DNA of 38,282 nucleotides from a bacterium (GTDB lineage Bacteria > Margulisbacteria > Marinamargulisbacteria > GCA-2716485 > GCA-002719695). The position numbers were made by a program, and so were the translations under genes. The notes under the pieces were generated by a model. It was not told the DNA's origin and did not search any database. It saw only the letters and a list, made by a program, of their open reading frames with translations. Positions 1 to 38,282 of the stretch are shown here, in pieces. The stretch covers positions 1 through 38,282 of the forward strand of contig PBBX01000020.1 in NCBI GenBank assembly GCA_002716725.1, given 5' to 3'. Every line of letters starts with the position of its first letter. Position 1 is the first letter of the stretch.

Positions 1-18
1 CTCCGATCGCCGGCTCCA
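1..18 (+). tRNA. 3' end of a tRNA cut by the window edge
   Basis: The first 18 bases look like the 3' end of a tRNA: end of the T loop, a five-base T-stem strand (3-7), a seven-base acceptor strand (8-14), U at the discriminator position (15) and an encoded CCA (16-18). A second tRNA begins four bases later, which supports a tRNA cluster. U73 is typical of tRNA-Gly and tRNA-Cys, and the implied G1-C72, C2-G71 pairs lean towards Gly. The anticodon lies outside the window, so identity is inference. Confidence 0.6.
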
Positions 19-22
19 TGTT

Positions 23-98
23 GCCGAGATAGCTCAGTCGGTAGAGCAGGAGACTGAAAATCTCTGTGTCGGTGGTTCGATTCCGCCTCTCGGCACCA
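23..98 (+). tRNA. tRNA-Phe (GAA)
   Basis: A full cloverleaf can be drawn by hand. The acceptor stem pairs 23-29 with 88-94, the D stem is GCTC (32-35) with GAGC (44-47), the anticodon stem pairs 49-53 with 61-65, and the T stem pairs 71-75 with 83-87 around a TTCGATT loop. The anticodon at 56-58 is GAA, reading Phe codons. The discriminator is A (95) and CCA is encoded at 96-98. The SLH-protein gene starts 16 bases downstream, so the two may be co-transcribed. Confidence 0.97.
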
Positions 99-114
99 TC
101 ATAATGAGGATTGC

Positions 115-2142
115 ATGTTTAAGAACGCTTATTTGATTTTAGTTGTTTTTAGTTTATTTTTTAATAATGATACCGTTGGTTTTTTTGGGTTAGATAATAA
201 TCAAAATCATAATAAGACGGTGAATCAAAATAAGTTTATTCCAACTATAAATTTAACTCATAATTTAGAGGAGATAAATGATTCTATTTCATTAGATAGT
301 GTTGCTGAGTATGCTTTTTCAGATTCCTTTATTTTATCTGATATTCCTATTGAGTATCACGATTACTTGTTTGTTGAATTGGTTGATGTTGATGGGATTA
401 CGATTAGTAATCGTGTGATTATAAAGGGGTATAATAAGTTGAGAGGGCGTGTGTATATTAATGATGTTAATGTACCTTGTGATCAAAATGGATTTTTTTC
501 TTATGAGTTTATGTTAAAAGATTTTGGTAAACAAGTTATTTATGTTACATTTACAACTCTAGAGAATCAGTTTATTACGATCCAAAAGAAATTAAATTAT
601 TTATATGATCCTTTATTTTCTTTAAAAGATATCAATTTAAAACGTAGTGTTACGTATTTTTATAATTTAGATTTATTTTATAAGATAAATGAAAAGAAAT
701 TAGATGATGAGATTACAAGAGCAGAACTTGCTTATTTTTTGATGAATTTGCATGATGATAAGGATAATGCTCCTTCTTCATATCATCATGTTGTTAATGA
801 TATTAATCGAGATGATTGGTATTATGATGCTGTAAATTTTGTGCTATATAATCGCTTTATGGGGGAGTTTTTGGATGGTAATTTTTATCCTGATCGGGTT
901 GTAACTAAGTTAGAGTTTTTAGTGACGTTAGTTCGTTTTGCTACGATTTTAGATAGGGGACATCATGGGAAGCTTTCTTTTCAGGATTTTCCTAAACATC
1001 ATTGGGCTTCTAAATTTATATCAGCTAGTTTAAATTTTGGTTTAATTAAGCCGTCTTCCTACTTAAATCCTGATAGTAAGATAACGTTATTGGACATGAT
1101 TGATACGACAAGGCGTCTTGATGAGCTTAAAGAGGATTTTTCAGTTATTAATAATAATGATGTTGGTTTTAATGATACTTTAGATGATTTTTTTCAATTT
1201 TTAAAACCTATTATTTCTTTTTTAGAACAGTCTAATAATGTAAATGGTTTTGAATTAGATATTTTATCTCATCAATCTAATCAAGTTGTATATGAGGATA
1301 TGGTTGTGTTGCAAGGAAGGGTATTTCCAAGTTTACCTTTTTTTATTGGTTCTTTTTTGGTGACACCTAATGTTATGGGAGAGTTTTCACACGAATTGGA
1401 GCTTGATTCTGGTAAAAATGCTATTCAGATTAGTCGAGATGATTTATCTAATACTTTTTATTTACATTTTTTAAATGGGTATGGTGATTTGTCAGGACAT
1501 TGGTTAGAGGATTTAGCAGCTAAGTTAACGTATTTAAAATTTTTAGATGAAACGGAAGACTTTGATCCAAAGATGACTATTTCTCGCTATGATTTTGTTG
1601 TTCGTTCTTATCCATTTTTTTATCCGCTTATTAAGTTACATATGTCATCTGATAGTGGTAATCCTGCTCAGGTATCTTTAGCTAATCAAGAGATATTTCA
1701 TGAAACCGTATCGTTATCCAATCAAGATGATTTAGGTGTAACGCAATCCGTTGTAATTTCAGATATCGAATATGATGCTGTTGATATGGATTATTTGATT
1801 TTTTTAATTGAAAATGACGTTTTTTCTTTATTTGAAGAAAATCAGTTTTTACCGGATCGTTATATGACGCGTATTGAGGCTATTGCAGCGATTGTTAAAT
1901 TTTTGAGTTTGCTTGATGATCACTATCAAGAGTCTAATTTTAACGAACTATTTCCATTTTGGGATGTTTCAATGTCTCATTGGGGAAGACCCTTTTTAGA
2001 AGTTGCCTATAAAAATCGATTAATCTCAAAAAATAATAATTTTTATCCTGATAAACCCTTAACAAAGGATCAGTTAATTGCTTTATTATCTAAAACAACG
2101 TATGCAAAAGAGCAATTAGCATTAACATTTAGTGATGATTAA
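115..2142 (+). CDS. secreted protein with SLH (S-layer homology) modules
   Basis: The 675-aa protein starts with a hydrophobic export signal (about residues 5-22). SLH-type modules can be recognised around residues 200-340: segments with a (T/S)R-E hydrophobic helix, a 'D.P..HWA..I' turn and 'F.PD..(V/I)T..E'. A second group lies around 457-500 and 575-665, ending with a 'FYPDKPLTKDQL' segment. Family knowledge: SLH modules bind wall polymers and, in diderms with SLH proteins, tie the outer membrane to peptidoglycan. The middle (about 345-450) holds an unrecognised, probably beta-rich region. The ATG at 115 has GAGGA at 106-110. The end overlaps argS. Composition is rich in Asp, Phe and Leu. 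The SLH call is solid; whether it is an S-layer or envelope-linker protein is inference. Confidence 0.8.
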   Translation: MFKNAYLILVVFSLFFNNDTVGFFGLDNNQNHNKTVNQNKFIPTINLTHNLEEINDSISLDSVAEYAFSDSFILSDIPIEYHDYLFVELVDVDGITISNRVIIKGYNKLRGRVYINDVNVPCDQNGFFSYEFMLKDFGKQVIYVTFTTLENQFITIQKKLNYLYDPLFSLKDINLKRSVTYFYNLDLFYKINEKKLDDEITRAELAYFLMNLHDDKDNAPSSYHHVVNDINRDDWYYDAVNFVLYNRFMGEFLDGNFYPDRVVTKLEFLVTLVRFATILDRGHHGKLSFQDFPKHHWASKFISASLNFGLIKPSSYLNPDSKITLLDMIDTTRRLDELKEDFSVINNNDVGFNDTLDDFFQFLKPIISFLEQSNNVNGFELDILSHQSNQVVYEDMVVLQGRVFPSLPFFIGSFLVTPNVMGEFSHELELDSGKNAIQISRDDLSNTFYLHFLNGYGDLSGHWLEDLAAKLTYLKFLDETEDFDPKMTISRYDFVVRSYPFFYPLIKLHMSSDSGNPAQVSLANQEIFHETVSLSNQDDLGVTQSVVISDIEYDAVDMDYLIFLIENDVFSLFEENQFLPDRYMTRIEAIAAIVKFLSLLDDHYQESNFNELFPFWDVSMSHWGRPFLEVAYKNRLISKNNNFYPDKPLTKDQLIALLSKTTYAKEQLALTFSDD

Positions 2143-3688
2143 GCAGGTATTACGTGATTTACTTTATGATCCACTTAATTCATTTTTAAAGGGATCACTT
2201 GATAGGGATTGGCTTGAGATTGAAATTCCAAAACAGGTTGATCATGGTCATTTTGCGACCCCAATTTCTTTTCGTTTAGCATCTTTACTTAAGAAACCTC
2301 CTAGTCATATTGCTAATGACATGGCTGACTTTTTAAATTCTAAGGATGTTATTAAATCTTGTTGTGTTTGTCATGCTATGAATGGGTTTATTAACATGAC
2401 ATTAACAGATGAATATTTATATCAGTATGTTCGGTCTATGGGTATGAGGAGACCTTCTTTTGATAGGGTATCGGCTTCTATTTTAGTTGAATATGTGTCT
2501 GCTAATCCAACAGGGCCTTTGCATATTGGGCATGGTCGTTGGGCTGTTTTGGGAGATGTTATATGTCGTTTATTGGCTTTTACAGGGCAATCATTTTCGT
2601 CCGAATTTTATGTTAATGATGCGGGTAATCAGATTCAATTGTTTTATGATAGTGTTGCTGCTGTGAAGGATAATAAGCCTATTGCAGAAAATGGGTATCA
2701 AGGTGATTATATTTATGATTTAGCAACATCTTCTGAGGATCCTGTAGGGCGTGTTATTCAACAGCAAAAAGATGTTTTAGCATCGATGGGTGTTTGTTTA
2801 GATAATTGGTTTTCGGAGAAATCTTTATATCAGGATGCTTGCATTGATGAGGTATTGGCACTATTAGATAAACAATCCTTTTTGGAACATAACGAGGGAG
2901 CTACTTGGTTTAAGACAACGTTGTTTGGGGATGATAAGGATCGTGTGTTAATAAAATCAGATGGATCTTATACGTATTTTTTAGTTGATATTGCTTATCA
3001 TTATACTAAGATTCAGCGTGGTTATTCTCAGTTAGTTACTATTTTAGGAGCAGATCATCATGGCTATGTAAAACGCTTAGAAGCATGTGTTAAGGCGTTA
3101 ACGTCAGGTAAGTCTCCTGTTGAGCTTAATATTATTATTGGTCAATTGGTTAATTTGTTTCGTGATGGCGACCCTGTTCGAATGTCAAAACGAAGCGGTG
3201 ATATGATTGCGTTATCGGATGTGATTGATGAGATTGGAAGTGATGCTGTTCGATTTTTTTTAATCCAAAATAGTGCGGATACTCATATTGATTTTGATTT
3301 GGAACTTGCTAAAAAACAAAGTAGTGAAAATCCTGTTTTTTATATTCAATATGCACATGCTCGTATGCATTCTTTATTAACTAAATTAGATTATAATGAG
3401 GAAAATCAAGAGGACTATGAGTTTACAGATGCTGAAACACAGTTATTGCATACATGTTCGTTATTTTATGATGTTGTGTGGGATGCAACACGGTTGTATA
3501 TGCCTTATAAGTTAGCTCAATATGCTTATCAATTAGCACGTTCTTTTCACTTGTTTTATGAAGCATGTCCAATGAAAACAGCTTCTGATGCTGATCGTCA
3601 ACGTCGGTTAGCCTTGGTTTTTTCTACAAAGCGGGTCTTAGCAGATGTTTTGGAATTATTAGGGGTTACAGCACCTGATCGCATGTGA
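2135..3688 (+). CDS. argS: arginyl-tRNA synthetase
   Basis: Class I aminoacyl-tRNA synthetase that charges tRNA-Arg. The N-terminal additional domain contains 'VDHGHFATPISFRLA', the ArgS version of the DxGDFAT signature. The HIGH motif is 'PTGPLHIGHG' (HIGH about residues 130-133) and the KMSKS motif appears as 'RMSKRSG' (about 350). The C-terminal DALR anticodon-binding domain ends with 'LLGVTAPDRM', the usual ArgS terminus. At 517 aa it is on the short side but has every domain. The start could be GTG 2132 or ATG 2135; ATG is preferred. It overlaps the SLH gene by 8 bases and tilS by one (TGATG), suggesting translational coupling in one operon. Confidence 0.97.
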   Translation: MIKQVLRDLLYDPLNSFLKGSLDRDWLEIEIPKQVDHGHFATPISFRLASLLKKPPSHIANDMADFLNSKDVIKSCCVCHAMNGFINMTLTDEYLYQYVRSMGMRRPSFDRVSASILVEYVSANPTGPLHIGHGRWAVLGDVICRLLAFTGQSFSSEFYVNDAGNQIQLFYDSVAAVKDNKPIAENGYQGDYIYDLATSSEDPVGRVIQQQKDVLASMGVCLDNWFSEKSLYQDACIDEVLALLDKQSFLEHNEGATWFKTTLFGDDKDRVLIKSDGSYTYFLVDIAYHYTKIQRGYSQLVTILGADHHGYVKRLEACVKALTSGKSPVELNIIIGQLVNLFRDGDPVRMSKRSGDMIALSDVIDEIGSDAVRFFLIQNSADTHIDFDLELAKKQSSENPVFYIQYAHARMHSLLTKLDYNEENQEDYEFTDAETQLLHTCSLFYDVVWDATRLYMPYKLAQYAYQLARSFHLFYEACPMKTASDADRQRRLALVFSTKRVLADVLELLGVTAPDRM

Positions 3689-5097
3689 TGGGTTCGTTTA
3701 AACATAGGCTTCAAGAAACCATTGTTACGCAGTCGTTGTTTAATAAAGACGATGTATTGCTGGTATCGTTTTCAGGTGGTTCGGATAGTGTTGCTTTGGT
3801 ACATGCTTTAGTAGCGCTTGGTTATAAACGATTAAAATTAATTTATTTTGATCATGGGTTACGTTCTAAGATAGAGATAGAGACAGAGAAAATATTTGTT
3901 GCTGAGTTTGCTAAACAATGTCAGGTATCTTATCGTATTATGGCCTTGCCTATTTCGTTTATTTCAGATCAGTATGGGGTTAGCTTAGAATCGGCTGGTC
4001 ATGAAGCCCGTTATTATTGTTTAGAACGTTTTGCAGGTATTTATGGAGCTAAAACGGTGTTGATGGCGCATCATCAGGATGATTTGTTAGAAACATTGTT
4101 GTTACAGTTAGATCGTGGATCGGTGTTTCATATGGGGATGCCTTTAAAGCAACGTGTAGGATCTATTTGTTTTGTTAGGCCTTTATTAGGGCAATTAAAA
4201 CAGGATATTATCCTGTATTGTGATGATGAGACTGTATCGTATTGTGTAGATTCTTCTAATAGCAATGTGTCGTTTCGTCGTAATCAGTTAAGGCATGATG
4301 TGCTTCCCGTTTTATCTACGTTTAGTTCTTCGTTTGATCGTCATTTAAATAGTTTGTTTCAGCGTGTTCAAAAAAGTTATGAAACCAGTGAATTTAAGAG
4401 ATTATTAGCTTCCTGTAAGGTTGTTGAACATCCTTATTACTTTGAATGTATTTTTTCAGATTCTGTTAAAAAATCTGATTTTTATTTAACTACTATTATA
4501 TATCAGGTATTGAAACACTGTTTTGAATCTGGTTTGAGACAACGATTGAAAGATCGTTTAGCGTCTCATTTTGATTGTAATATGACACAATTAGACTGTC
4601 TTAAAGAGGCTGTTATGGGGCAAAAATCAGGTGAGCTTATTCACCTAAAAAAAGGGGTTTCGGTGTATTGTTATCATCAACATCTTTATATTGCTAAACT
4701 AAATTCTAACTTAGCTCAGCAGCAGTCTTTAGTTTTAGATCATGTGATAGAGTGGGGTGGGTATCGTGTTCGATTTGAACAGTGTGAACACCTTCCTGAT
4801 TCTTGTTTATCATCTAAAACTCAATGTTATGTATCGTTGCCGGAACCTGTTTTAACGGTTGGTATACTTAATAAAGAGGATACTTATATGCCCTTTAATC
4901 ACCATTCATTTGTAACGGTACATAAAGCCTTGGTTAAGAAAGGGATACAAGCGTTTTTTCGAGAGTTTTGTGTTGGATTTATGTATAATAATGAGCTTGT
5001 TTGGGTACCAGAATTAGGTGTTGATAATCGGTTTAGAGTATCTTCTGAAGCCAGTACTTGTTATAAACTTAGTTTGGATTATCTTAAGGGTGATTAA
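3688..5097 (+). CDS. tilS: tRNA(Ile)-lysidine synthase
   Basis: TilS uses ATP to attach lysine to C34 of the CAU-anticodon tRNA-Ile so that it reads AUA, an essential step in most bacteria. The PP-loop ATP motif 'SFSGGSDSVAL' is at about residues 27-37, followed by 'YFDHGLR' and 'HHQDDLLET', both standard for the family. The roughly 470-aa length and the C-terminal segment 'GVDNRFRVS' are consistent with the full form carrying the TilS C-terminal domain. The start is ATG 3688, sharing its A with the argS stop; an upstream GTG at 3685 is possible. It is the third gene of the SLH-argS-tilS group. Confidence 0.95.
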   Translation: MGSFKHRLQETIVTQSLFNKDDVLLVSFSGGSDSVALVHALVALGYKRLKLIYFDHGLRSKIEIETEKIFVAEFAKQCQVSYRIMALPISFISDQYGVSLESAGHEARYYCLERFAGIYGAKTVLMAHHQDDLLETLLLQLDRGSVFHMGMPLKQRVGSICFVRPLLGQLKQDIILYCDDETVSYCVDSSNSNVSFRRNQLRHDVLPVLSTFSSSFDRHLNSLFQRVQKSYETSEFKRLLASCKVVEHPYYFECIFSDSVKKSDFYLTTIIYQVLKHCFESGLRQRLKDRLASHFDCNMTQLDCLKEAVMGQKSGELIHLKKGVSVYCYHQHLYIAKLNSNLAQQQSLVLDHVIEWGGYRVRFEQCEHLPDSCLSSKTQCYVSLPEPVLTVGILNKEDTYMPFNHHSFVTVHKALVKKGIQAFFREFCVGFMYNNELVWVPELGVDNRFRVSSEASTCYKLSLDYLKGD

Positions 5098-5158
5098 TGA
5101 TGATTTTTCTATCCTAATATTTTGTTAGTATGTGATACTATGGTATCTTTATATCATA

Positions 5159-5875
5159 ATGTTTTCAAAAATTTTATTAATTTTGGTATTACTGATTAAT
5201 AGTCTTATTGCAGAGGCTATTTTTCAGCCACAAAAGCCAGGTTTATTTATTGTAGATGATTTTGAAGATGCTGATTTATCTCAATTTCCTCGTTGGTGGG
5301 GGTTTGATAATATTGATTTAACAGTAGAACCTAATAATTTAAAAGAATTTTCTCATTTAGGAAAACGTTCGATACAGTTAACGGGATTACAAAAAAATTG
5401 GTATGTAGGAGGATGTGGAACCTATTTTGGAATTGACGTGGCAAACTATAATTCTATTAAAATGTTAGTTAGAGGATATGGATTAAAAAGTGCTGTTTTA
5501 ATTGTAGAATTGTTTGATGATGATAATAATAATTTTGAGATAGAATCACATCCAGATTCAGCAGATGAAACATTAGCAGATGATAAATTTATTCATACAC
5601 TTAAAGTAGATTGGACGGGTTGGAAGGTTGTGATTATTCCATTTAATAATTTTGTTGATGCTAATTTAGGAATTGGGGATGATTTGTGGAATCCTTATCA
5701 AACGGATTCTTCAGGAGGTCTTTTACAAATGCAGTTAGTTTTACTGGCTGGTGATAAAGAGATTAAACCGCGTGTTCGAATTGATGAAATAAAAATTTAT
5801 AATCAGGGTCCTATGCCTGTAAAAAAGGTTATGGATGATTCTGATGTTGGGGATGAAGATGACGATTTTTTTTGA
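5159..5875 (+). CDS. secreted protein, possible carbohydrate-binding-like beta-sandwich, acidic C-terminus
   Basis: From ATG 5159 the protein is 238 aa, with a clear signal peptide (MFSKILLILVLLINSLIAEA). A GTG at 5132 would put nine extra residues before it and looks wrong. The body starts 'LFIVDDFEDADLSQFPRWWG' and includes 'DWTGWKVVIIPFNNF' and 'RVRIDEIKIYNQG'. This resembles proteins with a jelly-roll domain of the CBM11/CIA30 type, where 'DDFE' opens the domain and 'W..W..v.ipf..f' closes it. This is a fold-level guess from pattern only. The C-terminal 15 residues are almost all Asp/Glu with a final FF. The gene stands alone between tilS and pepF. No Shine-Dalgarno is visible; an extended -10-like TGgTATCTT lies 9 bases before the ATG. 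Confidence 0.6.
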   Translation: MFSKILLILVLLINSLIAEAIFQPQKPGLFIVDDFEDADLSQFPRWWGFDNIDLTVEPNNLKEFSHLGKRSIQLTGLQKNWYVGGCGTYFGIDVANYNSIKMLVRGYGLKSAVLIVELFDDDNNNFEIESHPDSADETLADDKFIHTLKVDWTGWKVVIIPFNNFVDANLGIGDDLWNPYQTDSSGGLLQMQLVLLAGDKEIKPRVRIDEIKIYNQGPMPVKKVMDDSDVGDEDDDFF

Positions 5876-5877
5876 GT

Positions 5878-5906
5878 TTGGATAACCAGTTTATATTTCG
5901 TATAAT
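5878..5906 (+). promoter_or_regulatory. sigma70-type promoter for pepF
   Basis: TTGGAT (5878-5883), a 17-base spacer, then a perfect TATAAT (5901-5906). This gives a leader of about 75 bases ending in the strong ribosome site AAGGAG just before the pepF ATG at 5988. It lies immediately after the stop of the preceding gene. Confidence 0.6.
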
Positions 5907-5987
5907 TTCTTAACCATAATATCTCTAGATTTATTTGAGTTTTTCAGTATTATTAGGGTAGTTTTACGTAATTGAAGGAGAATTAGG

Positions 5988-7772
5988 ATGGCTAGTTTTG
6001 GGTGTGAGGATATTATTTGGGATTTAACGGATTTGTTTGAGTCAGAACAGGATCCTCGTATTCAAGCTGTGATGGATACGGTCTTAAACGAGGCGGCTAA
6101 TTTTGAAAAGACTTATAAATCAAGGTTACGATCGCTGTCTGTTGAAGATCTTAATCAAGCGTTTAAGCAATCAGAAGCGTTATTAACACCGCTTTATAAG
6201 TTAAGTCAATATGCAGGGTTACGTAATGCGATTGATACGCATGATGAAGCTATCAAAACATTAGTAGCTCATATTGATGATGTTGAATCAACTGTAGCGA
6301 ATCATTTGGTATTTTTTGATTTAGAGTTAAGTAGCTTTGATAAAGGTTATTTGGATTCGTTGTTACAGGAGTCTGTTATAAAAAATTATGCTTATACGCT
6401 TTTGCGCTCTCATAAAACAGCACAATATAATTTAAATGAGTCTGAAGAAAAAATTATTAATTTAAAAGATGTAACAGGGTCTCAGGGGTATAAAAAATTA
6501 TATTCTGAATTAACGGCTTCATTTTCTTTTAGGATGGAATTAGACGGTAAAGACCAGGTGTTAACAGGTCCTGAAATACGTAATTTGCGTTTGCATAAAG
6601 ATCAATCTGTTAGACAAAAGGCTATGGCTTTATTTTTTGATGAGTATAAAAAAAATGAGATTACCATTACTCATATTTTTAATTATATTCTTAAGGATTT
6701 TAATACAGAGCGTAGGTTAAGAGGGTATCAATTGCCTATTCATGTTCGTAATATATCTAATGATTTATCTGATCATACGATTGATATATTACATGATGTT
6801 ACTACACAATCTAACAAACTTGTTCAACGGTATTATCGCTTAAAAAAAGAGTTATTACATTTAAATACGATGACGTTAGCTGATATTTATGCACCGTTTC
6901 CTAATGTTGATGAGCATTTTTCGTATTCAGAGGCACAAAATTTGGTGTTAGATGGATTTTATGAGTTTGATTCAGAGTTTGGTGATATTGCTAAAGCAAT
7001 GTTTGATCAAAATCGTATTCATGCTCCTGTGCTAAAGCATAAACGGGGTGGTGCTTTTTGTTCGGGATCAACCCCTGATTGTTACCCGTATGTTATGCTA
7101 AATTATTTAGGTAAGCCTCGTGATGTCTCTACTATGGCTCATGAGTTAGGGCATGCGATTCATGATGTTTTAGCATCAAAGCAAACCTTAACTAATTATC
7201 ATCCTATTTTACCATTAGCTGAAACGGCGTCTGTTTTTTCGGAAATGTTGGTTACGGATGTTTTAAAAAAACGATTAACGGATAAACAAAGTAAAATCGT
7301 AATGTTAAGTGAAAAACTAGAAGATATTTTTGCAACATCACATCGTCAGAATATGTTTTCTGAATTTGAAAAAACCTCTCATTTAACGGTATCAGATAAA
7401 TTATTGTCATCTCAGCAATTATGTTCGATTTATAAAGATCATTTAGAATTAATGTTTGGTGATAGTGTTAATATTACGAGTGAGTATCATTGGGAATGGG
7501 CGACGATTCCTCACTTTTTAGATTATCCATTTTATGTGTATGCCTATAATTTTGGTAATTTATTGGTGTTTGCTTTGTATCAACTGTATTTAGAACAAGG
7601 GGATGCTTTTGTGCCTGATCTAAAGAAACTTTTAGCAGCAGGTAGTTTTGCATCACCATTAGATATTACACAGTCGATTGGCATTGATATTGAATCAGAA
7701 GCATTTTGGCAAAAAAGTATTGTTTATATTGAGGATATGCTTAATGAATTGGAAACAGTGCTGCGTTCTTAG
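5988..7772 (+). CDS. pepF: oligoendopeptidase F family zinc metallopeptidase (M3)
   Basis: Cytoplasmic peptidase family M3B, which cleaves short peptides. The zinc site is 'MAHELGHAIH' (HELGH at about 385-389), with the third ligand Glu in 'LAETASVFSEM' about 27 residues on, exactly the PepF pattern. The 594-aa length matches the family (about 560-610). 'IWDLTDLF' at the N-terminus is the usual PepF opening. ATG 5988 is supported by AAGGAG 7 bases upstream. The 3' end overlaps the deacetylase gene by 29 bases. Confidence 0.95.
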   Translation: MASFGCEDIIWDLTDLFESEQDPRIQAVMDTVLNEAANFEKTYKSRLRSLSVEDLNQAFKQSEALLTPLYKLSQYAGLRNAIDTHDEAIKTLVAHIDDVESTVANHLVFFDLELSSFDKGYLDSLLQESVIKNYAYTLLRSHKTAQYNLNESEEKIINLKDVTGSQGYKKLYSELTASFSFRMELDGKDQVLTGPEIRNLRLHKDQSVRQKAMALFFDEYKKNEITITHIFNYILKDFNTERRLRGYQLPIHVRNISNDLSDHTIDILHDVTTQSNKLVQRYYRLKKELLHLNTMTLADIYAPFPNVDEHFSYSEAQNLVLDGFYEFDSEFGDIAKAMFDQNRIHAPVLKHKRGGAFCSGSTPDCYPYVMLNYLGKPRDVSTMAHELGHAIHDVLASKQTLTNYHPILPLAETASVFSEMLVTDVLKKRLTDKQSKIVMLSEKLEDIFATSHRQNMFSEFEKTSHLTVSDKLLSSQQLCSIYKDHLELMFGDSVNITSEYHWEWATIPHFLDYPFYVYAYNFGNLLVFALYQLYLEQGDAFVPDLKKLLAAGSFASPLDITQSIGIDIESEAFWQKSIVYIEDMLNELETVLRS

Positions 7773-8406
7773 TTGGATTTTGTTAACAGGGCATGCTGTT
7801 TGTGCGGATACTGCCTTTGTCATTCGGTCGGTTGATACAGATAAGCGTGTTGTTGCCTTAACATTTGATGATGGACCAACACGCTATACGGATGACATTT
7901 TAGATATTTTAACGCTATATAATGCTAAAGCCACTTTTTTTTTGATTGGCTCTCAATTAAAACGGTATCCTAATTATGTACAACGTATTAAGGTTGATGG
8001 TCATTCAATTGGAAATCATAGTTATGATCATCGTCATGTTATGGTTCAGTCTGAAGCTGATTTATTAAAAAATATAGCAAGGTCACAGTTGCTTTTTTAT
8101 GATGTTTTAAGCATGCTTCCTATATATTATCGACCTCCCTATGGTGAGATTACACCTGCTCAGGAAGCTATTTTAAAAAAGCATTTTTCTTATTTAATTC
8201 GCTGGGGTATTGATCCTAAGGATTGGGATCGAAAGCGCTCAAAAGATGATATTGTTACTCATATTGTGACGTCTTTAAAACCAGGTGTTATTATTGTTTT
8301 ACATGAACGAAAACAAACGGTTAAATTTTTACCAGAATTAATACTTGCTATACAACAAAAAGGGTATCAATTAGTTTCTTTAGACTATCTTACTAATAAT
8401 TCCTAA
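7744..8406 (+). CDS. secreted polysaccharide deacetylase (NodB domain)
   Basis: Carbohydrate esterase family 4, which removes N-acetyl groups from glycans such as peptidoglycan or chitin oligomers. Motif 1 'LTFDDGP' (about 39-45) has the catalytic base and metal-binding Asp; motif 2 'HSYDH' (about 92-96) gives the His ligands; motif 3 'RPPYGE' is at about 130; and 'VLHE' is near the C-terminus. With ATG 7744 the protein is 220 aa and starts with a signal peptide ending 'GHAVCA'. GAGGA at 7731-7735 is well placed for this start, which overlaps pepF by 29 bases. Its substrate cannot be told from sequence; cell-wall modification is the likeliest job in this envelope-rich neighbourhood. Confidence 0.9.
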   Translation: MNWKQCCVLSWILLTGHAVCADTAFVIRSVDTDKRVVALTFDDGPTRYTDDILDILTLYNAKATFFLIGSQLKRYPNYVQRIKVDGHSIGNHSYDHRHVMVQSEADLLKNIARSQLLFYDVLSMLPIYYRPPYGEITPAQEAILKKHFSYLIRWGIDPKDWDRKRSKDDIVTHIVTSLKPGVIIVLHERKQTVKFLPELILAIQQKGYQLVSLDYLTNNS

Positions 8407-8783
8407 TATCTCTTTAACTGTTCTTTTTCTTGCGTCATCTATTGCTGTTTTAGGAGCGTCTTTTTGTGGATTAGCTCCCATATGGTTTATGCTTTGATTG
8501 TTTGGGACTCCAAGAACAGTTTCTTCTTGATTAATTTTTTTAAGATACGCTTGAATATTAGATGTGTTTTTGAGACCTAAAACGTCTTCTTTTTTATTAT
8601 CGGGTAGTCTAGCTGCTAATATGCTTCTTACTTTCCCAAGGGGGCTGCTTAAATCAAATAGTGATGGATTTTGTCTGTTAATTTCACCTTGTTTTTAAGT
8701 GTGTTTTGAGGAACACTAACTTTAGATAGAGATTGACTATTTTTGGAGGTTTTCTGTGCCAGTTTTGAGATACTTCTAATCAT
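8380..8783 (-). pseudogene. small gene with a one-base frameshift, downstream of yajQ
   Basis: Reading the minus strand from ATG 8783, one frame gives 'MIRSISKLAQKTSKNSQ...' and stops after about 48 codons. Adding one A to the AAAAA run (T5 on the + strand at 8692-8696) joins it to a second frame that stays open to a stop at 8380-8382. This gives a protein of about 134 aa containing 'INRQNPSLFDLSSPLGKVRS' and 'ARKRTVKEILGIISKIV'. Both halves have coding-like composition (Lys, Asn, Ser, Ile, as in other minus-strand genes). It begins about 24 bases after yajQ, so it sits in that operon, and it overlaps the end of the deacetylase gene tail to tail. It may be a recent pseudogene, an assembly homopolymer error or a slippage site. 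I do not recognise the family. Confidence 0.6.
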
Positions 8784-8806
8784 AAGTGAAACGCCTTATT
8801 AATATT

Positions 8807-9304
8807 TTATTTAAAATTTTCAAATGACATCGCGCAATCGATAGAACTATTTTTTAGCTCTTGAATAATCGTTTGTAAGTCATCAATTTTTTTGCCAGTT
8901 ACTCTTAGGGAGTCTCCCGTAATTTGGGCTTGGGTTTTCGTATTAAGTGATTTAATGAATTTTACAATTTCTTTTGATTTTTCCTGAGGAATGCCTTGTT
9001 GTACGGTTGCTTTTTGGCGGATACGACTGCCCGTTGCTTTTTCGGGATCATGAAAATTAAATGCTTTGATAGAGATTTTTCGTTTTATTAGATGGTTGTT
9101 GAAAATATCTTTTGCTGCGGTTAATTTATAATCATTTTCAGATTCAAGGGTTAAGATATTGTCGGTGTTATTAAATTCTAGGGTTGTTTTTGAATCTTTT
9201 AAATCATAACGATTGCTTATTTCTCTTAAAGCTTGGTTAATTGCATCATCAAGTTGTTGAAGATTAATTTTTGATATAATATCAAATGAATGTTTGTCGG
9301 CCAT
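8807..9304 (-). CDS. yajQ: YajQ family nucleotide-binding protein
   Basis: 165 aa, the usual size of the YajQ/UPF0234 family. It starts 'MADKHSFDIISKINLQQLDD' and contains 'NRYDLKDSKTTLEF' and 'RVTGKKIDDLQTIIQEL', all strong family signatures. Members bind nucleotides (in Xanthomonas, cyclic di-GMP) through two ferredoxin-like folds. The exact role here is unknown. AAGGAC 11 bases upstream of the ATG is a plausible ribosome site. It is divergent from efp and upstream of the frameshifted small gene. Confidence 0.95.
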   Translation of the reverse strand: MADKHSFDIISKINLQQLDDAINQALREISNRYDLKDSKTTLEFNNTDNILTLESENDYKLTAAKDIFNNHLIKRKISIKAFNFHDPEKATGSRIRQKATVQQGIPQEKSKEIVKFIKSLNTKTQAQITGDSLRVTGKKIDDLQTIIQELKNSSIDCAMSFENFK

Positions 9305-9385
9305 GATTTTTGTCCTTTTAATTTACTTTCTGGTATTGTTTTGTTAGGGTATACATAATACTAATTATATAGAAAGGTAACTAAT

Positions 9386-9952
9386 ATGCAAATTAATGCA
9401 ACGCAAATTAGAGAGGGGATGGTGTTAATTGTTGATGGGGAGTTGTATCGAGTGACATGGAAAATGCACCGTACGCCAGGTAAAGGAAACGCGTGTATGC
9501 AAACAAAATTAAAGCATATTCAGAATGGCCGTAATTTAGAAAAACGTTATTTATCTAATGAGCGGGTAGAAAAGGCATCGTTAGATTCACGATCTATGCA
9601 ATATTTATATAAAGATTCAGCTGGCTTTGTGTTTATGGATAATGAATCTTATGAACAGGTTACGATTCTTGATGATATTATTGGGGATGCAGAAACATTT
9701 TTAATGGAAGATATTGATTATTCTATCACGTTTTATGAGAGTCAGGTTGTTGGTATTGACTTGCCAAAGACCATGGATTTGGAAGTAACGCATGCTCCTC
9801 CTGAAATACGAAAAGCGACGGCAGCTTCTAGCTTACGTCCCGTTGAATTGATCAATGGATTAACTGTTAATGCTCCTGCGTTTATTAAACAGGGTGATAT
9901 TATTAAAATTAATACAGAAACATTAGAGTATATGGAGCGTGTAAAGCTATGA
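9386..9952 (+). CDS. efp: translation elongation factor P
   Basis: EF-P relieves ribosome stalling at proline runs. It has the normal 188-aa length and three-domain plan: an N-terminal KOW-like domain, 'GFVFMDNESYEQ' in the middle, and a C-terminal OB domain with 'DLPKTMDLEVTHAPPEIR' and the ending 'GDIIKINTETLEYMERV'. The tip loop reads 'RTPGKGNAC', with Lys33 at the position that is beta-lysylated in the E. coli-type pathway; no modification gene (epmA/B) is visible here. GAAAGG at 9372-9377 serves the ATG. It overlaps the next gene by four bases (ATGA) and heads an operon with DUF3467, tadA and a phosphoesterase. Confidence 0.96.
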   Translation: MQINATQIREGMVLIVDGELYRVTWKMHRTPGKGNACMQTKLKHIQNGRNLEKRYLSNERVEKASLDSRSMQYLYKDSAGFVFMDNESYEQVTILDDIIGDAETFLMEDIDYSITFYESQVVGIDLPKTMDLEVTHAPPEIRKATAASSLRPVELINGLTVNAPAFIKQGDIIKINTETLEYMERVKL

Positions 9953-10272
9953 ATGAGGGTCACAATCAACAAGATGCTAAGTCATCTAAAGACAACAATA
10001 AAATTAATGTTACTATTCCTGCAGATGTTTTAAATGGGCAGTATGCCAATTTAATGATCAATAATTTTTCGAAAGAAGAATTTATTTTAGATTTTGCTTT
10101 AGTACAACCTCACGCTGCAGCTGCTACCGTTAATTCTCGTGTTATTTTGTCGCCTCGTAATGCTAAAAAATTAGTAGAATTGTTATCAAAGCATGTGGCT
10201 GAATATGAAAAACAGTGTGGTACTATTACGGATGATCCTGGCTCAGGTCCTGTCTCATTTAGTTTTAATTAA
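9949..10272 (+). CDS. DUF3467 family protein
   Basis: 107 aa. The pattern 'GQYANLMINNFSKEEFILDF' followed by 'VNSRVILSPRNAKKLVELL' is the DUF3467 signature (small proteins of unknown function found in many phyla, annotated only as DUF3467). The N-terminus is short and charged. It is translationally coupled to efp (four-base overlap) and to tadA (one-base TAATG overlap), so it is made together with translation genes. Its function is not known. Confidence 0.85.
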   Translation: MNEGHNQQDAKSSKDNNKINVTIPADVLNGQYANLMINNFSKEEFILDFALVQPHAAAATVNSRVILSPRNAKKLVELLSKHVAEYEKQCGTITDDPGSGPVSFSFN

Positions 10273-10733
10273 TGGCTTTTGAATCATTATTTTTTGATGA
10301 AGCTTTAAAAGAAGCTCGTTTAGCTTATGCTGATGATGAGGTTCCTGTTGGGGCTGTGGTTGTTTGTGAGGAACAGATTATAGCGCGTGCACATAATCAA
10401 AAAGAACGTGATAAGGATTGTTTATCTCACGCTGAATTGTTAGCCATTACAGAAGCTCAACGTGTTTGTGGTGATTGGCGTTTGACTCAGTGTGATTTAT
10501 ATGTGACTCTTGAACCTTGTGTAATGTGTATGGGGGCGATTTTTCATGCTCGTTTTCGATCGGTTTATTATGGAGCTAGGGATCTTAAATGGGGAGGTGA
10601 ATCATTGTTTAAGATGGTGTCAGAACCTCGACTTAATCATCGATTGGATTGTCATTACATAGACTCTGATGAGGCGGCTGCTTTATTAATTTCGTTTTTT
10701 AAACAGAAGCGATTACGGTCTAAGCATGAATAA
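10272..10733 (+). CDS. tadA: tRNA-specific adenosine deaminase
   Basis: TadA converts A34 to inosine in the ACG-anticodon tRNA-Arg. The zinc/catalytic motif 'SHAELLAI' supplies His53 and Glu55, and 'EPCVMC' supplies Cys83 and Cys86. 'DEVPVGAVVV' is the usual TadA start region. The 153-aa length is normal. Guanine deaminases share the fold, but 'LEPCVMCMGAI' and the following 'ARFRSVYYGARD' favour TadA. The start overlaps the DUF3467 stop, and the end overlaps the phosphoesterase by 8 bases. Confidence 0.93.
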   Translation: MAFESLFFDEALKEARLAYADDEVPVGAVVVCEEQIIARAHNQKERDKDCLSHAELLAITEAQRVCGDWRLTQCDLYVTLEPCVMCMGAIFHARFRSVYYGARDLKWGGESLFKMVSEPRLNHRLDCHYIDSDEAAALLISFFKQKRLRSKHE

Positions 10734-11808
10734 ATATGCTTATCCTAGCATAAGGGGGTGGATGATGGTTTTATGTCAGTTTTGTTTTTTATTTTTGATT
10801 AGTTATTGTTTCTATGTTTTTCCTATTCAGATGGGGCTAAAATGGGGGCTTGGTATGTCACTATCTTTTTTTGTGTTAAGTATGATGGTTATTGTAGTGG
10901 CTGTGTTGTTATTTTATTATTTTAAAACTAAAACAAAATTATTTATCTTAAAATTTGTCGCAAGTCTTGGTTTAGGGGTATGCTTTTTTGCTTCGTTAAT
11001 GACATTTATGATTCTTTTATTAACGACATACATAGACGTTGATGATTTTAATAAGTTTATTTGTATGATTTTATTAACGAATGTTTGTGCTATTTATGCA
11101 CGGTATCAAGGCTCTATTATTCGCTTAAAAACAATTACGATTGCTTCTTCAAAATTAACAGAATCAAAAACATTAGTTTTTATTAGTGATGTTCATATTG
11201 GAACTCGTTCTTCTGGCTATCTTGAGTCGTTAGTAAATCAAATTCAAGCACTGAACCCGGATTATGTTTTAATTGGGGGAGATTTAATTGATAGTAGTGC
11301 AACGACTATTGACGATTTACGTGTTTTGACAGACTTATCAATGCCTATTTATTTTGTAACAGGCAATCATGAATATTATCTTGAGTGTTCGGATCTTATG
11401 TTATCTCAACTGAAGGATGTGTCTATTTATTGGCTTAATGATAAGGCTATTACGTTACCTGGATTTCAATTAATTGGTGTTAATGATAATCAATCTACTG
11501 AATCTCAATGTCATGTTATTAGCCAATCTCTAGATTTAGAATCATTTTCAATTGTTATGGTTCATAAACCATCGTGTTTTGATGCGTTAGAGCAGAAACC
11601 AGATTTAATGGTGTCTGGACATACTCATAATGGTCAAATTTTCCCCTTTGGTTTATTGGTTAGGTTACGTTTTCCTAAAATTTATGGTTTGTATGAAGAG
11701 AACGCTTCTAAATTGTATGTAAGTTCTGGCGTAGGGACCTGGGGTAATAATATGCGCTTAGGGAGTGTTAATGAAATTGTGTGCTTTCAGTTAAATTCTT
11801 GTTCATAG
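10726..11808 (+). CDS. membrane-anchored metallophosphoesterase (YkuE/YaeI/LpxG-like)
   Basis: 360 aa. The first about 130 residues form four hydrophobic helices. The rest is a calcineurin-like phosphoesterase with all metal motifs: 'SDVHIG' (about 155), 'GGDLID', 'GNHEYY', and 'SGHTHNGQIFP' near the end, closing with 'SSGVGTWG'. This layout is that of the YkuE/YaeI group. Chlamydial LpxG, a UDP-diacylglucosamine hydrolase of lipid A synthesis, belongs to the same broad group, so a lipid-A role is possible in a diderm but unproven. It is the last gene of the efp operon, overlapping tadA by 8 bases. Confidence 0.85.
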   Translation: MNKYAYPSIRGWMMVLCQFCFLFLISYCFYVFPIQMGLKWGLGMSLSFFVLSMMVIVVAVLLFYYFKTKTKLFILKFVASLGLGVCFFASLMTFMILLLTTYIDVDDFNKFICMILLTNVCAIYARYQGSIIRLKTITIASSKLTESKTLVFISDVHIGTRSSGYLESLVNQIQALNPDYVLIGGDLIDSSATTIDDLRVLTDLSMPIYFVTGNHEYYLECSDLMLSQLKDVSIYWLNDKAITLPGFQLIGVNDNQSTESQCHVISQSLDLESFSIVMVHKPSCFDALEQKPDLMVSGHTHNGQIFPFGLLVRLRFPKIYGLYEENASKLYVSSGVGTWGNNMRLGSVNEIVCFQLNSCS

Positions 11809-11839
11809 GATTTACGTTTATGTCATTTTTTTGATGATG

Positions 11840-11848
11840 TGATACAAT
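11840..11848 (+). promoter_or_regulatory. extended -10 element of mtaB, leaderless
   Basis: TGA followed by TACAAT (11843-11848) forms an extended -10 ending 6 bases before the mtaB ATG, and no Shine-Dalgarno is present. Transcription would start at or next to the A of the ATG. Confidence 0.55.
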
Positions 11849-11854
11849 TCACGC

Positions 11855-13105
11855 ATGAAAAGAGTTTGTTTTGTTACACAAGGGTGTCGTTTAAATCAAT
11901 CTGAAACAGCTTCCCTTGAGAATGCCTTTCGGTATGAAGGCTATGATGTGGTTAAACAGTATCAGGATGCTGATATTGCGATTGTTAATACATGTACTGT
12001 AACCGAGAATGGTGATAAAGATACAAAACGATTGGTTAACCAATTGGTTAAGGCTAATTCGAGTATTAAAATTGCCTTAATTGGGTGTCAGTCTCAAGTG
12101 CATAAAGATGCGTTGTTAACGCTTAAGAATGTTGCTTGGGTGATTGGTAATGCAGAGAAAATGAATACGCATCATATTATTGCTCAAACGGATCATTTAC
12201 AGGATCCTGTTATACGAACTAAAAAAATGAAACGAGATGCTTTTGTAATGGAACGGTCTAGTGTAGATGTTCACCATACACGCGCTAACATTAAAATTCA
12301 GGATGGGTGTGATTTTTATTGTTCATTTTGTGTGATTCCTTTTGCGAGAGGGCCAGCACGTAGTCGTGTTTATGAGGATATTATTCGAGAATGTATTGAT
12401 TTAGGAGAGGCCGGTCATCAAGAAATTGTTATTACAGGTATTAATGTTGGAACATATGACTATGAAGGAAACACTATTTTAGATGTTATTAAAGGGATTT
12501 CTGCTATTGATACGATTCAGCGTATTCGTATTTCTTCTATTGAACCAACGACTATTCCCAGAGAATTGATTTTAATGATGAATTCAAATTCTAAATTGTG
12601 TCGTTATTTACATATTCCATTACAAAGTGGTAGTGAGGCTATGTTACAAGCGATGGCTCGCAAGTATAGTGTTGCTGAGTTTCGCTCGTTTATTGAGTGG
12701 GCGTATGAAACAGTACCGGATATATGTATTGGGACAGATGTGATTGTTGGTTTTCCAGGTGAAACGAAAGCTCATTTTGATGAAACGGTTGCTAATTTAA
12801 TGACGATGCCAGTTCATTATATGCATGTATTTAGTTATTCTGAGCGAAAATTTGCGCGGAGTTCACGTCGTGATGGTAGGGTGGCCTCTAAGGAGATTGC
12901 TCGGCGTAGTCGTGTTTTACGTGAGTTAAGTCAGCAAAAAAAGAAAGCATTTTATGATCGTTTTAAAGGTAAACAAGTATCCGTTTTATTTGAATCAAAG
13001 AAAAACGTGATGTGGTCTGGTTTAACGGATAACTATATACGTGTTTTATATTCATCAGACCATGATTTAAGGAATCAATTTTTAACATTAACGTATACTT
13101 TATAG
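11855..13105 (+). CDS. mtaB: tRNA t6A37 methylthiotransferase MtaB
   Basis: Radical SAM methylthiotransferase turning t6A37 into ms2t6A37 in ANN-decoding tRNAs. The N-terminal UPF0004 domain gives 'VTQGCRLNQSE', 'NTCTVT' and 'IGCQSQ', the three cysteines of the auxiliary cluster. 'KIQDGCDFYCSFCVIPFARG' holds the CxxxCxxC of the SAM cluster at about 152-159. 'GCRLNQ' and 'DGCDFYCSFC' distinguish MtaB from MiaB and RimO. A TRAM-like C-terminus follows. The 416-aa length is normal. It stands as its own unit with a leaderless-type promoter. Confidence 0.94.
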   Translation: MKRVCFVTQGCRLNQSETASLENAFRYEGYDVVKQYQDADIAIVNTCTVTENGDKDTKRLVNQLVKANSSIKIALIGCQSQVHKDALLTLKNVAWVIGNAEKMNTHHIIAQTDHLQDPVIRTKKMKRDAFVMERSSVDVHHTRANIKIQDGCDFYCSFCVIPFARGPARSRVYEDIIRECIDLGEAGHQEIVITGINVGTYDYEGNTILDVIKGISAIDTIQRIRISSIEPTTIPRELILMMNSNSKLCRYLHIPLQSGSEAMLQAMARKYSVAEFRSFIEWAYETVPDICIGTDVIVGFPGETKAHFDETVANLMTMPVHYMHVFSYSERKFARSSRRDGRVASKEIARRSRVLRELSQQKKKAFYDRFKGKQVSVLFESKKNVMWSGLTDNYIRVLYSSDHDLRNQFLTLTYTL

Positions 13106-13167
13106 TAAGGGTTTAATGGGTTTTTTAGTGAGTTATTCTTACTCTTTAAAAATTAAGTAATTTTGAC

Positions 13168-13173
13168 TATAAT
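13168..13173 (+). promoter_or_regulatory. -10 box of the L25 promoter
   Basis: A perfect TATAAT at 13168-13173, 32 bases before the preferred ATG (13206), with a weak -35 candidate (TTTAAA near 13145). Unlike many genes here, this leader holds a strong GGAGG ribosome site (13196-13200). Confidence 0.5.
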
Positions 13174-13205
13174 TAGCCCCTGTCTTGAGCAGTGTGGAGG
13201 ATATT

Positions 13206-13919
13206 ATGGAAAAAGCAACATTAAATGTTAAACATAGGGACCAATTAAAGAAGAATAAAGTTAAGGGTTTACGTCAAGAAGGCTTTGTTCCTGCCGTTAT
13301 TTATGGTGGGGATACTAATAATATTAGTATTTATGTTCATGGTGTTGAGTTTGATAAGTCTTTGCGAACTGAGTTTGGAAAAAATACAGTTTTAAAATTA
13401 GCGTTTGAGATAGAGGGTAAAGCTACTCATGAAACTGTTATTACCTATGATGTTCAACGAGATGTGATTACACGACATATTACTCATATTGATTTTTATC
13501 GAGTATCTAAAGATAAAAAAATTCATGTTAACGTTCCTTTGAAGTTTGAAGGGGTTGCTCCTGGCTCAAAACGAGGGGGTGTTTTGGTTAAGAAATTAGA
13601 TTCTGTTGTTGTTTCGGCTGTTCCGGATCAATTGCCTCCCTTTATTACAATTGATTTATCAAATTTGAACATTAATGAATTTATTACGGTAGAATCTTTA
13701 GATCAATCAGCTTATGATATTTTAACAAACTCTGAAACATCTATTGTTCGAGTTGCTTCACCACGCTTGTTATTAGAAGAGGAAGAAGCCGTTTCTGAAG
13801 AAGGTGAAGAAGGTGACGAATCAGCTGAAGAAGGATCCTCTGATGCGAAGACTGAGGATGGTCAATCTCAAGATGCTGATTCTCAAAAATCTGATGCGAG
13901 TGGTTCTGGGGATAGCTAG
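13206..13919 (+). CDS. rplY: ribosomal protein L25, Ctc (long) form
   Basis: Binds 5S rRNA in the large subunit. 'MEKATLNVKHRDQLKKNKVK' then 'LRQEGFVPAVIYGG' is the L25/Ctc N-terminus, followed by the C-terminal TL5-type beta domain ('HITHIDFYRVSKDKKIHVNV', 'VDQLPPFITIDLS'-type segment). The last about 45 residues are a disordered acidic Glu/Asp/Ser/Gly tail, longer than in many homologues. ATG 13206 is chosen over the in-frame TTG 13185 because GGAGG (13196-13200) is five bases before it. The protein is 237 aa. Confidence 0.93.
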   Translation: MEKATLNVKHRDQLKKNKVKGLRQEGFVPAVIYGGDTNNISIYVHGVEFDKSLRTEFGKNTVLKLAFEIEGKATHETVITYDVQRDVITRHITHIDFYRVSKDKKIHVNVPLKFEGVAPGSKRGGVLVKKLDSVVVSAVPDQLPPFITIDLSNLNINEFITVESLDQSAYDILTNSETSIVRVASPRLLLEEEEAVSEEGEEGDESAEEGSSDAKTEDGQSQDADSQKSDASGSGDS

Positions 13920-15202
13920 GTAGATTGTATCGTTTTTTTAATATCAGAGTAGCTTAGTTTGAGGGCGTTCTTAAATGAATGTTCTATTATGTCTTCTGGA
14001 ATGCATAATGACGAAAAATGTTTTTTTATAGCATTTTTAATAAATGGTTTATAGTTTTGTTGTTTATTTTCTAATTCTACAAGTCCATATAATGTTAGTG
14101 TTTCATTTTTTTTAATTGCTAACATGTAAAATTCTTTAATATTATGAAGAGTTTTTACCATGGTTTCGATGGTTTCTAGTTGGATGTTTTCACCATTTAT
14201 AATAATCATTCTACTAGATCGTCCAAAAACTTTTAGTTGATTATCTTGTGTTAGGCATCCGTAATCTTGGGTATTATAATAGTTATTTGGATTTAAGTTT
14301 GTGATAGTATTATTTGGATATTCAAATCCTAAACATCTTGATTTTCCTTTAACAAAAATATACTTATGTTTAATTTTTAATTTTATATGAGGTAAGGGTT
14401 TTCCTGACAGATTTAAGGTGTCTTTGGATAAAGGTGTTATGGCACAGGCCGATCCTGTTTCGGTTAAACCATAGGATTGATAAATGGGTAAATTTTGTTG
14501 GATAGCACTTAATAAGAGCTTCTTTTTAATTGGGGATCCTCCTATTAAAATACATTTAAGGGGGTGTTTTGGAGGGTTTTTTATTAAGAATTCAAATTGT
14601 TTTTCAACACAAGATATATGAGTATAGGGTGTTTTAGACGGATCTAGCTGTATGGTAGCGCCTGCTAGTAGGGTTCGCCATAATATAGCTAAACCAGATA
14701 CATGATAAAATGGTAATTGGCAATTCCAAATATCATGGTGTGTGTAATGTAAGCTTTTATTTATTATATCGGCACTTGCTAGAAGGGTATCTATAGAATG
14801 GATCACACATTTCGCTTGGCCTGTGCTTCCTGTTGTAAAGAGTCGAATAGATGATTTTGATGTAATATTAATGTTTTTTTGTGAGTTTAAGGGATTTTTG
14901 ATACAGGTTGTTAGTACGGTTTTTAGGTGATAGGCTTTAATTAATTCTTCTGTGTATGTTTTGTAGTGATGATTTAATAAGTAAATGGTTTTTCCTGCAC
15001 GTAGTGCTGCTAAAATACAAATAATAGCCTCTAGAGGATTTTTGACTTTTATGCCAATACGAGTATCCTTTATATCGTGGTAATACGTATTAGCGATTGC
15101 TTGCACAGTTGTATTTAATTGCTCATAACTCATTACTGTTTTATTGTATTGGATTGCAACTTTTTTTGGATATTTTTTGCTTTGTTGATTAAGTAAATCC
15201 AT
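13916..15202 (-). CDS. menE: o-succinylbenzoate-CoA ligase
   Basis: Acyl-adenylate-forming enzyme that activates o-succinylbenzoate in menaquinone synthesis. The AMP-binding P-loop 'LFTTGSTGQAK' is at about 115-125, 'YQSYGLTETGSAC' is motif A5, and the hinge region reads 'YYNTQDYGCL' with 'GRSSRMIIINGENI'. The 428-aa length is short compared with acyl-CoA synthetases but usual for MenE. Identity as MenE rests on the adjacent menC, which overlaps it by 14 bases. The protein is very rich in Lys, Asn, Ile and His, in line with the strand bias. Its 3' end overlaps the end of L25 by four bases. Confidence 0.88.
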   Translation of the reverse strand: MDLLNQQSKKYPKKVAIQYNKTVMSYEQLNTTVQAIANTYYHDIKDTRIGIKVKNPLEAIICILAALRAGKTIYLLNHHYKTYTEELIKAYHLKTVLTTCIKNPLNSQKNINITSKSSIRLFTTGSTGQAKCVIHSIDTLLASADIINKSLHYTHHDIWNCQLPFYHVSGLAILWRTLLAGATIQLDPSKTPYTHISCVEKQFEFLIKNPPKHPLKCILIGGSPIKKKLLLSAIQQNLPIYQSYGLTETGSACAITPLSKDTLNLSGKPLPHIKLKIKHKYIFVKGKSRCLGFEYPNNTITNLNPNNYYNTQDYGCLTQDNQLKVFGRSSRMIIINGENIQLETIETMVKTLHNIKEFYMLAIKKNETLTLYGLVELENKQQNYKPFIKNAIKKHFSSLCIPEDIIEHSFKNALKLSYSDIKKTIQST

Positions 15203-16145
15203 GTGTCTTAATCCAGTTTATACTTTCTTCTAGGTTTAAGGGGGTAAATAACGATGTTTGATTGTTCGATGTGTGAGTAAATATATGATTGGTATTTAGC
15301 CCATGATGTTGATTTGGGGATAGATGTGATGCTAAATAAGCAATTCCTGATAAGCCTATAATAGATTCGTAAGCGGATGAAAAAATAATGTTTTTTTTAT
15401 GTTTAAGTTTCATTAGATAAGAGGTTAGATTTCCTATAAGAGTTGGTTTTAATACAATGTGCTTGCAGTAAGCAGGGATATCTTCTGGGACTTTTGGACT
15501 ATCTTGGGCAATGGAAATTGATGTCATGGTAGCTAAAGCAGCTTCTTCTTTGGCTGTTTTGCAGGGGGATTCGATGTAATCGATCGTTTCTTTTGGAATA
15601 TGTTTAATAAAATAGAGTGCTTCTTCTAATGAAAGTTGATTATTTGCATCAAAGCGATATTTAATAGTTGGAAATTTTTCTATGATCTTTTTAATAATCT
15701 TAATTTCTTTTTCTATATCTAAGAGACCTATTTTACATTTAATGTAGGATGGTTTATTGAATGCTGGGATTGTATCAAGGTTAATAATGAATTTATGGCA
15801 ATAACAAGGGGATGGCTTAGATTGATTCATGAGCAGGGCTGATTCGATGCTAAATTGTATCGAAGGGCTGCTACTAAATGTAGGGAATATGGGTAGCGTC
15901 TTATTACACTTTATTTTGTCTATATCGATATGGGTTAAGTGCTCGAGTTCTTTTTTTATTGTTTCGATGCTTTCATGACTTAGACCGGGTAATGGGGCAC
16001 ATTCGCCAATGCCTATAATTGATTCATTGTCGTTAATGATACAGTAAAACCCTTCTCGTGAGGTGAGGGTTTGATGGTTAATTTTAATAGGTTTTTTCAA
16101 GGTATGTTTAAAGTATTTTGTATGGACTGTATATGTTTTTTTCAT
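15189..16145 (-). CDS. menC: o-succinylbenzoate synthase
   Basis: Enolase-superfamily enzyme dehydrating SHCHC to o-succinylbenzoate. The catalytic set is visible: Lys136-x-Lys138 in 'YIKCKIG', metal ligands Asp166 ('RFDANN'), Glu192 ('YIESPC') and Asp215 ('IAQDS'), and second Lys233 ('LKPTLIG'). The N-terminal capping domain includes 'GIGECAPLPGLS'. The 318-aa length is standard. It is first in a two-gene menC-menE operon; the other men genes are not in the window. The dipeptide-epimerase subfamily is an alternative, but the menE partner settles it. Confidence 0.93.
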   Translation of the reverse strand: MKKTYTVHTKYFKHTLKKPIKINHQTLTSREGFYCIINDNESIIGIGECAPLPGLSHESIETIKKELEHLTHIDIDKIKCNKTLPIFPTFSSSPSIQFSIESALLMNQSKPSPCYCHKFIINLDTIPAFNKPSYIKCKIGLLDIEKEIKIIKKIIEKFPTIKYRFDANNQLSLEEALYFIKHIPKETIDYIESPCKTAKEEAALATMTSISIAQDSPKVPEDIPAYCKHIVLKPTLIGNLTSYLMKLKHKKNIIFSSAYESIIGLSGIAYLASHLSPNQHHGLNTNHIFTHTSNNQTSLFTPLNLEESINWIKTHGFT

Positions 16146-16217
16146 TTTAATGACACTATGGTATCAAAAATAGTTTATATGTTTAATGGCCTTAGAAATG
16201 GTGTAATGATTAAGTGT

Positions 16218-16943
16218 ATGAATAGTAAACAAAAAATTAGTTGTTGTAAACTGGGTGCTATTACGTCTATTTTAGCAGGGTTTTTTTATCTTATTATTGC
16301 TGTTTTAATGTTTAAAGTTCCATCTTCTATTATTACTTATGAAGCATCTGAATCATATTTTAGAGACTTTTCAAATTATTCTCTTATATTTATTAATATT
16401 AAGGTTATGGTTATTTTTGCAAGTATTGCGATGATTGGTGTTGTTTGTTCATTTTTGGCATTATGTAGACCAGAAAATGTTGCTATTGTGTTATGGGCTT
16501 CTATTTTAGCCTTTCTAGGCTATTCGTTTTGTATTTATCAAGCTATTATGGATATATCGGTTATTCCTGAGCTAACAAAAACGTTTCTTATTGAACCGGG
16601 TGTTATTCAGGATGTTATTGTTGCTTTTGGGGTATCAAATCCAAAGATGTTTATTTTAACCTCTGGGTTTTCAGGGATATGGTTTTTAGTGGTAAGTTAT
16701 TTAGCTATTTCTAATAAGAGTATTCCAAAATTTTTAATATTATTAGGATTTATTTGGGGCTTTGGTAATGTATTAACGGCTGTTGGGTATGCTTTTTCGA
16801 TTATATCTATTTTGTATATTGTATCGATGGTTACGATTGTTGTGGCGCCTATTTGGGGCTTATCAGAAGGATTTTATTTATTATCATTAATTAAAAATCT
16901 TACGGAACAATCACAAAAAGAAGACTCTGTAGAAGTATCTTAG
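16218..16943 (+). CDS. DUF4386-like integral membrane protein
   Basis: About 241 aa from ATG 16218 (alternatives ATG 16206, 16179). A longer frame opens at 16071, but it would run over the menC start and lacks coding character there. Seven hydrophobic segments are visible, starting 'LGAITSILAGFFYLIIAVLM' and ending 'APIWGLSEGFYLLSL'. This pattern of a 'G..SI.AGifyl' first helix and a late 'P.WLL..G' helix resembles the DUF4386 family of unknown function. It is divergent from menC and convergent with purD, and appears to be a single-gene unit. No enzymatic motif is seen. Confidence 0.65.
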   Translation: MNSKQKISCCKLGAITSILAGFFYLIIAVLMFKVPSSIITYEASESYFRDFSNYSLIFINIKVMVIFASIAMIGVVCSFLALCRPENVAIVLWASILAFLGYSFCIYQAIMDISVIPELTKTFLIEPGVIQDVIVAFGVSNPKMFILTSGFSGIWFLVVSYLAISNKSIPKFLILLGFIWGFGNVLTAVGYAFSIISILYIVSMVTIVVAPIWGLSEGFYLLSLIKNLTEQSQKEDSVEVS

Positions 16944-16971
16944 TATTCATTTGAGTTGTTTTGGGTTAATT

Positions 16972-18249
16972 TTATTGATATCGGGCTGCTTTTTGTCCTA
17001 TATCAGATCGATATATCATATTTTCGAATGAAATTTCCTTTGTTGTTTTGTAAGCTTGCGTGATGGCTAAGTCTAATGTTGCTGCTTTTGCTACAATACC
17101 TAATACTCTTCCACCTGATGTTATAATGTTTCCGTTGTCTTGTTTAGTGCCAGCATGAATGATTGATATTGTTTCTTGCGTTTGTTTTAAGCCTGAAATT
17201 GCTTTTCCTTTTTCATAAGCATTTGGGTATCCGCCTGATGCTAATACAACACAAACCGCACTGTCTTTAGACCATTCTAGGTTGATTTTGGATAGTTTTT
17301 CATCAGCTATTGCTTCAAAAATGCTTAATAAATCAGTTTTTAGTAGCGGTAGTACAACTTGCGTTTCGGGATCACCAAAACGGACATTAAATTCAACAAT
17401 GGATACATCCCCTTGCTTTGAAATCATTAAACCAGCATAAATTATCCCTTTATATAGGATGTTTTCTTTTTTAAAGGCTTCTAATAAGGGGGTGAAAATA
17501 GTGTCATTTACTTTTTGGTATAGTTCAGGGCTTATGAGTGGTGTCGGGCAGTAGGCGCCCATTCCGCCTGTATTGGGTCCGGTATCGCCATCTCCAATGG
17601 CTTTATGATCTTGAGCAGCTAACATTGGTTTTATGACATGGGAATCCGTAAAGGCAAAAATAGAGGCTTCATCACCTTCTAAAAAGTCTTCAACAATTAC
17701 TTCTAGGCCGGCGTCTTTAAACTTTTTACTTACTAAGCATTCTTTTAGTGCAATGAGAGCTTCATCTTTGGTTTTTGCAATGGTTACACCTTTTCCTGCA
17801 GCGAGTCCATTTGCTTTGATTACAATAGGAAATTTATTATAGTTAGATATAACGTTTTTTGCTTCTTCATAGTCTGAAAATACCTGGTAGTTAGCGGTTG
17901 GAATATTATAGGTTTTCATTAATTGCTTGGCCCATTTTTTTGAACCTTCTAATTGAGCACCTAATTTGCTAGGCCCAATTATACTTAGATTTTCTGTTTC
18001 AAATGTATCAACGATTCCCATAACAAGAGGGTCTTCTGGGCCAACGATGGTTAGCTTAATGGCGTTTGTTTTGGCAAACGATAGTAATGCTGGAATATCA
18101 GTTGCTTGGATTGAAAGATTTGTTCCTAATGGTTTAGTTCCTGCGTTTCCTGGTGCAAAGTATAAGGTTGGGTTGCTTTGGGATTTCTTTAAGGCTATTC
18201 CAATGGCGTGTTCTCGTCCACCCGAACCAATAATAAGAATATGTGTCAT
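16972..18249 (-). CDS. purD: phosphoribosylamine-glycine ligase (GARS)
   Basis: Second step of purine synthesis: joins glycine to phosphoribosylamine with ATP. 'ILIIGSGGREHAIG' at the N-terminus and 'PGNAGT' are diagnostic; the ATP-grasp core shows 'FPIVIKANGLAAGKGV', 'EDFLEGDEASIF', 'GPNTGGMGAYCP' and 'VEFNVRFGDPETQ'. The 425-aa length is normal. No other pur genes are nearby. A -10-like GATAAT (18258-18263, minus strand) ends eight bases before the ATG and no Shine-Dalgarno is visible, so the mRNA may be nearly leaderless. It diverges from the AlbA_2 gene. Confidence 0.96.
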   Translation of the reverse strand: MTHILIIGSGGREHAIGIALKKSQSNPTLYFAPGNAGTKPLGTNLSIQATDIPALLSFAKTNAIKLTIVGPEDPLVMGIVDTFETENLSIIGPSKLGAQLEGSKKWAKQLMKTYNIPTANYQVFSDYEEAKNVISNYNKFPIVIKANGLAAGKGVTIAKTKDEALIALKECLVSKKFKDAGLEVIVEDFLEGDEASIFAFTDSHVIKPMLAAQDHKAIGDGDTGPNTGGMGAYCPTPLISPELYQKVNDTIFTPLLEAFKKENILYKGIIYAGLMISKQGDVSIVEFNVRFGDPETQVVLPLLKTDLLSIFEAIADEKLSKINLEWSKDSAVCVVLASGGYPNAYEKGKAISGLKQTQETISIIHAGTKQDNGNIITSGGRVLGIVAKAATLDLAITQAYKTTKEISFENMIYRSDIGQKAARYQ

Positions 18250-18312
18250 ATGAGGAAATTATCATTTACGTTTGTTTGAGTCAATAATTATATTTTGGTT
18301 ATGAATAAGGTG

Positions 18313-18340
18313 TTGATTATCGTCTAAAACGCTTTATAAT
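18313..18340 (+). promoter_or_regulatory. strong leaderless-type promoter of the AlbA_2 gene
   Basis: TTGATT (18313-18318), a 16-base spacer, then perfect TATAAT (18335-18340), which ends exactly six bases before the ATG at 18347. The normal start point would be the A of the start codon, so no 5' leader exists. This is the clearest case of a pattern seen at several genes here. Confidence 0.65.
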
Positions 18341-18346
18341 TTAGTT

Positions 18347-19297
18347 ATGGAATGGTCAGCGTTTTTATCACTTATTCGAGATAGTAATAGTATTGATACG
18401 AAATATTTTAGTTCTGATATCTCAGAAGATATGTTAGGGCCTATTTTAGTAGCTATGGCCAATACGCGAGGGGGGAATATTATTATTGGCTTTGATAAAC
18501 GCAATTATCACCTTCTTGGTTCAGCAGTAGATGCTGTTTTCGTTACGTCATTAATTGATAATTTTTGTTATCCAAAGCCAGACTTTTCGCTTGATATTTG
18601 TGAAAAGAATGATAAGAAAATTATTGTTATTTCGGTTAAAGCATCGCCCTTAAAACCGTATTATTTTAATAATAAATGTTATGTTTTAAATTCTGAACGA
18701 TCGTCTCTTTCTGTTTTAGAAAAAGATGTTTTACAAGATGATCGTACTAAATTAGATCGTTCTGTTACACCGTCTTTTGGTGATGAAATGGCTTTTTCTG
18801 ATGCTGATATAACACAAAGTGAGGGAGCTGATCAGGTTGATATGAATGTATCCTTATTGGATGATGGGGGTCATTCTAAGGAACAACTACAAGATATTAG
18901 TGATATCACTTCAGAACTCTTAGCCTTACATGATAATACGATGGATACTAATATGGATAGACGTGATGATGATGTGCAGGAGAGTCAATCCTTAGAACCT
19001 AAACTATCGACAGGTGATGATAATCATGATGAACCTGCTAAGCAGTTATCGATGACGGATCTTGAAGACAAAGCCTTAACAAAACGTCAGGAACGTGTTT
19101 TGGATTATTTATCTCAGAATAAATTTATAAAAAACAAAATGTATCGTAGTTTATTTTCTGTCTCTCATAAAACCGCTCATTTGGAGTTAGTTGATTTGGT
19201 TCAACGTCAGTTAATTGTTAGCCAAGGGTCAGGACGCAGCACCTGTTATGTTATTGATGAGACGTGTAAATCATTAGCAGATTTAGTTAGGCATTAA
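18347..19297 (+). CDS. AlbA_2 (Schlafen-like) domain protein with C-terminal winged helix
   Basis: 316 aa. Residues about 20-110 form an AlbA_2 putative DNA-binding domain: 'ILVAMANTRGGNIIIGFDKR' is the family's core strand-turn, followed by 'KKIIVISVKASPLKPYY' and 'KCYVLNSERSSL'. Residues about 125-240 are a low-complexity acidic linker full of Asp, Ser and Gln. Residues about 245-310 look like a winged helix ('LTKRQERVLDYLSQNKF', then 'HLELVDLVQRQLI'). The layout is that of transcriptional regulators, but there is no AAA domain, and the target is unknown. It diverges from purD. The 3' end overlaps thiH tail to tail by 15 bases. Confidence 0.75.
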   Translation: MEWSAFLSLIRDSNSIDTKYFSSDISEDMLGPILVAMANTRGGNIIIGFDKRNYHLLGSAVDAVFVTSLIDNFCYPKPDFSLDICEKNDKKIIVISVKASPLKPYYFNNKCYVLNSERSSLSVLEKDVLQDDRTKLDRSVTPSFGDEMAFSDADITQSEGADQVDMNVSLLDDGGHSKEQLQDISDITSELLALHDNTMDTNMDRRDDDVQESQSLEPKLSTGDDNHDEPAKQLSMTDLEDKALTKRQERVLDYLSQNKFIKNKMYRSLFSVSHKTAHLELVDLVQRQLIVSQGSGRSTCYVIDETCKSLADLVRH

Positions 19298-20392
19298 ACT
19301 TATATCCCAGTCTTTAGTAACAGGGTCTAATTGTTTCTTTTTTAACATGGTTATGATTGATTTAAGGGGTCGGTTATCATTGGTTTGAAACTGTTCTTCA
19401 TAATGGCCTTTTGTGTATCCTGCAGGGGATGTATTGGATTCAGCAGACATGCTTGTAATGCCTAATGGGGCTAAATTATCTCTTAATGTTTGAGATTCTC
19501 TAGTTGATAAGGTTATGCCTAAATCGGGGTAGGCAAGACGAAAGGCTGTGATGAGTTGGGTTAAGTGTTTATCGTTAATGGGATAGGGTTCATGGAAGCT
19601 TCCAATCATGTCTTGAATGCGTGGAAATGAGATTGCAAACTTAATTTTCCAATATTTTTTCATAAGATAATCTAAGTGATTTGCAAGTGAAAAGGCTTCG
19701 TATCGCCAATCGTATAGTCCTAATAATGCTCCGATATTAATTTGATAAAACCCTGCTTTTGCTCCTTTTTCGATGGCATCCAGTCTGTTATTAAAATTAC
19801 GTTTTAGTCCAAATGTATGGTATTTTAAGTATGATTTTTTATGGTAGGTTTCTTGATATAGGGTTAATTTATCAGCCCCTGCTTTGATTAAGGTTTGATA
19901 CTCTTTTTGTTCTAGGGGTTGGACTTCAATTCCTACTGATGAAAAGAGTGGGGTGATGATTTGCAGTGCTTCTTTGAGATAGGGAGTTGATACATGTTTC
20001 GGAGATTCTCCTGTTAGTAATAAAATATGTTTAAATCCTTTTTGTGATAATAGTGTTGCTTCTTGTTTTATTTCATCTGTATTTAATGTTTTCCGCTTGT
20101 ATTTATATTCTAGGCTAAACCCACAATAGGTGCATGTATTAAAGCATTCGTTGGATAAGTACATAGGAATAAACAGTTGCATGGTATTGCCAAAGCGTTG
20201 TCTGGTTATGGAAACACTTTTTTGAGCCAGTGTTTCTAGATAGTTTTCTGCATGAGGTGATAATAAGGTACTTAGATCCTGTGATGAAAATGTTGTTTTT
20301 GTTAAACACGATTTAACCTCTGTTTCGGATTTTAATAACGATTGGCTAACTGTTTTTTCAATTAGGTTATGATTAAATTGTTTGGAAAACAC
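19283..20392 (-). CDS. thiH: 2-iminoacetate synthase
   Basis: Radical SAM enzyme that cleaves tyrosine to give dehydroglycine for the thiazole ring of thiamine. The CxxxCxxC motif is Cys83, Cys87, Cys90 in 'NECFNTCTYCGFSLEYKYKR', the typical ThiH/BATS context, followed by 'LLTGESPKH' and 'NIGALLGLYDWRYEA', also strong ThiH signatures. The 369-aa length is normal. It starts with GTG, sharing one base with the thiG stop (TAGTG), so translation is coupled. Use of ThiH rather than glycine oxidase (ThiO) fits an anaerobic or microaerobic route. Confidence 0.95.
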   Translation of the reverse strand: MFSKQFNHNLIEKTVSQSLLKSETEVKSCLTKTTFSSQDLSTLLSPHAENYLETLAQKSVSITRQRFGNTMQLFIPMYLSNECFNTCTYCGFSLEYKYKRKTLNTDEIKQEATLLSQKGFKHILLLTGESPKHVSTPYLKEALQIITPLFSSVGIEVQPLEQKEYQTLIKAGADKLTLYQETYHKKSYLKYHTFGLKRNFNNRLDAIEKGAKAGFYQINIGALLGLYDWRYEAFSLANHLDYLMKKYWKIKFAISFPRIQDMIGSFHEPYPINDKHLTQLITAFRLAYPDLGITLSTRESQTLRDNLAPLGITSMSAESNTSPAGYTKGHYEEQFQTNDNRPLKSIITMLKKKQLDPVTKDWDISLMPN

Positions 20393-21159
20393 TAGTGTAA
20401 AAAACCTGTTAAAGGAGAGGATGCTTCTGCGGATACTTTCTCAGGAGCGAGACCTGCTAGAAAGGCTTTTCTTCCTGCTATGGTGGCTAGTTTGAAGGCG
20501 CTTGCCATCTCTTCTGGATTTTCTGCTGTTGCAATAGCGGTATTTACTAACACTGCATCAGCACCTAATTCCATTGCTTTGCTTGCATGTGATGGCGATC
20601 CTAACCCGGCATCAATGATAACAGGAATGCTTGCTTGGTCGATGATGATTTTGATAAATGTTTCTGTTTGAATGCCTTGATTACTACCAATGGGAGAGCC
20701 TAAAGGCATTACGGCGGCGCAGCCTATATCTTCTAATCTTTTTGCTAAGATAGGATCGGCATGAATATAAGGAAGTACATGAAAGCCTAAGGTTACGAGT
20801 TGCTTTGCGGCTTTTAAGGTTTCAATAGGATCAGGCATTAAATGATTTTGTTCAGGTGTGACTTCTAGTTTTACATAATCATTTCCTGATAAGGATCGGG
20901 CAATTTCAGCACATCGGACAGCTTCTGTGGCTGTTCGTGCTCCGGATGTGTTAGGAAGAAAGATATATTTGCTTGGGGTGATGATTTGAGTGAAAGGATC
21001 TTTTTTTTGGTTAAAATCAATTCTTCTTACCGCTACGGTGATGATTTTAGATTCAGATGCAATAATGGCTTTTTCCATGGTTTCTGGAGATGAAAATTTA
21101 CCTGTACCTAATAGTAAACGACTTGAAAAGTGTTGATTTCCAATAATTAAATCATCCAT
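20392..21159 (-). CDS. thiG: thiazole synthase
   Basis: Builds the thiazole phosphate of thiamine from deoxyxylulose phosphate, dehydroglycine and ThiS-thiocarboxylate. 'LIIGNQHFSSRLLLGTGKF' opens the protein; Schiff-base Lys97 is in 'YVKLEVTPE'; phosphate-binding loops are 'PLGSPIGSNQGI' and 'IIDAGLGSPSHA', then 'ADAVLVNTAIA'. The 255-aa length is normal. It is first gene of thiG-thiH; thiS, thiF and thiE are not in the window. Confidence 0.97.
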   Translation of the reverse strand: MDDLIIGNQHFSSRLLLGTGKFSSPETMEKAIIASESKIITVAVRRIDFNQKKDPFTQIITPSKYIFLPNTSGARTATEAVRCAEIARSLSGNDYVKLEVTPEQNHLMPDPIETLKAAKQLVTLGFHVLPYIHADPILAKRLEDIGCAAVMPLGSPIGSNQGIQTETFIKIIIDQASIPVIIDAGLGSPSHASKAMELGADAVLVNTAIATAENPEEMASAFKLATIAGRKAFLAGLAPEKVSAEASSPLTGFLH

Positions 21160-21165
21160 AGTAGA

Positions 21166-21171
21166 GTTATA
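21166..21171 (-). promoter_or_regulatory. -10-like box of thiG, leaderless-type
   Basis: On the minus strand TATAAC ends six bases before the thiG ATG, and no purine-rich ribosome site lies between. No TPP riboswitch fits in this spacing. Confidence 0.45.
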
Positions 21172-21217
21172 ATAAACAAAAGGGTTGTCTTCGACAATGT
21201 TGTGTTTAGATTAGTTG

Positions 21218-21255
21218 TTTTTTTTAAAAAAAATTTCTTTTTTTTTCTTTTTTTT
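21218..21255. repeat. A/T homopolymer tracts
   Basis: Consecutive runs T8, A8, T3-C-T9-C-T8. They lie between thiG and the decayed gene region, in a stretch with no gene (21160-21298). They could be promoter-proximal bent DNA or simply relaxed sequence in a degenerating region. The short hairpin TTGTC-TTC-GACAA at 21185-21197 is too far from the T-run to be a clear terminator. Confidence 0.6.
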
Positions 21256-21298
21256 GTTGTATATTTCCCTTTTTTAATATAGGAGATAATATTGATTT

Positions 21299-22350
21299 AT
21301 GAGGACTAGTCAAACTTTTGCTGTTTTACCTTCTATTCCGGAAGATTTTTTCGACTTATCGTCGTTCTTTATCGTTTCAGGATATTCTTTTGCATGGACA
21401 TGGCTTCGTCTGTTCTCATACGTATATTCTTAAGGTGATTAATCGTTCAAGTTTTTCAAGGTTTTTGTTTCATAATTGTGTCCGGAACTTGACTGTTTTC
21501 ACAAAAGAACTCAATGAATTAATGGGGAGGCATTCGGGAAGTCTCCAGTCTATAAAACTGGGACCACTTGTTACTACACTTTTTAAGAACTTAGATGGAC
21601 AGCTTCTTGATTTTTATTTACTTGCTTTTAAAAGGCTCCTCAAGATGCTCAAGCAGAGGTTGCTAAGGTGATTATAAAAGCAATACCCGGTGATGTTAAG
21701 TTAGCGGTTGCTAAATCCATTATACAAGCAACACCCCATGATGCTAAAGCAGCGGTTTCTGAAGCTGTTAAAGAAGCTGTTCCTATGGATGATAAAGAAG
21801 AGATTATATAAGTGATTGATGATTTTTCTAGCGTTACTAGTGTGGATAATAGTGTTCAAGAGTATATTTTATCTGCTTATCAGGATACAAAGATGTTTGA
21901 GTATTTAAGAATAGTATGTATGTTGAGATCTTTATGTTACAAGATGGATGAGGTTAATTCTCAGAGTAAGTCTTTAGATCGATCCACTTTGCTCAAACAA
22001 TTGACTATACGCACAAATGCTTTAGAGGCGATATTTTTTGGTGTCTTTTTACAAATGATTGGTGTCGATCCTAAAACGAATATAGAAGACTTAATCAACG
22101 TTGCTGATGTAGACTATCGGGTTAGTAAGGATGTTCTCCAAAAAAATCTTCAACGGTGTACAACATCTTGTATATTTTGCAGTGTTTAAATGACAACAAA
22201 GAACAGTCTCAATGTAACCGTAATAAAATCAGAGGCTTTCTTGCAAGACAACATGAACAATGTCGTCGTATAGAAGGTGATTATTCGAGTCCTTTCTGTA
22301 ATTTGTCAGCATGGGTGATGAACGTGTGTTGTATTCATGTGAAAGATTAG
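21299..22350 (+). pseudogene. decayed gene related to the right-edge repeat protein
   Basis: No intact gene exists here, but pieces of coding sequence are visible in two frames. From ATG 21299 a frame runs 44 codons. A different frame stays open at about 21318-21671. The first frame then reopens with 'APQDAQAEVAKVIIKAIPGD' and a second copy 'VKLAVAKSIIQATPHDAKAA', meets TAA (21809-21811), and continues in the same frame to 22189 with 'TIRTNALEAIFFGVFLQM'. The 'AQAEVAK' and 'VxAxPxxA' repeats match the partial protein at 37287-38282 (which has 'PPKAQAEVAKSLMQG'), and the later 'IR.N...FFG' resembles that protein's C-terminal part. Stops and frameshifts make an inactivated paralogue the best reading. 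The rest of the region to 22376 holds nothing I recognise. Confidence 0.6.
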
Positions 22351-22376
22351 TTTTTTGAATAGTAGGGTGGGGTTAT

Positions 22377-23429
22377 TTAATGGTTTTCAAAGTACGATCT
22401 TATTTTGTTAGGATCTTTGGTTTTGTGTAAGGCTAGCATTAATAAAATGCGTGCTTTTTGAGGTGATAGATTGTTTGAGGATACAAATTCTAGATATTTA
22501 TCATTTATTTCACTTCCTATTGTGCTATATAAAGGGGCGCCTATGTTTCGGGTACTTCTTACGATTTGAATATTATTTTTTTGTAGTTTTTTTAAGATAG
22601 CTATGTTTTTTTTAGAAATATTTCCAGACCCGACGCCTGCAATGATGAGGCCGTTTACTTTATTTTTTAAATTTGCACTTAATCCTCCGGAATAGGCATA
22701 GGCAATGTCTACTGTTGGAAGATCCTCAATGGTTTTGATATCAAATTCAGAATATAGAGTATGTTTTTTAATGCTTGCTGTATGAAAATCAATAATTTCG
22801 TTATGGACATAACCAAGAATTCCAATTTCAGAGCTTTCGAGTGCATCTAAACTATGGTTATAGTTTTTTTGTATTTGTCTGGCGCTAATAATTTTTCCGT
22901 TTGCTACTACTAGGACCCCTTTATTTGATGCATTTGGATGGGTTGCGACTCGTATAGAATCAATTAAATTTTGAGTGCTATCAGATGAAGGATGTAATGC
23001 GGCTCGTATAGCACCTGTAATAATAATGGGTTTTTTTGTTTTTATGGTTAAATTTAAGAAATATGCCGTTTCTTCTAAGGTGTCTGTTCCATGTGTAATA
23101 ATAACGGCATCATTGGTTATATTATTGACTGCTTTATCTACTTCTTTTGCTAGTTTAATCCAATGTTCTGTTGTAATTTCTTGACTTGGTATATTAAATA
23201 ATTCTTTAAATTTAATGTCTGCTAATTCTAATATTTCAATATTTCCTGCAACTAATGTTTCGGCACTACGTGATGATAATTTAAATTTTCCTGATAAGGC
23301 ATCTTTTTGTGTTCCTGTTATAGCACCACCCATTGTGATTAATTGGATGGTTTTAAGTTCTGCAACAAGAGGCTTACAAAATAATAAACTTGCGATTATG
23401 TATAGTGCTATTACATGCTTTAGTTTCAT
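22377..23429 (-). CDS. periplasmic type II L-asparaginase homologue with altered active site
   Basis: 350 aa with a signal peptide (residues 1-23, 'SLLFCKPLVA'). It aligns along its whole length with E. coli AnsB: 'ITHGTDTLEETAYFL' (Thr115-Asp116 = Thr89-Asp90), 'RQIQKN' (Lys188 = Lys162), 'GVGSGN', and the ending 'SPQKARILLMLALHKTKDP'. The first catalytic motif, normally TGGTIAG, reads 'MGGAITG': the nucleophile Thr12 position is Ala36, and the residue 13 further on, normally Tyr25, is Phe49. Both first-triad residues are therefore replaced. The enzyme may be inactive, slow, or used for something else. The gene is otherwise intact, so it is not simply decaying. It is monocistronic and divergent from the DUF457 gene. 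Confidence 0.9.
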   Translation of the reverse strand: MKLKHVIALYIIASLLFCKPLVAELKTIQLITMGGAITGTQKDALSGKFKLSSRSAETLVAGNIEILELADIKFKELFNIPSQEITTEHWIKLAKEVDKAVNNITNDAVIITHGTDTLEETAYFLNLTIKTKKPIIITGAIRAALHPSSDSTQNLIDSIRVATHPNASNKGVLVVANGKIISARQIQKNYNHSLDALESSEIGILGYVHNEIIDFHTASIKKHTLYSEFDIKTIEDLPTVDIAYAYSGGLSANLKNKVNGLIIAGVGSGNISKKNIAILKKLQKNNIQIVRSTRNIGAPLYSTIGSEINDKYLEFVSSNNLSPQKARILLMLALHKTKDPNKIRSYFENH

Positions 23430-23524
23430 TCTTTATTTGATTTCCCAATCGTAGTACTTTTTAAACGTATTGATATATTTTTTGTAGCTGCTAAATATAA
23501 ATTATTATATGATACTAGGTTTAT

Positions 23525-24529
23525 ATGGATTCTATTACGCAACTTGTATTAGGTTGTGCTGTGGCTTATGTTGTAGCAGGTAAACAATTAGGGAAACGTT
23601 CACTGTTGATAGGAGCAATTGCTGGTACCTTTCCTGATTTGGATAGTATTCCGTTATCGTTATTTAATGATGACTTTTTGATGCTTAAATATCATCGTGG
23701 TGTAACTCATTCATTACTTTTTTGTTTGTTTTTTCCATTTTTACTTGCCTATTTAACACGATTGTTTACACAAAGGGTTTCATTTAAAGTATGGTATTGG
23801 GTATATTTTTGGGTTTTTTTAACACATACAGTATTAGATTGTTTTACGAGTTGGGGAACTCAGTTATTTTGGCCTTTAGCACCTCGGGTAGCCTTTAATT
23901 CTATTTTTATTATTGATCCTTTATATACCATTTGGATAATACTTGCTGTAGGCGTGTGTTTATTTAAATCAGTGTCAAAACGATATCTTACTATTATGAA
24001 AATGAGTTTATTGGTTAGTTCTGTTTATTTATTACTTACTTTGGGGGTTAAATGGAAAATATATTATGATTTTAAAGCTTATTTTGCCTATCATAATATC
24101 GATTATTCTAAGATGATGACACGACCCACGCCGTTTAATATTGTTTTATGGTCGGCTACTGTTAAAACTGAGACGGGTTTTTATGTTGCTTTACGTTCTT
24201 TATTTGATACATCTCAGCAAGAACAACCGTTGTTTATTGAAAATCCAAGGGTTGATGAATCGTTGTTTATGGATAAGCGGAGTCATTTTGTTCGTTTTGT
24301 AACCAATGGGTTTTATAAGGCTTCTTATTCCAATACAGGGCTTAATATTCATGATTTACGTTTTGGTAGCATGGCAAACCTTCTTGATTCAGCACCACAA
24401 TTTTTATTTACGTATCGATTAAGTCGGCCGATAGATCATCATCATACAAAGGTTGTGATCCAAAATCCGGTGGTATCGGATACAAAATTGCTATTTAAGC
24501 GTCTTTGGATACGCTTAAAAGGTGTTTAG
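23525..24529 (+). CDS. DUF457/YdjM-type membrane-bound metal-dependent hydrolase
   Basis: 334 aa. The N-terminus 'MDSITQLVLGCAVAYVVAGK', then 'GAIAGTFPDLDSIP' and 'KYHRGVTHSLLF' hold the His/Asp metal-binding pattern of the YdjM (DUF457) family; 'HTVLDCFTSWGTQLFWP' is its third conserved block. Four or five hydrophobic helices span about 20-185; a soluble C-terminal part of about 150 residues follows, as in the longer members. Its biochemical role is not established. Extended -10-like TGaTACTAG (23510-23518) ends six bases before the ATG. Confidence 0.85.
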   Translation: MDSITQLVLGCAVAYVVAGKQLGKRSLLIGAIAGTFPDLDSIPLSLFNDDFLMLKYHRGVTHSLLFCLFFPFLLAYLTRLFTQRVSFKVWYWVYFWVFLTHTVLDCFTSWGTQLFWPLAPRVAFNSIFIIDPLYTIWIILAVGVCLFKSVSKRYLTIMKMSLLVSSVYLLLTLGVKWKIYYDFKAYFAYHNIDYSKMMTRPTPFNIVLWSATVKTETGFYVALRSLFDTSQQEQPLFIENPRVDESLFMDKRSHFVRFVTNGFYKASYSNTGLNIHDLRFGSMANLLDSAPQFLFTYRLSRPIDHHHTKVVIQNPVVSDTKLLFKRLWIRLKGV

Positions 24530-24561
24530 AATGGTATTTGTATTTTATGCTTAAGGCTATG

Positions 24562-25251
24562 ATGGATAGACCTTCTTTAGAGACTCAACAGCATGATCGT
24601 AAAGCGGTTATCTTTGGTAGTTCAGGGTTAGTGGGACGTTATTTACTGGATTTATTATTACAGGATTCGTTTTATTCTAAGGTGTATGTTGTTGTGAGGA
24701 CGTTAACTGGTTTAAATCATCCTAGTTGTGAAGAACATATTATTGATTTTGATTGTTTGGATGAGTATCGATTTTTATTTGATGTGGATGATGTGTATTG
24801 TTGTTTAGGAACAACGATTAAACAAGCAAAAACGGTAGAGCAGTTTCGTCGTGTGGATTATGAGTATCCTGCAACTATTGCACGGTTAGCTCAGGAAGCT
24901 GGGGTTAAGCAGCTGGCTATTGTTTCATCTGTGGGTTCGGATGCTTGCTCACGAAATTATTATCTGGCAACAAAAGGAAAACTAGAACAGTATTTGAGAT
25001 CTTTAATGGGTTTAACTGTACTTGTTTTTAAGCCAGGCCTTTTGTTAGGTAAACGAAAACAGTTTCGGTTAGCTGAATATATAGGTAAGCTTGTTTTTCC
25101 ATTGTTATCGATTTTCTTAATTGGGTCATTATCTCGTATGAAAGCTATAGCTGCTCAAGATGTTGCTAAGGCAATGTTTCATAGTATTCAGTATCCTAGT
25201 GATACCTTAGATTTTTATTATGATGATATGAAATTGGCAGGAAATAAATAG
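24562..25251 (+). CDS. NAD(P)-binding Rossmann protein, TIP30/YwnB-like
   Basis: About 229 aa. The Rossmann motif 'AVIFGSSGLVGRYLLDLLL' is near the N-terminus; 'VYCCLGTTIKQAKTVEQFRR' and 'VDYEYPATIARLA' are characteristic of the HTATIP2/TIP30-like short-chain oxidoreductase group; 'IVSSVGSDACS' and 'YYLATKGKLEQYL' supply the catalytic-like Ser, Tyr and Lys region, then 'VFKPGLLLGKR'. Substrate is unknown. In-frame ATGs lie at 24547, 24559 and 24562; AAGG (24551-24554) best suits 24562. It follows the DUF457 gene closely, so the two are probably one operon. Confidence 0.8.
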   Translation: MDRPSLETQQHDRKAVIFGSSGLVGRYLLDLLLQDSFYSKVYVVVRTLTGLNHPSCEEHIIDFDCLDEYRFLFDVDDVYCCLGTTIKQAKTVEQFRRVDYEYPATIARLAQEAGVKQLAIVSSVGSDACSRNYYLATKGKLEQYLRSLMGLTVLVFKPGLLLGKRKQFRLAEYIGKLVFPLLSIFLIGSLSRMKAIAAQDVAKAMFHSIQYPSDTLDFYYDDMKLAGNK

Positions 25252-25277
25252 TAATAATGGTAAGTTGTTTTTATTTT

Positions 25278-27527
25278 TTAGTTTAAAAATGATTGGATGG
25301 ATAATGTTTTGGTTAGTTTGATAATGATTGCGCCTGCCTGATCGGTACGCCAGATTTTTCCATAGTGTTTTAGTCTTGATATGACAGATGGATGTGGGTG
25401 ATTATAACGATTGTTTTTTCCGGCTGATATAATGGAATGGGCTGGGTTTATAGCCTTTAAAAAAATTTTACTTGATGATGTTTTGCTTCCGTGATGGCCT
25501 ACTTTTAAAAGTGTGCTTTTTAGATTATGAGAATTATTTTTTAGCAAGCTATATTCTGTTTTTTCTTCGATATCGCCTGTAAATAACATCGAGTAGGGAG
25601 CTTTACTGACTTTAAAGATGAGTGATTGGTTGTTTTTGCTAATCGAAGGATGGTTGTTACAATTATTTAGAAAGGTTATGTTAAGATCATGATAGATTAG
25701 CTGATCGTTATGGCACAGTGATTGTGTGAGGGTGTCTTTTGGAAGTGTAATGTTATGTTTTTTTAGATACGTCATTAAGTTGCCATTATGAATAATGGTT
25801 TTTATCGGAATAGTTTCTAATAAGCTACTTAAATTACCAACATGGTCTTGATCAAAATGTGTTAGTATCAGTAGATCTAGTGTTCGAATCCCATAATAAC
25901 GTAATGCGGGAAATAAAACGCTGTGAGGTATGGATCCTAAGTATTTGTCATAAGGCGGGCCTGTATCAATTAAACAAGATAGGTGATTGGTTTTAATGAT
26001 GGTTGCATCACCTTGTCCTATATTAAGTTGTGTGATTATGACCGTGTTTTTATAGTGAAAATAATAGCTGTTTATTCCAATTAAAATTAGGCATGTGCAG
26101 CTATAGCATTTTGTTTTAAAGGATAACGTTGTTTTAAAACAAATCCAGGATGCTATTACAAATAATACAGTAACCATATTATGTTGACTAATAGGAATTT
26201 CTGAAAGTGGTATTTTGATTACCCAGTTACTGATGATTATTATAATTTCAATAGAAATCCATGATAGTTGATGAAGAAGATAGGCTAATGGAAAAAAGAT
26301 CATTCCTATTAGTGTTGCTGTAAATCCAATGATGACGGTGTATTCAATTAGTTGGATTAAGATTATGTTTGATATCAGTGAGCCTAACGGCAATGATTGA
26401 AATTTAATGATTAGTATGGGCGTTGTAAATAACCAGGGAGCAATGCCTATGGATAGTATTTCTTTTAATGGTATTGGTAGAGAGTGAGGAAGTTGTTTTT
26501 TTACTAATTCTGAACCAAATACAAGAGAAAATGTTGCTAAAAATGATAAGATAGCACCTGTTTTATAGATTACGAATGGATCTAGGATAATCATTATTAG
26601 GCCTGTCATACTAATCACATGTAACGGAGAGGACCTGTAGCCAAATCCAAATTTAAGGATAAATAGTATGTGTGCCATTAATATGGCTCGTAATACGGAG
26701 GCGCCTCCTCCTGTTAGAATATAAAAGAAGATGCTGATAGGAATTAGATAGTATAGTTGATAGTGTCGAACAATTCCCAGCCAATTTAAGACAATATGAC
26801 ATAGACCTAGTATGAGTGAAACCTGTGAACCAGAGACAACAATTGCGTGTATTAAGCCTGCTTTTTTAAACCGTTGTTTGCTGGCATAATCAAGTTCAGA
26901 ATAATTTTCTCCAAAAATAAGTGCTGAATAAATGGTTGCATGGGGGTTTTTCATGCTTTTTGTATGCTGGTTTTTAATATGCTTTTTTAGTACATAACTA
27001 GCCTTATTCAGACTAAATAAGGATTGTTTTTTAATGATTTTTAATGATTTTATGTAAATATGTCCTAGTTTTTTGTGGTGAATAGCATATTTCAGGTTGT
27101 TATATTGGCCAGGATTGCTTGCTAAGCTTGGTTGTGTGTAATGTCCTGTAATATGTATGATATCATCAAGACCTAACGTGTTTGTATGATGTTTTGGTAA
27201 AAACCCCGTTAGGCTGTAACCATTTTTTGTTTTGATGATTACTTTCTTGTTATAGAGATAGATTATTTTTCCGGTAAATGATGTATGAGGTGATGATGGA
27301 TATGTTTTAATTTCTGATAAGCGTTTTGTTGTTTGTATGGATAGATAACTGTTTATACTAATGATTCCCATGATTAAGACTATGCATATAAATCGATTAT
27401 TATTTTTTTTTGTAAGTCCCATAAAGGTGATTCCTATTATAATAATGGTTAAATATAAGTTTTTGTCTAAGCATGATAACAGGGTGATTAACAGTCCAAT
27501 TGGGAATAAGAAGTAGTCTGTTTTCAT
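25278..27527 (-). CDS. comEC: ComEC/Rec2 DNA-uptake channel protein
   Basis: Inner-membrane channel that moves single-stranded DNA into the cell during natural transformation. 749 aa with all three regions: an N-terminal OB-like extracytoplasmic part (about 50-160), a multi-helix competence domain ('LIHAIVVSGSQVSLILGL' is the hallmark) at about 215-465, and a C-terminal metallo-beta-lactamase domain with 'LNIGQGDATII', 'CLIDTGPP', 'LTHFDQDHVGN' and 'LKVGHHGSKTS'. Full length implies that a working uptake system is possible; comEA, comFC and pilus genes are not here. Extremely rich in Ile, Leu, Lys, Asn. Divergent from the HMA/mla operon. Confidence 0.95.
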   Translation of the reverse strand: MKTDYFLFPIGLLITLLSCLDKNLYLTIIIIGITFMGLTKKNNNRFICIVLIMGIISINSYLSIQTTKRLSEIKTYPSSPHTSFTGKIIYLYNKKVIIKTKNGYSLTGFLPKHHTNTLGLDDIIHITGHYTQPSLASNPGQYNNLKYAIHHKKLGHIYIKSLKIIKKQSLFSLNKASYVLKKHIKNQHTKSMKNPHATIYSALIFGENYSELDYASKQRFKKAGLIHAIVVSGSQVSLILGLCHIVLNWLGIVRHYQLYYLIPISIFFYILTGGGASVLRAILMAHILFILKFGFGYRSSPLHVISMTGLIMIILDPFVIYKTGAILSFLATFSLVFGSELVKKQLPHSLPIPLKEILSIGIAPWLFTTPILIIKFQSLPLGSLISNIILIQLIEYTVIIGFTATLIGMIFFPLAYLLHQLSWISIEIIIIISNWVIKIPLSEIPISQHNMVTVLFVIASWICFKTTLSFKTKCYSCTCLILIGINSYYFHYKNTVIITQLNIGQGDATIIKTNHLSCLIDTGPPYDKYLGSIPHSVLFPALRYYGIRTLDLLILTHFDQDHVGNLSSLLETIPIKTIIHNGNLMTYLKKHNITLPKDTLTQSLCHNDQLIYHDLNITFLNNCNNHPSISKNNQSLIFKVSKAPYSMLFTGDIEEKTEYSLLKNNSHNLKSTLLKVGHHGSKTSSSKIFLKAINPAHSIISAGKNNRYNHPHPSVISRLKHYGKIWRTDQAGAIIIKLTKTLSIQSFLN

Positions 27528-27570
27528 GGTATATAATTTTTATATTAAATAAATATAACGTAAAAATTAT

Positions 27571-27599
27571 TTGATTACTATCCTAAAAATCGGTAAAAT
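27571..27599 (+). promoter_or_regulatory. promoter of the HMA-mlaEFD operon
   Basis: TTGATT (27571-27576), 17-base spacer, TAAAAT (27594-27599). The start point would fall near 27606, giving a leader of about 20 bases with AGGAG at 27616-27620, six bases before ATG 27627. Confidence 0.6.
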
Positions 27600-27626
27600 A
27601 AGAATTTCTTAGCTTAGGAGTTTTTC

Positions 27627-27983
27627 ATGATTAAAAAAATTTTAATTACACTTTGTTTGCTTGTCCCTACGGTGTATTTGTGTATGGTTTTGCTTAATAA
27701 TCAACATCATATTGGTAGTAAAAAAGACTTTGTTAAAAAAGACTATGTTGTAGAAGGGATGACTTGTAAAGGATGTGAATATAAATTAAAGGAAGCTTTA
27801 AATAGTGAGTTTGTATCTGTAGAACTTGTTGATTATGATTCTAAACGTATTGTGTTACATTTGGATCCTTTAAAAATGAATTTAACATTAATTAATAAGC
27901 AGTTATCTAATGATAATTATGTGTTAAAACTACCTTCTAAAGATACATTAAAGGTATTAGATTATCAAATTAAGTACCATTAA
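27627..27983 (+). CDS. membrane-anchored heavy-metal-associated (HMA) domain protein
   Basis: 118 aa. Residues 1-26 form an N-terminal membrane anchor or signal ('ILITLCLLVPTVYLCMVLLN'). Residues about 42-105 are an HMA domain with 'VEGMTCKGCEYKLKEAL', the GMTCxxC metal-binding loop seen in copper and mercury carriers (MerP/CopZ-like). The domain should face the periplasm. The stop overlaps the mlaE start by one base (TAATG), so it is translationally coupled to the lipid-transport genes. A metal carrier at the head of an Mla operon is unusual; what it delivers metal to is unknown. Confidence 0.88.
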   Translation: MIKKILITLCLLVPTVYLCMVLLNNQHHIGSKKDFVKKDYVVEGMTCKGCEYKLKEALNSEFVSVELVDYDSKRIVLHLDPLKMNLTLINKQLSNDNYVLKLPSKDTLKVLDYQIKYH

Positions 27984-28744
27984 TGTTTTATCGATTAGGC
28001 CGTTTTGTTGTTGCTTATTTTGAAGATTTAGGAAAATTAACGTTTTTATCGTTACGGTTTTTTCGATCTATTTTTTCTTCATATAAATTATATCAAAAGG
28101 TTATTCATCAAGTGTATATGTTGGGTATACAATCTTTGCCAATCACGATCATTACCTCTGTTTTTATTGGAATGGCTTTTACATTACAAATTGTTAGAGA
28201 GTTCGAAAAATTTGGAGCTAACTTTATGTTAGGTGGTATTGTGGGGTTAGCTATTTGGAGAGAATTAGCTCCGTTATTAACGGGAGTTGCTGTTAGTGCT
28301 CGTATTGGAGCGGCTATTGCATCTGAATTAGGTACAATGCGTGTTACCGAACAGGTGGATGCGTTAAAGGCTTTATCTCAGGATCCTGTTAAATACTTGG
28401 TGGTTCCTAGAATATTAGCGGTAATGATTATGATGCCTTTGTTGGTTGGGGTAGCCGATGCGGTGGGTTTTATGAGTGGTTTTTTTGTAGGGGTTCCTCT
28501 GGCTAATATTAATCCTAATGCCTATTTTAATTCTGCCATTACGATGTTGCAGCCCTTTGATATTGTTGGGGGTTTAATTAAGGCATTGGTCTTTGGTTTT
28601 TTGATAGGATTAATTGCCTGTTATCAAGGATTAAATGCTAAAGCGGGAGCTAAGGGGGTTGGGATTTCAACAACTCGTGCGGTTGTTAATACTATTATTG
28701 CGATTTTTATTGTTAATTTCTTTTTATCATATGTGTTGTTTTAG
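27983..28744 (+). CDS. mlaE: MlaE/YrbE family ABC permease for phospholipids
   Basis: 253 aa inner-membrane permease of the MCE lipid transporter. Family hallmarks are 'SLPITIITSVFIGMAFTLQ', 'LAIWRELAPLLTGVAVSARI', 'AAIASELGTMRVTEQVDAL' (the EQV/EALxxL coupling segment) and 'VPRILAVMIMMPLLVGVAD'. Five hydrophobic helices. The nine-base gap to the ATPase gene and the one-base overlap with the HMA gene show a single operon. Confidence 0.94.
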   Translation: MFYRLGRFVVAYFEDLGKLTFLSLRFFRSIFSSYKLYQKVIHQVYMLGIQSLPITIITSVFIGMAFTLQIVREFEKFGANFMLGGIVGLAIWRELAPLLTGVAVSARIGAAIASELGTMRVTEQVDALKALSQDPVKYLVVPRILAVMIMMPLLVGVADAVGFMSGFFVGVPLANINPNAYFNSAITMLQPFDIVGGLIKALVFGFLIGLIACYQGLNAKAGAKGVGISTTRAVVNTIIAIFIVNFFLSYVLF

Positions 28745-28753
28745 GATACGTTT

Positions 28754-29488
28754 ATGATTGAGTTATGTCATTTAGCAAAGTCATTTGATGGTAACGATAT
28801 TTTAAAGGATGTTTCTATTTCAATTCCTTTGGGAAAAAAAATTACCATTATTGGTCCATCAGGATCAGGTAAGAGCACGATTTTAAAATTGATTTTGTGT
28901 TTGATAAAGCCTGATTCTGGGAAAGTTCTTGTAGATGGTGATGATATGGCTTTATTAACGGTAGATGATTTATATAAGGTTCGTAAAAAAATTGGCTTGT
29001 TATTTCAGTCTGCAGCGTTGTTTGATTCTATGACAGTAGAGGAAAATGTTGGGTTTTCATTATTTGAATCGGATCATTTATTATCGCAAGAAGACATTCA
29101 CTATAAAATTGATTATGCCTTAGATTTAGTTGAAATGAAAGGATTTAGCCGCATGTACCCTGCTGAGTTATCAGGGGGACAGCAAAAGCGTGTTGCTTTG
29201 GCACGATCTATTATTACCAATCCACAATATCTGCTTTTTGATGAACCAACTACTGGCTTGGATCCGGTTTTATCGACCAGTATTGAAAATCTAATTGTTC
29301 GTATTTCAGATGAATTAAATACAACTGCTATTATTGTAACGCACCAACTATCAACGATTATGAGAACCTCTGATTTAATTTATTATTTGCATGATGGATG
29401 TTTATGTGAGCCTGAAACGTCTCAATCAATTAATACATCATCTAATCCGATTATTTCAGCTTTTATTAATGGCGAATTAGGAACTTAA
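28754..29488 (+). CDS. mlaF: MlaF ABC transporter ATPase
   Basis: 244 aa. Walker A 'GPSGSGKS' at residues 34-41, Q-loop 'GLLFQSAALFDSMTVEENV' (the 'FQ..ALFDS.TV..N' form is typical of MlaF), signature 'ELSGGQQKRVALARS', Walker B 'YLLFDEPTTGLDP', and H-loop 'IIVTHQL'. It powers lipid movement through MlaE and MlaD. The next gene begins right after its stop. Confidence 0.95.
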   Translation: MIELCHLAKSFDGNDILKDVSISIPLGKKITIIGPSGSGKSTILKLILCLIKPDSGKVLVDGDDMALLTVDDLYKVRKKIGLLFQSAALFDSMTVEENVGFSLFESDHLLSQEDIHYKIDYALDLVEMKGFSRMYPAELSGGQQKRVALARSIITNPQYLLFDEPTTGLDPVLSTSIENLIVRISDELNTTAIIVTHQLSTIMRTSDLIYYLHDGCLCEPETSQSINTSSNPIISAFINGELGT

Positions 29489-30745
29489 ATGGATAATGAA
29501 TCTAATAAGTCCCTTGTTGTTGGGGTTACTACGTTTTTAATGTTGGTTGTTTTAGGTGCTTTGCTTATTTGGCAAAGTGATATTTTTCGTAAGGTAACCG
29601 GGTATGAGTTAATAGGGAGGGTTGATCATATTGGTGGTCTTATTGATGGATCTGCGGTTCGATATAGAGGGTATACTATTGGTTATGTAATTAAAATTTT
29701 ACCGACACCTGATCATATTGATGTTCGATTTTTTTTAGATGGATCTATTAAGGTTCCTATTGATTCAAAGGTTAAGATTATGTTTGATGGGTTAGTGGGA
29801 GAAAATTATATTCAAATTGAGCCTGGTTTAAATAAGGATTCTTTTTATCAAGATGGCGATATTGTTGATGGAAAATCTGGTTCTGATTTAGCTAATTTTA
29901 TTGATTTGGGATCTCAAAATTTGATTCAATCAGAAGCTATTTTGAATCATTTAAACTCTTTTTTAACTGATCCTGTTTTATTTGGACAAGTTAAAAGTAT
30001 TATACGAAATATTTATGATATTACGTCTGATTTATCATCGTTAACTAAGGTTGAATTACAAAGCTTACTTGATACGGCGAATCATTCTGTTAGCTCTATT
30101 CAATCTATGATTGATTCTATTAATGATGAGGAATCTTTAGCATTAATTCAGGATTCTATTAAAAATTTTCATGATACATCGCTTGCTTTAGCTCAGTTTA
30201 AAACCTTGAGTGCTGCGTTGTCTGATCCTAAAACCGTTCATACATTGATGAGGATTATTGAGAATTTGGAGCAAGTATCGACGGATTTAGAAGGTTTTAT
30301 AGGTGTGGTAGGTGATGGGTCACCATTTGGTATGTTTAATGATATTAAATTGAGTACCAATACACATGTTGCGTATGCACCAACGATATCTAAAGGCTAT
30401 TTTGATACCGTGTTTGGTGTGGATAAAGGACGTTTTGGTTTGATTGGAGGACTAGGAAATCGATTTGGTGATATTACGTTTCAGCACTTTCAACAGTCCT
30501 ATCGTTTTTCATCTTTATTTCGATCTCGTTTTGGGATAATTTATAAAACAGAAGGGATTGGTCTTGATTTTTATCCTAGAGATGATTTAACGGTGTCTGC
30601 GAGTCTTTATGACTTTAATAATCGTTATTTTAGTTTATCAACAGCTTATGATTTAAATGATTATTTAAATTTAGAGCTTATGTATCGTAAAGATTCTATG
30701 CTTGATCAAGGGGGTGTTGATTTAGGGGTTAGTTTGGATCTTTAA
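29489..30745 (+). CDS. mlaD: MlaD (MCE) protein with predicted C-terminal outer-membrane beta-barrel
   Basis: 418 aa, over twice the E. coli MlaD length (183). Residues about 8-30 are the inner-membrane helix. About 37-118 is the MCE domain ('GRVDHIGGLIDGSAVRYRGY', 'FDGLVGENYIQIEPG'). About 130-275 is a long helical, coiled-coil-like stretch. From about 290 to the end come roughly ten short amphipathic beta strands with aromatic ends ('RFGLIGGLG', 'GIGLDFYPRDDLTVSASLYD', 'LNLELMYRKD', 'GVDLGVSLDL'). Long MlaD proteins with a C-terminal barrel forming an inner-to-outer-membrane bridge have been described in Veillonella; this layout fits, and no mlaA, mlaB or mlaC is present. The barrel is inferred from pattern. 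Confidence 0.88.
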   Translation: MDNESNKSLVVGVTTFLMLVVLGALLIWQSDIFRKVTGYELIGRVDHIGGLIDGSAVRYRGYTIGYVIKILPTPDHIDVRFFLDGSIKVPIDSKVKIMFDGLVGENYIQIEPGLNKDSFYQDGDIVDGKSGSDLANFIDLGSQNLIQSEAILNHLNSFLTDPVLFGQVKSIIRNIYDITSDLSSLTKVELQSLLDTANHSVSSIQSMIDSINDEESLALIQDSIKNFHDTSLALAQFKTLSAALSDPKTVHTLMRIIENLEQVSTDLEGFIGVVGDGSPFGMFNDIKLSTNTHVAYAPTISKGYFDTVFGVDKGRFGLIGGLGNRFGDITFQHFQQSYRFSSLFRSRFGIIYKTEGIGLDFYPRDDLTVSASLYDFNNRYFSLSTAYDLNDYLNLELMYRKDSMLDQGGVDLGVSLDL

Positions 30746-30760
30746 TTTCTATTTTTTAAG

Positions 30761-31720
30761 TTAGGCTATGGCTTTTTTCTTTATTTTGTAGCGATTAATT
30801 TTATTTAAGATTTTTTCAAAGTCTGATAAGGGTTGAATGGGTCTGGCTATGCTTTGAGCATCTTCATAAATAAAAAATAATTCTTTCGTTACTGCGGCAT
30901 CAGCTAAGGCCCGATGAGCGTTTAAATGACCAATTTTATATTTTTTGGTTAGTGCTGATAATGATGAGCGTTGTTCTTTCATGAGTTGGGCCCATTTGAA
31001 TGTGCAGATGACATTGTTTTGCTTAAGAGGAAGATTATGGTTTATAAACTCATTGATTAACCACGGGACATCAAAGTCTGCGTTATGTGCGATAATGGTT
31101 GCATTACCGATAAATAGATGAAAATTTTCGATGACTTCGGCTATTTCTGGTGCATGTGTTAACATATCATCATGTATATTTGTGATTGTTTTTATTTTTT
31201 CAGATAATTTTATGGGCGATTTTATAAATGTATCAAAGGTATGTTCAAATCCATCAGGATCAATTTTTAAGGCACCTATTTCTATAATATGATCTTTTGT
31301 TAGTTCTAAGCCTGTTGTTTCAAAATCTAGGAATACTAGGCATTCTTTTTTTTGAGTAAACAGTGAGGTTTGTCCTGAGCATTTTGGAAAGTTAAAGCAA
31401 CGATGTCCTATATTAGCTTGGGTTCGATAAATGGTAGGACCGTTACATAATTTGCATTTTTGTGTATAGGATACTTTCATTAGGTTATTAAATAAATTTT
31501 GGATTTTTTGTAAATGGATTGTGTTTGAACAGCTGTTGCAAACTGTAAATTCACCATGCTTATCTGTTTCCCATTGATTATTTTTAAGGCTCTGCTTACA
31601 TAATGGACATGTGAAATAAAGTGAGAATTGGCATGATGAACATTTAATGTTTTTAGTATTTAATGATAATGAATTTAATTGTTTGCATGACGGACAGGCT
31701 CTATTAATTACGAATGACAT
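30761..31720 (-). CDS. DnaQ-family 3'-5' exonuclease with three N-terminal zinc ribbons
   Basis: 319 aa. Residues 125-300 are a DEDDh exonuclease: Asp132 and Glu134 in 'FLDFETTGLEL', 'IIEIGALKI', 'IIAHNADFDVPWL', and 'NAHRALADAAVT'. The first about 115 residues carry three four-cysteine clusters: Cys9/12/27/30, Cys38/41/61/64 and Cys89/92/108/114; the last resembles topoisomerase C-terminal zinc ribbons ('RCFNFPKCSG'). This suggests a nucleic-acid-binding module on a proofreading or RNase T-like nuclease. It is not PolC or DnaE-linked epsilon by size or context. It lies six bases after dcd in a three-gene minus-strand operon. Confidence 0.88.
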   Translation of the reverse strand: MSFVINRACPSCKQLNSLSLNTKNIKCSSCQFSLYFTCPLCKQSLKNNQWETDKHGEFTVCNSCSNTIHLQKIQNLFNNLMKVSYTQKCKLCNGPTIYRTQANIGHRCFNFPKCSGQTSLFTQKKECLVFLDFETTGLELTKDHIIEIGALKIDPDGFEHTFDTFIKSPIKLSEKIKTITNIHDDMLTHAPEIAEVIENFHLFIGNATIIAHNADFDVPWLINEFINHNLPLKQNNVICTFKWAQLMKEQRSSLSALTKKYKIGHLNAHRALADAAVTKELFFIYEDAQSIARPIQPLSDFEKILNKINRYKIKKKAIA

Positions 31721-31726
31721 GGATTA

Positions 31727-32260
31727 TTATGAATCTAAATAAACTTTGCTTCCTACTGATAATGTTTGGCCTTGATATTTTCCGTTATAAGGAAATTCAG
31801 AGGGTTGATCCATTTCGCAAATAACAATTTGGCAGATACGTCTTCCGGCATCTAGTTTTATGGGAAGTGAATTTGCGTTATATAGTTCTAAGGTAATATT
31901 ACCTTCGAATCCAGAATCTACCCATCCAGCATTTTGTATAAATAGACCCATACGGCCTATAGAGCTACGACCTTCTACAAATGCAGAGAATCCATTTGGT
32001 ATTTTTATATATTCCAGAGTGGTTGCTAATATAAATGACTTTGCTGGTAAAATAATGGATGTTTCATTTATTTCTTTGTATGTTATTTCTTTTTCAAAAC
32101 TTAACATTCCATCATTATTTAAATTTTCATCAATTGCTAAAAAATGAGATCCTAATCGACAGTCTATAGACGCCGGTTGAATGGCATTTGATGCAAGTGG
32201 TTTTATCAGTAATTGATTTTTAGTTAATAAGTCTCGTATTTTTTTGTCAGATAAAATCAT
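31727..32260 (-). CDS. dcd: dCTP deaminase (possibly bifunctional, making dUMP)
   Basis: 177 aa. 'LASNAIQPASIDCRLG' is the Dcd opening, 'VEGRSSIGRMGLFIQNAGWV' holds the catalytic Arg/Ser and nucleotide site, and 'FEGNITLELYN' supplies the conserved catalytic Glu; 'GRRICQIVI' follows. It makes dUTP (or dUMP in bifunctional forms) from dCTP for thymidylate synthesis. Whether it also has diphosphatase activity cannot be told safely. Four-base ATGA overlap with the upstream small gene. Confidence 0.94.
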   Translation of the reverse strand: MILSDKKIRDLLTKNQLLIKPLASNAIQPASIDCRLGSHFLAIDENLNNDGMLSFEKEITYKEINETSIILPAKSFILATTLEYIKIPNGFSAFVEGRSSIGRMGLFIQNAGWVDSGFEGNITLELYNANSLPIKLDAGRRICQIVICEMDQPSEFPYNGKYQGQTLSVGSKVYLDS

Positions 32261-32484
32261 ATTCCTGTTATAAAATTATTTTTTCTAGCAGAGTATATTA
32301 AAATGACGCCAACCATGATTAAGATTAATCCGATTACACGACGAAATGAAATGGTGTTGTGTTCTGTAATATGAAATAATTGATCAAGGTAACGTTCAAT
32401 AGAATCTACTAGTTTGGGAAAAAACAACTGAATAATTCCTAGAATAATTGATAAAAATGAACAGAAAATTAATAATGATTCCAT
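32257..32484 (-). CDS. small two-helix membrane protein
   Basis: 75 aa with two hydrophobic segments (about residues 3-23 and 47-66) joined by an amphipathic charged stretch ending 'ISFRRVIGL'. I do not recognise a family with certainty; it resembles short DUF2065-like envelope proteins. It is supported by GAGGT five bases before the ATG and by a four-base overlap with dcd. First gene of the operon with dcd and the exonuclease. Confidence 0.7.
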   Translation of the reverse strand: MESLLIFCSFLSIILGIIQLFFPKLVDSIERYLDQLFHITEHNTISFRRVIGLILIMVGVILIYSARKNNFITGI

Positions 32485-32511
32485 GGTAACCTCTATTTTT
32501 TTAATAACTAG

Positions 32512-32523
32512 TGATAGTATAAT
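32512..32523. promoter_or_regulatory. overlapping divergent -10 boxes
   Basis: On the + strand TGA-TAGTAT (32512-32520) ends seven bases before the reductase ATG at 32528; TATAAT (32518-32523) overlaps it. On the minus strand the same bases (32521-32516) read TATACT, suitably placed for the small membrane-protein gene, which has its own ribosome site. One AT-rich element may therefore fire both ways. Confidence 0.45.
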
Positions 32524-32527
32524 CTAA

Positions 32528-33889
32528 ATGAAACAAAAATTCGATATCATAATTATTGGATCAGGGGGAGGGTCTAAGTTAACACGACCTGCTGCTAATT
32601 TAGGGTATAAAGTTGCTATTGTTGATCAGGGCCCTTTAGGAGGGACCTGTTTAAATCGAGGGTGTATTCCTTCTAAGATGTTAATTCATACAGCTGATGT
32701 TATGACGGAGATAAACGAATCAAAACGATTTTTTATTGATGTTAAGGGCGAGGTTACAGTTGATGTTGATGCTTTGGTGAACTATGTATCCCATGAGGTT
32801 GATATAGAATCTCAGTCTATTAAGCCACTTTATGATATGCATGAACAGATAAGCTATTTTTCTGATACGGCTGTGTTTCGATCAAATTATGATATTCAGG
32901 TTGGGGATCATGTTATTACGGCAGATAAAATTTTTATTGCTGCTGGGGCTCGTCCGTATATTCCTCCTATTAATGGATTAGCTGATACGGCGTATTGGAC
33001 TTCTACAGAAGCATTACGTGCTACCGAATTACCTAAAACCTTGCTTATTATTGGGGGAGGCTATATTGCTGTTGAACTTGGTTATTATTTTCAGGCTATG
33101 GGCGTTGAGGTTACGTTTTTGGTTCGAAATCGTATGATTAAGCATGAGGATGATGATGTTATTAGACTTTTTGAAGAGCAATTTTCGAAGCAATATACTG
33201 TTATAGTTGGACGTGTCGCATCCCAGGTTTCTTATTGTGATAATCAATTTTGTGTGACATTGGATAATGGTGAGGTACTTTATTCGGATAAGGTCTTGGT
33301 TGCAACAGGGATTCAGCCAAATTCTGATACTTTGAACCTTCATCATACGGATATTGTTTGTGATGATAGAGGTTTTATTCAGGTGAATGATTATTTAGAA
33401 ACAGCGGTTAAGAATGTGTATGCATTTGGTGATATTATTGGGAGATATCAGTTTCGTCATACGGCTAATTTTGAGGGACAGTATTTGTTTGAACATGTTG
33501 TGAAGACACCGTCTTTGGTTGCGATTGATTATCCTCCGGTTCCTCATGCTATTTTTTCACATCCGCAAGTGGCGGGTGTGGGCTTAACGGAACGTGAGTG
33601 CTTGGAGCAGAATCGAGCTTATTATTGCGGTATGAATGGGTATAAAGATTCTGCTATGGGGATGGCCTTGAAATCGGATAAGGATTTTGTAAAACTTATT
33701 TTTGATTTAAAAACACATGCTTTGATTGGAGCTCATATTATTGGTAAAGAAGCTGCTACCATGATTCATATGTGTATTATGGCGATGAATTTAAAGGCAA
33801 CGCATAAGGATTTACTAACGATGATTTATATTCATCCTGCATTACCAGAAGTTATTCGTAATGCAGTTCGACATGCTAGGCCTAATTAA
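32528..33889 (+). CDS. class I pyridine nucleotide-disulfide reductase (dihydrolipoyl dehydrogenase/mycothione-reductase-like)
   Basis: 453 aa flavoprotein. FAD motif 'IIIIGSGGGSKLTRPAANLG', redox-active disulfide Cys41/Cys46 in 'GGTCLNRGCIPSK', NAD(P) motif 'LLIIGGGYIAVELGYYFQ', second FAD motif 'NVYAFGDIIG', and the C-terminal 'IYIHPALPEVIRNAV' with the His-Pro...Glu catalytic pair. The 'SGGGSKLT' variant of the first loop is like the mycothione-reductase/LpdC subgroup rather than classic Lpd. No E2 or other 2-oxoacid dehydrogenase gene is nearby, so the natural disulfide substrate is uncertain. Confidence 0.88.
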   Translation: MKQKFDIIIIGSGGGSKLTRPAANLGYKVAIVDQGPLGGTCLNRGCIPSKMLIHTADVMTEINESKRFFIDVKGEVTVDVDALVNYVSHEVDIESQSIKPLYDMHEQISYFSDTAVFRSNYDIQVGDHVITADKIFIAAGARPYIPPINGLADTAYWTSTEALRATELPKTLLIIGGGYIAVELGYYFQAMGVEVTFLVRNRMIKHEDDDVIRLFEEQFSKQYTVIVGRVASQVSYCDNQFCVTLDNGEVLYSDKVLVATGIQPNSDTLNLHHTDIVCDDRGFIQVNDYLETAVKNVYAFGDIIGRYQFRHTANFEGQYLFEHVVKTPSLVAIDYPPVPHAIFSHPQVAGVGLTERECLEQNRAYYCGMNGYKDSAMGMALKSDKDFVKLIFDLKTHALIGAHIIGKEAATMIHMCIMAMNLKATHKDLLTMIYIHPALPEVIRNAVRHARPN

Positions 33890-33890
33890 T

Positions 33891-33919
33891 TTTACAAACA
33901 CTTTGATTTTGGGTACTCT
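33891..33919 (+). promoter_or_regulatory. leaderless-type promoter of the M48 protease gene
   Basis: TTTACA (33891-33896), 17-base spacer, TACTCT (33914-33919), ending six bases before ATG 33926, with no ribosome site. Confidence 0.5.
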
Positions 33920-33925
33920 TAGGTT

Positions 33926-35161
33926 ATGAATATCTTTTTGCTTATTATTTTAGTATTTTATATTGGTTTTTATTTGTTTGATTCGTATATTGAGTGGTTA
34001 AATAGTCGCTCTGTTTCAACTCATATTCCGTCTGAATTTCAGGGAGTTTATGATGATGCTAATTATGCTAAATCGCAACGATATTTAAAAGAAACCACGC
34101 GTTTTGGGTTTATACAGCAGACGATTAATGTTATTGTCATGGTTTTGTTTATTTTATTGGGAGGGTTTAATCGTTTAGATGTGTTGGTTCGTTCGTTTGC
34201 ATTATCGGAGTTACTGACCGGTGTTGTTTATATGGTAATTTTAATGGTAGGTGTGATGCTTATTAGTTTGCCTTTTTCGTATTATTCTACGTTTGTAATA
34301 GAGCAATCGTATGGATTTAATAAAAGCACTAAAGCTGTTTTTTGGATGGATTTTTTAAAATCGATTGTTATTTCATTTTTAATAGGGATTCCTGTTTTAA
34401 TGGCACTTTTATGGTTTTTTGAGTCTTTTGGAGGTATGGCCTGGGTCGTTGCGTGGATTTTTTTGACTATTGTTCAACTTATTTTGGTTTATATTGCGCC
34501 TAGTTTTATTATGCCTTTGTTTAATAAATTTGAATCACTTGAAGAGGGTGAATTAAAAGAAAAGTTAGAGGCTTATTCGTTGGAACATCAGTTTTCATTT
34601 CAAGGTATTTATACGATGGATGGGAGTAAACGATCTAGTAAATCAAATGCTTATTTTACTGGTTTTGGAAATCAAAGACGTATCGTTTTGTATGATACGT
34701 TGATAGAAAAGCATAGTGCGGATGAATTGTTGGCAATTTTAGCGCATGAAATGGGGCATTATAAATTACAGCATATTCATAAATCATTGCTTATATCACT
34801 GGTTACAAGTGGGTTTATGTTGTATTTATTATCGTTATTTTTAAATAATGTGTTATTAGCGCAAGCCTTTGGAATGGCATCTGTTTCTATTTATACTTCG
34901 TTAATCTTTTTTGGATTTTTATTTCAGCCGATAGAAGCTATTATTGGTATTTTATCGCATTATATGTCACGAAAGCATGAGTTTGAGGCGGATGCCTTTG
35001 CGGTGTGTACGACAGGATTACCGGATGCGATGATTAGTGGATTAAAGCGTTTGTCGGTGGATAATCTTTCTAACTTAGAGCCTCATTGGCTTAAGGTTTG
35101 GGTTGATTATACGCATCCCCCTGTTATTAAGAGAATTGAAGCAATTCGTGCACTTTCTTAA
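33926..35161 (+). CDS. M48 family zinc metalloprotease, Ste24/CAAX protease 1-like
   Basis: 411 aa integral membrane protease. The zinc motif HEMGH (about 274-278) is in 'ILAHEMGHYKLQHIHKSL', and the third ligand Glu in 'SRKHEFEADAFA' follows about 75 residues later. The N-terminal half has several membrane helices and 'FVIEQSYGFNKST', the signature of the Ste24-type M48 N-terminal domain. 'GSKRSSKSNAYFTGFGNQRR' is the usual substrate-cleft segment. Bacterial members probably act in membrane-protein quality control. The dacB gene begins immediately after its stop. Confidence 0.92.
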   Translation: MNIFLLIILVFYIGFYLFDSYIEWLNSRSVSTHIPSEFQGVYDDANYAKSQRYLKETTRFGFIQQTINVIVMVLFILLGGFNRLDVLVRSFALSELLTGVVYMVILMVGVMLISLPFSYYSTFVIEQSYGFNKSTKAVFWMDFLKSIVISFLIGIPVLMALLWFFESFGGMAWVVAWIFLTIVQLILVYIAPSFIMPLFNKFESLEEGELKEKLEAYSLEHQFSFQGIYTMDGSKRSSKSNAYFTGFGNQRRIVLYDTLIEKHSADELLAILAHEMGHYKLQHIHKSLLISLVTSGFMLYLLSLFLNNVLLAQAFGMASVSIYTSLIFFGFLFQPIEAIIGILSHYMSRKHEFEADAFAVCTTGLPDAMISGLKRLSVDNLSNLEPHWLKVWVDYTHPPVIKRIEAIRALS

Positions 35162-36550
35162 ATGAATGGTTTCCTTTTTTGTGTTGTGTTGTTGGGATTT
35201 GCCACACTGGTAGATGCTTCTGTTTTTAATGGTATTGATTCTCGTTTAAAAGATGATTTGTATCGAGATGTTGATGTGGCAGTTGTTGTAACGGATTTAG
35301 ATAAGCAAGAATCGCTTTATTTGCTTCAACCTCATTTAGAACTGATTCCTGCTTCACTTACAAAATTGCTGTTAACGGGTGCTTGTTTGGATTATTTATC
35401 TCGCTCGTATCGATTTAAAACTAAAATTTATGTTGATAAGATGGATTTGCCTACTTTATATATTAAAGGGGAGGGGGATCCGAATCAGACATTAGAGCAA
35501 TTTGACTTACTTGCTAATGCTTTAAAGAAGAAAAAAATAGATCGGCTTAAGACGGTTGTATTAGATACGTCTATGGTTCAGATGGACCCTAATTTATATG
35601 CTAATAGCGCACGCTATTATTATGCGTTGGGGGGTGCTTTAAATTTTAATTATAATCAAATTCAGTTATTAGTTGATGATTCTAAGAAACAGCTTTCGGT
35701 TCGTCCCTTATCTGATTTTGTGGAATTGGATGTGCGTTCCTTACGATTTTTGTCTTCAGATAAGCGAGGCTTTCCTCGTATTTCCTTACACCAACGTCCT
35801 GGTTTTGATAAATATATTATTCGAGGGACTGTTTCTAAACAAGATGAATTGTATACGAATTTACAGTTACGAGTATCACGTCCTAGTCATTTTTATGCAT
35901 CGATGTTAAAGCAGGTTTTAAAGACTCATGGTATCGTTATTTTAGAGCCTTTAAGGTTTGAAAGGTTTAAATTACGTAAAAAGAAGCGTTTGGTTACGTT
36001 AACGTCATTGCCTTTAGATTATTATTTACAGCAGATGAATCAAGAAAGTAGTAATATGATTGCTAATATTATTTTAAAAATTTTAGGGGGATTGGAATAT
36101 GGTGAACCGGGTACACAACGTAAAGGATTACGATTGCTTGATCATTTTATGAATAAAAAATTGCTGATTCATGATGAGACATTTCGGTTTAAAGATGGTT
36201 CGGGTTTATCGCATTATAATCGCTTATCGGCCGATCATATGACTCGTTTTTTACGTTATTTTTATAAACAATATCCTGAACTTCTTGAGTCTATGTTTGT
36301 TGATGTTAAACAATCTGATGATTATGATGAGCTTGAGTTACCAGATCATTATCAGGTGTATGTAAAATCAGGGACGTTGTCACATATAGGGGTTAATAAT
36401 TTAGCAGGATATGTTCGAGATAGCCGTCTTGGAAAATTATATAGTTTTGTTATTATGACTAAGTATAAAGATAGTAAAAAGCCTGCTTATAAAGGAACCT
36501 TATCTAATCCGTTGTTACAGCAGTTAATTCATGCTATTCAGTTTCATTAG
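35162..36550 (+). CDS. dacB: D-alanyl-D-alanine carboxypeptidase/endopeptidase, PBP4 type (S13)
   Basis: 462 aa exported penicillin-binding protein that trims or opens peptidoglycan crosslinks. Signal peptide 1-19 ('LLGFATLVDA'). Active-site Ser65-x-x-Lys68 is in 'LIPASLTKLLLTG', SxN is in 'QESSNMIANI' (about 296), and the third box is 'KSGTLSHIG' (Lys about 402). The insertion domain between the first two boxes is present, giving the usual S13 size. It directly follows the M48 protease without a gap. Its end overlaps the gpx gene tail to tail by 17 bases. Confidence 0.93.
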   Translation: MNGFLFCVVLLGFATLVDASVFNGIDSRLKDDLYRDVDVAVVVTDLDKQESLYLLQPHLELIPASLTKLLLTGACLDYLSRSYRFKTKIYVDKMDLPTLYIKGEGDPNQTLEQFDLLANALKKKKIDRLKTVVLDTSMVQMDPNLYANSARYYYALGGALNFNYNQIQLLVDDSKKQLSVRPLSDFVELDVRSLRFLSSDKRGFPRISLHQRPGFDKYIIRGTVSKQDELYTNLQLRVSRPSHFYASMLKQVLKTHGIVILEPLRFERFKLRKKKRLVTLTSLPLDYYLQQMNQESSNMIANIILKILGGLEYGEPGTQRKGLRLLDHFMNKKLLIHDETFRFKDGSGLSHYNRLSADHMTRFLRYFYKQYPELLESMFVDVKQSDDYDELELPDHYQVYVKSGTLSHIGVNNLAGYVRDSRLGKLYSFVIMTKYKDSKKPAYKGTLSNPLLQQLIHAIQFH

Positions 36551-37169
36551 GTGTTTTGGATAGTGTTTTGTTGATTAGTTTTTTTATTTTTCTTGAATTG
36601 GGTTTTTCTAAGGAACTAAAACGAGCGATTACGTTTCCTTGTTGATCAATAAGAAATTTATTGAAATTCCAATTAATAGGGCCCCCAAAATTAGGATTTG
36701 TTTTTGGAGATGTTAGAAATTTATAAATTGGATTTTGCTTTTCTCCTGCTACATCAATTTTTTCTGACATTGGAAAGGTGGTTTTATAACGTATATCACA
36801 AAATTGTTTAATTTCTTTGTTAGTACCAGGTTCTTGGTTTCCAAATTGATTGCAAGGAAAGCCAATGATTTCGAAGTTTTTATCTTGAAACATTTCATAT
36901 AATTTTTGTAAATCTTTGTATTGGGAAGTAAACCCACAACGGCTGGCTGTATTTACAATTAATAAAACGGTTCCTTTATAGGTAGATAAGGGGATGGTAT
37001 CGCCTAATAATGTTGTATATGATAAATCATGAAGTTGAGTTATTGTTTTGGTTTCATTTTGTGTTGTTATTGTATTCGTTACTATCTTTTTTTTAGTTAG
37101 AGTTGCGTAAATTTTTGTCGCTAGTACTAATCCAATACATATGATTAAAATAATTGATATTGTTTTCAT
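36534..37169 (-). CDS. membrane-anchored glutathione-peroxidase-family thiol peroxidase
   Basis: 211 aa. Residues 1-24 are a hydrophobic anchor or signal; about 48-205 are the GPx domain: peroxidatic Cys78 in 'NTASRCGFT', 'IGFPCNQFGNQEPG' with the conserved Gln, and 'NWNFNKFLI' with the Trp and Asn. A further Cys in 'IKQFCDIRYK' could act as the resolving Cys of thioredoxin-dependent forms. Export of this normally cytoplasmic family is uncommon and places it in the periplasm. A -10-like TAGTAT ends six bases before the ATG on the minus strand (37181-37176), again without a ribosome site. Confidence 0.92.
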   Translation of the reverse strand: MKTISIILIICIGLVLATKIYATLTKKKIVTNTITTQNETKTITQLHDLSYTTLLGDTIPLSTYKGTVLLIVNTASRCGFTSQYKDLQKLYEMFQDKNFEIIGFPCNQFGNQEPGTNKEIKQFCDIRYKTTFPMSEKIDVAGEKQNPIYKFLTSPKTNPNFGGPINWNFNKFLIDQQGNVIARFSSLEKPNSRKIKKLINKTLSKTPNETE

Positions 37170-37286
37170 ACGTATATACTACCTGATAGTGCTTATTTTT
37201 AAACGTAATTTTTTCTTAGTTTAGTGCTTAATTTGTAAGATGAATACTATAGTTTTAGTTTTTGTGTTGTGGGCTGAAAAAAACGT

Positions 37287-38282
37287 TTAGTGTGCTAGCA
37301 CCGGTTGTCTAGATGATTGAAATAAGTCATCTTCTTGTTTTAGTTCTTGTTTTTGTTTTTCTCGATAAGCAAATAATGTTGCCAAACCTTTATTGATGTC
37401 ATTTAAAATATTTAAAATGTTTTCACGAGCTTGCTTTTGATTAGTTTCTTTTGCTATTTTTTCTTCAATTTCATCTTCATTAAGTAAAGGTCCAAAAAAT
37501 GCTGTTAAAAATTCCATATCAACAGAATTAGCACGAATAGATCCTCGTTGAATATTAGCTAATAAATCTGATAATTTAGACATATCTATATTTTGATTTG
37601 ATGCACCTTTAAAAAACGTTGTTAGTTTTGAAACTAATGATGATAATTCTTTAGGTTGTAATAAACCTTCTAATACTTGAATACCGTTAGTAATAGTTTG
37701 AAATAGTGGTGCAGAATCAAACTTAGCAACTAAAGCTAATAAGGTTGGTAACTGACTAATCATTTGTGGATTTGTAGATGCCATAGTAGGAATAGCGCTA
37801 GCTAATTGTATTGTTGCACGGGCTATACCAGGATTTGATTGTGTTTGCTGAGCATGATTTGCAAATGATAACGCTGCCTGTGGCGATACTGTAGCTAAAC
37901 TGGTAAATGCTGTAGCTAGTGCTGTTGCCGGCTGTGAAATGGAAGGGTTTGGTGATTGCATCTGGGAAATCGTACTCTGGATTAATACAACTGTTTCAGC
38001 AGATGGCTTTTGTCCAGCAGGCGTTGCTAATTGTGTTATAGCATTAGATAAAACATCTGGAGATTGAATTGCTAACGCCTTTATCATAGCCGCGGCCTCC
38101 TTTGGACTTGCTTGAACAACAGTTTGAATAATGTTAGCTGCTTCTTTAGGAGCCGCATTAATAGCCGTTGTTACAACATTAGCCATTTGTTTAGGCAGGT
38201 CTTTAGCAGTGATACTTGAATCGTTTTTTAATCCTTGCATAAGAGATTTAGCAACTTCTGCTTGAGCTTTTGGAGGTGTTGC
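37287..38282 (-). CDS. alanine-rich helical-repeat protein, 5' end outside the window
   Basis: The frame stays open from the stop at 37287 to the last base of the window (331 codons visible). The ATG at 38240 is preceded in frame by 14 coding codons ('ATPPKAQAEVAKSL'), so the true start lies beyond. The N-terminal visible part repeats a roughly 15-residue unit, A-A-x-I-I-x-x-V-V-x-A-S-P-K-E ('ANIIQTVVQASPKEA', 'AAMIKALAIQSPDVL'); looser Ala/Ser/Pro/Thr-rich units follow to about residue 190, then a helical charged C-terminus. It looks like an alpha-solenoid or helical array. No signal or catalytic motif is visible. A broken relative lies at 21299-22350. I do not recognise the family. Confidence 0.75.
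   Translation of the reverse strand, partial: ATPPKAQAEVAKSLMQGLKNDSSITAKDLPKQMANVVTTAINAAPKEAANIIQTVVQASPKEAAAMIKALAIQSPDVLSNAITQLATPAGQKPSAETVVLIQSTISQMQSPNPSISQPATALATAFTSLATVSPQAALSFANHAQQTQSNPGIARATIQLASAIPTMASTNPQMISQLPTLLALVAKFDSAPLFQTITNGIQVLEGLLQPKELSSLVSKLTTFFKGASNQNIDMSKLSDLLANIQRGSIRANSVDMEFLTAFFGPLLNEDEIEEKIAKETNQKQARENILNILNDINKGLATLFAYREKQKQELKQEDDLFQSSRQPVLAH

Follow-up and report, generated by a model that had tools for sequence, protein, structure and literature searches.

The window analyzed here, a stretch of 38,282 nucleotides, corresponds to one contig of a 1.26-Mb genome in 40 contigs that is 81% complete, and its G+C content is 33%. Four genes follow one another on its forward strand. 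They encode a small heavy-metal-associated (HMA) domain protein, the lipid ABC transporter permease MlaE, the ATPase MlaF, and a long MlaD, which is the sole MCE protein found in the genome at its 81% completeness (Table 1). The stop codon of the HMA gene overlaps the start codon of mlaE (TAATG), and the start codon of mlaD directly abuts the stop codon of mlaF. Because of these two junctions, the four genes appear to form a single operon, with the HMA gene as its first member. An exonuclease gene lies downstream of mlaD in convergent orientation.

Table 1. Genes of the mlaEFD locus and parts of the long MlaD (window positions)
Feature	Positions	Strand	Evidence
HMA (heavy-metal-associated) small protein with N-terminal membrane helix and CxxC-type motif	27627..27983	+	Pfam HMA E=8e-6
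mlaE, lipid ABC transporter permease	27983..28744	+	Pfam MlaE E=1.4e-77; TIGR00056 above cut-off
mlaF, ATPase	28754..29488	+	ABC_tran E=1.7e-34; top NCBIfam match is MlaF, under the equivalog cut-off
long mlaD, whole gene	29489..30745	+	ATG at 29489, stop ends at 30745, 418 aa
MlaD N-terminal inner-membrane helix, residues about 9-27	29513..29569	+	hydropathy maximum 2.8
MlaD MCE domain, residues 38-113	29600..29827	+	PF02470 above cut-off
MlaD helical section, residues 131-285 (155 residues)	29879..30343	+	alpha periodicity of residues 131-275
MlaD C-terminal domain, probable ten-stranded barrel, residues 286-418	30344..30742	+	beta alternation, ten two-faced strands, profile

The HMA gene precedes mlaE in three genomes (G001, G002, and G003), which belong to this genus and family only, and no such gene was detected beside mlaE in the more distant relatives inspected. 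An HMA-domain membrane protein at the head of an mlaEFD operon may hint at a connection between metals and lipid transport. At the other end of the window (positions 115 to 2142), a 675-aa protein with S-layer homology (SLH) domains represents a possible envelope-to-wall attachment protein.

The domain order of MlaD agreed with the initial annotation, which had described an inner-membrane helix, one MCE domain, a long helical section, and about 130 residues of alternating strands. The mean Kyte-Doolittle hydropathy reached 2.8 at residues 9 to 27 (approximate limits), and MlaD contains no other such stretch. A single Pfam MlaD/MCE domain was detected (E=2.5e-14, residues 38 to 113). The top NCBIfam matches were MlaD and the mycobacterial Mce family, both of which scored under the curated cut-offs. 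In the family alignment, residues 131 to 275 showed a strong amphipathic periodicity of the alpha type (100 degrees; z=8.3) and strand periodicity was absent; if the helical section formed one continuous helix, its length would be about 23 nm. The MCE part and the helical section together matched E. coli MlaD, mycobacterial Mce1, PqiB, YebT, and entry 13hr in the PDB, the last of these over profile residues 2 to 264.

For the C-terminal domain, hydrophobicity was averaged over an alignment of 35 homologues from related genomes. Residues 286 to 418 showed a 180-degree (beta) alternation (z=4.3, p<=0.001; 0 of 1,000 permutations were as high) and no helical periodicity. In the single sequence, the alternation was weaker (z=2.2, p<=0.02); the family alignment, rather than the single sequence, is what makes it solid. 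Ten strand-like segments could be placed in this domain (residues 287-296, 303-312, 315-324, 329-340, 344-353, 355-363, 366-375, 379-388, 392-401, and 409-418); in all of them, one face is more hydrophobic and the other more polar. These segments were chosen by eye on the hydrophobicity profile, and their count is thus a reading rather than the output of a predictor. Aromatic residues make up 16.5% of the C-terminal domain versus 7.7% of the remaining MlaD. Among the 35 homologues, G349 was conserved in all 35, Y374 in 34, and G356 in 33. On this evidence, residues 286 to 418 represent a probable outer-membrane barrel.

Strand alternation does not by itself establish a membrane barrel, because it is also seen in the MCE domain (z=2.3), which is a soluble beta fold. 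The C-terminal domain could instead be a beta domain that stays in the periplasm and attaches to a different outer-membrane protein without being embedded in the membrane, and the outer-membrane location of this MlaD is a prediction from sequence. We consider such a periplasmic domain highly improbable: the C-terminal alternation is stronger than that of the MCE domain and runs through ten successive strands, each with one hydrophobic face, the aromatic content is doubled, and the corresponding domain of Veillonella is found in the outer-membrane fraction (PMC10665443). It is also conceivable that the strands do not close within one chain; several chains would then share a larger barrel, or the tunnel would end in a soluble beta structure. 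Arguments for sharing are Mycobacterium smegmatis Mce1, in which six chains each provide one strand of a six-stranded barrel, and the fused or trimeric barrels proposed by Grasekamp et al. (2023, PMC10665443), and alternation in sequence does not separate a one-chain barrel from a shared one. However, ten strands in 133 residues suffice for a complete one-chain barrel, and the Veillonella parvula domain was modelled as such at high confidence (PMC10665443), so we regard open or shared strands as improbable.

Searches with the C-terminal profile against solved structures returned nothing significant and matched no known barrel, and Pfam holds no model for this domain. AlphaFold models of the whole MlaD and of the C-terminal domain alone, built on alignments of two congeners with 70% identity, had mean pLDDT values of 30.0 and 27.5, respectively. 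They lacked any confident region, the MCE domain itself remaining below 50, and neither favored nor opposed a barrel.

Homologues of MlaD were widespread among relatives, with one copy in each of 39 of the 56 related genomes. All uncut copies were long (open frames of 362 to 467 aa). The C-terminal profile matched a single place in each of 36 of the 56 genomes, always inside the MlaD frame, and the C-terminal domain was conserved over about 30 genera. All relatives inspected have the order mlaE-mlaF-mlaD, within the limits of their contigs; in one of them (G007), an extra open reading frame separates mlaE from mlaF. The MCE part and the C-terminal domain were of constant length across relatives, and the helical linker between them ranged between 95 and 183 residues, which would span 14 to 27 nm as one helix. 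A linker of variable length is as expected for a spacer set by the width of the periplasm. By alignment, the linker was exactly 102 residues long in eleven homologues from outside the class (L018, L021, L022, L024, L025, L028, L030, L031, L048, L049, and L061), compared with 139 to 183 residues within the class.

A C-terminal domain of constant length on a linker of variable length is also what favors a reading of the barrel as an anchor only, in which the lipid would exit laterally from the tunnel at the inner leaflet and nothing would pass through the barrels. In line with this reading, the long MlaD proteins of other phyla mostly lack a barrel, and one barrel of ten strands is not wide enough to let a phospholipid through (PMC10665443). 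The same study points out, as a difficulty for the bridge, that rings of six barrels have so far not been described. We found no evidence against an anchor-only role, which is a variant of the bridge explanation that differs in the last step alone, and we hold the chances of its being correct to be about even.

The initial annotation had reported that no mlaA, mlaB, or mlaC gene lies nearby and had left mlaE and mlaF, directly upstream, unmentioned; the first part was borne out. The genome encodes a single STAS_2 domain (the MlaB fold), which lies on contig C30 and not on C20, the contig of the window. The genome search for MlaA and MlaC that the annotation had called for yielded no match here, and none in the 39 MlaD-encoding genomes either. 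Their absence is not absolute for this genome, because it is 81% complete, and it holds in all 39. TamB likewise had no match in this genome, with detection weak even in a congener. A classical six-component Mla system, which combines a short MlaD with MlaA, MlaC, and an adjacent MlaB, was not found in this genome at its 81% completeness. LpxC and two Omp85-family proteins are encoded in the same genome, and they indicate a cell with lipopolysaccharide (LPS), an outer membrane, and the machinery to insert barrels into it.

A separate pattern was observed in another family of the same phylum (f18). All eight of its genomes (G027, G030, G033, G036, G039, G042, G045, and G048) lacked matches to MlaD, MlaA, and MlaC; LpxC was found in seven of the eight, and several are >90% complete. 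This family appears to be an LPS-making group that has lost the known Mla routes.

Within the class, MlaD was found in 18 of 27 genomes (long wherever uncut), and none of those 18 encoded MlaA. MlaA and MlaC were found only in two genomes, G009 and G014, and MlaD was undetected in both. In G014 (L087:9632-13283), mlaA and mlaC are consecutive and are followed by a gene for an HAE3/MMPL-type RND transporter. G009 (L089:4-3101) has the same kind of RND gene behind mlaC, and its mlaA is at the end of another contig (L088). The mlaA/mlaC contig of G014 also carries a MiaB-type gene that is 50% identical to the MiaB-type gene of the window, which fits genuine membership of G014 in the class; transfer or contamination may also account for it. 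We tentatively suggest that the long MlaD and the MlaA/MlaC route are alternatives in this class and that an MlaA-MlaC shuttle powered by an RND transporter replaces the MlaEFD bridge in these two members, an idea that we consider doubtful. Statistically, the case that MlaD and MlaA exclude each other is not strong, as it depends on two genomes and would arise by chance in about 9 to 10% of cases by simple counting. According to Grasekamp et al. (2023, PMC10665443), the diderm Terrabacteria lack MlaABC altogether. If the class belongs to the diderm Terrabacteria, G009 and G014 would be exceptions to that statement.

The closest counterpart of this MlaD is that of V. parvula, to which the initial annotation had likened it. 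The V. parvula protein is 419 aa long and consists of a transmembrane helix, one MCE domain, about 150 helical residues, and a C-terminal ten-stranded barrel that was modelled at high confidence; MlaA and MlaC are absent from the organism (PMC10665443). The barrel by itself is recovered in the outer-membrane fraction, and lipid-asymmetry phenotypes are seen in mla mutants (PMC10665443). Compared by description, the two proteins are alike in length (419 versus 418 aa), in domain order, and in the ten strands predicted for each, and both organisms are LPS-making diderms with MlaEFD only. The modelled tunnel of V. parvula measures about 23.5 nm, with a periplasm of 24.2 nm (PMC10665443), which compares with about 23 nm for the helical section here. 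The loci differ in their neighbors: no tolC or tamB gene follows mlaD in the window, and the HMA-domain gene precedes mlaE instead. The likeness is thus supported by length, domain order, and the MlaEFD-only gene set, and the present MlaD matched in every feature compared, which makes it a well-supported further example of the already described Veillonella type.

Other MCE proteins resemble it in part. E. coli MlaD, which works in MlaFEDB together with MlaA and MlaC, shares the transmembrane helix, the MCE domain, and the partners MlaE and MlaF; at 183 aa, however, it has neither the long helix nor the barrel and requires MlaC and MlaA. M. smegmatis Mce1 (8fed, 8fee, and 8fef) likewise continues from an MCE domain into a long helical tunnel, as judged by profile matches to its PDB chains, but it is a heterohexamer of six distinct chains, none of which has a complete barrel. 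E. coli PqiB and YebT/LetB, which gave weak profile matches, are also MCE proteins that bridge the periplasm; unlike the MlaD described here, they have several MCE domains per chain and no C-terminal barrel and are not partners of MlaE and MlaF.

Gene order, domain order, the periodicities of helix and strands, the conservation of the C-terminal domain, and the lack of MlaA and MlaC in the genomes searched, all directly observed, point to the MlaD of a minimal three-gene MlaEFD transporter. Very probably, this transporter serves an LPS-making diderm as a lipid bridge between the two membranes that operates without MlaA and MlaC. By analogy with E. coli and Veillonella, from which we infer the hexamer, the tunnel, the insertion of the barrels in the outer membrane, the lipid substrate, and the direction of transport, six MlaD chains would sit on MlaE2F2 through their N-terminal helices and the ring of MCE domains. 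Their long helices would form the wall of a hydrophobic tunnel that spans the periplasm and is held in the outer membrane by the C-terminal ten-stranded barrels. A single protein could then carry a phospholipid from one membrane to the other, with no need for MlaA or MlaC. The most likely direction would be from the outer to the inner membrane, as in other Mla systems.

The extension of the Veillonella-type MlaD to this lineage, which the initial annotation had anticipated, stands in that the protein is conserved across the phylum. It is a small step, since Grasekamp et al. (2023, PMC10665443) have already reported barrel-bearing long MlaD proteins as ancestral and as widespread among the diderm Terrabacteria. 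The view of a one-protein bridge as the ancestral state is the reading of the same study and is not drawn from this gene. The present data add a whole, mostly unstudied class, together with its phylum, to the case for a one-protein MlaEFD bridge in most diderms, a simpler system proposed as ancestral. In addition, the linkers of 95 to 183 residues are a natural variation on which the model can be tested, as it predicts that the width of the periplasm scales with the length of the linker in these lineages.
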